This document shows, in pieces, positions 1 to 53,279 of a DNA stretch of 53,279 nt. The notes beneath the pieces were generated by a model. It was not told the origin of the DNA. It made no database searches and saw only the letters and a program-made list of their open reading frames with translations. This DNA comes from an uncultured Alphaproteobacteria bacterium. Its GTDB lineage: Bacteria; Pseudomonadota; Alphaproteobacteria; Rhodobacterales; Rhodobacteraceae. The position numbers and the translations under genes were made by a program. Position 1 is the first letter of the stretch; every line of letters begins with the position of its first letter. The stretch lies in NCBI GenBank assembly GCA_902596985.1, contig CACJWR010000010.1, positions 1 through 53,279 on the forward strand. Reading direction: 5' to 3'.

Positions 1-200
1 GCGTTACGAGACGCTACTGCCAAACCACTGATCTCACCTTGTAAGCGCATTGCAATGGCTTGGCCCGCTGAGTCATCTTTTGCCGAATTAATTTTTTTGC
101 CTGTTGATAGCCTATTCATGGCTTGATCAACTAGACGCTGCGAGTCTTGTGCAGCTTTGGCGGCATACAATCCGCCATAATTAGTGTTTATGCTAATCAT
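1..200 (-). CDS. fliC: Flagellin, N-terminal part (cut by window edge)
   Basis: Reading leftward from ATG at 200, the first 66 residues begin MISINTNYGGLYAAKAAQ and contain the conserved flagellin D0/D1 block LSTGKKINSAKDDSAGQAIA. This is the helix that packs the filament core and serves as the export signal in flagellins. The gene runs off the left edge, so the C-terminal D0 domain and the variable (glycosylated) centre are not visible. An in-frame ATG lies two codons upstream (206), but the ribosome site GGGAG would touch it; the site is seven bases from ATG 200, so 200 is preferred. The neighbouring fliD, maf and pse genes fit with a glycosylated flagellin. No sigma-54 promoter was found upstream, unlike most flagellar transcription units here. 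Confidence 0.93.
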   Translation of the reverse strand, partial: MISINTNYGGLYAAKAAQDSQRLVDQAMNRLSTGKKINSAKDDSAGQAIAMRLQGEISGLAVASRN

Positions 201-243
201 TATCATACTCCCTATATAAACCCTACATAGAGAGACGACATGA

Positions 244-290
244 TAAGGAATATGTTTAAAAAAAAATTACTTTTTTTTAAACATACCTTA
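244..290. repeat. Long AT-rich inverted repeat upstream of flagellin
   Basis: Arms 251-265 and 271-285 are perfectly complementary (TATGTTTAAAAAAAA against its reverse complement) around a 5-base loop. The flanks TAAGG (244-248) and CCTTA (286-290) extend the pairing past a 2-base bulge. It lies 40-90 bases before the flagellin start codon. It could be an mRNA leader hairpin of flagellin or an end-of-transcript hairpin for the maf gene that reads into this region. Sequence alone does not decide. Confidence 0.6.
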
Positions 291-295
291 CCAGC

Positions 296-319
296 GTTTA
301 AAATCAGCAGATTTTAAAC
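296..319. repeat. Second inverted repeat in the flagellin upstream region
   Basis: GTTTAAAATC (296-305) and GATTTTAAAC (310-319) form a perfect 10-bp stem with the 4-base loop AGCA. It sits directly beside the longer hairpin at 244-290. Further short perfect inverted repeats lie at 364-378, 399-415 and 438-453. Confidence 0.55.
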
Positions 320-489
320 TCATTATTTTGACCTGAAGATAAAAACTATTCCTTATAAACTTAAACTTATAATAAGTTGTTTCCTTTAGAATAGATACGA
401 TACACACAGTGTATCATTCATCTCCATAAACTTTTCTCCGTTCATATAAACGGCTAAGTATAAAAATTGTTTAATTGAATTTCTATTTT

Positions 490-2577
490 TTAATTTATCT
501 GATTAAACTGATCAGATAGCTGCCTGGCAAAACGTTTATTAAGATCCTGCGCTACCCTTAAAAAATCCAAGTGAAACCCCAATTGACCTTTCACGGTTGG
601 GTCAGCTCTCAGCCCAGCTTGTAGAATATGGATATCTCTTTGTAACCCTAAAGAGTAAAATTTGTTTTTACTCATTTTCTTAATCATTCTTCCTTGCAGC
701 TTATCGAATTTTCGTAAGTCGTCATCAGAATGGGATCTTTTTTCAGCAATAGGAATCAAAATCTTGATAAGATCTCTAATTTCATTTGCCAAAACTCTAT
801 TTTTGCCAATAAATTTTTTGGTTTCTTTAATTTTGTGTGACTTATTCTGCTTTAGAGTCAACTTATGCTCTACCAACACGTCGGAAGCTGCATTCTCTAA
901 CGTATCGCTCAACTCAGTGTCAATAAACGTTTCCAATGTGCAGTGCTTAAAACCATCTATATACAAACCACCCTCAGTACAATTAAAAAATTTGAGATCT
1001 TTTTCTTTGAGTTCTATTGCAAATTGCTCATAGGCCTGCCGAAAAGCTATAAAAGTATTATTTGAAATAATCTTACCACCATGCCAGCTATCGGCCTCTA
1101 CATTGTCACCATAGACTTTCATTCTTTGCTTTGTCTTATTTTTTTCAACCATAGTCTCGCCATAATCTGCGTGTTTTGAGTAGTGCGTGCCGTCTTCAGC
1201 AAACGCTAAATCTTGCCCGACAAGTACTATTGATGAACACCCCAATTCTACAGCCAAGTCAAACGCAGCGTGTGAAACAGAGCCACCAACACGTTCGTAA
1301 TCGAACACGTCGATAGGTAATAAATCCCCTACAGGTAATCCCGAGGACATCCACATTACATTATCTGCAGGTACTTGAAAGAGTTCCGGAGTTGAATAAT
1401 TTGAAACAACAAAATGACCGATCTTACTCATATCGTTGCTGGTTATCCATTGCTCCCAAAAGCTTTTAACTTCACCATTTTTTTTTGTTTTAATGGATTT
1501 AAGATCACTGGGGTCCACATGAATAACTATATCTGGGTCAATTCCGATTCTTTGAAGGTCTTTTAATGCATGGAGAACACATATAATGAGCGCCCTTCCC
1601 TTAACTTTTTTCAGCAGGTTAATGTTTTTCTCCAAAGACGGTCCAGGGCATACAATTATTGCCGCATGTCCTTTAAGCGTATTATGAAAAGATGACGTCT
1701 GCTCGTGTATGGCCATATTAGCCAAATTATTTATTATTCTCGTCGTATCTCCACGATTAATGGTGTTAAACTTGCCCCATTGATCATTTCTTCCATTATG
1801 CACGCCTAGTATGATTTCTTCGATCTCTTGCTGAGAGATTTTTTTTATCCCCATATCAAAAATTGTGAAACGATGCATTGGACGACCGGAAAAAACCGGA
1901 ATTCCACTTTGTTTTTTAAGTGATTGATGATCAGGTAACTTAACTAACTCGGCATTACTCCTTATTACGCTTTCACAGTTTTTAGTCTCAATTGCTCCAC
2001 CTGCCAAAATAAATCTCTTTTGGCCTCTTGCAACGAGATAGTCTATAAGTCTTAAATCATCCAAGTTTATAAGAATTACTGGATCATGTTCATAATCCCA
2101 GGCTAAATCTAGTTTAAAATCAATAAAGGCATTTGCGAGCTCTTTTGAAGCAAGAAATGCTAAATTAAATGGCATTGAGCCCGCCGCTTCATTCACGCTT
2201 TGGATGGTTTTTATATTTTTCAAAAGACCCTGAACTGTCTCTTTTATATTAGGTTCTCTTTCAACAATTTCCGAGGTCGTTGGATTGTCAATATCAAAGA
2301 AACTACTTAACTTTATATTGTTATCAGCAATATAACACATTAAGGGCCTCATCTTATCTGTAATTGAACTAAAATCGGCATGTCGACCATTTGCAACGGC
2401 TTCCACCGCTTCTGAAGATAATTTTAGCAAAGATTTATACATTCTAAGAGTACGATCAATATCCAGATTGCTTAGAAATACCTTATAGTTACCTTGATCA
2501 ATATCTGCGGCTGTATTTGGAACATTTTTTTCCAATTTAAAATCTTCTTCAATCATTGCCTTATTCATTATAGTCAC
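490..2577 (-). CDS. Maf-type flagellin glycosyltransferase (motility accessory factor, DUF115)
   Basis: A 695-residue protein with the Maf/DUF115 core near residues 300-480. The core has the nucleotide-binding-like motif AAIIVCPGPSLEKNI, then ALKDLQRIGIDPDIVIHVDPSD and SIVLVGQDLAF. Maf proteins transfer nonulosonic acids such as pseudaminic acid onto serine or threonine of flagellin in the cytoplasm before export. Location agrees: the gene lies between flagellin and fliD, and pseB/pseC are nearby. It starts 10 bases after fliD and probably shares its transcript from the sigma-54 promoter at 4292-4308. The longest frame begins at GTG 2577; ATG 2568 is an alternative three codons in, eleven bases from AGGA. 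Sugar donor specificity cannot be read. Confidence 0.85.
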   Translation of the reverse strand: MTIMNKAMIEEDFKLEKNVPNTAADIDQGNYKVFLSNLDIDRTLRMYKSLLKLSSEAVEAVANGRHADFSSITDKMRPLMCYIADNNIKLSSFFDIDNPTTSEIVEREPNIKETVQGLLKNIKTIQSVNEAAGSMPFNLAFLASKELANAFIDFKLDLAWDYEHDPVILINLDDLRLIDYLVARGQKRFILAGGAIETKNCESVIRSNAELVKLPDHQSLKKQSGIPVFSGRPMHRFTIFDMGIKKISQQEIEEIILGVHNGRNDQWGKFNTINRGDTTRIINNLANMAIHEQTSSFHNTLKGHAAIIVCPGPSLEKNINLLKKVKGRALIICVLHALKDLQRIGIDPDIVIHVDPSDLKSIKTKKNGEVKSFWEQWITSNDMSKIGHFVVSNYSTPELFQVPADNVMWMSSGLPVGDLLPIDVFDYERVGGSVSHAAFDLAVELGCSSIVLVGQDLAFAEDGTHYSKHADYGETMVEKNKTKQRMKVYGDNVEADSWHGGKIISNNTFIAFRQAYEQFAIELKEKDLKFFNCTEGGLYIDGFKHCTLETFIDTELSDTLENAASDVLVEHKLTLKQNKSHKIKETKKFIGKNRVLANEIRDLIKILIPIAEKRSHSDDDLRKFDKLQGRMIKKMSKNKFYSLGLQRDIHILQAGLRADPTVKGQLGFHLDFLRVAQDLNKRFARQLSDQFNQIN

Positions 2578-2587
2578 ATTCCTCTAT

Positions 2588-4228
2588 CTAGTCTTTAGGT
2601 TTTAGAGAGTCGATGAAACCTGTCAAAAATTCTCCTGTCTTTTTAAAACCTGTAACAGCCGACTCCATGGCAGAAAATTGCCCCATATATCTTTCGGTCA
2701 TTGCTGCAATTTTTTCATCAAGATTATTTTGTTCATCCGTAAAATCTGAAATTGTCAAATTGGCTCGGGTAGTGCTTGCTGCAAGTACACCGACTGGGCT
2801 AGTAATATCTTTTATATAGCTTGAAATTTTACTGAGAAAGCTTTCACCATAGTAGATTGTAGCGGTTTGTGCAGACCCAGAGGAACTCAATCTTAAACCA
2901 GCACTATCTCCAGTGGAAGCAACATACTGTCTAGCACCATTGGAAACGCTGCCACTCAAACCTACGGAAGATAACAAACCTCCTTGACCATCTGTGCTAC
3001 TTTCTGAGAAAGAATAAACGCCACCTTTTGGTTGTAGTATATCACTTGTGTGACTTACAGACACCAATGGATTACTTGAACGTGCTATTGAGTTCACCAT
3101 AACATCGAATAAAATTGGCTCTCTCTCAAAATTTTTCTTAAAGTTGTCTTCTGTAAGACTGAGAGACCCATCTCGCTCTGTTTTAATACCAAGCTCCGAA
3201 ATATATCTTGGGTTATTCTCAAACCCTGGTAAAGCATCAGTCACTATTGATCTTATATTTCGCTTTATGCCTGCTACAATCACATCTCGAGCTAAAGCAC
3301 CTTTTTCTGTTCCATTTGCTCCTCTGTTTGTAAGATTATCTATAGTGGCATTTACACTATTAAATACATCAACAAATCCCTTGACTGTGGTAAATGCAAG
3401 ATCCGCGTCAATACTTGAAATTATTGTTGCAGCAGCGCTAGTGGTGTTGTTAAGTTTAAATTCATATCCATCAAATAAGTCAGTTATGGTATTTGTTGCT
3501 CTCGTTATCTGTACACCGTTTATAGTTAGTCTGGCATCTTGAGCTGCCACAACTTGCTTGTTTGAATTATTTGTTGAGGTATCAAAAGCAGCTAAACCTG
3601 CATCACTTCCATCTTCAGTCACATTTAAACGAAGAGCATTTTTTGCACCAGTATCAGAATTAATAATTAGTGAGAATGTACCATCACCTTTATCAGTAAC
3701 AGTTGCATTCACTCCACTCAACGCACTTAAAGCATCGGCTAAATCTGATATAGTATTGTTTGCGTCGGTTATCTGAACAGACTGGGCTGCTTTTTCACTA
3801 TTTACAGAAAAATTGGAGCCACTCCATGATCCAAAATCAATATTTATTGTCCCCTTGTTAATAGCCGCAGTTTTACTGGCAAAGCCAGAGAATTCAAGAG
3901 TTTGTGAAGAAGCAAGCGAACTCACTGAAATTGATGCATCAAATGCCTTTGCTTGAGATTGATCTGAAACTTTTACACCTACCGAGGTGCTATCAGAATT
4001 TACAGAAAATGCCGTGGCTCCTTTTGTTGAGTTCGCAAAATCTTTCATTTTGTCTAGCTCAGCTGCAATGAGCGCATAGCCTGAAATGACGGCGTTTTTT
4101 TCGTCTATATTTTTTTGAATTCTGCTTGCAATTGGTGCTGTTTCAGCCTGAACTATACTATCTACAATTTGAGTAATGTTCAGCCCTGAGCCTTGCTTAT
4201 TTATTGCGCTTAAATAATCAACTGCCAT
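2588..4228 (-). CDS. fliD: Flagellar filament cap protein FliD (hook-associated protein 2)
   Basis: 546 residues. The N-terminal FliD domain is clear (GSGLNITQIVDSIVQAE, followed by the ISGYALIAAELDKMK helix). The C-terminal part carries ISELGIKTERDGSLSL and FKKNFE, typical of FliD_C. FliD forms the pentameric cap at the filament tip and folds incoming flagellin. The very Ser/Thr/Ala-rich central region is usual for the surface domains. The start ATG 4228 follows AAGGA at nine bases. A sigma-54 promoter lies 64 bases upstream, and maf follows after 10 bases. The FliS- and FliT-like export chaperones lie elsewhere in the window (8138, 11325, 11719). Confidence 0.95.
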   Translation of the reverse strand: MAVDYLSAINKQGSGLNITQIVDSIVQAETAPIASRIQKNIDEKNAVISGYALIAAELDKMKDFANSTKGATAFSVNSDSTSVGVKVSDQSQAKAFDASISVSSLASSQTLEFSGFASKTAAINKGTINIDFGSWSGSNFSVNSEKAAQSVQITDANNTISDLADALSALSGVNATVTDKGDGTFSLIINSDTGAKNALRLNVTEDGSDAGLAAFDTSTNNSNKQVVAAQDARLTINGVQITRATNTITDLFDGYEFKLNNTTSAAATIISSIDADLAFTTVKGFVDVFNSVNATIDNLTNRGANGTEKGALARDVIVAGIKRNIRSIVTDALPGFENNPRYISELGIKTERDGSLSLTEDNFKKNFEREPILFDVMVNSIARSSNPLVSVSHTSDILQPKGGVYSFSESSTDGQGGLLSSVGLSGSVSNGARQYVASTGDSAGLRLSSSGSAQTATIYYGESFLSKISSYIKDITSPVGVLAASTTRANLTISDFTDEQNNLDEKIAAMTERYMGQFSAMESAVTGFKKTGEFLTGFIDSLKPKD

Positions 4229-4606
4229 ATTGACGTATCCTTAACCTAGTATATACATTAACGTCTCAAATTGAAATTGTTTAAAAACACGAGCAAAATA
4301 CATGCCAATGTGCTTATAAATCTCACCAAATATACTTTTGAGTTTGCATAATGTAAAAGTGTTAAAATTTGAATGGTTTTACTACTGCTCCGCTTATAAT
4401 TTTAAATTTTTATAAAAATTGCCTTGAATGCTTGATTCAATATTTGATTGAGAAGGTAGCTTTATAAGAGGATAAGAGCTTGTTAAAACAAGAACACCTC
4501 AATAAAGTTTTTATGAAATTATCAGCAAAGGGGTGACTGTAAAAAAATAAAAAAATTTGATCTCTTTTCTACAATTTATATTTAACAGCCTGTCAATTGT
4601 ACAAAG
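4229..4606. other. Gene-free region between fliD and the methyltransferase gene
   Basis: No gene is seen here. The region holds the fliD sigma-54 promoter (4292-4308), a 16-bp perfect AT palindrome at 4405-4420, and the inverted repeat TTGAAT/ATTCAA at 4424-4440. Activator (FleQ) binding sites would be expected upstream of the promoter, that is at higher coordinates in this stretch, but none can be named. Confidence 0.5.
4292..4308 (-). promoter_or_regulatory. Sigma-54 promoter of fliD-maf
   Basis: On the minus strand the sequence is TTGGCATGTATTTTGCT. It matches the sigma-54 consensus (YTGGCACG-N4-TTGCW) with GG at 4306-4305 and GC at 4294-4293, exactly ten bases apart. The predicted start of transcription is near 4281, giving a leader of about 53 bases before the fliD ATG. 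rpoN and two AAA+ activators are encoded in the same window. Confidence 0.8.
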
Positions 4607-5662
4607 TTATTCATATTTTCTCTTTAATACCATTACCTCTGAATGAAAGTTATCGAACGTTTTGTAACCAAAAACCGTAACGCTCTTTTCCACAAGAGAG
4701 TATTTGCTGAAATATGAAAGGTAGTCGTCACTTTTGATTTGCGTCTGAACCCCTATTTTCCCGTCTCGTGATAATTGCTTTCCCTCTCTAATGTTTCTTA
4801 AGAGGACATATTCAGGAGACAGCCCTTGTATTTTTTTAATATAGTTTTTGACGATGTAAGGTTCCATCTCCTGAAATGAAATGAAATTCACAAAAAGATC
4901 AATTTTACCAATTAAGTCGGCAATACGCCAATTGGGTAAAAAGTTATATTTGGGTAAGTTTGATATAAGCAAAGAGCCCGTTTGGTTGTTAAAATCATTG
5001 AAAAAATCATTGCGCTTATAAAATGATTTTTCTATATATTCTTTCGCTATTAGGAACATGGGAGGCAGATCTAAAGATATGTATTTAAAATCTCGAACGT
5101 TGGAGTGAGAAAGTATCTCTCCGAGGGTACCAAATCCTCCTCCGATCTCTAAAATAGTTTTTGGTATAAATTTTGGATCTAATTTTTTTAAAAAGCTTAG
5201 CCCCAGTAGGTAGTTCAGAGAAGACCTACTGAATGCTTTTCCATCAAACTCAAACCTTTCTTTAGGTTTTCCAATGTTACTCTCAGAAAAATCAATGATT
5301 TGCAGATTATCTGACCTACCGTGCAAAGCCTTAAACAATCTATAGTCATTAAATGCCAATTGGTAGCCAGATATTGCATCTTCAATTATCATAATCTGTC
5401 TTTTTGAAAAACTTCTTGATGCCTCCAGCAATATCTTTACATTTTCATCGTTGAAACCATTTCCAGGAATACCATATGTTGGAACAAAAAATTCTAGATT
5501 TTTTTTTATGCTTCTAAAATTTTTTACTCCTGATAACACATATTCTTCAGCTATATCAAACAATGCCTTTTGCCAAAAAGGACCAGGCTTATATTCTGGA
5601 GTTTGTTTTAATAACTCTTTTTGATAATGGTCTATATACTTTTTTCTAACATGTTTATTCAT
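4607..5662 (-). CDS. Putative sugar O-methyltransferase
   Basis: 351 residues. A class I SAM-binding motif (KTILEIGGGFGTLGEIL) lies near residues 188-204, followed by a strand and acidic residue (YISLDLPP) as expected for the ribose-contacting site. The N-terminal region with FWQKALFDIAEEY resembles the family annotated as putative sugar O-methyltransferase, seen beside sialic or pseudaminic acid genes. It lies downstream of pseC on the same strand after a 175-bp gap, so methylation of the flagellin glycan or its precursor is the natural inference. The actual acceptor is unknown. No separate sigma-54 site was found in the gap. Confidence 0.6.
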   Translation of the reverse strand: MNKHVRKKYIDHYQKELLKQTPEYKPGPFWQKALFDIAEEYVLSGVKNFRSIKKNLEFFVPTYGIPGNGFNDENVKILLEASRSFSKRQIMIIEDAISGYQLAFNDYRLFKALHGRSDNLQIIDFSESNIGKPKERFEFDGKAFSRSSLNYLLGLSFLKKLDPKFIPKTILEIGGGFGTLGEILSHSNVRDFKYISLDLPPMFLIAKEYIEKSFYKRNDFFNDFNNQTGSLLISNLPKYNFLPNWRIADLIGKIDLFVNFISFQEMEPYIVKNYIKKIQGLSPEYVLLRNIREGKQLSRDGKIGVQTQIKSDDYLSYFSKYSLVEKSVTVFGYKTFDNFHSEVMVLKRKYE

Positions 5663-5837
5663 AATTCAATGTTGGCTTTAAGATTTCTATTTAAAAGCTA
5701 CTACTAATCTGAAGAGCAAATCACAACTGAAATTTGACTAACCAAACGCCAATTAACTTAACCTAATTTAATATATTGTTATACATAAAACGCTAAAATG
5801 AAATTGCCCTAACTTGCCGAAGTTAAATTTATAAATA

Positions 5838-7022
5838 TTACAAATCTCTTTTTTTTGTAAAGAATTGTTCAAGCCTGCTACAAACTTCTAGAACATCTTT
5901 CTTTTTGAGACCTTGATGTAAAGGTACAGACAAACATTTTTCAAAATACGCTTCACTATTCTTAAAAAGACCCTTTTTAAAACCTTTCCTTTTGTAGAAG
6001 GGATGCATATGAACTGGTATATAGTGAACCTGACATCCTATCCCATTTTTTTTTAAGTATAGATACAGGTCATCTCTAGAAAATCTTTTGTCCAAAATTT
6101 CTATAGTATATAAATGATAACTAGATTTATTATTCTTTAAGATCGTTTGTGTTTTGATTGGCATTTTTTCTAAAGACACAGAATAAATATCAGCGAGTTC
6201 ATTTCTTTTCTTAACAAATTCCTCAAGCCTTTTCATCTGACTCAATCCTAATGCCGCCTGTATTTCTGACATCCGATAATTGTTTCCAAGGTATTGTTGC
6301 TCGTAATACCACATTGGCTTTTTTGTTGATCCTGTTCTTGATGGAGTAACCATACCATGTGACCTTAAACTATCAGCGAGTTCAAACTCATTTTTAGATG
6401 AAAGTAGAAGTGCTCCACCTTCACCGGTAGTAATCATTTTGACAGGGTGAAAACTAAATATCGAAATGTCGCTATACTCATTCGATCCAATTGGGCTTTC
6501 TTTATAATATGCGCCCAAAGCATGTGATGCATCTTCAATTATTTTAAACTTATAGTGTCTTGAAAGCGAAAAAAACTTTTCCATTTCACAGGGGTTACCT
6601 GCAAAATGGACCACAGTTAGGCAATCGGGAAGCTTTGATTTTTTCTTTGCCTCTTTAAGTTTTTCTTCTAGTAGGAGTGGACACAAATTTAATGTTTCTG
6701 GATCAATGTCAACAAAATCAATTTCAGCCCCAAGAGATACAGCCGCATTTGCGGTAGCTGCGAAAGTGAGTGGCGTTGTCCAAACCAGACTACCCTCCTT
6801 TATTCCAGAAACTTGGTATGCAAGTTGTAATGCTGATGTTCCACTATTTACAACTACTACCCATTCATTATCACACCATTTACCTAATTTCCTTTCAAAA
6901 GCTTGAATTTTTGGTCCACGGGATAAAAAATCAGAGCTAAGAGCATCTATAACGCTTTTCTTATCATTCCTATTTACCGATTGTGTAGAATAAAACTCTA
7001 TTGGTTTACGTTTAACTTCCAA
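5838..7022 (-). CDS. pseC: UDP-4-amino-4,6-dideoxy-N-acetyl-altrosamine transaminase (PseC)
   Basis: 394 residues of the DegT/DnrJ/EryC1 sugar aminotransferase family. The PLP lysine lies in FSFHPVKMITTGEGGAL, a form typical of PseC, and the early motif NSGTSALQLAY binds the cofactor phosphate. PseC is the second enzyme of CMP-pseudaminic acid synthesis and aminates the 4-keto sugar made by PseB. It overlaps the end of pseB by 11 bases, so the two are co-transcribed. The remaining pathway genes (pseH, pseG, pseI, pseF) are not in this window. Close relatives acting on other dideoxy sugars cannot be fully excluded, but the PseB partner favours PseC. Confidence 0.88.
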   Translation of the reverse strand: MEVKRKPIEFYSTQSVNRNDKKSVIDALSSDFLSRGPKIQAFERKLGKWCDNEWVVVVNSGTSALQLAYQVSGIKEGSLVWTTPLTFAATANAAVSLGAEIDFVDIDPETLNLCPLLLEEKLKEAKKKSKLPDCLTVVHFAGNPCEMEKFFSLSRHYKFKIIEDASHALGAYYKESPIGSNEYSDISIFSFHPVKMITTGEGGALLLSSKNEFELADSLRSHGMVTPSRTGSTKKPMWYYEQQYLGNNYRMSEIQAALGLSQMKRLEEFVKKRNELADIYSVSLEKMPIKTQTILKNNKSSYHLYTIEILDKRFSRDDLYLYLKKNGIGCQVHYIPVHMHPFYKRKGFKKGLFKNSEAYFEKCLSVPLHQGLKKKDVLEVCSRLEQFFTKKRDL

Positions 7023-7995
7023 TTTTTTCTAACCATTTGCTCAATTCACTTTTTTCTAACCATGTATTGTTATCATCACTAGTGTATGTGAAATTGTGAC
7101 TGACTTTTTTACCACCCCTTGTTCTCTTGGAACATGTATCCCATTTATTTAAAGGAGACAAAATCTTAAAATAGTCATTAAACTCGTAGGTGTATGATGC
7201 TTCGTCAGCACTAATAAGCTGTTCATGCAATTTTTCACCAGGGCGTAGACCAATCTCATTTATTTTGCAATCTGGTGCTATAATTTTTGCAAGATCTAAA
7301 ATTCTAACGGACGGGGTCTTTTTTACAAAAATTTCGGAACCTATCATTTCTTTAAACGCAAAGATAACTGTCTTAACCGCTTCTTCCAACGTTATAAGAA
7401 ACCTTGTCATTCGTAAGTCCGTAACAGGTAAGCTTCCACTATTTTTTATTTCATTGAAGAAGGGAATAACCGATCCGCGCGATCCAGCTACATTCCCATA
7501 TCTTACGACAGAAAACTTGGTTCCATGCTCTCCCGAATAAGCGTTAGATGCGGTAAATAACTTGTCAGAGGCAAGTTTTGTAGCACCATATAAATTTATT
7601 GGACTAGATGCTTTGTCAGTAGAAAGCGCTATTACTTTTTTGACCTTTTGATCAATTGACGCATCAATAACATTCATCGCTCCAAGAACATTTGTTTTCA
7701 CACATTCAAAGGGATTGTACTCCGCAGTAGGTACTATCTTTGTTGCTGCCGCGTGCACTACAAAATCGACACCAGTAAGAGCTCTATATAATCTTTCTTT
7801 GTCTCTAACATCACCAATAAAAAAGCGCAGGGCACTGCTATTAGGGTATAATTTAGCCATTTCCCACTGTTTCATTTCATCTCTTGAAAAAACAATTATC
7901 TTTTTTGGTTTGTAATTATCACAAACATATTTGATAAATGCATTACCAAACGAACCCGTTCCACCAGTGATCAATATATTTTTTTCATCTAACAT
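7012..7995 (-). CDS. pseB: UDP-N-acetylglucosamine 4,6-dehydratase, inverting (PseB)
   Basis: 327 residues, extended SDR fold. The NAD-binding motif ITGGTGSFGNAF is at residues 9-20, FSRDEMKQWEM follows (a hallmark of PseB/CapD-like dehydratases), and the catalytic YGATKLASD supplies Tyr and Lys. PseB converts UDP-GlcNAc to the 4-keto-6-deoxy-altro sugar, the entry step to pseudaminic acid. It is the first gene of pseB-pseC and is preceded by a sigma-54 promoter, which ties flagellin glycan synthesis to flagellar assembly. Its C-terminal tail is slightly degenerate compared with textbook members, but the length is normal. Confidence 0.9.
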   Translation of the reverse strand: MLDEKNILITGGTGSFGNAFIKYVCDNYKPKKIIVFSRDEMKQWEMAKLYPNSSALRFFIGDVRDKERLYRALTGVDFVVHAAATKIVPTAEYNPFECVKTNVLGAMNVIDASIDQKVKKVIALSTDKASSPINLYGATKLASDKLFTASNAYSGEHGTKFSVVRYGNVAGSRGSVIPFFNEIKNSGSLPVTDLRMTRFLITLEEAVKTVIFAFKEMIGSEIFVKKTPSVRILDLAKIIAPDCKINEIGLRPGEKLHEQLISADEASYTYEFNDYFKILSPLNKWDTCSKRTRGGKKVSHNFTYTSDDNNTWLEKSELSKWLEKIGS

Positions 7996-8052
7996 ATAGG
8001 TGTCTTAATTTCCATGAATAACACAAGGTATTTTACCGCACAAAAGTGTTAT

Positions 8053-8069
8053 AGCAATAATTATGCCCA
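8053..8069 (-). promoter_or_regulatory. Sigma-54 promoter of pseB-pseC
   Basis: The minus strand reads TGGGCATAATTATTGCT, with GG at 8067-8066 and GC at 8055-8054 (N10 spacing) and the TTGCT -12 element intact. The -24 element is TGGGCA instead of TTGGCA. Predicted transcription start is near 8042, about 47 bases before the pseB ATG. Confidence 0.65.
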
Positions 8070-8137
8070 ACTATTTATAAACAAATTTCTTTTCCTGTCG
8101 TTAGAGGGATAGGTTGAAAACACTTTAGGAGATTTGA

Positions 8138-8524
8138 ATGAGCCCGAACAAAGCATTTGATGCATATAAGAAAAGTAATAATGAATATGTTGAAGGTATA
8201 GAAACCCCACATGGAAGGGTAAAGATCCTTTTCGACACAGTTGTTGACAACATTGATAACATGATAGAAGTTCATCCCAAGACAGATTTTGTTAGCTTAG
8301 GGAAAAGCATAAATGCTATTACTGTGCTAGCTGGATCTCTGAATACGAAAGATGGTGGAGAACTGGCTAATAATCTCTTAGAACTCTATGATTACAGCAA
8401 GCGAAAGATAAATGAATATTTGGAAGATAAGAATATTAAAAAGCTTGACGAGGTAAAATCAATATTTGAAAAGTTATTAGAAGGCTGGACAGAAATTGAT
8501 CCCAAAACTACAAAAAAATACTAA
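8138..8524 (+). CDS. fliS: FliS-like flagellin export chaperone (copy 1)
   Basis: 128 residues, all-helical. The pattern is that of FliS: an N-terminal AYKKSN followed by TPHGRVKILFDTVVDNID, a central SINAITVLAGSLNTKDGGELANNLLELYDYSKRKI-type helix pair, and a C-terminal LDEVKSIFEKLLEGW. FliS binds the C-terminal D0 helix of flagellin in the cytoplasm and prevents early assembly. AGGAG at 8127 lies well placed before ATG 8138. It is divergent from pseB. A second FliS-like gene lies at 11325, so the two may serve different clients; which one serves the flagellin here is unknown. Confidence 0.72.
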   Translation: MSPNKAFDAYKKSNNEYVEGIETPHGRVKILFDTVVDNIDNMIEVHPKTDFVSLGKSINAITVLAGSLNTKDGGELANNLLELYDYSKRKINEYLEDKNIKKLDEVKSIFEKLLEGWTEIDPKTTKKY

Positions 8525-8656
8525 TCTCAGAATTTAAATACTTTATCATTTCACTTCCAATATCTTTATACTATTATTCGAATAGTGCTTAATGTCGATA
8601 CATGTATATAGAAGGAGGCATCTCTGAGCAACTTTTGCCCAAATTGGATTGTCAAC

Positions 8657-9115
8657 GTGGTTACTGCTCAAAGCGCTATGGATTTTTTAACTGGTTCAAG
8701 TACACTAAGCGCTATCGGAAAAAAGTATGCCCGTGGACTGTCAGAACATTACGAAGTAGTACATCATCAGTATATTGAGTCGATAGCAGAACAGAAGCTT
8801 AGAATATTATCAGAAATCGAAGCAGCAGAAAATGCGGTTATAATATTGAACGCCTATATTTACCGGCGGTATAAATTTCATCCAGATAATAAACCTCGAC
8901 GTATTTCTGGACTATTCACTTCAGAATTCAACGGTACTAAGATCCCACTTTTGGAAGAGCAGGAAGTATGCAAAGGGTTTAAAGCATTTATATTTAGTAT
9001 CCGGTCAAACGTTTATAACTATGCTCCTGCTAGTTGGACTATTATTGAGGAACCTGAAGCAGGATGGCTTGGCGAATTAGTTGCTGAACCGAGCTCAATA
9101 TTTGACAGTTTCTAA
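8657..9115 (+). CDS. Hypothetical protein, start uncertain
   Basis: 152 residues from GTG 8657, not recognised. The visible part has a helical middle (EQKLRILSEIEAAENAVIILNAY) and a C-terminal half rich in aromatics ending in EPSSIFDSF. No membrane segment or signal peptide is visible. The start is odd: GTG 8657 has no ribosome site, while a very strong one (AAGGAGG, 8612-8618) lies further up. From there the same frame is open, with only CTG at 8624 at the right distance. A CTG start would add SNFCPNWIVN to the front. It sits between fliS copy 1 and a ClC channel gene on the same strand. Confidence 0.55.
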   Translation: MVTAQSAMDFLTGSSTLSAIGKKYARGLSEHYEVVHHQYIESIAEQKLRILSEIEAAENAVIILNAYIYRRYKFHPDNKPRRISGLFTSEFNGTKIPLLEEQEVCKGFKAFIFSIRSNVYNYAPASWTIIEEPEAGWLGELVAEPSSIFDSF

Positions 9116-9159
9116 ACATCATATAAAATTGAGAAATTATTCAATAAAAGAGTAGTGAA

Positions 9160-10839
9160 TTGCTGTTAAGAGTATTGAATATTGTCGTCCAAGTGACCAT
9201 TTTAGGTACACTTGTTGGAATAGTGGTATCACTGCTTTCTTTAGGGTTTGTCTACGGCGTCAAAGAAATATCATCTTTTAGAGAGGCGTATGGTCTTTGC
9301 TCTTTTGTAATTTTTAGTAATTGTTTTAGTTACGCGCCTTTAGCTTTTTTGTTGATAAGCGCGATAATAATATTGTCAGTAAAAAAAACATTGCATATTT
9401 CTAGATACCATGGACCAGCAGATGTTATATTGACAGCACACAGCAACACCGAAAGCCTGGATCCTAAAACTGGTTTTCTTTCTACGTTCGCCGCTTTTGT
9501 TTCTGCTAGTGGCGGGGCATCAGTAGGTCAGTATGGACCCTTAGTTCATTTAGGTGGAACCATCGGGAACTTAATAAACAAATTTACACCCGGTTTACTT
9601 TCCAAAGACACTTTTATCGGTTGTGGAGTAGCGGCAGCAATTTCCGCCGGCTTCAGTTCACCTATTGGCGGAATTATTTTTGCTCATGAAGCAATATTAA
9701 GACATTTTTCCTTTAAAGCTATAGCTCCTATAGCAGTAAGTAGCGTAGTAGGTTCAACTTTAACAACATATTTTTTTCCGAGCGGTATACTTTTTCAGAA
9801 TACTGATGCTAGAATTGAGCTATTACCTGCCGTATCTTTATCTCTTCTTTTAGGTCCAATTTGTGCTTTAGGCTCTGTTATTTTCATGAAATCCCTACTT
9901 GCTTTACAGAAAAATGTCCAGATCGTAGGAAGAACTGAGCTTTCAAGAATTTTGATTGCCGTAATGATATGTGGTTTGTTAGGAGGATTTTTCCCAGAAA
10001 TTCTCGGATTAGGTGGGAATACAATTGTTGGGATTTTAGATAACTCATTTTCACTTGGTTTTTTATTCATAATACTTATTCTAAAGCTCTTTGTTACTGT
10101 GGTTTGCCTTAGTTTAGGTTTTTTTGGGGGGGTATTTTCTCCAGCACTCGTTTTAGGTGCATCAGTCGGAGGCATATTTACCATTTTTGGAAATTTTATT
10201 GGTTTTGAAAATTTAGGCGACTCACTTGTATTGGCAGGAATGGCTGCGTTATCAGCTTCTGTAATTGGTGCACCAATTGCTTCAATTGTTATTATTTTTG
10301 AGCTGACACACTCGTATGATTTAGCCTTCGTGGCCATAATATGTGTTGCTGCTTCCTGTCTTATTAGCTCATTAACATTTGGGCACTCATTTTTTGATAA
10401 ACAGCTCATTAATCGAAATTTCAAAATAAATAGCGGGAGATCTGAAATACTGCTTTCAGAGGTAGTTGTTACCACACTCATTGGAAAAAATGAATTTTTA
10501 AAGGTCAATAAATCAATTACAAAAGATAGTCTTTTAGCTCAATTTAGAGATACTGATTTCACAGAAGCATACGTAGTTAATGACTTCAATCAATTAATAG
10601 GAAAAGTAAAAGTGAATGATCTATTGAAAGTTGATGATCAAGTCGAACCATCTCGTCCGCTTATTATTAGAGAAACTGATACAATTTCGGATGCAATTAA
10701 AAAAGCAAGTAACTTTGTGGGAGAGAGTATCCCGATATTAAAGAAGGATGACACACTACTGGGAGTAATCACGGAGGCTGACCTATTTTCTCAATATCTT
10801 GAGGTACAAAGCGCTATTTCTAACATAGAAAAAGACTAA
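9160..10839 (+). CDS. ClC-family chloride channel with C-terminal CBS domain pair
   Basis: 559 residues. Multiple membrane helices fill residues 1-410, followed by a soluble tail with two CBS repeats (about 435-550). ClC anion-site motifs are recognisable: GGVFSPAL at 323-330 matches the GxFxP signature. The usual GREGP/GKEGP segment reads GQYGP at 123-127, so the gating glutamate is a tyrosine. The loop FAHEAI (about 174-179) keeps only one of the two glutamates found in E. coli ClC. By family knowledge both changes point to passive anion conduction rather than H+/Cl- exchange; this is an inference from hand alignment. The start is TTG 9160, after an in-frame stop at 9145. It ends base-to-base against the next gene on the other strand. 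Confidence 0.85.
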   Translation: MLLRVLNIVVQVTILGTLVGIVVSLLSLGFVYGVKEISSFREAYGLCSFVIFSNCFSYAPLAFLLISAIIILSVKKTLHISRYHGPADVILTAHSNTESLDPKTGFLSTFAAFVSASGGASVGQYGPLVHLGGTIGNLINKFTPGLLSKDTFIGCGVAAAISAGFSSPIGGIIFAHEAILRHFSFKAIAPIAVSSVVGSTLTTYFFPSGILFQNTDARIELLPAVSLSLLLGPICALGSVIFMKSLLALQKNVQIVGRTELSRILIAVMICGLLGGFFPEILGLGGNTIVGILDNSFSLGFLFIILILKLFVTVVCLSLGFFGGVFSPALVLGASVGGIFTIFGNFIGFENLGDSLVLAGMAALSASVIGAPIASIVIIFELTHSYDLAFVAIICVAASCLISSLTFGHSFFDKQLINRNFKINSGRSEILLSEVVVTTLIGKNEFLKVNKSITKDSLLAQFRDTDFTEAYVVNDFNQLIGKVKVNDLLKVDDQVEPSRPLIIRETDTISDAIKKASNFVGESIPILKKDDTLLGVITEADLFSQYLEVQSAISNIEKD

Positions 10840-11277
10840 TTAGGCTGTTAAATCAACAGATTGTTGTAGCGTTGTGTCTACTGTTTCAAATGCCCTAATA
10901 TTCTGGTTGTTTATACTAGCTATAGAGTCAGTTTCATCAATTTCATTATTACTTCTTATCTCTATATCTGCAGTTCTATTTTCCAGTGCTCTTTCACTTG
11001 TTAGTTCCATGGGTCTGAAATTTTCAAGTGGTGGCCTCAAGTCTCTACCAGAGTCTATAACTCCTTCGACTAATGAGCCAGCTCCTGTCTGCGTTAGTGA
11101 GGAAAACTGCTGGTTAGGGTCCAAGTCCATCGTTCTAGGCGTTACGTCAATCGTATCTTCTGCAAGATCTACTTCTGGTACGCTACTTGCATTAGATACG
11201 GCAGTACTAGTAATGGACCTGTTTTCGGCAGGTTTTTGTACGATAGGAGCCTGATTTGTCAAAATAGAATCAACCAT
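10840..11277 (-). CDS. Hypothetical protein in flagellar context
   Basis: 145 residues, low complexity and mostly disordered, with many Asn, Asp, Glu, Thr and Ser residues. The last 25 residues (NNQNIRAFETVDTTLQQSV) form a predicted amphipathic helix that loosely resembles the C-terminal D0 helix of rod, hook or flagellin-type axial proteins; this is a weak visual match only. No signal peptide or membrane segment is seen. It is divergent from fliS copy 2 (47-bp gap) and tail-to-tail with the ClC gene. A sigma-54-like site reading the other way lies inside its coding region. Function unknown. Confidence 0.6.
   Translation of the reverse strand: MVDSILTNQAPIVQKPAENRSITSTAVSNASSVPEVDLAEDTIDVTPRTMDLDPNQQFSSLTQTGAGSLVEGVIDSGRDLRPPLENFRPMELTSERALENRTADIEIRSNNEIDETDSIASINNQNIRAFETVDTTLQQSVDLTA
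11175..11191 (+). promoter_or_regulatory. Possible sigma-54 promoter upstream of fliS copy 2
   Basis: CTGGTACGCTACTTGCA matches YTGGCACG-N4-TTGCW at all but one specified base (T for C), with GG 11177-11178 and GC 11189-11190. It lies inside the gene on the opposite strand and would give a leader of about 120 bases before fliS copy 2 at 11325. The match is good but the position is unusual, so it may be chance. Confidence 0.45.
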
Positions 11278-11324
11278 GTTGTAGGAATATCACATATCGC
11301 TAGAAATAACAAGAAAATATAAGA

Positions 11325-11708
11325 ATGAAAAAGATAAACGTTGCCTTAGAATACAGAAATACTGACCAGATTAGTGTTATCAAGCCAGATGACCCTAACT
11401 CCGTTCTTTTAAAATGTTTCGACGAATTAATAAATTCTGTAAAATCCTTTCATGATAACATTGTACCATCCACCGCTAACTTTAGAAGGAAATCTTCCAG
11501 CTTTTCAAGAGCACTTACGATAATTTACAGTCTTCAAACGAGCATTGACTTTGAAAAGGACCTAAGTGTAGCCAAGAGCCTGTTTCAAATTTATGAATAT
11601 ACTCGCGTTGCATTGATAGAGGAGTTTAAAAGCTGTAAAGTTGGAAAGAGTCAGAATGCTTTGACAGCATTATCTGAAATAAGGGATAGTTGGGCTTTAA
11701 TAAAATAG
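11325..11708 (+). CDS. fliS: FliS-like flagellar chaperone (copy 2)
   Basis: 127 residues, all-helical. The layout is that of FliS: YRNTDQISVIKPDDPNSVLLKCFDEL at the N-terminus (the position of the family's S/T-P-x-x-L-I motif), SRALTIIYSLQTSIDFEKD in the middle, LFQIYEYTRVALIEE, and a C-terminal LTALSEIRDSWALI. Similarity to copy 1 at 8138 is in pattern rather than identity. It is followed after 10 bases by the FliT-like gene, as fliS-fliT often are. The expected role is binding of flagellin before export. The ribosome site is weak. Confidence 0.7.
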   Translation: MKKINVALEYRNTDQISVIKPDDPNSVLLKCFDELINSVKSFHDNIVPSTANFRRKSSSFSRALTIIYSLQTSIDFEKDLSVAKSLFQIYEYTRVALIEEFKSCKVGKSQNALTALSEIRDSWALIK

Positions 11709-11718
11709 AAACATTGAC

Positions 11719-12021
11719 ATGCTTCACCAAGATTTAAATGATTTAAATAAATTAAGTAGAAAAATTGAAGAAGCTTTACAAGAAACTAATTTTATTGAAC
11801 TAGCCTCTCTCTCAGCAAAACTAGAAAAAATAGTTCAATTGATCACAGAAAACTCTGGCTACAGAAAGAATATTGGAAAGTCTGAGTTAGACACTCTTGA
11901 AACTTTACTCACCAAGGTAAACAAATATCAAGTAGACACTGAGATGAAATTCAAAGATTATACTTTAAGGATATCAAAACAAACAAAGATGCAAAATGCT
12001 TACAAACAAAGCCGAAGATAA
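11719..12021 (+). CDS. Small helical protein, probably a FliT-like flagellar chaperone
   Basis: 100 residues, entirely helical and charged, with heptad-like leucine spacing (LNKLSRKIEEALQETNF, LASLSAKLEKIVQLI, LDTLETLLTKV). The size and the position directly behind fliS suggest FliT, the chaperone of FliD, but sequence similarity is too low to name it. It ends seven bases from the end of fleQ on the other strand. Other small flagellar chaperones (FlgN-type) remain possible. Confidence 0.5.
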   Translation: MLHQDLNDLNKLSRKIEEALQETNFIELASLSAKLEKIVQLITENSGYRKNIGKSELDTLETLLTKVNKYQVDTEMKFKDYTLRISKQTKMQNAYKQSRR

Positions 12022-12028
12022 ATTTACT

Positions 12029-13102
12029 CTATTTTGATATACCATATTTTTTCATTTTCTCTATCAAAGTAGTTCTTCTAAGCTTTAATGCATCGGAAGC
12101 CTGACTAACCATTCCGTCAGTCTTTTCTAAAGCCGCTTCGATCATCACTATCTCAATATCACGCAAATGCCTTCTTAAATCCATTTTATCAAAATATAAA
12201 AACCAATCTTTGTATTGCTCTGGTTTGGGTATAGGTAAACTCTCTGTTTCTTCATCTCTATCTGGGCTTGAAATATCTGCTAACTCAGTTGATGCTGCCC
12301 ACAATTCATCCTGCTCTTCATCAGGTTCAGGAACTTTTAGGCGGAGAAGGTTTTCTTTTACATTATCACCCGATACAGATCTATCATTGAAAAGAACAGA
12401 TGCCCTTTCAACTACATTTCGCAGCTCTCTGACATTTCCAGGCCAGTTGTAGTTAGACAATACCTTAAGAGCATCATCACTAAAGTTTACCTTAATGTCT
12501 TGACCTGAAAATTTTATTTTTTCTATAATCCCTTGGATTAATAAAGGAACATCCACTGTCCTAGCAGATAGAGTTGGAACCTCAATTGGAAAAACGTTAA
12601 TTCTATAAAAAAGATCTGCTCTGAATTCTCCCTTTTCAACTTTCTTATCTAGGTCTTGGTGAGTAGCACACACCAAGCGGAAATTTACATCTACTTCTTT
12701 GCTTGAACCTACTCTTTGGATTTTTCGACTTTCTAGCACTCTCAATAGTTTAGACTGTAATGGTAGCGGCATATCCCCTATTTCATCTAAAAAAATAGTG
12801 CCATCATTAGCTTGCTCAAATCTCCCCGGTCTTGCGCGATCGGCCCCCGTAAAGGCCCCTTTTTCATGACCAAAAAGCTCCGACTCTAAAAGCTCTGATG
12901 GAATTGCTGCACAATTAACGGAAATATTATTTCCTTTTCGTCCAGAGGCTACATGTAAAGCCTCTGCAACTAATTCTTTACCTGTACCTGTTTCTCCTTG
13001 AATTAAAACAGTCGTATTCGAGGAAGAAACCATCTCAATGAGTTTTTTCATTTCCTTGATAACTAAAGAGTTTCCTAAAATGATTTCTTCGATCGCCTGC
13101 AT
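12029..13102 (-). CDS. fleQ: FleQ-like sigma-54-dependent flagellar master activator, without N-terminal domain
   Basis: 357 residues. The AAA+ domain starts almost at the N-terminus: Walker A GETGTGKE at 36-43, the sigma-54 contact loop GAFTGA at 82-87, Walker B TIFLDE at 102-107. A Fis-type HTH closes the protein, ending in LRRTTLIEKMKKYGI, which is the C-terminal signature of FleQ/FlrA. The N-terminal FleQ domain of gammaproteobacterial members is missing, as in Rhodobacter sphaeroides FleQ. The role is to open RpoN-bound promoters of early flagellar genes and to provide the DNA contact. It is divergent from the fleT-like gene with 228 bp between them. Its own promoter was not identified. 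Confidence 0.88.
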   Translation of the reverse strand: MQAIEEIILGNSLVIKEMKKLIEMVSSSNTTVLIQGETGTGKELVAEALHVASGRKGNNISVNCAAIPSELLESELFGHEKGAFTGADRARPGRFEQANDGTIFLDEIGDMPLPLQSKLLRVLESRKIQRVGSSKEVDVNFRLVCATHQDLDKKVEKGEFRADLFYRINVFPIEVPTLSARTVDVPLLIQGIIEKIKFSGQDIKVNFSDDALKVLSNYNWPGNVRELRNVVERASVLFNDRSVSGDNVKENLLRLKVPEPDEEQDELWAASTELADISSPDRDEETESLPIPKPEQYKDWFLYFDKMDLRRHLRDIEIVMIEAALEKTDGMVSQASDALKLRRTTLIEKMKKYGISK

Positions 13103-13284
13103 TTATATTTACCTGTCTTGTCAATATTTTAACTAACATTAACATGACAAGAGAAAAAATATAGTGGAAAAGTCAAATTTTTGAACCTTCTATTTCTAAG
13201 AAAACTGACCTATATCAAAAATAAAATGTCAAAAAATATAATAAATTCAGTAACTTAATCATAAAATGAATGTAAAACAAGTAT

Positions 13285-13301
13285 TTGGCCTATTTTTTGC
13301 C
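13285..13301 (+). promoter_or_regulatory. Sigma-54 promoter of fleT-fliEFGHIJ
   Basis: TTGGCCTATTTTTTGCC has GG at 13287-13288 and GC at 13299-13300, ten bases apart. Predicted transcription start is near 13312, leaving a leader of about 19 bases that consists mostly of the ribosome site AAGGAG before ATG 13331. Confidence 0.75.
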
Positions 13302-13330
13302 TTTATTGAAGTGTCAAAGGAGACCAAGGT

Positions 13331-14521
13331 ATGCTAAATGTTATAATTGAAGCTCAGGGATTACGCTCTGCAATAAAGTTAAAGGAAGTTTTGGAAGACC
13401 GGCGAGCGATTGTTGAATTTTCAAAAGACAAAGCTCGATCACTAGACAAGCACCCATCACACAGGGCATCTGAAATTTGTTTTATTTGTTCAGAAGATTT
13501 TTCTAACTCTATTAAGGGATCAGCCGGTTTAATAGAAGTCGCTAAAGGCTACAAAGCTAGCTCGATCGTAGTTATTAGTCAAACAGATGACGCTTTTTCA
13601 CTGAAGGAAGATTTAGGTGGAAAACTTCTGCATGTAAATCTTCCTGATTGTAAGGAAGCCGAAGACACTACTAATGAGTACGGTTTTCAAATCATTGCAA
13701 CCTTAGTAGCAAGGAATAATCAATTTATTGCAGGAGATAACAGTACTAAAAAATTGGTGAAGCTTGCTGAGAAAGTGGCAAAAACTGATGTTACAGTTTT
13801 TATAAATGGGCCCACTGGTACCGGCAAAGAAGTTCTGTCGAAGTTTATTCATAATAATTCCTCAAGATCCGATAGCCCATTCGTGGGGATTAATTGTGCC
13901 GCAATTCCTGAAAATATGCTGGAGGCAATACTATTTGGCCATGAGAAAGGTGCGTTTACAGGTGCCTCTAACCCGAATAAAGGGATTTTCAGAGCGGCAG
14001 ACGGTGGAACATTGCTATTAGATGAAATAAGTGAAATGCCCCTTAGTCTACAAGCAAAAATACTTAGAGTTTTACAGGAGAAAATAGTAACGCCCATTGG
14101 TTCACAAAAAGATTTACCTGTGGATGTAAGAGTAATAGCTACTACTAACAGAAATATGCTAGAAGAAATTAAAAAAGGGACCTTTAGAGAAGATCTCTAC
14201 TATAGACTAAATGTTTTTCCTCTAGCTACTTCACACCTAGTTGATAGGAAAAGCGATATCATTCCCTTAACAACAGCTCTACTATTTAGACATTGTAAAT
14301 CAGTTGATGAACTTCCTTGGCTAAACACATCTGCACTGGAAACGCTATTAGACCATAATTGGCCAGGGAATGTTAGAGAACTGGAAAATATCGTACAAAG
14401 AGCCTTGGTTCTTTGCACAGAAAAAGAAATTAGTTCAAATGATATTGTTATCGACAACAATCCATTGAACATTTCAACAAATTCTTTAATCGATGAAAAC
14501 ACACAACAGCTAGCAATTTGA
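13331..14521 (+). CDS. fleT: FleT-like sigma-54 activator lacking a DNA-binding domain
   Basis: 396 residues. Residues 1-130 form a degenerate regulatory region without the acidic pocket of a receiver domain. The AAA+ module is complete: Walker A GPTGTGKE 160-167, GAFTGA 207-212, Walker B LLLDE 228-232, and HNWPGNVRELENIV late in the domain. After it only about 20 residues remain, and they contain no HTH; the next gene starts 9 bases after the stop, so no HTH coding is left over. In Rhodobacter sphaeroides, FleT likewise lacks the HTH and works with FleQ as a mixed activator. It is preceded by its own sigma-54 promoter and heads the fliEFGHIJ run. Confidence 0.82.
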   Translation: MLNVIIEAQGLRSAIKLKEVLEDRRAIVEFSKDKARSLDKHPSHRASEICFICSEDFSNSIKGSAGLIEVAKGYKASSIVVISQTDDAFSLKEDLGGKLLHVNLPDCKEAEDTTNEYGFQIIATLVARNNQFIAGDNSTKKLVKLAEKVAKTDVTVFINGPTGTGKEVLSKFIHNNSSRSDSPFVGINCAAIPENMLEAILFGHEKGAFTGASNPNKGIFRAADGGTLLLDEISEMPLSLQAKILRVLQEKIVTPIGSQKDLPVDVRVIATTNRNMLEEIKKGTFREDLYYRLNVFPLATSHLVDRKSDIIPLTTALLFRHCKSVDELPWLNTSALETLLDHNWPGNVRELENIVQRALVLCTEKEISSNDIVIDNNPLNISTNSLIDENTQQLAI

Positions 14522-14529
14522 GGTTTCAA

Positions 14530-14844
14530 ATGTCCCAGATAGGATCCATAACAAATAAAGTATTATCTAATCACAAGCAGATCATTGAAAGCACAAACAA
14601 TACGTTAGGCCATGATAAAAGCACTGGGAATTTTGGAGCAAAAATGGAGAGAGCTCTTGACTCAGTGGCAGACGCACAAAAAATTGCTGCTGACACAACA
14701 CGGAACTTTGAGCTTGGCATAGAAAATGACTTAACAAAGGTAATGATAAATCAACAAATATCGTCATTAGGTTTTCAATTAACACTTAATACAAGAAATA
14801 AGGTGCTTTCAGCCTACAAAGATATTATGAGCATGCCCGTCTAA
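14530..14844 (+). CDS. fliE: Flagellar hook-basal body protein FliE
   Basis: 104 residues, the family's usual length. The C-terminal block is diagnostic: FQLTLNTRNKVLSAYKDIMSMPV matches FliE almost to the residue. FliE joins the MS ring to the proximal rod. A longer frame begins at TTG 14518, but GAGG lies six bases before ATG 14530, and that start gives the normal size. The gene follows fleT by 9 bases and precedes fliF, the usual neighbour. Confidence 0.93.
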   Translation: MSQIGSITNKVLSNHKQIIESTNNTLGHDKSTGNFGAKMERALDSVADAQKIAADTTRNFELGIENDLTKVMINQQISSLGFQLTLNTRNKVLSAYKDIMSMPV

Positions 14845-14865
14845 TCAAATTTAAAGGTATAAATT

Positions 14866-16584
14866 ATGGCAGATACAACAGAATTCACAGGTACTCAGCA
14901 AACACCGCAAGGAACGGGTTTAATTCCACAAGCCGGTCAATTTCTATCCAATGTTCAACAAATAGCCAACCAACCTAGTGTTCAAAGGTCATTACCTGCT
15001 GTAATTGCTGTCATAGTTTTAGCACTGGGATTATTTGTTTACTCACTTTTACAACAACCTGAAAGAACAACGCTCTACGCGTCTCTACCTGATTCTGAGA
15101 AATCAAAAGTACAAGACGCATTGAAGAACCTTGGTGTCGATGTCAGTCTTGACCCTACTACGGGAGAAATACTGGTACCTGTTGAAGATTACCACCGGTC
15201 TAGAATCAGTTTGGCAGCTCAGGGATTGCCTAGTAGCGCTCCTGATGGTTATTCAACATTAACAGACTTGCCAATGGGCTCTAGTAGGTCCGTAGAGCTT
15301 ATGAGGCTTAAACAAACTCAAGAAATTGAGCTTGCAAAATCAATTAGAGAGATCGAAGGAGTCATTTCAGCTCGAGTTCATTTAGCTCTTCCAGAAAAAT
15401 CAGTTTTTGTGAGAAACCAACTACCCCCTACCGCATCGGTATTCGTTCAGCTGCCAAACGGAAGATCAATGGCGAGTGGGCAAGTAAATGCTATTATTCA
15501 CTTGGTATCATCATCAATTCCCAACATGACAAAGGAAGATGTGACCGTTATTGATCAAAATGGTAAACTTCTATCAAAATCTTTAGATGACCCAGACAGC
15601 ATGCTAAACGATGCACAACTAGAACACAGAGTGAAACTTGAAAATATTTATAGAAGCCGTATCACATCCTTAGTAACCCCAATCGTTGGGCCGGGAAATG
15701 TGAGCACTCAAGTCAATATTGATATTGATTTTACAAAGAGTGAGATTACTGAAGAGATAGTTGATCCTGATGGTACGGCGCTTAGAAGTGAGCAAAGTAC
15801 TTTGGATTTAACTACAGATTTACCAGCAAAAGGCATTCCCGGTGCAGTGTCAAATACCGCTCCCACTGAGGCAGAATTAAGCCAAACACCTGTAGCTGGG
15901 GACGCACAAGGGCAAATAAGAAATAGGTCGTCTAGCGATATCAAAAATTATGAGGTGAGCAAACGAATAGCTACCACGATGGCACCATCAACAAAAATAA
16001 TTAAAATTAATGCTGCTGTGCTTTTAAGAAGTCCTAAAGCTATTGATCCTGAAACTGGATTAGAGATTTCTCAGCCTTTATCTGATGAGAAAATTGAAGA
16101 GATTAAACAGTTAATCACTAGCGCAGTGGGTATTGATGAAGAAAGAGGTGATAAGCTTACAGTTAGCAGTGCTCCCTTTATATCAACTCTTGAAGGGGTG
16201 GAAGTTACATGGCATGAAATTCCTCTAATTAAAAACCTAATAAAACAACTCATAACAATTTCCATATTAGCTATTGTAGCGCTTGGAGTAATAAGACCAC
16301 TGTTAAGCAGGATGCTTGTTCCAGTTGGAGCAGGAGTTGCTGGCGAGGTGGTATCTGGAATGGATGATGACATAGATCTGGATACAATCGAAGTGAAAGA
16401 AGGTGAGAGCTTGGAAGACATAAAGGCCAAGCTAAAACCCAAAAAGCAAGCTATTTCTGCTGAAATGCTTGATACAGCAAATACCTATGACGACAAAGTC
16501 GCCGTTATAAGAATGATTGTACAAGATGAGTCTGGTCGAGTTTCAAACGTGTTCAAAAACATGATACAAAGAGATATGAATTAA
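14866..16584 (+). CDS. fliF: Flagellar MS-ring protein FliF
   Basis: 572 residues. The first membrane segment is near residues 40-62 (SLPAVIAVIVLALGLFVY) and the second near 465-485. Between them are the ring-building YscJ/FliF motifs, including YASLPDSEKSKVQDALKNLGV, MGSSRSVELMRLKQTQEIELA, and ALPEKSVFVR. FliF forms the inner-membrane MS ring and the housing for the export gate. The cytoplasmic C-terminus ends in a helix (KVAVIRMIVQDESGRVSNVF) that binds FliG. Ribosome site AAAGG precedes ATG 14866. Confidence 0.97.
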   Translation: MADTTEFTGTQQTPQGTGLIPQAGQFLSNVQQIANQPSVQRSLPAVIAVIVLALGLFVYSLLQQPERTTLYASLPDSEKSKVQDALKNLGVDVSLDPTTGEILVPVEDYHRSRISLAAQGLPSSAPDGYSTLTDLPMGSSRSVELMRLKQTQEIELAKSIREIEGVISARVHLALPEKSVFVRNQLPPTASVFVQLPNGRSMASGQVNAIIHLVSSSIPNMTKEDVTVIDQNGKLLSKSLDDPDSMLNDAQLEHRVKLENIYRSRITSLVTPIVGPGNVSTQVNIDIDFTKSEITEEIVDPDGTALRSEQSTLDLTTDLPAKGIPGAVSNTAPTEAELSQTPVAGDAQGQIRNRSSSDIKNYEVSKRIATTMAPSTKIIKINAAVLLRSPKAIDPETGLEISQPLSDEKIEEIKQLITSAVGIDEERGDKLTVSSAPFISTLEGVEVTWHEIPLIKNLIKQLITISILAIVALGVIRPLLSRMLVPVGAGVAGEVVSGMDDDIDLDTIEVKEGESLEDIKAKLKPKKQAISAEMLDTANTYDDKVAVIRMIVQDESGRVSNVFKNMIQRDMN

Positions 16585-16626
16585 ACCAATTTATTAGTAG
16601 AATAAGATAGCGGGTAGGAATTAAAT

Positions 16627-17661
16627 ATGGCTGAGCAAGATAGAGAAGATAAAACCAAGGTTTTTGACAAACTTACTGGAACGCAGAAATCAGCTATATT
16701 GATGATGCTTTTAGGTGAGGATGAGGCTTCAGAAATCCTTAAAAATTTAACACCGAAAGAAGTTCAACACCTCGGCAGCGCAATGTATTCAGTTGAAGGA
16801 TTAGACCAAGATACCGTTAACAAAGTTTTAGATGAGTTTCTTGCAATTATTAAGGAACAAACAAGCCTTGGATTAGGTGCAGGAAATTACATTCAAAATG
16901 TTTTGAATAAAGCTTTAGGACAAGATAGAGCACAATCTATTTTGGGACGTATTACACCATCAGAAAGTAATAATGCCATTGAAATATTGGAGTGGATGGA
17001 CTCTAGAGCAATTGCGGAATTGATACAAGATGAACACCCGCAGATCATTGCTCTCATAATTTCTTACCTTGAACCCGCTCAAGGTTCTGATGTTCTGGTT
17101 ATGCTTGACGAGAAAATACAACCAGAAATTGTCAAAAGAATAGCTACAATACAAACAGTCCAACCAGACGCATTGAGAGACTTAGAGCTAGTAATGCAGA
17201 AGAAGTTTGCAGCCAATACTTCTCTTAGGGCTTCCCAGGTCGGAGGCGTAAAGGCTGCTGCACAAATTATGAACTTCATGAAAGGTGAGGATGAACAAAA
17301 AATATTCAAAGAGGTTGCAAAATTTAGCAAAAACCTAATGACTGAAATTCAAGAAGCGATGTTTGTATTTGATAACCTTATTAAATCTGATGATAAGTCG
17401 CTACAGATGATATTGAGAAGCGTTGAAACTGAGGATTTAGTTTTAGCAATGAAGGGAGCAGATGAAGTATTGAGAGATAAGTTATTCAGCTGTATGTCTC
17501 AGAGAGCTGCAGCCAATATACAAGATGAAATGGAAGCTTTAGGCCCAGTTCGTTTGACCGAAGTTCAGGAAGCTCAAAAGCGAATAATTAATGCTGCTCG
17601 AAGAATGTCAGATGAGGGTACTATAGTCTTAGCTGGCCGAGGTGGAGATGACTACGTTTAA
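16627..17661 (+). CDS. fliG: Flagellar motor switch protein FliG
   Basis: 344 residues. The N-terminal FliF-binding domain (TGTQKSAILMMLLGEDEASEIL), the middle EHPQ motif (DEHPQIIALIISYL) and the C-terminal torque domain with conserved charged residues (LVLAMKGADEVLRDKLF) are all present. FliG sits on the MS ring and takes torque from the stator. The neighbouring fliF, and fliM and fliN downstream, complete the C ring. Confidence 0.97.
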   Translation: MAEQDREDKTKVFDKLTGTQKSAILMMLLGEDEASEILKNLTPKEVQHLGSAMYSVEGLDQDTVNKVLDEFLAIIKEQTSLGLGAGNYIQNVLNKALGQDRAQSILGRITPSESNNAIEILEWMDSRAIAELIQDEHPQIIALIISYLEPAQGSDVLVMLDEKIQPEIVKRIATIQTVQPDALRDLELVMQKKFAANTSLRASQVGGVKAAAQIMNFMKGEDEQKIFKEVAKFSKNLMTEIQEAMFVFDNLIKSDDKSLQMILRSVETEDLVLAMKGADEVLRDKLFSCMSQRAAANIQDEMEALGPVRLTEVQEAQKRIINAARRMSDEGTIVLAGRGGDDYV

Positions 17662-17680
17662 ACGATTTTAGATATTACAA

Positions 17681-18820
17681 ATGCAACCGTTAGAAGAAAA
17701 AGATAGTTCGCCATTAGAGGACACAGAAATAACAAGATTGATAAAGGTTTCAAGGGAACTTGGCTATAAAAAACAAGATAAAATTCCCGAAAGAAACTTA
17801 GATCATTTTAAACCAACATCCATTACTGAGATTGCTTCATCTTCAGATCAGAGAGTGAAAAAACCTATTGGTGACTCAGAAAGTGCAGGCTTAGCTGAGA
17901 AAAAAATTGAGGGAAAAACTAGTGCCGATGATAACTTGCCGGGTGATAAGGATAATTCAGACCCTATTAATACTGATCCCAACCCACCGAATGCAATTGA
18001 GCAAAAAGAGATAAGTGATCCCTCTGACCACTCACCAACAACTAGATCAGAAAGCCCAGAAGCCCCCTCCGTGTCCGACATAGCTCCCTCCGCAGCTAAG
18101 ATAGTAGACCAAGAGGATACATCAAGTGACAGTGGTACTGAGACGGGCTCGACTGAAGGCCCAGCCGCTAAAAAAGATACTGTTAAAGAAGCACCAATTG
18201 TTCCTACAGGACAAAATGAAACATATAGTATGGAAGAAGCAAAAAAAGAGGGTATAGAAATTGGAAAAAAAATTGCATTTACAGAACTCGAAAATAAACA
18301 GAAAGAGGCACTGGAAGCTTTCCAAGTAATCATAGACAATATTAAGAATAAAGAGACAGTCGATAAAACTGATCTTACTAAATCAATTTTAAGAGTAATA
18401 ACGAGACTTGCAAGTGAACGAGCGGGAACCATGATTGATGAGTGCTCCGATACTTTTAAAAACAAAATAATTTCATTTGCCGATAAGATTGAACAGGCAT
18501 CAAAAAACTTGATACTGAATTTAAATCCGATAGATGCAAACTTACTTTCAAAATCGCTCGCAGAATCTTTGAGTGATAAGAAAGTCGAAATAAAAGAGAA
18601 TTCTGAGCTATTCCGGGGAGATTTTATTTTTCAAATGGGAGCAGTGGAAATAGGAGACCTAATTTCAGAGCAAATATTGATTTTAGATGAAGAGGAAGAA
18701 GCCACTGGAGAAAGTAATAAGTCTGGGATAGAAAGCGAGGAACTTGGATCGGCGGATAAAGAAGTACCCCAGAAAACAGAAAAAGAAAGCATGCCAGAGA
18801 TTGATAATGATAAAAAATAG
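17681..18820 (+). CDS. fliH: Flagellar export ATPase regulator FliH
   Basis: 379 residues; identified by position between fliG and fliI and by the C-terminal FliH-like part (about 190-340: helix rich in Glu/Lys, then LILNLNPIDANLL and a beta segment FIFQMGAVEIGDLI). It is much longer than typical FliH because of a disordered, acidic, proline/serine-rich insert at residues 60-175 and an acidic tail beyond 335. FliH holds FliI and docks it on the C ring through FliN. It overlaps the start of fliI by 14 bases. The C-terminal domain is divergent, so the call rests partly on context. Confidence 0.82.
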   Translation: MQPLEEKDSSPLEDTEITRLIKVSRELGYKKQDKIPERNLDHFKPTSITEIASSSDQRVKKPIGDSESAGLAEKKIEGKTSADDNLPGDKDNSDPINTDPNPPNAIEQKEISDPSDHSPTTRSESPEAPSVSDIAPSAAKIVDQEDTSSDSGTETGSTEGPAAKKDTVKEAPIVPTGQNETYSMEEAKKEGIEIGKKIAFTELENKQKEALEAFQVIIDNIKNKETVDKTDLTKSILRVITRLASERAGTMIDECSDTFKNKIISFADKIEQASKNLILNLNPIDANLLSKSLAESLSDKKVEIKENSELFRGDFIFQMGAVEIGDLISEQILILDEEEEATGESNKSGIESEELGSADKEVPQKTEKESMPEIDNDKK

Positions 18821-20135
18821 TTCGCTTTCGTTAACAAAAGCTATAGATAGCATAAACTTATCAGGCAAATTAACTACTTCTGGACGTGTCCATAAATATG
18901 ATGGTCATTTCTTGGAGTGCGATGGATTTCCAGCAAATCTAGGCTCTATCTGCTCGGTAGCCACATCGGACGGAACTGAAACATTAGCTGAAATAATAGG
19001 TTTTAAAAAAGGTAATAATATTCTATCCATGTTTGAAAGTGATACTAAAATCCAATCGGGGGCAAAAGTTTGTGTAATTGATGAAGGCCACGATATTAAA
19101 GTTGGCGGATCATTATTGGGTAGAGTTATCGACGCGATGGGAAACCCCTACGATGGGAAACCAATGGGTTCATTAAGAGAAACATGGCCATTAAATGGAA
19201 AATTTTTGAACCCCTTATCCAGAAACGCCGTTAACAAACCACTTGACGTAGGAGTAAGAGCTATAAATAGCTTGTTGACCGTAGGCAAAGGACAAAGAGT
19301 AGGTATTATTGCTGGATCCGGAGTTGGAAAGTCTGTTTTACTGGGAATGATGTGCAGATATACAGAGGCAGAAATAGTGGTTGTTGGACTTATTGGAGAG
19401 CGCGGTCGGGAAGTAGGCAGTTTTGTAAAAAATATACTTTCTGGAGATGCAAAAAATAAAACAATAGTAGTTGCGGTACCTGCTGATAGATCCCCATTGC
19501 TTCGAATTAGAGGCGCTAATAGAGCCACAGCTATAGCAGAATATTTTAGATCCATAGGAAAGAATGTACTACTTATAATGGACTCTCTTACTAGGGTTGC
19601 GCATGCAAGACGAGAAATTGGCCTAGCACTAGGCGAGCAACCAACAGCAAAAGGATATCCACCCTCCGTAGTATCACTAATACCAAAGCTTGTAGAGAGA
19701 TCAGGTCCGGGTGTTGATAAGCAAGGATCAATAACGGCATTTTATACAGTTTTAGCCGATGGTGATGATGAGAATGATCCGGTAGTTGATACTGCCAGGG
19801 CAATTCTTGATGGACATATTGTATTGTCAAGACAGCAAGCGCAGTTAGGCATTTACCCTGCTATTGATGTATCGAGCTCAGTGAGTCGGGTAATGAATGA
19901 AATAATTGACGAAACGCACAGTGAATACGCACGTGTATTCAGGAAGCTAATTACTCTTTATTTGGACAATAGAGACCTTATTTTAATGGGCGGATATACG
20001 CAAGGAAAGGACCCAGATCTTGATCTAGCTGTTTCTCTTTGGCCAAATCTAACAGCTCATATTCGCCAACTAGAGGGGACAGCATCTAACTTTCAAGATA
20101 GTAAAGCTAGTCTGCTCCAACTATTAAAGGGTTAG
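18807..20135 (+). CDS. fliI: Flagellar export-specific ATPase FliI
   Basis: 442 residues from ATG 18807. The Walker A motif GSGVGKSVLLG, GLIGERGREVGSFV, Walker B-type NVLLIMDSLTRVAHARREI, and QQAQLGIYPAIDVSSSVSRVM are all canonical for FliI. The enzyme is the hexameric ATPase of flagellar export. The open frame extends upstream to 18744, but that part would encode fliH-overlapping basic residues that do not belong to the family. ATG 18807, overlapping the fliH stop by 14 bases, gives the normal length and first strand. Confidence 0.96.
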   Translation: MIKNSSLSLTKAIDSINLSGKLTTSGRVHKYDGHFLECDGFPANLGSICSVATSDGTETLAEIIGFKKGNNILSMFESDTKIQSGAKVCVIDEGHDIKVGGSLLGRVIDAMGNPYDGKPMGSLRETWPLNGKFLNPLSRNAVNKPLDVGVRAINSLLTVGKGQRVGIIAGSGVGKSVLLGMMCRYTEAEIVVVGLIGERGREVGSFVKNILSGDAKNKTIVVAVPADRSPLLRIRGANRATAIAEYFRSIGKNVLLIMDSLTRVAHARREIGLALGEQPTAKGYPPSVVSLIPKLVERSGPGVDKQGSITAFYTVLADGDDENDPVVDTARAILDGHIVLSRQQAQLGIYPAIDVSSSVSRVMNEIIDETHSEYARVFRKLITLYLDNRDLILMGGYTQGKDPDLDLAVSLWPNLTAHIRQLEGTASNFQDSKASLLQLLKG

Positions 20136-20140
20136 ACTTT

Positions 20141-20554
20141 ATGCCGTTGAAAAAAAATATCTTCGATCGCCTCTCACTCAAAAAGAAAATCAATCTAAAT
20201 CGGCAAAATAAAATATCTGAGCAACTGTCAAATGAGTCTGAAAAAAATGCAAATCTTATTGAACAAATAAAAGCGTTGCAGAGCCAAAGAGTTGTGGACA
20301 ACTCCACCCTTAGATCTGGATATTTGCTTAAATCTCAAAATTGGTACTCACAAAAATTGATTGAAGAACTTAATCAAACAGAGACAAAACAGAAATTTAT
20401 TAAGAAAGAGCTTACGGAACTTCAAAAAAAAATTGCTATTGAACATCAAAATATAAAACGAGCTAAGACAAAAGCTGCTGAAAAAAGGAAAAAAGAAGCC
20501 TCTTTGCTTGAGACCAAAAAAGATCTCATGACCCCCAAGATAAATAAACTTTAA
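20141..20554 (+). CDS. fliJ: FliJ-like export coiled-coil protein
   Basis: 137 residues, almost wholly charged alpha-helix with coiled-coil character (EQLSNESEKNANLIEQIKAL, LIEELNQTETKQKFIKKELT). It starts 5 bases after fliI, the standard place and size for FliJ, which inserts into the FliI ring like the stalk of an F-type ATPase. FliJ is poorly conserved, so the call rests on position and fold. A sigma-54 promoter follows directly, so this is the last gene of its own unit, although read-through is likely. Confidence 0.78.
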   Translation: MPLKKNIFDRLSLKKKINLNRQNKISEQLSNESEKNANLIEQIKALQSQRVVDNSTLRSGYLLKSQNWYSQKLIEELNQTETKQKFIKKELTELQKKIAIEHQNIKRAKTKAAEKRKKEASLLETKKDLMTPKINKL

Positions 20555-20568
20555 GCACTTACTGACTA

Positions 20569-20585
20569 TTGGCACCTATTTTGCA
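20569..20585 (+). promoter_or_regulatory. Sigma-54 promoter of fliKLMN
   Basis: TTGGCACCTATTTTGCA is an almost perfect sigma-54 site (TTGGCAC and TTGCA both exact), with GG at 20571-20572 and GC at 20583-20584. Predicted transcription start is near 20596, so the leader would be only about 15 bases and would begin at or within the ribosome site GGAGGA (20595-20600) before ATG 20611. Confidence 0.88.
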
Positions 20586-20610
20586 AAGTTTTCTGGAGGA
20601 ATAGGCTTAT

Positions 20611-22026
20611 ATGACAGAAATAGTAAAAAATAATAGTAGTATTAAATTAGACATTCTAGATATGGGTAATGTTGGTTCAGATCAATCAGAAAGTGAGGGT
20701 GTTTTTAATTCTTTATTTGGAGGCATAGATGCAAAGGATAATGCTGAAGTGTTATCCACCAATATAAATATTAACGAAATTGACCACGCTGACAGGAATA
20801 TGACAGAAATTGTCAACATTCTTAAAACGGCCGATATAAACTTATCGGAGAATATTTTAGAGGACATTCAAAATAAATTAAAAGAGTTATTTGCGGAAAT
20901 AAATATTGGCAACCTCGGGCTTGGTAATAGTGACTTGGAACATTCAAATAACTCAGACAATAAAAATTTCGTTCACATAATGAAATTTCTACAGGAACTA
21001 GAAAATTTAATTAATTCAAAGCAGAGTGGTAAAGATATACACCAAAAGCTTGAAACAATCTTGGATCAAGTAAGAACAAAGCTCAATGAACAAGTCAAAA
21101 AAACTATTGAGCCGAAGAATAATGCACAAGATGCAACCAAAAATGACACCAAACTGGTGCTGAAAGAGCAAAAAAACAATACAGTGAGCAATAAACAAAT
21201 TTTACATAAAGAAACCAACTTGGGTATGGTTGGGACAAATTCAAATGGGACAGTTGGGCCTGAATTAAAAAAGTCTGACTTAGCTTTTGCTAAGACCTCT
21301 ATCGAGTTCAAGACTAGAAAAAAACTTTCATCCAAAGCAGATTCTCTAAATACTTCTCAAGGTTTAGAAAAAAAACCAGACCTATCCAAAAACACAGGAA
21401 ATAAGGTTTCTGAATTTAAGACCGATGCTTTAACTCAGTCCTCAACAATTACAAATAGTTCAAAAGATTTAAATCCAGAAAGTAATTTACTGAGACAACC
21501 TTTAGCCTTTACAAACAAAATAGATACAGTTTCAAATGTAGTGTCAACTAATACTCAGAACCCTTCCCTTTTAAACCAAGAGAGTAATGATAAATTACTC
21601 CAAAACTTAAATATGTTGTCAAAAATCTGGGGAAATAAACTTATAGAAAAAATAGAAAAATCGATCATAGATGGCGTCGAGGAGATAGAAATATCATTGA
21701 CCCCCAAAAGCCTGGGTAGACTGAATGTTACGATTAACATGCAAGATGCGATAGCTAAGATTAGTATTACTACTGAAAGCGCTAACGCCGCTACTATCCT
21801 AGCAGATGCAGAAACTAAATTATCACAAATGATGGAAGTTTCTGGACTCAAGCTAGCATCACTTCAAACGCAAGCAAATCAATTTGGAGGAAATCAAAAA
21901 GGAAAAGAGCGCGCCCATAAGCTTGCTTCAATAGTAAAAAAGACTAATATCGAAGACAGCTCAAGGCCAATAGAAGATATAAACAAGTTAAATAGTAAAA
22001 ATGAGGGTCTCAACCTTATAGCTTAA
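20611..22026 (+). CDS. fliK: Flagellar hook-length control protein FliK
   Basis: 471 residues. The long N-terminal part (1-330) is rich in Asn, Lys, Ser and Thr and has low complexity, as in other FliK rulers. The C-terminal substrate-switch domain is clear: VEEIEISLTPKSLGRLNVTI, then AKISITTESANAATILAD and LSQMMEVSGLKLASLQ. FliK measures the hook and switches FlhB from rod/hook to filament export. It has its own sigma-54 promoter, as reported for fliK in Rhodobacter sphaeroides Fla1. Confidence 0.92.
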   Translation: MTEIVKNNSSIKLDILDMGNVGSDQSESEGVFNSLFGGIDAKDNAEVLSTNININEIDHADRNMTEIVNILKTADINLSENILEDIQNKLKELFAEINIGNLGLGNSDLEHSNNSDNKNFVHIMKFLQELENLINSKQSGKDIHQKLETILDQVRTKLNEQVKKTIEPKNNAQDATKNDTKLVLKEQKNNTVSNKQILHKETNLGMVGTNSNGTVGPELKKSDLAFAKTSIEFKTRKKLSSKADSLNTSQGLEKKPDLSKNTGNKVSEFKTDALTQSSTITNSSKDLNPESNLLRQPLAFTNKIDTVSNVVSTNTQNPSLLNQESNDKLLQNLNMLSKIWGNKLIEKIEKSIIDGVEEIEISLTPKSLGRLNVTINMQDAIAKISITTESANAATILADAETKLSQMMEVSGLKLASLQTQANQFGGNQKGKERAHKLASIVKKTNIEDSSRPIEDINKLNSKNEGLNLIA

Positions 22027-22043
22027 GAAAAAGGACAGGCAAA

Positions 22044-22619
22044 ATGGCAGAAGAAGAGAAAGAAGAAGAACCTAAAAAGGGTGGCCTAATGAAAATCATA
22101 ATGATGGCTTTAGGAGCTATTGCTTTGATAGGCGTAGGCGTAGGAACTGGATATTTTTTATTCGGTGGTAAGCCTGCTGATCCCTCAGCAGAAATAGAAG
22201 AAATAATTGAAAGAAAAATGAAAGAGGCCGAAGAGGCAAAAGCCGCAGAAGAAGCGGCAAATTCTGGGCCACAAAAAAAGGAAGCTCCAGAGGTGGAGAA
22301 GTTTATAACCACTTACTACGAGTTCCCAGGTAACTTTACAACAAACTTGAGAGGCTCAAGAAAATTTTTGCAAGCTGGAATTGGAGTGTCGACACAATAT
22401 GATGAAAACGTAATAAATAATGTGGAAGATCATCAATTATCGTTAAGGTCAAGCATTTTGGCCGTTATGAGCGAATTTTCTGAGCAGGATATTGAAGGTA
22501 AATCAGGAAGAGATGCACTTGCAAAAGCCATTGCAGCAGAACTAAACACAAAATTAGAGGCATTAGAAGGATTTGGGGGGATTGAGAATGTTCATTTCAC
22601 TTCCTTTATGCTTCAATAG
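22044..22619 (+). CDS. fliL: Flagellar basal-body associated protein FliL
   Basis: 191 residues. An N-terminal charged stretch (EEEKEEEPKKGG) leads into one membrane helix at about 14-38, then an acidic/alanine-rich linker and the periplasmic FliL domain (TTYYEFPGNFTTNL, FLQAGIGVSTQYDE, LRSSILAVMSEFSEQDI). FliL forms a ring around the stator and supports torque. It lies before fliM as usual. Confidence 0.94.
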   Translation: MAEEEKEEEPKKGGLMKIIMMALGAIALIGVGVGTGYFLFGGKPADPSAEIEEIIERKMKEAEEAKAAEEAANSGPQKKEAPEVEKFITTYYEFPGNFTTNLRGSRKFLQAGIGVSTQYDENVINNVEDHQLSLRSSILAVMSEFSEQDIEGKSGRDALAKAIAAELNTKLEALEGFGGIENVHFTSFMLQ

Positions 22620-22638
22620 GAAGAGATCGAGGGCTTAA

Positions 22639-23616
22639 GTGGTATCATCAAGAAAATTATCTAGTGAAGAAGTTGACGCATTAATTGAGGGTTTACAATC
22701 CGATGAAATTGGAAGCTCATCATCCTCGGATGTATCAGAAGCTGCTAACGTCAGACCCTATAAGTTTGGGTCAGATGAGCTATCACTACTAGGAGACTAT
22801 TATGCTCTTAGGCTCGTTAACGAAAGATTTGCTCGACAAGCTCGAAGCGTTTTTCTTCCAATGCTTAGAATACTTCCCCGAATATCCTCTTTTCCCCCCG
22901 AAGTAAAAACATTTGATGAGTACTCATCTGGAATCGAAAGTTTTATGAGTTTAACGTCAAACAGATTAGAAGAACTTAGAGGAAATATGTTGCTGGTTAT
23001 GGATCCAAACTTTATATCAATTCTTACTAATTCGTATTACGGTGGGCAAATCGAAGCGATAAAAGAAAAAAGGTCTGAATTTACCAGTACCGAAGAGCGC
23101 TTAATAGAAATCGTATCAGAAGGTCTTAATAGGATGCTTGAAAGAGCATGGCATGATCTCATGCCAATCACTCTTACTGAACAGAGTAGAGAGGTAAACC
23201 CACAATTTGCATCATTTGTAGATAATGCAGAGATGGTAATTATATGTTCATTCGTAGTTCAATTGCCTGGCGTTGACGCAGCAACTTTTGATATAATCTA
23301 TCCTCTACAAACACTCAAACCTATTGCCTCACAACTTAGATCAAGAGTTCAAAGTGAAGTAATCGATGATGATTTTACATGGAAAGAAAAACTAGAACGA
23401 ATGGTAATGGAGATCCCTTTAAATGTCAGTTGCCGTTTAAGTGAGCCAACTGTACCAATGAATAAATTACTCCAGACTAAAAGAGGCGATACCTTTCCTA
23501 TATATGTGGGTGAAGGCATTGAAGTATTAATTGAAGATCAATTAGTATTTCTCAGTGAACTAGGAGAACTCTCTGGGCAAGCTGCAGTAAACATAAAGAA
23601 GAGACTAAGTAAATAA
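22639..23616 (+). CDS. fliM: Flagellar motor switch protein FliM
   Basis: 325 residues from GTG 22639. The N-terminal region has the conserved LSSEEVDALIEGL, and the CheC-like middle includes LRLVNERFARQARSVF and STEERLIEIVSEGLNRML. The C-terminal SpoA-like domain starts near 250 with MVMEIPLNVSCRLSEPTVPM. FliM binds phosphorylated CheY and joins FliG to FliN. The extreme N-terminal CheY-binding motif of enterobacteria (LSQAEIDALL) is present in the variant form LSSEEVDALI. Confidence 0.95.
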   Translation: MVSSRKLSSEEVDALIEGLQSDEIGSSSSSDVSEAANVRPYKFGSDELSLLGDYYALRLVNERFARQARSVFLPMLRILPRISSFPPEVKTFDEYSSGIESFMSLTSNRLEELRGNMLLVMDPNFISILTNSYYGGQIEAIKEKRSEFTSTEERLIEIVSEGLNRMLERAWHDLMPITLTEQSREVNPQFASFVDNAEMVIICSFVVQLPGVDAATFDIIYPLQTLKPIASQLRSRVQSEVIDDDFTWKEKLERMVMEIPLNVSCRLSEPTVPMNKLLQTKRGDTFPIYVGEGIEVLIEDQLVFLSELGELSGQAAVNIKKRLSK

Positions 23617-23632
23617 CATATGGGGTTATGCG

Positions 23633-23974
23633 ATGGGCGAAGAAGAGAATATAGAAGAACAAACTGAAGAGCAATCAGCTAATACAGAAAATAAAGATCA
23701 AAATTCTGCTTCTGCAGACAATCTTCGGGTTTTAGAAAATATCGATGTTAGACTCACAGTTGAAGTAGGAAGCGCTGAGCTAAAAATCAAAGAGTTACTA
23801 AGACTAAATGAAGGATCAGTTATAGAACTAGATAGACTTGCAGGAGACCCTTTAGATATTTTAATTAACGGAACAATGATAGCCAAGGGCGAAGTAGTGA
23901 TGGTTGGGGAAAGATTTGGGATAAGGTTTGTTGAGATAGTAGATCCCCAGAAAAGAATTGAAAGCGTCAAATAA
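23633..23974 (+). CDS. fliN: Flagellar motor switch protein FliN
   Basis: 113 residues. An acidic, Glu/Gln/Asn-rich N-terminal 35 residues precede the SpoA domain: ENIDVRLTVEVGSAELKIKELLRLNEGSVIELD, PLDILINGTMIAKGEVVMVGERFGIRFVEIV. FliN completes the lower C ring and is a docking point for FliH. A hairpin with a T-run follows the stop, and a new sigma-54 promoter starts fliO. Confidence 0.95.
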   Translation: MGEEENIEEQTEEQSANTENKDQNSASADNLRVLENIDVRLTVEVGSAELKIKELLRLNEGSVIELDRLAGDPLDILINGTMIAKGEVVMVGERFGIRFVEIVDPQKRIESVK

Positions 23975-23977
23975 TTA

Positions 23978-24020
23978 AGTCAACTTTTTGACTATTGAGA
24001 GTAAAAAACTCTATTTTTCT
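23978..24020 (+). terminator. Probable terminator after fliN
   Basis: Two small hairpins follow the fliN stop: AGTCAA/TTGACT (23978-23993) and AGAGT/ACTCT around a 5-A loop (23998-24012). The second is directly followed by ATTTTTCTT. The stems are short and AT-rich, so termination would be partial. Confidence 0.45.
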
Positions 24021-24053
24021 TATGAAAACATACTGCTTAAGAAAATAAATTCT

Positions 24054-24070
24054 TTGGCATGATACTTGCC
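24054..24070 (+). promoter_or_regulatory. Sigma-54 promoter of fliOPQR-flhB and following genes
   Basis: TTGGCATGATACTTGCC has GG 24056-24057 and GC 24068-24069. Predicted transcription start is near 24081, just before the ribosome site AAGGAGGT (24083-24090) of ATG 24095, so the leader is about 14 bases. The fliO promoter of Rhodobacter sphaeroides is a studied RpoN/FleQ/FleT target, which supports this reading. Confidence 0.82.
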
Positions 24071-24094
24071 TTTCTATGTAGAAAGGAGGTACAT

Positions 24095-24517
24095 ATGCAG
24101 GTTCAAGATATAAGCTTAACTCAGATAGTTGTTGTATTACTGTTCTTAGGTGCTCTTATTCTGTTACAACAGTTACTGAAAAATAATAAGTTCAGTTTCC
24201 AAGATCGTTTAAATAAAAAGAAGAGGGTGAGTTTAATTGAAGAGTTTGCGCTGAGTAACTCTGAGCGAATAAGATTAATCAGGGTTGATAACACAGAGTA
24301 CCTTTATTTCTATTCGAAAGGATCCTCACCCACAATTATTCCCCATGAAGGAAAGAATACAAATAGCGTGAAACGAAATATAGAGCTTAAAAAATTTGCA
24401 AGAGATAAAAATGAAGACACAGGCAATGAGAAAGAGCAAAAGGGCACACCCAATGTATTGTCAGCTGCAATATCTAATGCGCGAAAGATGAACCCAAAAT
24501 TAGGTTTAAAGAGATGA
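24095..24517 (+). CDS. fliO: Flagellar export apparatus protein FliO
   Basis: 140 residues from ATG 24095 with a strong AAGGAGGT at 24083. A single membrane helix at about 9-27 (TQIVVVLLFLGALILLQQL) is followed by a basic cytoplasmic FliO-like domain (RVSLIEEFALSNSERIRLIRV). FliO helps assemble the FliP ring. A longer frame opens at 24059, but that start lies inside the sigma-54 promoter and would be upstream of the transcription start. It overlaps fliP by 4 bases (ATGA). Confidence 0.85.
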   Translation: MQVQDISLTQIVVVLLFLGALILLQQLLKNNKFSFQDRLNKKKRVSLIEEFALSNSERIRLIRVDNTEYLYFYSKGSSPTIIPHEGKNTNSVKRNIELKKFARDKNEDTGNEKEQKGTPNVLSAAISNARKMNPKLGLKR

Positions 24518-25290
24518 AGTTCAAAGCAGTAATAATATTAATACCAGCCCTATTTATATCTATTTTCGGTAGCGCAACCTTAGCACAAAATGGCCTATCA
24601 AGTTTTGCCGATGGTCTTCCCGCTTTGAAAATTGAAAGTAATGGTGAGGCTGAAACAACCTACTCATTATCCCTCCAGATCCTTGCATTAATGACCGGAC
24701 TGACCCTGCTTCCTTCAATAGTGCTTGGGGCGACTTCCTTTACAAGAATAATAATCGTTCTCTCGATTCTAAGACAAGCAATGGGAACTCAACAAACACC
24801 ACCAAACCAGGTTTTGATAGCGATAGCTCTTTTTTTAACATTTTTTATAATGACGCCAACCCTCACAGAAATAAATAAAACTGCCCTTGACCCATATCTC
24901 GAAGGAGAATTACCTGCTAAGTCTGCGCTGTCAACTGGTTCAAATACTTTAAAAGAATTTTTGGTTAAAAATACTCGGGAAAATGACTTATCGATGTTTA
25001 CGGATTTAATAGGAGATCAAGGATATGAGGATCACAGAGACATACCGTTGACCGTTATACTTCCAGCTTTCATCACATCTGAATTGAAAACTGCTTTTCA
25101 GATAGGGTTTCTACTTTTCCTTCCCTTTTTAGTTATAGATATGGTAATCGCCTCGATATTGATGTCTTTGGGAATGATGATGCTTAGCCCAATGCTAGTA
25201 GCTCTTCCCTTTAAGCTTCTTCTATTTGTCTTAGTTGATGGTTGGGCAATGACAGTGGGATCGCTGGTAGCAACATATGTTTCAAACTAA
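24514..25290 (+). CDS. fliP: Flagellar export gate protein FliP
   Basis: 258 residues. A cleavable signal peptide precedes ATLAQNG. FliP signatures follow: ILALMTGLTLLPSIVLGATSFTRIIIVLSILRQAMGTQQTPPNQVL and the C-terminal DMVIASILMSLGMMML segment in pieces of the family's exact spacing. FliP forms the pentameric core of the export gate with FliQ and FliR. Confidence 0.97.
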   Translation: MKFKAVIILIPALFISIFGSATLAQNGLSSFADGLPALKIESNGEAETTYSLSLQILALMTGLTLLPSIVLGATSFTRIIIVLSILRQAMGTQQTPPNQVLIAIALFLTFFIMTPTLTEINKTALDPYLEGELPAKSALSTGSNTLKEFLVKNTRENDLSMFTDLIGDQGYEDHRDIPLTVILPAFITSELKTAFQIGFLLFLPFLVIDMVIASILMSLGMMMLSPMLVALPFKLLLFVLVDGWAMTVGSLVATYVSN

Positions 25291-25305
25291 AAGAGGAGAT
25301 CCAAG

Positions 25306-25578
25306 ATGGAATTCGATACTAACGTAAATTATCTAGAAGATGCTTTTTGGCAAATTATAATTTCCGCTGGTCCAGTGCTGATAGTAGCGCTTGGCATAGG
25401 CCTTTTGATTGGTATAATTCAGGCAGCTACTTCTATTAACGAAATGACCTTAAGTTTTGTGCCAAAGTTAGTGCTGGTTCTTCTGACATTGGCTTTGATC
25501 GCTAACTTTATGTTAACCGGACTGACAGATTATTTTGCTTTTATTTTTGATCAAATAGCCTCGATCGGTCAAGCATAG
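25306..25578 (+). CDS. fliQ: Flagellar export gate protein FliQ
   Basis: 90 residues with two membrane helices, the normal size. GLLIGIIQAATSINEMTLSF and VPKLVLVLLTL are diagnostic of FliQ. GAGGAG precedes ATG 25306. It lies between fliP and fliR with short gaps. Confidence 0.96.
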   Translation: MEFDTNVNYLEDAFWQIIISAGPVLIVALGIGLLIGIIQAATSINEMTLSFVPKLVLVLLTLALIANFMLTGLTDYFAFIFDQIASIGQA

Positions 25579-25581
25579 TAT

Positions 25582-26397
25582 ATGGAGCAATCACTTAATG
25601 ATATTATTCCAGGCTTAGGCCTGCAGAATATTATGGAGCTCTTGCTTGCATTTTTTCTAACCAGTATCAGGCTAAGTGCATTCATTATTGCCTCCCCTCT
25701 TTTTAGCGCGCGTTTTATTATGCTGAGAGTGAGAATTATAATTGCATTTGTAATATCTATAATAGTTTTTTCAATTCACCCGCTCGAGCTTGATACACAG
25801 ATACTGACCTCTGCATATGGTATCGCTGTTATTTTCAAAGAGATAGCTATCGGAGTCACCGCGGGCTTAATACTTTCGATTATGTTTTCTGCTGCCTCTT
25901 TAGCAGGAGAAAAAATAGCAACTAGTGCTGGTTTAAGTTATGCTGCCCAAGTTGATCCCGTTTCTGGAGTGCAAACCCCTGTCGTAAGCCAAATTCTATA
26001 CCTGTTCCTAATAATGATTTTTTTGACAGTTGATGGTCATCTGATTGCACTGCGGATAATAATAGAGAGTTATCAGCTAATACCCATAGGAACTCTTCCA
26101 GTACCCTCAGCATTGATTGATGGCGGAATGGCTGCTTCCGGCTCAATGTTCTTAAACGCTTCCATAATTATGTTGCCGGTTGTACTAGTTGTATTGCTTA
26201 TCAATGTTGCAATTGGAATAATTACTCGATCGGCTCCACAACTGAACTTATTTTCTTTTGGTTTTCCAATAACAATGCTCGGTACTTTTATTGTTTTATA
26301 CCTTTCAATAAGTAACTTAGGGTTTGCTTTTTCCGACTTGATTGATTCCTCTCTAGATCATTTAATGACAACAATTGAAAGTCTGAAAAATGGCTGA
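25582..26397 (+). CDS. fliR: Flagellar export gate protein FliR
   Basis: 271 residues, six to seven hydrophobic segments. IRLSAFIIASPLFSARFIMLRVRI, FKEIAIGVTAGLILS and QLNLFSFGFPITM are conserved FliR features. It starts 3 bases after fliQ and overlaps flhB by 8 bases. Confidence 0.96.
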   Translation: MEQSLNDIIPGLGLQNIMELLLAFFLTSIRLSAFIIASPLFSARFIMLRVRIIIAFVISIIVFSIHPLELDTQILTSAYGIAVIFKEIAIGVTAGLILSIMFSAASLAGEKIATSAGLSYAAQVDPVSGVQTPVVSQILYLFLIMIFLTVDGHLIALRIIIESYQLIPIGTLPVPSALIDGGMAASGSMFLNASIIMLPVVLVVLLINVAIGIITRSAPQLNLFSFGFPITMLGTFIVLYLSISNLGFAFSDLIDSSLDHLMTTIESLKNG

Positions 26398-27544
26398 AGA
26401 AAACCAGGATGGCCAAGAGAAAACCGAGGAACCTTCCCAACGTAAAATTGATAAGTATAAAGAAGATGGTAAGGTATTAAATTCCAAAGAAATGTTTGTT
26501 TTTACGGGAATAGCTGGTGCCTTCTTGCTTATGTATGCCCTTTCATTCAGTTTCCGAGCGCTTTTATTTGAATGGGGAGATCTTTTTGTTTTGTCTGGCA
26601 ATGATAAACTTGAAGACTTACCTGCTACAAAGTCTCTACAGGCACTAATCTTTATAACGAAAATTAGTTTATTAGTCGGAATTCCGATGTTGATCATCGT
26701 TTTGGCGACACAATTTGCCGTTGGTGGAATAAATTTCGCTCCAAAAGCGCTTGCCTTTAAGTCTAACAGAATCAATCCCCTTAGTGGCTTCAAACGTATG
26801 TTTTCTTTGAAAAGCTTGGTTGAGCTTGGTAAAGCTTTATTGAAAGTTGGTTCCTTATTTGCGAGCGCTATAGGGGTTATATACTACTTACTCCCTCAAA
26901 TGTTACGCATTACTGATGGAAGCTTAAAATCAGGGCTAGAACTTACTCGATCTTCTTTTCCTCTTTTGATAGGAGCTTTGTTGGTTTGCCTAATGATTAT
27001 AGCTGCTTTGGACTATTTTTATCAGAGATATGAGCATATTAAGTCTCTCAGGATGACCAAGCAAGAAGTCAAAGATGAATATAAACAAACCGAAGGGTCC
27101 CCTGAAGTTAGAGCAAAAATAAGAAGGCTCCAAATGGAAAGTGCAACAAAATCGGCTAAGCAACAAGAGGCCTTGCAAAACATGGGTGAAGCTACGGCAA
27201 TTATTACAAACCCAACTCATTTTGCCATAGCTCTTAAATACGATGTGGGTCAAGTGGGTGCCCCTAAAATTATTGCAATGGGCAAAGGACTTATAGCAAA
27301 AAGGATTATGGAAATAGGAATTGAAAAGAATATAACAAGTTTTAGAAGCCCCCTTCTCGCAAGAGCACTATTTTTCACAGGTGAAATCGGAGAGGAAATA
27401 TCTGAAAAGCTTTACAATGCAGTAGCTGTGGCACTAGCATATGTCTATAAATTAGATAGAGGGGAAGATTTAGATGCCCCAGATATTGATGTTCCTGAGG
27501 ATTTAAGATTCAATGAAAATGGAACAATTTTGAAGGAGAATTAA
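26390..27544 (+). CDS. flhB: Flagellar export switch protein FlhB
   Basis: 384 residues. The N-terminus QEKTEEPSQRKIDKYKEDG is typical, followed by four membrane helices. The autocleavage site is intact as NPTH in TAIITNPTHFAIALKYD, near residue 270. FlhB controls the switch of export substrate with FliK. The C-terminus is somewhat extended (DLDAPDIDVPEDLRFNENG). It is followed one base later by a run of four unknown genes. Confidence 0.97.
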   Translation: MAEENQDGQEKTEEPSQRKIDKYKEDGKVLNSKEMFVFTGIAGAFLLMYALSFSFRALLFEWGDLFVLSGNDKLEDLPATKSLQALIFITKISLLVGIPMLIIVLATQFAVGGINFAPKALAFKSNRINPLSGFKRMFSLKSLVELGKALLKVGSLFASAIGVIYYLLPQMLRITDGSLKSGLELTRSSFPLLIGALLVCLMIIAALDYFYQRYEHIKSLRMTKQEVKDEYKQTEGSPEVRAKIRRLQMESATKSAKQQEALQNMGEATAIITNPTHFAIALKYDVGQVGAPKIIAMGKGLIAKRIMEIGIEKNITSFRSPLLARALFFTGEIGEEISEKLYNAVAVALAYVYKLDRGEDLDAPDIDVPEDLRFNENGTILKEN

Positions 27545-27545
27545 T

Positions 27546-27773
27546 ATGCCTAGACGAAGTCATGAATCTCTTGGAGACTATATAAGTTCAGCTTGTTTTG
27601 GAGGAGTTGCCTTTCTTTCTCTATTAAATGGGCTAGAAGCTTTTTATTCTGGTAACGTTTTACGAGCAATATCCATCTGGTTTGTTTCTTTCTTGTTGTG
27701 CCTTGCAGTTTTTAGATATGCAATAGCCAGACTTTTCGACTCTATTGCGGCTAAAAAGAACAAAAAGTTATGA
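27546..27773 (+). CDS. Small membrane protein of unknown function (post-flhB module 1)
   Basis: 75 residues, two predicted membrane helices (about 16-36 and 42-62) between basic ends (MPRRSH at the start, AAKKNKKL at the end). It is not recognised. The gene starts 1 base after flhB and overlaps the next gene by 4 bases (ATGA), so it is translationally coupled within the fliO-flhB unit. Co-expression with the export gate suggests a flagellar or envelope role; nothing more can be read. Confidence 0.7.
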   Translation: MPRRSHESLGDYISSACFGGVAFLSLLNGLEAFYSGNVLRAISIWFVSFLLCLAVFRYAIARLFDSIAAKKNKKL

Positions 27774-27964
27774 TGACTTGTAATCAATGTATCCATTTGT
27801 TTATAACACACGATCCTAGAAGAAGATGGGGGTGCAGAAAATTTGGATTCAAATCATCAAAAATTCCTTATCAGGAGGTTGTAGCAACAACTGGCATGAA
27901 ATGTGCTTATTACAAACAAAGAGTTATAGTAAAAAAAATTGAATCTCGTAGGAGGTCACCTTAA
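27770..27964 (+). CDS. Small four-cysteine protein of unknown function (post-flhB module 2)
   Basis: 64 residues with cysteines at positions 4, 7, 22 and 45. CNQC near the N-terminus plus two later cysteines could hold a zinc ion or an iron-sulfur cluster. The rest is basic, ending KKIESRRRSP. There is no membrane segment or signal peptide. It overlaps the previous gene by 4 bases and the next by 1 base (TAATG). Its family is not recognised. Confidence 0.7.
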   Translation: MMTCNQCIHLFITHDPRRRWGCRKFGFKSSKIPYQEVVATTGMKCAYYKQRVIVKKIESRRRSP

Positions 27965-28713
27965 TGAGTTCAGATCTAAGTACCATCGAAGAAAGTATAA
28001 AAATCGCCTTGGATGCAGCGGATGCGGCGACTGACGTAACCTCTGAATATAATAAAGTTAAAAGAGAGCATAAAAAACTGGAGACACAAGTGAAGCAAAT
28101 ACATCGTTATACTACAATAATTTTTGGAAGCTCTATGATTGCTGCAATCGTAGCCATGATATTTTCATCAGTGCTCTATTTCCGCTCAATGTCAGACTTA
28201 GGTGTGATGACTACTACGAACAGAGAAGCTCTAGTGATTTTTGCCGAGAATGTTGATGATTTAAAAGATAATGTTAAAGCTTTATCGGTAGCGATGGAAA
28301 GTCAGGTGGCTCTTGAAAAGCAGAACGCAAAATTAGTTGAAGAATTATCCTCTCTAAGAAAAGAAATTTCTGTTGCGACAAATGCACTTGCTAGTAGAGT
28401 TCTCGAGCAAAATAAAGGGTTGCAGGAGGTGATGACTAAAAACACCGAGCAAGCAGTTAATATATTTGCCCAAAATGTTGCACAAACCTTTGAGAAAAGG
28501 TTAAGTGAACTAAATAAAGGAATTGATGCTTATCAAAATCAGCTACTAGCAGCGTTAAAAGAAATTAACTCTTCCAACACTGATAATATTGTCATGGAGG
28601 AAATATCTAAATCCCAAAACCAGCTTACCGAAGAAATTAGATCTCTATATAAGAAAAATGAAGAGATATTTAGCAAAATCAAAAGCTCCGATGGCCTAAT
28701 AAAGTTTCCATAA
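27964..28713 (+). CDS. Single-span membrane protein with long coiled coil (post-flhB module 3)
   Basis: 249 residues. A helical cytoplasmic N-terminus (1-48) and one membrane helix (about 50-73, TIIFGSSMIAAIVAMIFSSV) precede about 170 residues of coiled coil (VALEKQNAKLVEELSSLRKE and onward). The positive-inside rule places the coiled coil in the periplasm. Methyl-accepting-type signatures are absent. The ribosome site AGGAGGT is strong. The protein is not recognised; a scaffold or adaptor at the basal body is an inference from context. Confidence 0.72.
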   Translation: MSSDLSTIEESIKIALDAADAATDVTSEYNKVKREHKKLETQVKQIHRYTTIIFGSSMIAAIVAMIFSSVLYFRSMSDLGVMTTTNREALVIFAENVDDLKDNVKALSVAMESQVALEKQNAKLVEELSSLRKEISVATNALASRVLEQNKGLQEVMTKNTEQAVNIFAQNVAQTFEKRLSELNKGIDAYQNQLLAALKEINSSNTDNIVMEEISKSQNQLTEEIRSLYKKNEEIFSKIKSSDGLIKFP

Positions 28714-28733
28714 GTTCAAGAAATCAAAAAAGC

Positions 28734-29600
28734 ATGCAAGATTCAGACAACTATCAAGCCGAAAGCCAAAATGGCGGGAATACTTATTCGGAGATCCCCA
28801 ACGAAAATTTCAATGAATTGGGGGAAAGCACTTCTGACGAAGTTAAACTGCAAAACTTCTTAAAATTGAAAGAACATGGACAATCTTCTAGAACTAGAGC
28901 TTTGAGGTTAAGAGAAAATGACGTCGTAGTTGCGATTGATGGTATTAGCTATCACGATAGTATAGACAACATGGTTGATCTTTTATCAAGTGGAGAAGAG
29001 AGCGATATGTGGCTCTTGACAATCTGGAGAAATGGGAAGTTTTTTGAAATATTTTCCAGAGGTCCTCTAGGTGGCATTTTTGAATTCACTCGCCCCGAAG
29101 AGTCCCAAATGATAATGGAATTATTTCAAAAAAGGGAAATAGGTGAAAAAGAGGACTACCGTATTTTTGAAGCACTCAGAGACGTAAAAAGAGTAGTGGA
29201 TGTATACGACACCACTCATAGTCAGATAGCAGTTATTTTACCTCCCGTATGGTTATTACAGCAAAAGATGTGGGAACCATTACTAGCTATACTATGTGTT
29301 TATCTTATCACCTTCAGTGTAAATATATTTCTATTTATTTTAGCAGTAATACTAGTTGCTCTATACCTTAGGAAAGGCCAAGTTATTCTTAGAAGAAGCT
29401 ACGGCATGTTTCAAGACAGGCAAGTATGGGCGATAGTTGCTGCTAGGTCAGATAAAGAAGCTCAGGAGATGTGTCGTGGTCTTGATGAAAAAGTTAACTT
29501 TATTAATGCCCTTGTAAAACCTTATAAAAAGGAAGTTCCTAAACCTAGGAAAAAGAATAAATCTGGCAACGTTATGAAAGCTATGCAGCAATTTACATAG
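28734..29600 (+). CDS. Membrane protein with PDZ-like domain (post-flhB module 4)
   Basis: 288 residues. An Asn/Glu/Ser-rich N-terminus (1-50) precedes a PDZ-like fold at about 55-112: ALRLRENDVVVAIDGISYHD looks like the ligand-groove strand, then MWLLTIWRNGKFFEI. A hydrophobic hairpin of one or two helices lies at about 182-212, and a basic cytoplasmic tail follows (EVPKPRKKNKSG). No protease catalytic residues are seen. It follows module 3 by 20 bases and is the last gene of the unit. Function unknown; PDZ assignment is by eye. Confidence 0.68.
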   Translation: MQDSDNYQAESQNGGNTYSEIPNENFNELGESTSDEVKLQNFLKLKEHGQSSRTRALRLRENDVVVAIDGISYHDSIDNMVDLLSSGEESDMWLLTIWRNGKFFEIFSRGPLGGIFEFTRPEESQMIMELFQKREIGEKEDYRIFEALRDVKRVVDVYDTTHSQIAVILPPVWLLQQKMWEPLLAILCVYLITFSVNIFLFILAVILVALYLRKGQVILRRSYGMFQDRQVWAIVAARSDKEAQEMCRGLDEKVNFINALVKPYKKEVPKPRKKNKSGNVMKAMQQFT

Positions 29601-30575
29601 GTACCAGCTGTCCACATTTAGTATAGCTAGGAAACGCTACAGTATCTTTTCTGCACCATAGACAATTTGAGATTCTCTAAATTTTGTGGTGCTGACAACT
29701 TTAAAGGCGTATTATCTTATAGAAAAATAAGAACTGATAGCTATCGCGGGTTAAATCCAATTTTCTTTACTCAACTAAACTAAAAAATTTATAGTAAACG
29801 AGTACAAATCAGTTTTTGCTAATTAGGACTGCTCTTCATACTGTCTGGATTAAATTTTCGAGAGAAATGCAACTATTTGAGGAGAATATATTTAGCTTGC
29901 AGCGTGTATAAAGCTGAATAATACATGATAAGAAAAATAATAAGTCAAGGTATTTGGAAAAGGTTTTGAGAATAGACATGGAAATATACCTAACCAAAGT
30001 CCATTTTATAATTGGTATTCTAAAGCCAAAAATATAAAATATTAGCTGTGGTGATTTGGAATAACTAATTAGTCTACGGTGCAACTCTTCATAATTTGTT
30101 AATTACCGAGCTCGAAGCCAGCTAACCATCGGTTAAATTCAATAATTCCCAAATTCTATTAATGTTGAGCCTTAGCCATTACTCCTCTAGGAGTGGGAAA
30201 GCTTTTTAAAAATGAAAATCACGCAGATTTCTACATGGGCTCCTTATACAGGAGTCTTAAAGCATCTGAGCGGGTTGTCTCGGTGGAAATTAACTTATAA
30301 GTTTAATAAAGGCAAAGCAAGATGCCTGAATTAATATGGCCTAATATTTTCTATCTCTGTCTCATCAGCAACTCTGTCGAGTGATGTTTGCAACTTTACT
30401 ATCAGATGAAAACTTACATTAATTTAAATGGGCTCGATTGAGAAGTTTAATATACACATAAATAGATCGTCCATATATCAGTGGTGGAGCGAAGCTGATG
30501 TCTCAGATTTCTATCAAATTTTAAATGGCTTAGTTGAAAGCACATATGTGTCGCAGAGAATAACTTACTGTAAGA
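29601..30575. other. Gene-free kilobase between the flagellar unit and motB
   Basis: No convincing gene in 975 bp, unusual in this dense window. Short open stretches exist: a 40-codon frame at 30212-30334 starting MKITQISTWAPYTG, which loosely recalls the first strand of GT4-type glycosyltransferases, and 38 open codons at about 29668-29782. Both lack ribosome sites. Small hairpins ACTCC/GGAGT (30181-30194) and CTCC/GGAG (about 30240-30254) are visible. It may be decayed coding sequence. Confidence 0.45.
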
Positions 30576-31736
30576 TCAAAAATTTATTTCGATTTCAATT
30601 CTTCTATTTTTTTCTCGTCCTGCAGCGGTATCATTCGAGTCTACTGGCTTTGACTCACCAAAACTTACAGCCTTCATTCTATCCGTGCTAATATTACCTG
30701 CTTTCTCAAGCTCTTGCACGACACTAGACGCTCGAGCTGCTGCTAGATCCCAGTTATCTCTGAAGTTACCACCAAACATTAATGGAACATTATCAGTATG
30801 ACCCGACACAGTTATTGTACCAGTATCCCCTACCCCTTTGTCTGCGATTTTAGCCATTATCTGTCGAGCCTGGGACGTTAATTCTGCTGATCCCGATGAA
30901 AAAGCTCCCCCAGATCCAACGGTAACAAAGACTTTGCCATTTTTTCTTTCTACACTAACCAAACCTTTATCAATTTCATTTTTTAAAGCGACTTCAAGTT
31001 CATTAGCAGCTTGATTAGCTGAAGCTTCTTTCGCTGATTTATCATTGTCATTTACTCCTGCGCCAGAATCTTTTGATGATCCTCTTGTTTCGCCATCTGC
31101 TTCCGTTTGGGCCAGGGATGCAAGCTCCTTTAATTTTTCTTCGAGCCCACCAAAAAGCACCTCTTGATCGGTATTTCCAGTTTTATTCTTAGCCTCTTCA
31201 ATAGCTTCCAAAGTCTCTTGTATCAACTTGGGCAGATCTTTTGCTGCTGTGTCTTGATCACCGATTTCCACTTTTACAGCTTCTCCAATCGCTTCGACTT
31301 TAATTTCTCCCTTATCAACAGCCTCTTGAAGGGCTTCAACTAGTTCTTTAGCACTTTTGTCCTTCTCTCCTCCCTCATCCTCTTCCGTTTTCACTTCAAG
31401 TTCTTTTTTCTCTAGATTAGTGGTCTGCTGCGTCATTTGCTTAGTAACTGATGGACTAGGGGAAGGGCTAAAGTTTAAAGATAATACCGTCGTCCCCTTT
31501 GGTTGTTCTACTACAGGCACCAATCTCTGAACACCAAATGCGTTCTTTAATGAACCAGATATCTGCTTGAATTTAGGGACGTTAAATTCTGCAAATGAAA
31601 GAATTAGAACAAAAAAGGCCATTAAAAGGGTAGCCATGTCTGCGAAGGTTGCCATCCATGCTGGGGCTCCAACCGGAGGACATTTGGGACATTCCTCTTC
31701 CTCTTCTTCTATCTCTGCTTCTACTTCTTCTGCCAT
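30576..31736 (-). CDS. motB: Flagellar stator protein MotB, PomB-like
   Basis: 386 residues. One membrane helix carries the ion-binding aspartate D33 in FADMATLLMAFFVLILSF. The region after it (AEFNVPKFKQISGSLKNAFGVQ, then PKGTTVL and TKQMTQQTT) follows the layout of Vibrio PomB. The C-terminal OmpA-like peptidoglycan-binding domain includes TITVSGHTDNVPL and AAGREKNRRIEIEI. A long acidic linker (about 100-250) separates the two. It follows motA by 24 bases. Sodium coupling is suggested by PomB resemblance but is not proved by sequence. Confidence 0.94.
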   Translation of the reverse strand: MAEEVEAEIEEEEEECPKCPPVGAPAWMATFADMATLLMAFFVLILSFAEFNVPKFKQISGSLKNAFGVQRLVPVVEQPKGTTVLSLNFSPSPSPSVTKQMTQQTTNLEKKELEVKTEEDEGGEKDKSAKELVEALQEAVDKGEIKVEAIGEAVKVEIGDQDTAAKDLPKLIQETLEAIEEAKNKTGNTDQEVLFGGLEEKLKELASLAQTEADGETRGSSKDSGAGVNDNDKSAKEASANQAANELEVALKNEIDKGLVSVERKNGKVFVTVGSGGAFSSGSAELTSQARQIMAKIADKGVGDTGTITVSGHTDNVPLMFGGNFRDNWDLAAARASSVVQELEKAGNISTDRMKAVSFGESKPVDSNDTAAGREKNRRIEIEINF

Positions 31737-31760
31737 CTTTAGATTTCCTGGAGATTTCTA

Positions 31761-32525
31761 TTATGCGGCGGCTTCAAGTTTCTGTTGTACTGCTGGCGGT
31801 AAATTAGCTACCATCTGATCTTGAATGTTTCTTGGGGATTCCCCTCTAGCTATATTTCTTAAGCCCATAACAACCATTTCCCTGTAAGTAACCTCATACG
31901 CGGTGTAACCTTCTAGAGATGTTATCATCGGCAAAAATAACACGTTTGCTATAAAAGCTCCGTATAGAGTAGTCAAAAGAGCAACAGCCATGGCTGGGCC
32001 AATCGCCTTAGGGTCTGCCATATTTCCTAGCATCAAGACTAGTCCGACTAGTGTACCGATCATACCCATAGCTGGAGCAATATCTATCCATGCTTTTACA
32101 ACATTTTGATTTGACTCATGGCGGGCCTTCATAGCTTTAATTTCTTGATTTAATTGCGTTGTAAGCTTTGCCTCATCTGCTCCATCGACTAGCATCTGTA
32201 ATCCCTTTGAAAAAAACTTATCAGGGACATCTTGACCCTCAAGCGCCATCATTCCATCTTTTCTTGCTATTCCAGCAAGTTCAACCATTTTTGTAACCAA
32301 TTCATCTTGAGGTTTCACAGGTGGAAAGAAAGCCTTTGCCATGACCCCAAAAGAGCCAAGAAATGTTGGCAATGGGCACGTGTACATGACACAAAAGAAA
32401 GTTCCACCAAAAACAATGGCTAATGAAGGAACGTCTATAAAGGGACCTACGCCACCCCCTGAAACCATCGCGTATATAATAAATCCAAGCGCTCCAATTA
32501 ATCCTAGAAGAGAGGCTATATCCAT
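31761..32525 (-). CDS. motA: Flagellar stator protein MotA, PomA-like
   Basis: 254 residues from ATG 32525 with AAGGA six bases before it. Four membrane helices are present; the conserved block IAPAMGMIGTLVGLVLML and DPKAIGPAMAVALLTTLYGA are nearly identical to PomA of Vibrio. MotA/PomA surrounds the two B subunits and pushes FliG. The open frame continues upstream to 32567, but the added residues (basic, soluble) do not fit the family. A sigma-54 site lies upstream. Confidence 0.95.
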   Translation of the reverse strand: MDIASLLGLIGALGFIIYAMVSGGGVGPFIDVPSLAIVFGGTFFCVMYTCPLPTFLGSFGVMAKAFFPPVKPQDELVTKMVELAGIARKDGMMALEGQDVPDKFFSKGLQMLVDGADEAKLTTQLNQEIKAMKARHESNQNVVKAWIDIAPAMGMIGTLVGLVLMLGNMADPKAIGPAMAVALLTTLYGAFIANVLFLPMITSLEGYTAYEVTYREMVVMGLRNIARGESPRNIQDQMVANLPPAVQQKLEAAA

Positions 32526-32574
32526 AGTTTTTCCTTTATGCTCATTATATTTTCTTACCTGCAACAAATATCAT

Positions 32575-32591
32575 TGCAATTATAATACCAA
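32575..32591 (-). promoter_or_regulatory. Sigma-54 promoter of motA-motB
   Basis: The minus strand reads TTGGTATTATAATTGCA, with GG at 32589-32588, GC at 32577-32576 and N10 spacing. Only the C of TTGGCA is changed to T. Predicted transcription start is near 32564, 39 bases before the motA ATG. Confidence 0.62.
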
Positions 32592-32619
32592 AATGAAACT
32601 TATAAAAAACGCAGAAATT

Positions 32620-32636
32620 TTGGCATCAAACTTGTT
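32620..32636 (+). promoter_or_regulatory. Near-match to a sigma-54 promoter before the DUF1566 gene
   Basis: TTGGCATCAAACTTGTT keeps the whole -24 element and the spacing, but the -12 element is TTGT instead of TTGC. It reads away from the motA promoter, toward the ATG at 32682. The altered -12 base makes activity doubtful. Confidence 0.3.
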
Positions 32637-32681
32637 TAACAATATAATAGTGTTAGAAACAAATACAAGAGAACTAAAGCG

Positions 32682-33161
32682 ATGACAAATTTACGACTTA
32701 CAATTTTATGTTTTATTTTAATTTTCACCGGCTCAAACTTGCACGCCAGTGATAGCAGATTTATTGTGAAAGAACACATAGTTGTTGATTTAGAACGTAA
32801 AATTGAGTGGCTAAGGTGCACAGTGGGCCAGCGATGGAACGGCAATGCATGTGAGGGAAAGATCGTCAACCTTTCTTTGAATATGGTTCCAACAGCGTTA
32901 AATATTGCAAATGAACAACTCGGCGGAAAATGGCGATTACCATCGCAGGCAGAACTTAAGTCGATAGTTTGCAAAGAGTGTTCTTCTCCAAAAATAAATG
33001 AGGACATCTTTCCAAATACGGATAATGCCCCTTATTGGACTGGTGACCAAAGCATTTTTAATAGTAAGTTCTATGTAAGTGTTAACTTTCATACTGGTTT
33101 CTCTTTTAATAGGTTTTCTCCAATTAAAGAGCTAGCAGTCAGATTAGTAAGAGACAGATAG
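32682..33161 (+). CDS. Secreted DUF1566 (Lcl C-terminal domain) protein
   Basis: 159 residues. A signal peptide covers 1-22 (ending NLHAS). The DUF1566 pattern is complete: VVDLERKIEWLRC, GGKWRLPSQAEL, APYWTGD and a final VRLVRD. Two cysteine pairs (CTVGQRWNGNAC, CKEC) probably form disulfides. Proteins with this domain are exported and often surface-linked; the molecular function is not established. It is divergent from motA-motB. Confidence 0.8.
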   Translation: MTNLRLTILCFILIFTGSNLHASDSRFIVKEHIVVDLERKIEWLRCTVGQRWNGNACEGKIVNLSLNMVPTALNIANEQLGGKWRLPSQAELKSIVCKECSSPKINEDIFPNTDNAPYWTGDQSIFNSKFYVSVNFHTGFSFNRFSPIKELAVRLVRDR

Positions 33162-33172
33162 TATTATTTCAA

Positions 33173-33415
33173 CTACATTTTCTTTTCGATTTTATCTTTT
33201 TTCCACTGCCAAAGCTTGAACAAGAATAAAAGAAACCCAAGCACCATAATAATTGCTGCTATTAATTCTGTGGAAATGAAATTCAATAAGTAAAGTCTAT
33301 CACTAGCCACTAGTCCTAAAATTATGAGCATTACTGTGGCCAATATAAATGATCTAATCAATCGACACGTAAAACAGGGCCCTTCAGGCGTGTTTTTCTG
33401 CTTTATTCTGAACAT
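33173..33415 (-). CDS. Small hypothetical membrane protein
   Basis: 80 residues from ATG 33415, which has GAGG five bases upstream; a longer frame starts at 33430 but that would overlap the ribosome site. CFTC near residues 14-17 is followed by two membrane helices (about 21-38 and 46-66) and a basic tail (KLWQWKKDKIEKKM). It ends 11 bases from the DUF1566 gene, tail to tail. No family was recognised. Confidence 0.65.
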   Translation of the reverse strand: MFRIKQKNTPEGPCFTCRLIRSFILATVMLIILGLVASDRLYLLNFISTELIAAIIMVLGFLLFLFKLWQWKKDKIEKKM

Positions 33416-33620
33416 TTCTACCTCTTTCATAGGTTAACTTATGCTTTTAATTTTTAATAGTTTTTTTTTGACATACCAATTTTTTATTTTTAACCGGGGT
33501 AATGTAATACTATGTTTTTATTGAATAATTATTTCAAAAAGCTGACATCAAGGCTTGTCAAATTGATTTTTTTGAATTTTGAAAGGAACCTGCTTTCATA
33601 ATCTTACAAGGAGAATTGAA

Positions 33621-35111
33621 ATGCAATTATCACAGTCTTTAAATTTAAAACAAAAACAGTCATTAGTAATGACTCCACAGCTCCAACAAGCTATTAAATT
33701 GCTTCAGTTAACTAACCTAGAGCTAAAGCAATTTTTAGAAGAGCAGACCTTTGATAATCCCTTTATCAATGTCGAAGAAGAAACTCAGGCATCAGAAAAA
33801 AATGACTCAGGAATTCGCTCACAAGATAAAAATGAATCCAATAGTGAGCAAGTTCTAGCAAAAGAAACAACTGATTTTTCAGATGATCCCACTAATAACG
33901 ATGACTATGATAATAGGTTTGATAATGCGGGCATAGACTATGGAGCGGTTATTAACAATAGATCAAATACTGGTGAAGATTGGGACTTGATTGCCTCAAC
34001 CGTACCTAATCATGAAAAGTCATTAATTACACACATTGAAGATCAGTTGCCCTATTTATTAAGCTCGCAAAGGGAACATTTCATTGCAAGATATTTTTTA
34101 GAGGCGATAGAACCTTCAGGTTGGCTCGGAAAATCATTAGATGAAATTCAAATTGAAACAAACCTCGATTATGTTGATCTGGAGAATGTTTTAACAAAGC
34201 TGCAAGGTGTAGAACCCACCGGGCTATTCGCAAGAAATTTATCGGAATGCTTACGACTTCAAATAATTGAGAAAGGCTTAATGTGTAAAGGTCTTTCAGT
34301 TCTCTTGGACAATCTTGCTTTACTTGGCAAGGGTGATTTAAAGAGTTTGATGAGAAAGATTGATTGCGATGAAAGAAAAATCAAAGACTTCCTTGTTATA
34401 ATAAGAAGTGTTGACCCAAAGCCAGGGTCTGTATTCTTGTCCGAGACTTCAAATATACATAAACCAGACCTTATAGTGAGGAAAGTCGGTGAAGACTGGG
34501 TAGTTGATCTTAATCGCTCGACACTCCCATCAATAAATATAAATGAAGACTATGCCAAAAAGTTATCGCCAGTAGCTCGCGACAACTCAAAAATAGATGG
34601 CTATGCAAGCCAAGCTATTTCATCAGCCAGATGGCTAAAAAGAGCTTTGGAGCAACGAAATATTACAACACTGAAAATAACAGCAGAAATAATAAAGAGG
34701 CAAAAGCATTTTCTTGAAAAAGGATTGGACTTTCTTGAGCCTCTCTCTCTAAAAGATATTGCGATCGCAGTAAAAATGCATGAGAGCACAGTAAGTAGAG
34801 TGACAAACGGCTTAATGGTTTCTACTCCTAAGGGAACGTTTCCACTAAAATCACTTTTCAGTGTTACCATTGAAACTGACGACAAGGAGAATAGTAAGTC
34901 AGCTGCTGCAGTCAGAAATATGATAAAGAAAATTTTAAATGAAGAAAAAGGTGAAAAACCGCTAAGTGATGACCTAATAGCAAAAATGGTAAGCAAAAAC
35001 GGTGTGAAACTTGCTAGGAGAACAGTAGCTAAATACCGGGAGATGTTGAATATCCCATCCTCTTCAGAAAGGAAAAGGAGAGCCAAATTGGACGCAATGA
35101 CTGCAAGCTAG
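33621..35111 (+). CDS. rpoN: RNA polymerase sigma-54 factor RpoN
   Basis: 496 residues from ATG 33621 (AAGGAG at 33608). Region I (1-50) has the activator-interacting, Gln/Leu-rich LNLKQKQSLVMTPQLQQAIKLLQ. An acidic region II follows (about 55-120). The core-binding and DNA-binding parts end with the RpoN box ARRTVAKYR near residue 470, which reads the -24 element. It is the sigma factor expected to use the eight sites found in this window. Whether it is the only sigma-54 of the genome, or a flagellar-dedicated copy as in Rhodobacter sphaeroides (rpoN2), cannot be told; its placement beside motA-motB favours a flagellar role. Confidence 0.96.
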   Translation: MQLSQSLNLKQKQSLVMTPQLQQAIKLLQLTNLELKQFLEEQTFDNPFINVEEETQASEKNDSGIRSQDKNESNSEQVLAKETTDFSDDPTNNDDYDNRFDNAGIDYGAVINNRSNTGEDWDLIASTVPNHEKSLITHIEDQLPYLLSSQREHFIARYFLEAIEPSGWLGKSLDEIQIETNLDYVDLENVLTKLQGVEPTGLFARNLSECLRLQIIEKGLMCKGLSVLLDNLALLGKGDLKSLMRKIDCDERKIKDFLVIIRSVDPKPGSVFLSETSNIHKPDLIVRKVGEDWVVDLNRSTLPSININEDYAKKLSPVARDNSKIDGYASQAISSARWLKRALEQRNITTLKITAEIIKRQKHFLEKGLDFLEPLSLKDIAIAVKMHESTVSRVTNGLMVSTPKGTFPLKSLFSVTIETDDKENSKSAAAVRNMIKKILNEEKGEKPLSDDLIAKMVSKNGVKLARRTVAKYREMLNIPSSSERKRRAKLDAMTAS

Positions 35112-35150
35112 GCGGAACCTTGGACCGACATACTTTCATAGTCTACAGAT

Positions 35151-35321
35151 TTATTGCTGTATGGACGTTTCTCTTTCAACACTGAAAGTACTTAGAGCTT
35201 TGTATTGAGCTGGCTCCAACTCTTCATCATTTTCATCAAAGAAAACTAGCTTGAAAGCCAAATTAAAATCGTCATCTAAAATTATTCTGTCTGAAACTTT
35301 TTCGAGAGTTTTGCTAGCCAT
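35151..35321 (-). CDS. Small acidic protein, unknown
   Basis: 56 residues starting MASKTLEKVSDRIILDDDFN and ending SVERETSIQQ. The start ATG 35321 has a good ribosome site (AAAGGAG at about 35328-35334). That site lies in one arm of a small inverted repeat (CTCC 35328-35331 with GGAG 35342-35345), so translation may be modulated or the hairpin may end the upstream gene. Codon use looks normal. It sits between rpoN (tail to tail) and the K+ channel gene on its own strand. No family was recognised. Confidence 0.6.
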   Translation of the reverse strand: MASKTLEKVSDRIILDDDFNLAFKLVFFDENDEELEPAQYKALSTFSVERETSIQQ

Positions 35322-35379
35322 ATTTTTCTCCTTTTAAAAGAGGAGTTGCACAATATATGCCAACATAATCATCAACTTC

Positions 35380-36282
35380 TTATTTTTTTGTATCCTTGAA
35401 AACCTCGATAATTGCATCCACATGATCCTCGCTCAAATCAAATCTTTTTCTTAACGATTCAATCTTCTCTTGCTCTTGGGCCGAAATCTCACCATCCAAA
35501 AGAGCATTAGCTACCTCTGCCTCTAATATCGCTTTTCTTCTTGCCACTTGATTGGCAAATGCGTTTGCTACGATACCAGTTAATAGAGCAACCACACAAA
35601 CACCCATTATAGCTGTCACTGCGCCGATGATCTTTCCCAAAGGTGTGAGAGGAGACACATCTCCATAACCAACCGTTGTTAACGTAATCAAAGACCACCA
35701 CATTGTTTCAGGAATTGATTTAAATTTATCCGGCTGAGCGGTATTCTCAGCAACATACATCATTGCAGATGAAAAGAATAACGCAATAGCGAAAAGATAT
35801 AGAGCGGCCACGAATGAGCTTCTTTCATGCTTTATTGCTGACCAAAGGTCTTCAAGTGCTGTGGAATAGTGTGAGATCTTTAGTAATCGGAGTAACCTTA
35901 GAACCCTCAACCACCTCAAGTCTACACTGGTTATAAATATTGCGAGAATACTTGGCACGATCGCTAAAAAATCGATGATTCCGGTAAAACTAAAAATATA
36001 GCTTAACCTCCTCCCAAGGCCCGAACTATACTTTGTGTCTTTTTTCTCGGAGCTAGCCCATATACGCGCTACGTATTCCAGACCAAAAATTACCACCGAA
36101 AAAATTTCGAAGTAAAGAAAAGATCTAGAATATTTTTCGCTCAAACTAGGCACAGACTCCAATGAGACAGCTATGAGATTCATTATAATTAAAGAAGAAA
36201 GCGCGATCTCAGTATAGAAGCTTACTTTGTCCTCTGGCTTACTTTTATCCAATATTTCGAGAAGACGTTCTTTTGTAATCAT
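35380..36282 (-). CDS. Voltage-gated-type potassium channel
   Basis: 300 residues from ATG 36282. Six membrane segments are visible: an S4-like helix with spaced arginines (LRWLRVLRLLRLLKIS) and a pore with the K+ filter TTVGYGD in WWSLITLTTVGYGDVSPLTP. A C-terminal cytoplasmic coiled segment (ILEAEVANALLDGEISAQEQEKIESLRKRF, in parts) follows. The frame could start at TTG 36312, but no ribosome site supports it. It lies just behind a 73-residue gene with little or no gap. The physiological role in bacteria of this family is mostly membrane potential control. Confidence 0.9.
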   Translation of the reverse strand: MITKERLLEILDKSKPEDKVSFYTEIALSSLIIMNLIAVSLESVPSLSEKYSRSFLYFEIFSVVIFGLEYVARIWASSEKKDTKYSSGLGRRLSYIFSFTGIIDFLAIVPSILAIFITSVDLRWLRVLRLLRLLKISHYSTALEDLWSAIKHERSSFVAALYLFAIALFFSSAMMYVAENTAQPDKFKSIPETMWWSLITLTTVGYGDVSPLTPLGKIIGAVTAIMGVCVVALLTGIVANAFANQVARRKAILEAEVANALLDGEISAQEQEKIESLRKRFDLSEDHVDAIIEVFKDTKK

Positions 36283-36302
36283 ACCTGAAACCGTGATTAA
36301 TT

Positions 36303-36524
36303 TTAAACCCAAGCCTTATTTTTCCGCCTCTTGCTTGAATCACTTTTCATCATCTGACTAAATGCATTTGCAAACCTTCGATGGGCTTCTCTATTTTTTT
36401 TTAATGCACTATTTAACGGTATAACGAGATCGCCATCCGTTCTGAAGAAGGGAGGATCAAAATCTGGATGTTTTTTCAGTAATATTACGATTTCATCCAA
36501 TAGTTTTTTTTCTGTCTCATTCAT
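36303..36524 (-). CDS. Hypothetical small soluble protein
   Basis: 73 residues, charged, with LLDEIVILLKKHPDFDPPFFRTDGDLVIPLNSALKK in segments and a basic C-terminus (SDSSKRRKNKAW). No membrane segment. ATG 36524 lies 9 bases after the stop of the transglycosylase gene, in the same direction, so probably one transcript. Not recognised. Confidence 0.62.
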   Translation of the reverse strand: MNETEKKLLDEIVILLKKHPDFDPPFFRTDGDLVIPLNSALKKNREAHRRFANAFSQMMKSDSSKRRKNKAWV

Positions 36525-36533
36525 GCATTAAAT

Positions 36534-37457
36534 TTACTTGCTGTTTTCAAGTTGATTCCTAATTGATATCACAATTGTCCAATTATCACGAATATATTTA
36601 GGTACTGCTGTATTTTTCCGACTTATACTTTTGACAAAACTCCTAAAATCAAATTCAGTATTAGTGTCTACCATCGTATGAAAATTCACCGCACTAACAA
36701 CCTCAGACTTATTTTCGTTAATATCCTGTTTATAAGCTTCAGACTCTTTAACTTGCAAATATTGATCTTTTTGATTCAATTTGATCAAAGGCACCCTTTC
36801 TTCTTTCTTAATAAAAATGTTTGCTTTTTTAGGTTTAGTTTCAAGAACAGCTGCTAATAGCTTTGGTGCCAAAGAGCTCTCGTTATTCTCTTTTTTCCAG
36901 ACTGCTTTAACCTTTCTATAGTATTTTACATTATATTTGCTCTTTGAAGAATGATAGTATTTGACCGCCTTCTCCCAAGAACGATGCCTATGGTGCAGTT
37001 TGTTTAGAAATCTTGCTGCGTAATCAACGTTTTTTATTGGGCTTATCATTTCACTTAAGTTATTAAAAAAATCTTTGTGCCAACGAAAATTAAGCTGCAT
37101 ACAGCCAATATCGATATTTGTAACGCCCTTTTTAATTCTTTCTTCCAGAGAGCGTAAAGCATCTTCTTTCGTTTGAAAATACGAGCTATCTCCCCCCGCA
37201 TTTAATGTCCACGGCCAAGCTCTTATAACCCCATCTACTTTTTGATAACCTGATTCAACTCTGGATATACTCAGTAGGATATTTTCTGGTAATCCGTACT
37301 TTTTTTCTGCATCTTTTGCGAGATACTCACACAGTAATGCATCTTGGTGACTATTCGCAGACTGAGAGTGGACCCCACTAAAGTTTATTAGTAAGGTGAA
37401 TAGGAAAATAAAAAACGAGATTTTATACTTAAGAAAACGTAAATTTATTATAATCAT
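36534..37457 (-). CDS. Exported lytic transglycosylase (SLT domain)
   Basis: 307 residues from ATG 37457. A signal peptide (MIIINLRFLKYKISFFIFLF and on to VHSQS) precedes the SLT fold: YGLPENILLSISRVESGYQ carries the catalytic glutamate (ES motif), then GCMQLNFRWH, VDYAARFLNKL and AVKYYHS. These enzymes cut peptidoglycan. A sigma-54 promoter overlaps the upstream region, which suggests the enzyme opens the wall for the flagellar rod. The frame can be extended to 37487, but this would place the start inside the promoter. The predicted transcription start coincides with ATG 37457, so the mRNA may be leaderless. Confidence 0.85.
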   Translation of the reverse strand: MIIINLRFLKYKISFFIFLFTLLINFSGVHSQSANSHQDALLCEYLAKDAEKKYGLPENILLSISRVESGYQKVDGVIRAWPWTLNAGGDSSYFQTKEDALRSLEERIKKGVTNIDIGCMQLNFRWHKDFFNNLSEMISPIKNVDYAARFLNKLHHRHRSWEKAVKYYHSSKSKYNVKYYRKVKAVWKKENNESSLAPKLLAAVLETKPKKANIFIKKEERVPLIKLNQKDQYLQVKESEAYKQDINENKSEVVSAVNFHTMVDTNTEFDFRSFVKSISRKNTAVPKYIRDNWTIVISIRNQLENSK

Positions 37458-37467
37458 GCAATAAAAT

Positions 37468-37484
37468 TGCAATGAGCATGCCAA
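37468..37484 (-). promoter_or_regulatory. Sigma-54 promoter of the lytic transglycosylase gene
   Basis: The minus strand reads TTGGCATGCTCATTGCA, an excellent sigma-54 site with GG at 37482-37481 and GC at 37470-37469. Counting from -12 places +1 at about 37457, the A of the start codon. Confidence 0.78.
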
Positions 37485-37495
37485 CATAGGTTAAT

Positions 37496-38575
37496 TTATT
37501 TTTTTCTTACCTCAACAATTTCTAAGCCTTTCATTATTGGACCATTCTTGTGAAAAAGTAACCGAGCTATTATGGTTGCTGCACACCTAGTCTCATTCTC
37601 ACTGGATATAACTGGCAACCCACATTCCCCAACTAAAGTACCAGTAAAATTGTCTTGTACCATCATTATTTTTTGACCTTCTCTGGTCATAAAAATTATC
37701 TCTTTACGTTCTAGGTCATAACCCATAAAACCGGAAAAGACGACTTTAATACCATTTAATTCGTCGAAGTTAACTCTATATTTTTCTGATCGCGCTATCT
37801 CACTTTTTAATCTTCCAACCTCATTTCTATGTTCTTTCTTTAAATCTAGTATAAGCTTCTTGTAATTGTCATTGCTATCAGTCTCAGGGCTACTAATACT
37901 ATTTAATTGGATTTGTTGATTTGACTCATAGCTTTCGACAAGCATTTTTTGAGTAGTAAGTTGTTCATTCAGTGAAACTATTTTCTGCTTAAGTTCTTCC
38001 GACCTTTCTAATAATTTTTCCTTATCAGGAACACTCTTTACTTGTTCTATTAAACTTCTATTTTTTTTCTTTAAATCATTTAATGAGCTTTCCAGTTTGT
38101 TTTTTTCCAGAGCCACTTCATCCAAAGCGCTAATTTTTTCTTTCAACTGCTCATTTTCGTTTTTAAGTAGTTCCAGCTCACTTTTAGTATTTCCTTTTTT
38201 ATTTTCGGCTAATTTTTTTTTGTTTTGTTGGTCCACCAGTTCAAATTTGAGCTTTTCAATATTTTGCTTGAGTTTCTCCTTTTCCGATAGCAGACCCTTT
38301 CTAGCCATTTCTAATTTTGATAATTCTTGACTGCTATTGAGCAACGATTTTTCTGTATTCAGTAGTTTAGAAGTCACCTCTTCAAGCTGTCGATTTGCGA
38401 GCATCTTTCTGTTTTTGCTTTCACCATTACCACTTATTTCTTCTAGATTTATCGTTAGTAGATTTGATTTCACTAACGCGGCTATTATTTCACCGGAATA
38501 GAGTGTTAAACAAAAAAACATAGCTCCTACGATCAACAGCAAAGTCCGATTTCTTCTAGAATTTTTTGAGACCAT
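37496..38575 (-). CDS. Membrane-anchored coiled-coil protein, unknown
   Basis: 359 residues. A basic N-terminus (SKNSRRNRT) leads into one membrane helix at about 11-32. Residues 50-255 are continuous coiled coil (rich in Lys, Glu, Leu). A compact C-terminal domain (about 265-359: GIKVVFSGFMGYDLERKEIIFM, ECGLP, CAATIIARLLFHKNGP) contains two cysteines and ends with IVEVRKK. The periplasmic side is predicted. It is upstream of the transglycosylase on the same strand. The shape (anchor, rod, globular end) suits an envelope spacer, but no family was recognised. Confidence 0.7.
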   Translation of the reverse strand: MVSKNSRRNRTLLLIVGAMFFCLTLYSGEIIAALVKSNLLTINLEEISGNGESKNRKMLANRQLEEVTSKLLNTEKSLLNSSQELSKLEMARKGLLSEKEKLKQNIEKLKFELVDQQNKKKLAENKKGNTKSELELLKNENEQLKEKISALDEVALEKNKLESSLNDLKKKNRSLIEQVKSVPDKEKLLERSEELKQKIVSLNEQLTTQKMLVESYESNQQIQLNSISSPETDSNDNYKKLILDLKKEHRNEVGRLKSEIARSEKYRVNFDELNGIKVVFSGFMGYDLERKEIIFMTREGQKIMMVQDNFTGTLVGECGLPVISSENETRCAATIIARLLFHKNGPIMKGLEIVEVRKK

Positions 38576-38690
38576 TTTTCTCTCGTAATGAAATAACTTT
38601 GATGCTACAACGACTATTGATGATCCAACTAGCCCTTTTTATACCCTAACGAAGCGGAAAATTAAAGCCAAAAAAATTAACGGTAAGCAA

Positions 38691-39275
38691 ATGCGAACTT
38701 CTAAAATAGAAAGAATTACTAATGAAACTAATGTTAAATTGGTTTTAGACCTAGACGGAGTCGGGAGAAGTAAAATTAAGACCGATATTCCCTTCTTTGA
38801 TCATATGCTTGAACAACTTACTTTCCATTCTTCAGTTGACCTAGAATTAAATGCACAAGGGGATATCGATATTGATTTCCATCACTCTGTTGAGGATTGT
38901 GGGATTTGTTTGGGAAAAGCTTTTTTGGAGGCTCTCGGGGATAAAAAAGGAATCAATAGATACGGCTTTTTTTTACTTCCTATGGATGATGCCTTGATAA
39001 GGGTTGCTCTAGATTTTTCAGGACGGTCGTTTCTCAGTTGGAAAGTAAACTTTCCGACTAACAGAGTTGGTAATTTTGATTTAGAGCTTGTGCGAGAGTT
39101 TTTCAATGCGTTCAGCGCAAACTCAGGTACCACACTCCATGTGGAAATGCTTGATGGTTTCAATTCACATCACATCTCAGAGGCCATTTTTAAGGCTATG
39201 GGTAAATCTATTAAAATGGCCATCGAAAAAAATAAAGGTGTTGAGATGATACCGTCTACGAAAGGAAGCTTATAA
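38691..39275 (+). CDS. hisB: Imidazoleglycerol-phosphate dehydratase HisB
   Basis: 194 residues, the monofunctional length. The metal-binding motifs are present: FFDHMLEQL, DIDFHHSVEDCGICLGKA and the second SHHISEAIFKAMGKS. The enzyme converts imidazoleglycerol phosphate to imidazoleacetol phosphate in histidine synthesis. It begins the his cluster. It is divergent from the coiled-coil gene (115-bp gap). Confidence 0.97.
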   Translation: MRTSKIERITNETNVKLVLDLDGVGRSKIKTDIPFFDHMLEQLTFHSSVDLELNAQGDIDIDFHHSVEDCGICLGKAFLEALGDKKGINRYGFFLLPMDDALIRVALDFSGRSFLSWKVNFPTNRVGNFDLELVREFFNAFSANSGTTLHVEMLDGFNSHHISEAIFKAMGKSIKMAIEKNKGVEMIPSTKGSL

Positions 39276-39278
39276 AAA

Positions 39279-39923
39279 ATGAACATTGCCATTATCGATT
39301 ATAGAAGTGGCAATCTGCATTCTGCTCTCAAAAGTTTCCAAGCTGCTGCATCGAATTTTAAGAATGTGAATGTTAAAATAACTTCTTGCTACAAAGATGT
39401 TCGAGTAGCAGATAAAGTAGTTTTACCGGGAGTTGGATCATTTTCTTTTTGTAAGTCAAAATTGCATGAGAACACCGATGTTTATAACTCTCTCATTGAT
39501 ATGGTAATTGAAAAGAAAAAGCCATTTCTCGGAATATGTGTTGGAATGCAACTCCTTGCTACAACAGGGCATGAGGGACAAAGTAATAATCCAGGTTTAA
39601 ATTGGATCCGTGGTGAAGTAAAAAAAATTGATGTAGAGCAGAATTTAAAAATACCGCATATGGGTTGGAACAACCTTTCTTTTAAAAATTACCATCCAAT
39701 ATTCAATGGCATTAACACAAATGATCATTTCTATTTTGTTCATTCTTATGAATTTATTGCCTGTTCAGACAATGATATTGTGGCTACTACAAATCATGGC
39801 AAGAACATAGCAGCAGCAATAGCTAAAGAAAATATGATTGGTCTACAATTTCATCCTGAAAAAAGCCAAATTCCGGGACTAAAGATTATAAGCAATTTTA
39901 TCGAATGGGATCCTCTACGTTAA
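39279..39923 (+). CDS. hisH: Imidazole glycerol phosphate synthase, glutaminase subunit HisH
   Basis: 214 residues, class I glutamine amidotransferase. The nucleophile cysteine lies in FLGICVGMQLL; the histidine/glutamate pair is in FHPEKSQ near the C-terminus. It delivers ammonia to HisF. It starts 3 bases after hisB. Confidence 0.96.
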   Translation: MNIAIIDYRSGNLHSALKSFQAAASNFKNVNVKITSCYKDVRVADKVVLPGVGSFSFCKSKLHENTDVYNSLIDMVIEKKKPFLGICVGMQLLATTGHEGQSNNPGLNWIRGEVKKIDVEQNLKIPHMGWNNLSFKNYHPIFNGINTNDHFYFVHSYEFIACSDNDIVATTNHGKNIAAAIAKENMIGLQFHPEKSQIPGLKIISNFIEWDPLR

Positions 39924-39928
39924 CGAAC

Positions 39929-40336
39929 CTATTTTACTTTAATCCATTCCTGTGCTTGACAAATAAACAAAACACATCCCGATACTCCGATTTTTTTCTT
40001 TGTCAGTATTTTCATTTTTGAATTATAGACTTTCCCATCACTATAATCTTTTATTTTACCTCCTGAAAAGTTATTATCCCCGTCTTTTTTCATATCCCAA
40101 ACAACATTCTTACCCTTGTGTTCATAATTTTTTATCACTTTCCCATCTTTAGAAAAAGCCTTTATCAAAGTACCACATATTAAGTGTTTATTCCCTTTAC
40201 ATGCTCCAAATTTCACATAAGCCCAGCCCCCAGATTTTTTACTTGGCATAGTTTTGTATGTACCTGAAAGCTCCCCCGCAAAAACATGAGTGCTAATCAT
40301 GAGAAAAGCTACTATCGCTATAAGTGTTTTCATCAT
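39929..40336 (-). CDS. Exported DUF2147 protein
   Basis: 135 residues from ATG 40336, with GGAGG five bases before it. A signal peptide (ending HVFAG) precedes the DUF2147 pattern: GTYKTMPS, VKFGACKGNKHLICGTL, DGKVYNSKMKIL and a C-terminal GVSGCVLFICQAQEWIKV. Four cysteines probably form two disulfides. It is inserted in the his cluster on the opposite strand; a DUF2147 gene near hisH-hisA occurs in Rhodobacterales, to my recollection. Function unknown. Confidence 0.82.
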   Translation of the reverse strand: MMKTLIAIVAFLMISTHVFAGELSGTYKTMPSKKSGGWAYVKFGACKGNKHLICGTLIKAFSKDGKVIKNYEHKGKNVVWDMKKDGDNNFSGGKIKDYSDGKVYNSKMKILTKKKIGVSGCVLFICQAQEWIKVK

Positions 40337-40441
40337 TATTACCTCCACTAGAAAGTCTTTAAATCTTGTTAATAAATTAATTACATTGTATTAATCTCAC
40401 GATGGCATTTTACTTGAAAAACTTAGATAAGGAAAGTTAAG

Positions 40442-41161
40442 TTGAATTTTTATCCAGCTATTGATCTGAAAGAAGGTCAATGCGTAAGACTGCAGCGGGG
40501 AGATCTAGACACTGCGATCGTTTACAATGATAATCCTATTGCTCAAGCAAAGATATTTCAAGAGGCAGGGTGTCATTGGTTACACGTAGTAGACCTAGAT
40601 GGTGCCGTTTCTGGGAGTAAGAAGAATATAAAAACCATCGAGGAGATAAGAAGTTCTACCTCCCTAAAAATTCAAGTTGGTGGGGGAATAAGAAGTCTGG
40701 AGGAAATAGAATTCTGGAAGTCGAAGGGTGTAGATCGTGTTATTTTAGGGACTTTAGCCGTTTCTAACCCCTCTGTAGTTCAAGAGGCATGTAGACTATT
40801 TGGTGGCATCTTAATTGCGCTAGACTCCAGATCAAATAAGGTCGCTACTGCAGGCTGGAAAACTACATCAAGCAAAAATACTTTAGACCTGGCAAAAAGT
40901 TTTGAAGATTGTGGTGTCGATGCAATTATTTTCACTGATATAGATAGAGATGGCTTAATGAAGGGTTTGAATTCTAACGCTACAAAGAGACTGTCGGATA
41001 GTGTAAGTATTCCCGTAATTGGTTCAGGAGGTATAAATGGCCCTAAGAATCTTGAAGACGTAAAAAAAAATATTCCGAACTTAGAGGGAGTTATCGCCGG
41101 AAAAGCTATATATACTGGAGCTTTAAGAATTGAAGAGGCGTTGAGAATTTTGAAGGATTAA
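40442..41161 (+). CDS. hisA: Phosphoribosylformimino-5-aminoimidazole carboxamide ribotide isomerase HisA
   Basis: 239 residues, TIM barrel with two phosphate-binding halves. [18 protein letters not shown] carries the first catalytic aspartate; [12 protein letters not shown] carries the second; [15 protein letters not shown] binds phosphate. The start is TTG 40442 with AGGA eight bases before it. Confidence 0.97.
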
Positions 41162-41162
41162 A

Positions 41163-41927
41163 ATGTTAAAAACGCGTATAATTCCATGCTTAGATGTTAA
41201 AGATGGTAGAGTTGTCAAAGGAACAAATTTTATAAACCTGCGTGACGCTGGTGATCCTGTCGAAATAGCAAAAATTTATAATGATAAAGGTGCGGATGAA
41301 TTATGTTTTTTAGATATTTCAGCTTCCCAAGAGAATAGGAATACGACCTATGAAATTGTAAAAAAAACAGCCGAACAATGCTTCATGCCTTTAACGGTTG
41401 GAGGAGGAGTACGACAAGACTCTGAAGTTGAAAAGTTGCTTAATTATGGTGCAGATAAAGTTAGTTTTAATAGCGCTGCTGTATCTAATCCTAAGTTGAT
41501 ATCTTTAGCTGCGAATAAATTTGGCAGTCAATGCATTGTTGTAGCAATAGACGCCAAATTTAGTTCGAGTATAAACGATTGGGAAGTTTTTACACATGGG
41601 GGGACTAGGTCCACTGGTATAAAAGTTACAGAGTTTGCAAAATCTATGGAAGAAAATGGTGCTGGAGAGATTTTATTAACCTCGATGGATAAAGACGGTG
41701 TGCAAGATGGATATGATATAAAGCTCCTAAAAACCATAACAGATCTTGTAAGGATACCGGTAATAGCATCAGGAGGTGCTGGCAAGGTAGAACATTTTCT
41801 AGAGGCTGTTAAAGACGGCGGAGCATCAGCTTTGCTGGCTGCATCTGTTTTTCACTTTAATGAAATTTCTATATCGGAAGTAAAAGAGTTTCTCAATAAA
41901 TCTAACGTACCCATGAGGATGACATGA
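41163..41927 (+). CDS. hisF: Imidazole glycerol phosphate synthase, cyclase subunit HisF
   Basis: 254 residues, TIM barrel. [18 protein letters not shown] and [14 protein letters not shown] hold the two catalytic aspartates; [13 protein letters not shown] binds phosphate. It forms a pair with HisH. It starts one base after hisA and overlaps hisE by 4 bases. Confidence 0.97.
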
Positions 41928-42241
41928 ACAAAATACTTGAAAGATTGGATTTAACAATTCAAAGAAAAACAACAGAGTCTCCAAACAAATCACATACCGC
42001 AAAGCTGTTAAAGAAAGGAACAGAAAAATGCGCGGAAAAATTTGGCGAGGAGGCAATAGAACTCATCGTCGCCAGTGTAAAAAAGAAAAAAAAAGAGATT
42101 ATCGGAGAGGCTGCCGATGCTTTGTATCATATGTTCGTTTTGTTGAGATCAAAAAATATATCAATAAACGAAGTATTGTCAGAGTTAGCTTCTAGAGAAG
42201 GCATTTCAGGGATTGAAGAGAAAAGAAAAAGGAATTTATAA
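41924..42241 (+). CDS. hisE: Phosphoribosyl-ATP pyrophosphatase HisE
   Basis: 105 residues of the MazG-like fold. The metal-binding glutamates lie in [14 protein letters not shown] and [17 protein letters not shown]. HisI (the cyclohydrolase) is not fused and not in the window. It overlaps hisF by 4 bases and the next gene by 1 base. Confidence 0.95.
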
Positions 42242-42633
42242 TGATAGAGGAAACCATAAAAATCACGGAAAAAGTACTTTTAACTTTAATCGGCATAGCA
42301 ACTGTCTTTGCTACCTGTCAAGAAATTTACTATCTGATATTACAACAAAAGGTGCAATTAGCAGATCTCTTACTTCTTTTTATCTATACCGAGGTTCTAG
42401 GGATGGTAGCAATTTTTTACAAAAGTCGACGAATACCGATACTTTTACCCTTATTTATTGCGATTACCGCTCTTAGTCGTATGATAATCTTACAGGGGAA
42501 AGGCTCTGACCCACAAAACCTTTTATATGAAGCTGGTGCCGTTCTTCTCCTTGCTATTGCTTGCTTCATTGTAACACACAAAAATGTTTCTAGAGCAGAA
42601 GATTTCGATTTTAATAGTAAAAAAAGTAATTAA
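42241..42633 (+). CDS. PsiE-like membrane protein
   Basis: 130 residues, four predicted membrane helices. LLLFIYTEVLGMVAIFY and FIAITALSRMIIL match the PsiE (phosphate-starvation-inducible E) family, whose biochemical role is not known. The start overlaps the hisE stop (TAATG), so it is co-translated with the his genes. Confidence 0.75.
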   Translation: MIEETIKITEKVLLTLIGIATVFATCQEIYYLILQQKVQLADLLLLFIYTEVLGMVAIFYKSRRIPILLPLFIAITALSRMIILQGKGSDPQNLLYEAGAVLLLAIACFIVTHKNVSRAEDFDFNSKKSN

Positions 42634-42669
42634 TAATATACAGAGTTTTAAACTAAAGAGGATATAAAA

Positions 42670-42774
42670 ATGGAAGGAAGTCTTGGCGCAATGTTTGTTT
42701 TTGTCTTTATTATTTGTATAGCAATTATTGCGTTGATTTTAGCTTTGGAATCTCACAGGAAAAACAACGAATAA
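42670..42774 (+). CDS. 34-residue membrane peptide
   Basis: A 34-codon frame starting MEGSLGAMF, with one membrane helix (about 8-26) and a charged end (ESHRKNNE). AGAGGA lies nine to ten bases before the ATG. Codon use is normal and the peptide has the shape of the small single-span membrane proteins that often modulate larger complexes. Function unknown. Confidence 0.55.
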   Translation: MEGSLGAMFVFVFIICIAIIALILALESHRKNNE

Positions 42775-42829
42775 TTTTCTCTTTACTTTTTAAAAATTAA
42801 ATCTATTTGTACCTTCTCAGGTCACGAAT

Positions 42830-43360
42830 ATGAAATTATTACTAAAGGTCATTATATTGTTTTTCTCAAGCGTCGCACCGGCACTTACAAACGCATCTGA
42901 CTTCTCGTTTAAAAGTATCGACGGGGGCTCCTTGGATATAAGCGCGTTTGAAGGAAAGGCGGTACTGGTTACCAATACTGCTTCAAGATGCGGATTTACA
43001 AATCAATATTCGCATTTAGAGAAATTACATAGAAGTTACAAGGACAAAGGGCTTGTTGTTATTGCTGTACCATCCAACGATTTCAACCAAGAGCTGTCAG
43101 GTAATTCTAAAGTCAAAGAGTTTTGTAATACATCATTTGATCTTACTCTACCCATGGCAGAAATCACTTCGATACGAGGCAAAAATGCTCACCCATTTTA
43201 CCGTTGGTTAAAAAAAGAACACAACTTTCAACCAAAATGGAATTTTTATAAAGTTTTATTGGACAAAAATGGACAATTCCACAGTAGTTTCAACTCGCTA
43301 ACAAAACCTAATTCAACCAGTATACTGAAAGTGGTTGACGAAATACTAAAACAACCTTAA
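42830..43360 (+). CDS. Exported glutathione-peroxidase-family protein
   Basis: 176 residues. A signal peptide covers 1-23. The peroxidatic cysteine lies in TNTASRCGFTNQY (Cys, not selenocysteine). The Trp/Asn part of the active site is in KWNFYKVLLD. The usual glutamine of PCNQFG is replaced in VPSNDFNQE by Asn-Asp, a variant found in several bacterial members. A periplasmic thiol peroxidase acting on lipid or hydrogen peroxides is likely; the electron donor is unknown. Confidence 0.88.
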   Translation: MKLLLKVIILFFSSVAPALTNASDFSFKSIDGGSLDISAFEGKAVLVTNTASRCGFTNQYSHLEKLHRSYKDKGLVVIAVPSNDFNQELSGNSKVKEFCNTSFDLTLPMAEITSIRGKNAHPFYRWLKKEHNFQPKWNFYKVLLDKNGQFHSSFNSLTKPNSTSILKVVDEILKQP

Positions 43361-43390
43361 TCATCTTAACTATAAGTGGGAGTTGTTAAG

Positions 43391-43474
43391 ATGAAAAAAA
43401 TTATTTTACTAGGTTCATTGGTGTTTTTGTCCGCGTGCTCATCTTTTGATGTGCCCTTGATACCATTTATTTAA
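43391..43474 (+). CDS. 27-residue lipopeptide
   Basis: A 27-codon frame reading MKKIILLGSLVFLSACSSFD and ending in PLIPFI. The lipobox LSAC is perfect, so after processing only about 12 residues would remain on a lipid anchor. GGGAG lies upstream of the ATG. A hairpin terminator follows at once. It resembles the tiny entericidin-like lipopeptides in size, but no family can be named. Confidence 0.55.
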   Translation: MKKIILLGSLVFLSACSSFDVPLIPFI

Positions 43475-43482
43475 ACTCGAAC

Positions 43483-43515
43483 AGCCCTTCTTCTTAAAGA
43501 ACAAGGGCTCTTTGA
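43483..43515 (+). terminator. Rho-independent terminator
   Basis: AGCCCTT (43483-43489) pairs with AAGGGCT (43503-43509), and the inner TTCTT/AAGAA extends the stem past one C-C mismatch. A short CTTTG follows. It ends the lipopeptide transcript and isolates the valine cluster. Confidence 0.65.
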
Positions 43516-43591
43516 ACCCCTAAAACTTTTTTATTACATTTTATAGTTATTTGATAAACTATATTTTTTAGAGATATAATCGGAGGATTAA

Positions 43592-45091
43592 ATGAAAGCA
43601 ATAGGCCACTTTATTAACGGTAAAGAAGTACCCGGAAAATCAAACAAAAGCGGGCAAGTGTTTAATCCTGCCACTGGCGAGGTGCAAGCCGAGGTGGCTT
43701 ATGCTACACGCGACGAGCTCGACGGAGCGGTGGAATTAGCTAGTGTAGCGCAGCCGAAATGGGCAGAGGTTAATCCTCAAAAGCGTGCGAGAGTTATAAT
43801 GAAGTTTGTTGAATTACTTCATAGAGACATGGATAAATTGTCGGCACTACTGTCATCCGAACACGGAAAGACCTTACCGGATGCAGAAGGTGACATAATC
43901 AGAGGACTGGAAGTGGCTGAGTTCTGTATAGGAGCACCACACCTTCTTAAGGGAGAATTCACAGATAGTGCGGGACCAGGAATTGATATGTATTCAATGC
44001 GACAGCCTTTAGGAGTCGTTGCAGGAATTACACCCTTTAATTTTCCAGCAATGATACCAATGTGGAAATTTTGTCCTGCAATTGTAGCAGGTAATGCCTT
44101 TATTCTTAAACCGTCTGAAAGGGACCCATCAGTACCTATGGCTTTAGCCGAATTACTATTAGAGGCAGGACTACCAGAAGGAATACTGCAAGTGGTTAAC
44201 GGGGACAAAGAGGTTGTAGATGCTATTTTGGATAACGAAACGATACAAGCTGTGGGCTTTGTAGGGAGTACCCCGATCGCAGAATATATTTACACTAGAG
44301 GTTGCGCTAATGGCAAGAGAGTACAATGCTTTGCCGGAGCAAAAAATCATATGCTTATCATGCCAGATGCAGATATGGATCAAGCAGCTGATGCGTTGGT
44401 AGGAGCAGGATATGGCGCTGCTGGCGAAAGATGTATGGCTATCTCTGTGGCAGTGCCTGTTGGGGAAAAAACAGCTGATAAATTAGTTGAAAAACTTATA
44501 CCTAAGATAGAATCGTTAAAAATCGGTCCCTACACGGCTGGCAAAGATATCGATTTTGGTCCCGTAGTTACAAAAAAAGCACAAAATAAAATTTTGGGAC
44601 TTGTTGATAAAGGAGTAGAGCAAGGAGCCTCTCTAAAAGTCGATGGAAGAAATTTCAAAATGCAGGGTTATGAAAATGGATTTTTTGTAGGTGCCTGTCT
44701 TTTTGATAATGTCACAAAAGATATGGAAATATATAAACAAGAGATATTTGGACCCGTCCTGTCTACTGTAAGAACTAAAAACTATGAGGAAGCTCTTGAT
44801 CTTGTTAAAACGAACCAATATGGAAATGGTACTGCTATATTTACTAGAGATGGAGACACTGCTCGTGATTTCGCTAATAAAGTTAATGTTGGAATGGTAG
44901 GCGTTAATGTACCCATACCCGTTCCGCTAGCTTACCACACCTTCGGTGGCTGGAAAAAATCTGCTTTTGGAGATCTAAACCAACATGGACCAGATGCCTT
45001 TCGTTTTTATACAAAAACAAAAACCGTTACGTCCCGATGGCCTACCGGCATTAAGGAAGGAGCGAGTTTTTCAATTCCGACAATGGAGTAA
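43592..45091 (+). CDS. mmsA: Methylmalonate-semialdehyde dehydrogenase (CoA-acylating)
   Basis: 499 residues, the family's length. The Rossmann segment AVGFVGSTPIAEYIY and the nucleophile cysteine in GAAGERCMAISVAV are typical of MmsA, as is FNFPAMIPMWKFCPAI. It converts methylmalonate semialdehyde to propionyl-CoA in valine breakdown. GGAGG precedes ATG 43592. It is the first gene of the valine cluster. Confidence 0.95.
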   Translation: MKAIGHFINGKEVPGKSNKSGQVFNPATGEVQAEVAYATRDELDGAVELASVAQPKWAEVNPQKRARVIMKFVELLHRDMDKLSALLSSEHGKTLPDAEGDIIRGLEVAEFCIGAPHLLKGEFTDSAGPGIDMYSMRQPLGVVAGITPFNFPAMIPMWKFCPAIVAGNAFILKPSERDPSVPMALAELLLEAGLPEGILQVVNGDKEVVDAILDNETIQAVGFVGSTPIAEYIYTRGCANGKRVQCFAGAKNHMLIMPDADMDQAADALVGAGYGAAGERCMAISVAVPVGEKTADKLVEKLIPKIESLKIGPYTAGKDIDFGPVVTKKAQNKILGLVDKGVEQGASLKVDGRNFKMQGYENGFFVGACLFDNVTKDMEIYKQEIFGPVLSTVRTKNYEEALDLVKTNQYGNGTAIFTRDGDTARDFANKVNVGMVGVNVPIPVPLAYHTFGGWKKSAFGDLNQHGPDAFRFYTKTKTVTSRWPTGIKEGASFSIPTME

Positions 45092-45094
45092 CTA

Positions 45095-46234
45095 ATGCAT
45101 TTTTCCTTATCAGAAGAACAGAACATTCTGTATAACACAGCTAGGGAATTTGGCGAAGAAACTATTGCACCAAATGCAATAGACTGGGAAAAGAAAGAAG
45201 AAATTCCCAGAGAACTTCTCAAAGAAGCTGGTACTTTGGGACTCGGAGGGATGATTGTCTCTGAGGAAGATGGTGGATCTGGAATGTCACGCTTAGACGG
45301 GACGCTTGTATTTGAGGCTCTAGCAATGTCCTGCCCTTCTGTCTCTTCTTTTATTTCAATTCACAATATGTCTGCATGGGTAATCTCAAAGAGAGGCGAC
45401 CAAGCACTAAAAGATAGATTTTTAAAGAATATTGTAAGCTTGGATGATGTTTGTTCATATTGTTTAACAGAACCTGGTTCAGGATCTGACGCAGCTGCAC
45501 TAAAAACCAAGGCAGCAATAACAAATGAGGGATATAGCCTTAATGGATCAAAATCATTTATATCCGGTGGGGGTTTTTCAGATTTATACGTTGTACTGTG
45601 TAGGACTGGAGATCAAACACCGAACGGTATATCAATGGTATTGGTTGAAAATGGACAGAACGGTCTCAGTTTTGGAAAAAAAGAGCAAAAAATGGGGTGG
45701 AAAGCACAACCTACCGCAATCGTGCAATTTGACAACTGCTCAATTCCTGCTGCAAACCTTGTGGGAGAGGAAGGTGCTGGCTTCAAATACGCTATGGAGG
45801 GTTTAGATGGGGGAAGGCTTAATATTGCCGCTGCCTCATTAGGCGGCGCGCAAAAGGCCTATGAGATTGCAAAATCATATTCAAAGGAAAGATCAGCGTT
45901 TGGTAAATCTATCAGTAAATTTCAGTCTATAGAATTTAAATTGGCAGACATGGCAACACAACTCGAGGCGGCAAGACTTTTTTTGAGAAGCGCTGCTTGG
46001 AAGTTAGACAATTCAAAACCGGATGCAACTGTCTCTGTCGCAATGGCAAAGCGGTTAGTTACTGATGTATCATTTGAAATATCAAATACCGCCCTACAAA
46101 TACTTGGTGGTTATGGCTATCTTGAAGAGTATGGCATTGAGAAAATAGTACGTGATCTTCGTGTTCATCAAATTCTAGAGGGAACAAATGAGATTATGAG
46201 AGTAATTGTAGCAAGAGCCATTTTGTCTGAGTAA
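45095..46234 (+). CDS. Acyl-CoA dehydrogenase, probably isobutyryl-CoA dehydrogenase
   Basis: 379 residues. CLTEPGSGSDAAALKTKA and FISGGGFSDLYVVLCRTG fit the flavin site. The C-terminal LGGYGYLEEYGIEKIVRDLRVHQILEGTNEIM in pieces matches isobutyryl-/short branched-chain dehydrogenases. In this cluster isobutyryl-CoA to methacrylyl-CoA is the missing step, which supports the assignment. It starts 3 bases after mmsA. Other branched-chain acyl-CoA substrates cannot be excluded. Confidence 0.88.
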   Translation: MHFSLSEEQNILYNTAREFGEETIAPNAIDWEKKEEIPRELLKEAGTLGLGGMIVSEEDGGSGMSRLDGTLVFEALAMSCPSVSSFISIHNMSAWVISKRGDQALKDRFLKNIVSLDDVCSYCLTEPGSGSDAAALKTKAAITNEGYSLNGSKSFISGGGFSDLYVVLCRTGDQTPNGISMVLVENGQNGLSFGKKEQKMGWKAQPTAIVQFDNCSIPAANLVGEEGAGFKYAMEGLDGGRLNIAAASLGGAQKAYEIAKSYSKERSAFGKSISKFQSIEFKLADMATQLEAARLFLRSAAWKLDNSKPDATVSVAMAKRLVTDVSFEISNTALQILGGYGYLEEYGIEKIVRDLRVHQILEGTNEIMRVIVARAILSE

Positions 46235-46236
46235 AA

Positions 46237-47247
46237 ATGTCGGAGGATATTTTTATACGAAAATCCGGCTATGTAGGCCATATAACTTTAAATAGACCCG
46301 ATGTTTTAAACTCACTAACCTATTCAATGATACTCTCTATAGAGAAAGCATTGATTGAATGGGAAACCGACGAAAGCATAGCCCTTATAATTATCGACGC
46401 TAGAGGAGATAGAGCCTTTTGTGCTGGTGGTGATATTCAGATCCTATACGAAAATGGATTTAACAAAAACTTTGCTTACGGTAAAAAGTTCTGGGCTGAC
46501 GAGTATCGTCTGAATGAAAAGATTGCTAATTACAAGAAACCGTTTGTAGCTTTCATGCAAGGTTTCACGATGGGTGGAGGTGTCGGTGTTTCATGCCACG
46601 GCAGCCATAGAATTGTGGGGGAAACAAGCAAAATAGCAATGCCTGAATGTAGCATTGGTTTAGTTCCGGACGTTGGAGGCTCTTTTCTTCTTGCAAAACT
46701 ACCTGGAAATATAGGTACATTTTTGGGTGTAACTGGGAAAAGGATGAAAGCAAGCGATGCTATTTATTGTGGGTTTGCTGATTACTTCATACCAGAAACA
46801 AAGTGGGAGGATCTAAAAGAAAAACTTGTTAAAACTGGAAATATTGATTGGATAAAGAAATTTCATCAAAGTACAGAGGCCTCGGAAATAGAAAACTCAT
46901 TTTCACAAATCTCAGAAGCTATGGTTGACGTCTCAACTAAGAATATAGAGTCGAGATTACAGCACCCATATTTTGAAAAGGACTTGAGTGCATTAAAATT
47001 TAACTCGCCTATTTCAATTGCTTATACAATATCAATGCTAAAGATGGAAAAGGTTCGCAATAGTATTTCAGACGCCCTTGATGCGGAATATAGTTTCACT
47101 GCTCGATCACAAGAATTTGGAGACTTCCAAGAGGGAATAAGAGCCGCTGTTATCGATAAGGACCGAACCCCATTATGGAAAACCAAAAATCTGGGCGAAA
47201 TTTCAGATGAAGACCTCAAACCGTTTTTTCAAACTATTCAACGTTAA
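46237..47247 (+). CDS. 3-hydroxyisobutyryl-CoA hydrolase
   Basis: 336 residues, crotonase fold. The oxyanion loops FCAGGDIQILYE and GFTMGGGVGVSCHGSHRIV, and the hydrolase-type MPECSIGLVPDVGGSFLLAKL, match HIBCH-like enzymes rather than hydratases; the longer length agrees. It frees 3-hydroxyisobutyrate from its CoA ester, the step before MmsB. It starts 2 bases after the dehydrogenase gene. Confidence 0.87.
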   Translation: MSEDIFIRKSGYVGHITLNRPDVLNSLTYSMILSIEKALIEWETDESIALIIIDARGDRAFCAGGDIQILYENGFNKNFAYGKKFWADEYRLNEKIANYKKPFVAFMQGFTMGGGVGVSCHGSHRIVGETSKIAMPECSIGLVPDVGGSFLLAKLPGNIGTFLGVTGKRMKASDAIYCGFADYFIPETKWEDLKEKLVKTGNIDWIKKFHQSTEASEIENSFSQISEAMVDVSTKNIESRLQHPYFEKDLSALKFNSPISIAYTISMLKMEKVRNSISDALDAEYSFTARSQEFGDFQEGIRAAVIDKDRTPLWKTKNLGEISDEDLKPFFQTIQR

Positions 47248-47265
47248 ACTAAGGAGCACACTTAC

Positions 47266-48123
47266 ATGAAAATAGGATTTATAGGGCTTGGAAACATGGG
47301 TGCACCCATGGCAAGAAATTTAATTAAAGCTGGTCATGAGTTGTTAGGTTTTGACGTCGCTCCAACCAATGTCGGAGATATTACTCAAGACCCCATTACT
47401 GAAATAGCAAAGAAATGCAGTATTATTTTTTCTATGCTGCCTGATGGAAATGTTTTGAGAAATGTTTATGAGGAACTCCTACCCTTGTGTACCCCTAAAA
47501 CAATACTTGTTGATTGTTCAACAGTGGACGTGGAAAGTGCTTTGCATGTATCAAAAGAGGCTGAAAAAAATTCAATAGCGGTAATAGATGCTCCAGTATC
47601 TGGTGGTGTTGTAGGTGCAGAGAATGGCACACTGACATTTATGGTTGGGGGAGAAAAAGATGCTTATGACCAAATAGAACCATATTTTGCAATAATGGGT
47701 CAGAAATCTGTGCTATGTGGTGGGCCAGGAGCTGGTCAGTCGGCAAAGATTTGTAATAATATGATTTTGGGAATTTCAATGATAGGAGTATGCGAAGCTT
47801 TTAATTTGGCCCAAAAACTAAATCTAAATTGGAATAGATTATTTGACGTTGTATCAACATCTTCAGGATCTTGCTGGTCTGTAAATACATATTGCCCAGC
47901 TCCTGCTGTAGGGCCAGAAAGTCCAGCAGACAGGGACTATAAACCTGGTTTCGCGGCTGATTTGATGTTAAAGGACCTTAAGCTTTCCCAAGAAGCTGCC
48001 GAATCGGTGTCGGCCCCTACTGAATTGGGTAAGCACGCAACCGAAATATATGAAACTTTCATTTCTGAGGGTGGAAAGGGTATGGATTTTTCTGCTATTT
48101 TACCCTATCTAGCAAAGAAATAG
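47266..48123 (+). CDS. mmsB: 3-hydroxyisobutyrate dehydrogenase
   Basis: 285 residues. The NAD site is GFIGLGNMGAPMARNL; the substrate motif DAPVSGGVVGAENGTLTFMVGG and the catalytic lysine in GQSAKICNNMILG are those of beta-hydroxyacid dehydrogenases of the MmsB type. It oxidises 3-hydroxyisobutyrate to methylmalonate semialdehyde, the substrate of MmsA. AAGGAG precedes ATG 47266. Confidence 0.93.
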   Translation: MKIGFIGLGNMGAPMARNLIKAGHELLGFDVAPTNVGDITQDPITEIAKKCSIIFSMLPDGNVLRNVYEELLPLCTPKTILVDCSTVDVESALHVSKEAEKNSIAVIDAPVSGGVVGAENGTLTFMVGGEKDAYDQIEPYFAIMGQKSVLCGGPGAGQSAKICNNMILGISMIGVCEAFNLAQKLNLNWNRLFDVVSTSSGSCWSVNTYCPAPAVGPESPADRDYKPGFAADLMLKDLKLSQEAAESVSAPTELGKHATEIYETFISEGGKGMDFSAILPYLAKK

Positions 48124-48175
48124 TTTTATATTTGAACTTAAATGGCATAGCATTAAAGAAAAATAGGAATAGAAA

Positions 48176-49153
48176 ATGAAAACCCGGATAACAGAATTAT
48201 TCAACATTCAACACCCAATAATTCAGGGTGGTATGCACTATGTGGGATTTGCCGAGCTAGCCTCTGCTGTTTCAAATGCCGGTGGCTTGGGCATAATAAC
48301 TGGACTTACCCAGAAGACCCCAAACGATCTTGCAAAAGAGATAGCGAGATGCCACGAAATGACAGACAATCCGTTTGGAGTGAATTTAACATTTCTTCCA
48401 ACGGTAGCGGCGCCTGACTATCCTGGATATATTGATGCGATTATCGATGGGGGAATTAAGATTGTAGAGACCGCAGGAAGAAATCCCCAACCTTATATGG
48501 AACAATTAAAAAAAGCCGATATAAAAGTTATTCACAAATGTACCTCTGTTAGGCACTCACTCAAAGCTGAAGCTATAGGATGTGATGCTGTGTCCGTAGA
48601 TGGATTTGAATGCGGAGGACATCCCGGTGAGGACGATATGCCAAATATGATTTTACTTCCCAGAGCAGCTGAGGAATTGAAGATTCCATTTGTCGCTTCA
48701 GGGGGAATGGCAGACGCGCGAAGCTTGGTTGCTTCGCTTGCGATGGGGGCGGATGGAATGAATATGGGGACAAGATTTATGGCTACTAAGGAAGCCCCAT
48801 GTCACGAAAGAGTCAAAGAGGCGATAATTAATGCCACAGAATTAGATACGAGACTTGTTATGCGTCCACTGAGAAACACAGAAAGAGTATTAAATAATTC
48901 TGCAGTAGAAAAATTATTAGAAAAAGAAAAAGAGCTAGGCTCTAATATTAAATTTGAAGACATTATGGATGAAGTGGCAGGTGTATATCCTAAAGTAATG
49001 CTTGATGGAGAAATGGAAGCAGGGGCGTGGTCATGCGGAATGGTAGTTGGTCTTATTAACGATATACCCAGCTGTAAAGAACTCATAGATGGAATAATGA
49101 GTGAAGCTGACAGCCTAATAACAAAAAGACTTGAAGGTATGCTTTCTGCATAA
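48176..49153 (+). CDS. Nitronate-monooxygenase-like FMN protein
   Basis: 325 residues, TIM-barrel FMN protein of the 2-nitropropane dioxygenase family. IQGGMHYVGFAELASAVSNAGGLGII is the start block; CDAVSVDGFECGGHPGED and FVASGGMADARSLVASLAMGADGMNMGTRF bind FMN and phosphate. Its place behind mmsB suggests a link with acyl-CoA metabolism (some relatives reduce or oxidise enoyl substrates), but the true substrate is unknown. Confidence 0.82.
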   Translation: MKTRITELFNIQHPIIQGGMHYVGFAELASAVSNAGGLGIITGLTQKTPNDLAKEIARCHEMTDNPFGVNLTFLPTVAAPDYPGYIDAIIDGGIKIVETAGRNPQPYMEQLKKADIKVIHKCTSVRHSLKAEAIGCDAVSVDGFECGGHPGEDDMPNMILLPRAAEELKIPFVASGGMADARSLVASLAMGADGMNMGTRFMATKEAPCHERVKEAIINATELDTRLVMRPLRNTERVLNNSAVEKLLEKEKELGSNIKFEDIMDEVAGVYPKVMLDGEMEAGAWSCGMVVGLINDIPSCKELIDGIMSEADSLITKRLEGMLSA

Positions 49154-49168
49154 GAACTTTTTATTCAT

Positions 49169-49930
49169 CTACTTAGAGTTTTTTTCTTTGATCGATTTCA
49201 GCCGGCGTTCTAAGTATTGAGATTCAAGCGTATTCTTGATACGTGAATTGAGACTTTGGATGTTCATACTATCCATTACTATGTCGTTTATAGAGAGTTT
49301 CATGCCTCTAACAGCTTCAGGCGACAACCCTTCACATTGCTTAATAAAATCTTGTGCTTTCTTAATGACATTCTCGCCTTCGTCTATAATCTCATCAAAA
49401 AACCCAAGATTTTTGAGCTCTTTTTCTGACATTTTTGTTGCTGTAAGTAATAATTTCTTAGTAGCACTTGGTCCAAAAATATTTAAAAATCTTTTTATGC
49501 CAGCTAGATGATAATGTATTCCAATCTTTGCTGGAGGCACCATAATTTCAATATTTGAAACAGCAATTCTAAAATCGCAGGCACAAGCTATTTCTACACC
49601 TCCACCATAAGCGCTCCCATTTAAAGCACACACTGTTGGGAGAGGAAAGCTTTGAATAGCATCACATAATTTTGACATATCGTTTGATTGTAACTCTTGA
49701 TCTTTTTTATTTTTTCCAATTATTGAAATAATCTCAGAAAGGTCAGCTCCCGAGCAAAAAACGTCACCGCTTCCTGAGATAATAAGTGCATAAATATCAG
49801 ATTGCGCCTCTCTAGAAAGTATGTCTCTTAGCAACAACATATCTTCTGAATTAAGCGCGTTTTTTCTTTTGGGCGAGTCTAGTATTAATATCCCGACACC
49901 ATTATTCTTTGTGAATTTTACATTATTCAT
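49169..49930 (-). CDS. Enoyl-CoA hydratase/isomerase-family protein lacking one catalytic glutamate
   Basis: 253 residues, crotonase fold. The first oxyanion loop is FCSGADLSEI and the second ALNGSAYGGGVEIACACDFRIA keeps one of the two usual catalytic glutamates. The other, normally in a PExxLG block, is replaced in MVPPAKIGI. The protein is thus probably not a standard hydratase and may be a decarboxylase, isomerase or hydrolase variant. It is convergent with the nitronate-monooxygenase-like gene. Confidence 0.8.
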   Translation of the reverse strand: MNNVKFTKNNGVGILILDSPKRKNALNSEDMLLLRDILSREAQSDIYALIISGSGDVFCSGADLSEIISIIGKNKKDQELQSNDMSKLCDAIQSFPLPTVCALNGSAYGGGVEIACACDFRIAVSNIEIMVPPAKIGIHYHLAGIKRFLNIFGPSATKKLLLTATKMSEKELKNLGFFDEIIDEGENVIKKAQDFIKQCEGLSPEAVRGMKLSINDIVMDSMNIQSLNSRIKNTLESQYLERRLKSIKEKNSK

Positions 49931-50160
49931 TTTCGTAGTTTTTTTAGTACAATTAATCGCAATGATCTTAGTATCCTAAAAATATTAAAATAAAAATCTG
50001 AGAAATACCAAGGCATTTCGTTTTTTTAATTAACCTATTGCAATTAAATAAAATATAGACACCCTGTCACCTATTTATTTGGGACTATCATCTCTCCTTC
50101 TTTTTTGAAAATAAACGCCTAGAAATTCTTTCTCTTGACTTTTAATATTAATTAGGATGT

Positions 50161-50254
50161 TCTAGTGAATTGACAGGGGTGCCTCGTTGTTTTGTGAGGC
50201 TGAGAATAACCCTCAAACTTGAACCGGGTAATGCTGGCGTAAGGAGTCACTAGA
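50161..50254 (+). promoter_or_regulatory. TPP riboswitch (thi box)
   Basis: The thi-box elements are in order: GGGGTGCCTC, CTGAGAATAACCC, and GAACCGGGTAATGCTGGCGT. TCTAGTGA (50161-50168) pairs with TCACTAGA (50247-50254) to close the P1 stem. The ribosome site AAGGAG (50241-50246) directly precedes the 3' P1 arm, and the ATG at 50256 follows it. This points to TPP-dependent hiding of the ribosome site, that is translational control. There is no T-run terminator between. The 230 bp upstream (49931-50160) hold no gene; a promoter there could not be defined. Confidence 0.93.
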
Positions 50255-50255
50255 T

Positions 50256-51074
50256 ATGCGCATTCCTCACATCGGCCACAAATCATTGGAGACCTCAATG
50301 AATAGTCTTGAAGAATTAAAAGCAAAAAATCCTCTCGTGCATTGTATAACTAATTATGTTTCCATGGATATTGCAGCAAATACGCTTTTGGCAGTTGGAG
50401 CGTCTCCAGCAATGATACATACTCCAGAAGAGAGTGGAGATTTTTCTCCAGTAGCGGGTGCACTAAGTGTAAATATCGGTACTATTTCACCAAATTGGCT
50501 CAAAGGTATGGAAAAAGCAATTGAGGCGGCTAATAAAGCAAAAGTCCCTTGGGTATTGGATCCTGTAGCGCACTTTGCGACACCATACCGTCAAACCTCA
50601 ATAGCAAGATTGATATCCCTAGAACCCTCAGTTGTAAGAGGGAATGCGTCTGAAATTTTAGCCTTACAAGGCGAAGAGACTGAAGCAAAGGGTGTAGACT
50701 CTCAAGAAGGAGTTGAAACAGCCTTAAATGCTAGTAAGAAACTTGCAAAAAAGCATAATTGTACAATTTTCGTGACTGGAGAAACAGACATAATCACAGA
50801 TGGTGTAAGGGTTACTCGAGTATCAGGCGGGTCATCTTTTATGTCGAGTGTTACAGCTATTGGATGTTCTTTAACATGTCTAGTTGGCGCCTTCACAGCG
50901 ATCACTGATCCCTACACTGCTAGCGTTAGTGCTGCTACTCTGTTCGCTGAAGCAGGACATAAAGCAAAATTAAGTGCCAATGGCCCAGGTTCATTTAGAA
51001 CGCATTTTATAGATCAACTCTCCCTTGTGAACCCTCATAATTTTTCAAATTTAAAGTGGGCTGATAGTGTTTGA
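50256..51074 (+). CDS. thiM: Hydroxyethylthiazole kinase ThiM
   Basis: 272 residues. NPLVHCITNYVSMDIAANTLLAVGASPAM, VLDPVAHFATPYR and the ATP/anion-hole part SSVTAIGCSLTCLVGAF are standard ThiM. It phosphorylates the thiazole alcohol HET for salvage. ATG 50256 lies nine bases from AAGGAG inside the riboswitch. A second in-frame ATG at 50298 has its own GGAG six bases before it and would shorten the protein to 258 residues, nearer the start of the conserved core. It overlaps thiE by 8 bases. Confidence 0.94.
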   Translation: MRIPHIGHKSLETSMNSLEELKAKNPLVHCITNYVSMDIAANTLLAVGASPAMIHTPEESGDFSPVAGALSVNIGTISPNWLKGMEKAIEAANKAKVPWVLDPVAHFATPYRQTSIARLISLEPSVVRGNASEILALQGEETEAKGVDSQEGVETALNASKKLAKKHNCTIFVTGETDIITDGVRVTRVSGGSSFMSSVTAIGCSLTCLVGAFTAITDPYTASVSAATLFAEAGHKAKLSANGPGSFRTHFIDQLSLVNPHNFSNLKWADSV

Positions 51075-51723
51075 TGCCGCTAAATTAAAACTCTATCTAG
51101 TAACTGACCCTTATCTCTGTGCAACTTTTGGGTTATTGAATACAGTTAATGCTGCAGTAAAAGGCGGGATTACGATGGTTCAACTTAGAGATAAAGAAGC
51201 ATCGACAAAAGAAAGGATCGGTGTTGGAAAAGAGCTACAGAAAATATTAAAGGATACTGAGATCCCATTGATAGTAAATGATGACGTTGAAGCGGCTTTA
51301 GCGATAGATGCAGATGGTATCCACGTAGGACAAAATGATAAAAGCACCTTTGAGATAAGAGGTAAAGTTGGAAAAGATAAAATCGTCGGATTATCATGTG
51401 AAACAATTGAAGATGCAAAAGCTGCAGACCCAGCTTTAGTGGACTATATAGGTATAAGTCCAGTATTTCCGACACCAACAAAATCGGATTTCAATGCGTA
51501 TATCGGGTTAAACGGTATAAGCGATATCGTAAATGCAACATCTCTACCATCAGTAGCTATCGGTGGACTTAAAAGAGAACACTGTGGAAAGATATTTAGC
51601 ACTGGCTGCCAAGGGATGGCAGTAGTATCGGCGATCTGTGGTAAAGATGATCCTTACATGGAAACAAAATTATTGCATGACGAAATTCGACGAGTATTTG
51701 AAGATAACAAACCGGTGAACTAA
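51067..51723 (+). CDS. thiE: Thiamine-phosphate synthase ThiE
   Basis: 218 residues from GTG 51067. [43 protein letters not shown], and [10 protein letters not shown] with AIGGLKREH are the TIM-barrel ThiE signatures. It joins HMP-PP and thiazole phosphate. It lies between thiM and thiD with short spacing. Confidence 0.95.
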
Positions 51724-51725
51724 AA

Positions 51726-52538
51726 ATGTCAAATCGAGTGAAAAATGTTCTGTCTATAGCTGGGTCTGATCCATCGGGAGGTGCAGGAATACAAGCTGAT
51801 TTAAAAACATTTGCTGCAAATGGTGTATATGGCATGGCAGCAGTTACTGCCTTAACAGTCCAAAATACTATGGGAGTGGAAGGTATTCATTTGATACCAA
51901 AAAAATTTGTTGCGTCTCAAATTAATGCTATTTTTCGTGATATATGTGTAAGCTCAGTTAAGGTTGGAATGGTCGCTAACGCAGAAATCGCCAAAGAAGT
52001 TGGCACTACATTGGCAAAATATAAAAAAGTATTTTCAGTAGTTGACCCAGTTATGGTAGCAAAAGGTGGATCACCTTTGTTAGATAAAAAAGCAATCCAA
52101 TCTGTTAAAGACCATCTGTTACCAATCGCAACAATCATAACACCTAATTTACCTGAGGCAGCAGTTCTATTGGGTTCTTCTGTTGCAAAATCCAAAGAGG
52201 ATATGGTTAATCAAGGCAAAGCTCTATTATGTTTGGGATCTAAGTCGGTTTTGATAAAAGGTGGACACTCAGGAGGCAGTACAAGTAATGATCTACTAGT
52301 AACAGAAAAAGATCATGTCTGGTTCAATGAGAAAAGAATAAATACAAAAAATACACATGGAACAGGATGTACTTTATCCTCCTCTATCGCAAGTTTTTTA
52401 GCTAAAAACTACTCAATAGAGGAGGCAGTTTCTAAGTCAAAGGAGTTTGTTACTGGTGCTATTAGAGACTCAAATAAACTATCTGTCGGGAAAGGTCATG
52501 GACCGACCAACCACTTTCACGCATTAAAAATTTTTTAA
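51726..52538 (+). CDS. thiD: Hydroxymethylpyrimidine/phosphomethylpyrimidine kinase ThiD
   Basis: 270 residues. [39 protein letters not shown] (in parts), [15 protein letters not shown] and the ATP-site [17 protein letters not shown] are ThiD motifs. It phosphorylates HMP and then HMP-P. It starts 2 bases after thiE. Confidence 0.96.
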
Positions 52539-52559
52539 CAAAATTAAAGGGACCCAATA

Positions 52560-53279
52560 ATGATCTTAAGATTTATACTCTTATTTTTAATTCTCACAGC
52601 AAATAAATTGGCTGCAAAAGATAAAATGACCCTTTTGTTGGACTGGTTTATAAATCCCGATCATGGTCCAATAATAATTGCTAAAGAAAAGGGCTATTTT
52701 TCTGATCAAAATCTAGAAATTGAAATAATCGCTCCAGCTGACCCATCAGCTCCACCAAAGCTTGTCGCTGCTGGTCAAGCTGATTTAGCCGTAAGCTATC
52801 AACCACAATTACATTTGCAACTTACACAAGGATTGCCACTTATTCGTGTTGGGACCCTTGTGGCAACCCCACTTAATTGTCTGTTAGTTTTGGAGAACGG
52901 TCCCATAAACACTCCGCAGAGTTTGTCCGGAAAGAAGATCGGTTTCTCTGTTGCAGGTGTTGAAGAAATTCTACTATCTGCAATTTTAGAAAAGTATGGT
53001 GTAAAATTAGAAGATGTAGAACTAGTAAATGTAAACTTTTCTCTTTCACCTTCTTTAATGTCTGGTCAGGTTGATGCTGTTATTGGTGCTTTCAGAAACT
53101 TTGAATTAAATCAAATGAAGATTGAGAACGTACCCGGAAAATGTTTCTTCCTAGAGGAAGAAGGAGTTCCTCCTTACGACGAGCTTATTTATGTTGCTAA
53201 TTCAAAGAATATTGACAAAGAAAAAATTCGTAAATTTCTTAAAGCAACGGAGCTAGCAACCCAATTTATTATAAATAAT
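52560..53279 (+). CDS. thiY: ThiY-like periplasmic pyrimidine-binding protein (cut by window edge)
   Basis: 240 codons are visible before the window ends. A signal peptide (MILRFILLFLILTANKLAA) is followed by the NMT1/THI5-like fold: LLLDWFINPDHGPIIIAKEKG, SAPPKLVAAGQADLAVSYQP. Members of this family bind thiamine pyrimidine precursors for an ABC transporter (ThiXYZ). The position behind thiD under a TPP riboswitch supports import of a pyrimidine such as HMP or formylaminopyrimidine; thiX and thiZ would lie beyond the edge. The ribosome site is weak (AAAGGG). Confidence 0.88.
   Translation, partial: MILRFILLFLILTANKLAAKDKMTLLLDWFINPDHGPIIIAKEKGYFSDQNLEIEIIAPADPSAPPKLVAAGQADLAVSYQPQLHLQLTQGLPLIRVGTLVATPLNCLLVLENGPINTPQSLSGKKIGFSVAGVEEILLSAILEKYGVKLEDVELVNVNFSLSPSLMSGQVDAVIGAFRNFELNQMKIENVPGKCFFLEEEGVPPYDELIYVANSKNIDKEKIRKFLKATELATQFIINN

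Follow-up and report, generated by a model that had tools for sequence, protein, structure and literature searches.

The closest described relative of the locus studied here is MotF of Rhodobacter sphaeroides, one of the few accessory proteins genetically linked to opening of the flagellar stator. In the account of this protein, MotF and FliL let the MotA/MotB stator work: they act on the MotB plug, in the remodelling of which they are implicated, so that protons are conducted through the stator in the motor, and loss of MotF causes a rotation defect that is suppressed by MotB plug mutations (PMC7277832). MotF is described there as a 24 kDa protein with a membrane segment at residues 54-74 and a periplasmic carboxy part; its recruitment to the motor requires FlgT, and its localisation depends on MotA/B and FliL (PMC7277832). 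The same source places MotF mainly in Rhodobacteraceae and gives the Fla1 flagellum a gamma-proteobacterial origin (PMC7277832). MotF has since been called Cereibacter-specific in a 2024 publication (PMC10954123).

Two further sets of proteins invite comparison. In Sinorhizobium and Agrobacterium, MotF is also the name of a FliL paralog (PMC9812332). That protein resembles gene C of the present locus in being a stator factor, the loss of which is suppressed by motA changes in S. meliloti, but it is a different protein: it is a paralog of FliL, whereas C gave no Pfam match to the FliL domain at E <= 1 and lies in a window that has a fliL of its own (PMC9812332 for the Rhizobiaceae protein). MotK and MotE of the Cereibacter sphaeroides Fla2 flagellum are likewise described as accessory proteins that an alphaproteobacterial flagellum requires in order to rotate; they are periplasmic and part of another (Fla2) system, and we liken them to the module by description only (PMC10954123).

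The locus lies in the window, by which we mean the whole stretch of 53,279 nucleotides that was analysed, and its features are listed in Table 1. Four genes, A to D, follow flhB on the same strand at spacings of +1, -4, -1 and +20 bases; the ORF table and the sequence confirm the coordinates and spacing given in a first-pass annotation of this DNA, and its descriptions of the four products also hold. In A, a clear hydrophobic segment (38-56) is accompanied by a weaker one (about 16-34), in keeping with a two-helix membrane protein. B carries four cysteines (C4, C7, C22 and C45). C is membrane-anchored, with its top 19-residue hydrophobic window at 52-70 and a coil-like tail, and D, called a PDZ-like membrane protein, combines a PDZ domain with a membrane hairpin. 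Upstream of A lie fliO, fliP, fliQ, fliR and flhB, all on this strand and either closely spaced or overlapping; downstream of D, the convergent motB and motA are followed by an Lcl_C gene, by a small gene and by rpoN.

Table 1. Positions of the module genes, neighbouring flagellar genes and sigma-54 consensus matches in the window.
Feature	Position	Strand	Basis or remark
flhB (export gate gene)	26390..27544	+	Pfam PF01312 E 4.6e-97; heads conserved block
A: 75 aa, small membrane protein, probably two helices	27546..27773	+	hydropathy; alignment of 42 relatives
B: 64-aa four-cysteine protein, probably metal-binding	27770..27964	+	widespread small family
C: 249-aa MotF ortholog	27964..28713	+	near-invariant helix at residues 9-30, single membrane segment, coil, carboxy end [IV]-x-[FY]-Pro
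D: 288 aa, PDZ domain 43-118, DUF2628-like membrane hairpin 180-226	28734..29600	+	
fliL	22044..22619	+	Pfam PF03748 E 1.9e-17
motB (plug-bearing stator subunit), convergent to D	30576..31736	-	Pfam MotB_plug E 1.7e-17, OmpA
motA, stator subunit, Ala-terminal tail	31761..32567	-	Pfam MotA_ExbB E 4.9e-29
sigma-54 consensus, exact TGGCAC-N5-TTGC, before fliK	20570-20584	+	consensus match only
sigma-54 site, one mismatch, before likely fliO start	24055-24069	+	consensus match only

Of the two genes between motA and rpoN (window 32682-33430), one encodes a protein of the Lcl_C type (PF07603) and the other a small, membrane-like CxxC protein; the same pair occurs in many related loci. Besides the flagellar genes, the window holds a gene for a CLC-type chloride channel that includes a CBS domain (9160-10839).

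Hits for A, B and C in single-sequence searches of Pfam and NCBIfam were all weak, so that identification was decided by relatives and gene order. For R. sphaeroides we used the record G724, which we take to be chromosome 1 of strain 2.4.1, with motF presumably being RSP_0067. RSP_0066 has been listed as flhB, and RSP_0067 appears there as a hypothetical protein with a presumed role in motility (PMC9779115). The gene order in G724 is fliR, flhB, C, D and a convergent rpoN. Read from its ATG, the G724 C protein has 239 amino acids, a mass of 24.77 kDa and its top hydrophobic window at 54-72. Window C has a single membrane segment near the published 54-74, followed by a large C-terminal part. 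The C profile, run against genomes of the window's family, matched G724 with an E-value of 4.4e-6. Reciprocal N-terminal profiles were built from the first 110 alignment columns alone: the nine-sequence family profile found window C with E 2.4e-18, its 7 matches among 807 ORFs being the C of each of 7 loci, and the profile of 16 other sequences found G724 C with E 7.1e-9 as the sole match in 117 ORFs.

The likeness between the two proteins thus takes in the place after flhB, an N-terminal part of about 50 residues with a conserved motif, a membrane segment at nearly the same position and an x-[FY]-Pro end, with D and a convergent rpoN following in G724. The differences are in size (27.8 kDa for window C versus 24.8 kDa), in a pairwise identity of only 14%, and in the presence of A and B between flhB and C in the window, whereas G724 has no recognisable A or B. 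Judged by profiles, position, size and membrane segment, C is an ortholog of R. sphaeroides MotF. The earlier statement that no gene of the set matches a known flagellar part was therefore wrong for C, and because C matches MotF the module as a whole is not the undescribed system for which it had been put forward. We propose, with a probability of roughly 0.75, that A-D, centred on MotF, make up a module for stator activation in a Fla1-type flagellum.

Conservation within C is uneven, the mean majority fraction over 30 aligned rows being 0.92 for residues 9-30, 0.61 for 51-73, 0.36 for 101-240 and 0.66 for the last four. The carboxy end reads [IV]-x-[FY]-Pro in 80/80 of the best 80 of 169 relatives. 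In a wider set (n=32), 31 proteins end in Pro, the exception being L037, and Phe, Tyr or Leu sometimes takes the fourth-last position. The C stop does not overlap the D start, so an overlap does not impose this conserved end. Names returned for C by NCBIfam, for instance PaaE with 18.7 bits where the cut-off is 420.8, were rejected as coil matches, as were matches of the C profile in the PDB to coiled proteins including chemoreceptors (E 2.5e-4).

A scan of the named genome collection with the C profile gave 169 relatives, the best 80 of which were used for locus counts, and these counts are therefore biased toward close relatives. The order flhB-A-B-C-D is intact on one strand in 78 of the best 80 loci, beyond what chance would give; the two exceptions are contig ends, L046 beginning at B and L083 stopping after C. 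Among the same best 80 of 169, A is present in 79, D adjoins C in 79 and motB is convergent in 49. Many of the record titles for these loci name SAR116 or unclassified Alphaproteobacteria, and a few name Rhodobacteraceae, Paracoccaceae, Planktomarina, Rhodospirillaceae, Rhodobiaceae, Pelagibacterales or Gammaproteobacteria, although some of these MAG names may be wrong.

Median gaps in the best 80 of 169 loci are -1, -4, -1 and 30.5 bases, and the tight run from flhB up to C could be read in terms of protein export. According to this alternative, A-D would assist assembly or regulation of the FlhA/FlhB export gate directly ahead of them, with the rotation defect of MotF mutants as one branch of their effects. 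Operon neighbours, however, need not share a mechanism. Furthermore, the suppression of MotF loss by MotB plug mutations and the dependence of MotF localisation on MotA/B and FliL (PMC7277832) indicate the stator and not export, and we consider a role in export rather improbable.

Beyond the best-scoring loci, the N-terminal motif separates C from weaker matches. The C profile gave 29 matches in 394 genomes of the window's family, 24 of which were kept as C with this motif; the five dropped (E 7.3e-4 to 0.0097) lay behind the N-terminal motif. It gave 26 matches in 289 genomes of the class, from which 19 weak ones (E 3e-6 or worse) without residues 1-40 were dropped, leaving C with the motif in 7/289 genomes, the window among them. 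From 18 matches in 200 genomes of the phylum, 17 without residues 1-39 were dropped and only the window's own C remained. In the 289 Alphaproteobacteria genomes, B was matched in 8 and D in 7, counting the window in both. The full order flhB-A-B-C-D was found in G186, G044, G277 and G249, the last of which we take to be the SAR116 member Candidatus Puniceispirillum marinum IMCC1322. G178 shares this order; its A was recognised in the ORF table and its C is truncated where the contig stops. G140 shows flhB-B-C-D plus an ORF of 40 aa, possibly the tail of A, and D of G145 is located at a contig end. The B match in G282 (E 0.0085) is probably due to chance, its contig holding no other module gene or relative of the window.

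The small genes A and B are less constant than C and D. A has no Pfam match above cut-off. The four cysteines of B are invariant in 43/43 aligned relatives, and B is probably metal-binding, as judged from this sequence pattern; its AlphaFold model is poor (pLDDT 62.9). The first B profile had matches in 82/398 Pseudomonadota genomes, and flagellar neighbours were recognised by eye in none of the 29 loci of that search. Since relatives of B are widespread and have non-flagellar neighbours, B belongs to a general family. Stand-alone relatives (L123, L137 and similar; two loci checked with Pfam) lie beside Rieske, NifU_N, FeS_assembly_P and Dabb genes. We also considered the carboxy end of B, GR-[LIF]-A, as a PDZ ligand and rejected it: GRLA occurs in only 13/80 (best 80 of 169), and the bases in question would also provide the probable ribosome site for C and the start of that gene, which overlaps B.

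These features of B bear on a second alternative, in which C would be a MotF-type stator activator while A, B and D make up a separate small membrane machine, for example in membrane-protein quality control, that shares the operon. The wide occurrence of B relatives outside flagellar clusters is compatible with such an arrangement, as is the pattern in 22 further loci of the window's family (1.5 kb read on each side), where A was seen in 18/22 and B in 13/22. In the same loci, however, D adjoins C in 22/22, and together with the 79/80 among the best 80 of 169 this indicates that D, at least, is not independent of C. We regard a separate machine as quite improbable. In L214 (8929-9510) and L197 (710-1327) a minus-strand ORF of about 200 aa occupies the place between A and C where B is expected.

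The distribution of C also follows that of the flagellum. Among 22 genomes of the window's genus, flhB was found in 15, C in 14 and both in 13. The three mismatched genomes are all contig ends: G013 holds 20 residues of flhB, G015 runs out inside A and G018 starts inside C. Six genomes have neither flhB nor C, including G001 with 90% completeness. Thus, contig ends aside, C and flhB are present or absent together in this genus. In 15 other genomes of the family from the same set, 14 have a distant FlhB, and C was absent from all 15 by single-sequence and by profile search. FlhB proteins of the window's genus and of other genera in the family (G022-G036) share about 30% identity, so that this one family holds two flagellar lineages.

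These results speak against an envelope or defence complex that is unrelated to the flagellum and came to stand after flhB by chance. PDZ domains and membrane hairpins do occur in proteases and envelope proteins too, but C co-occurs with flhB in the window's genus, is missing from the 15 family genomes that mostly carry the distant flhB, and matches MotF; we consider a chance placement extremely improbable. The suggestion of a flagellar or envelope accessory complex is thus retained in part: the genes form a coupled flagellar accessory module beside flhB in many genomes, while an envelope complex unrelated to the flagellum is disfavoured.

A quick FlhB tree was built from 55 sequences, comprising 25 from loci with the module, 15 from Alphaproteobacteria without a recognised C and 15 from other Pseudomonadota. 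All 25 module-bearing FlhB proteins fall in a single clade, set off by a branch with SH-aLRT 99, and their neighbours are three other Pseudomonadota (G479, G437 and G534) and the alphaproteobacterium G048. This placement agrees with the gamma-proteobacterial origin published for Fla1 (PMC7277832).

D is the constant partner of C, and both fold and sequence profile give it a PDZ domain. The AlphaFold model of D, made with 52 sequences, has a mean pLDDT of 87.6 and shows the PDZ domain at 43-118, helices at 180-196 and 198-226, and strands on both sides of the helices. The D profile matched the DegQ PDZ domain with E 6.2e-8. In VIA-align comparisons, D 40-118 superposed on RseP PDZ2 with Z 9.0 and an rmsd of 2.0 over 77 residues, and D 39-130 on GRASP65 with Z 9.8 and an rmsd of 3.6 over 87 residues; the best Foldseek E-value was 1e-3. 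Pfam PDZ_6 was found in 27/52 D members at E <= 0.01, window D scoring 17.6 bits, below the cut-off of 27, and DUF2628 (PF10947) in 24/52 at the same threshold, window D scoring 22.8 against a cut-off of 23 bits. D thus shares its fold with the PDZ domains of RseP, DegQ and GRASP, but has no protease domain among its Pfam matches. We saw no signal peptide in D, and its membrane helices are even in number and followed by basic residues, which suggests a cytoplasmic location for both the PDZ domain and the C-terminus.

For the stator-activation module, the following arrangement can be inferred from sequence and predicted structure. C would span the inner membrane, with its near-invariant cytoplasmic helix 9-30 docking on a cytoplasmic partner and its periplasmic coil ending in a fixed tip that would touch the motor or stator. 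D would sit on the cytoplasmic face, held by its membrane hairpin, as the constant partner of C, and A and B may be small assembly or stability factors that are missing from some lineages. Searches of open-licence literature yielded no described function for A, B or D, no account of MotF in SAR116, and no PDZ protein tied to the flagellar motor.

The tail of MotA might offer a ligand for the PDZ domain of D. MotA is Ala-terminal in 39/43 loci, often with KLxAA, and MotA of the window and its family ends in -AA in 7/7. In the outgroup, 2/6 MotA proteins are also Ala-terminal, one of these with AA, so that the MotA tail as PDZ ligand is only a weak lead; MotA of Rhodobacter sp. CZR27 is AA-terminal as well. 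A bolder version of our proposal would make A-D one inner-membrane machine, in which the PDZ domain of D captures the Ala-terminal tail of MotA and passes the stator to MotF, the x-[FY]-Pro tip unlocks the MotB plug, and A and B regulate the process, B possibly through its metal or redox state. We consider this version unlikely. If it were true, many swimming marine Alphaproteobacteria would be using a new mechanism, namely a stator loader guided by a PDZ domain.

The genes had also been thought to share a sigma-54 promoter. Consensus matches do lie upstream of fliK and fliO, and such a promoter is plausible as far as consensus matches go; the exact site before fliK is a possible candidate promoter of the entire run through D. 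From the fliO-proximal site to the end of D, no plus-strand site with 0 or 1 mismatch was found. At up to 2 mismatches the whole window holds 59 sigma-54 matches against 32.5 expected, and weak single sites therefore carry little meaning.

What appears to be new here, from sequence comparison, is that this MotF family extends to SAR116, has a constant PDZ partner and ends in a fixed [IV]-x-[FY]-Pro. The module would thus be a wider lineage trait than one of Cereibacter, and it marks the Fla1-type flagellum in SAR116 and related pelagic bacteria.

One full copy of the cluster is plasmid-borne. On plasmid pOA238_118 of Octadecabacter arcticus (L274, record 13577-46278), flhB, A, B, C, D and rpoN lie in one cluster that also carries an FlgT-N protein, an LPP20 lipoprotein, motA and motB. 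A separate search with FlgT_C missed its intended positive control too (0/2) and is therefore uninformative on FlgT. As single queries, C and D of G724 had no match in the plasmid collection, although profiles do find both on pOA238_118, where they are annotated as hypothetical proteins. The presence of a large Fla1-type cluster with the full module on this 118-kb plasmid points to a possible route of spread.
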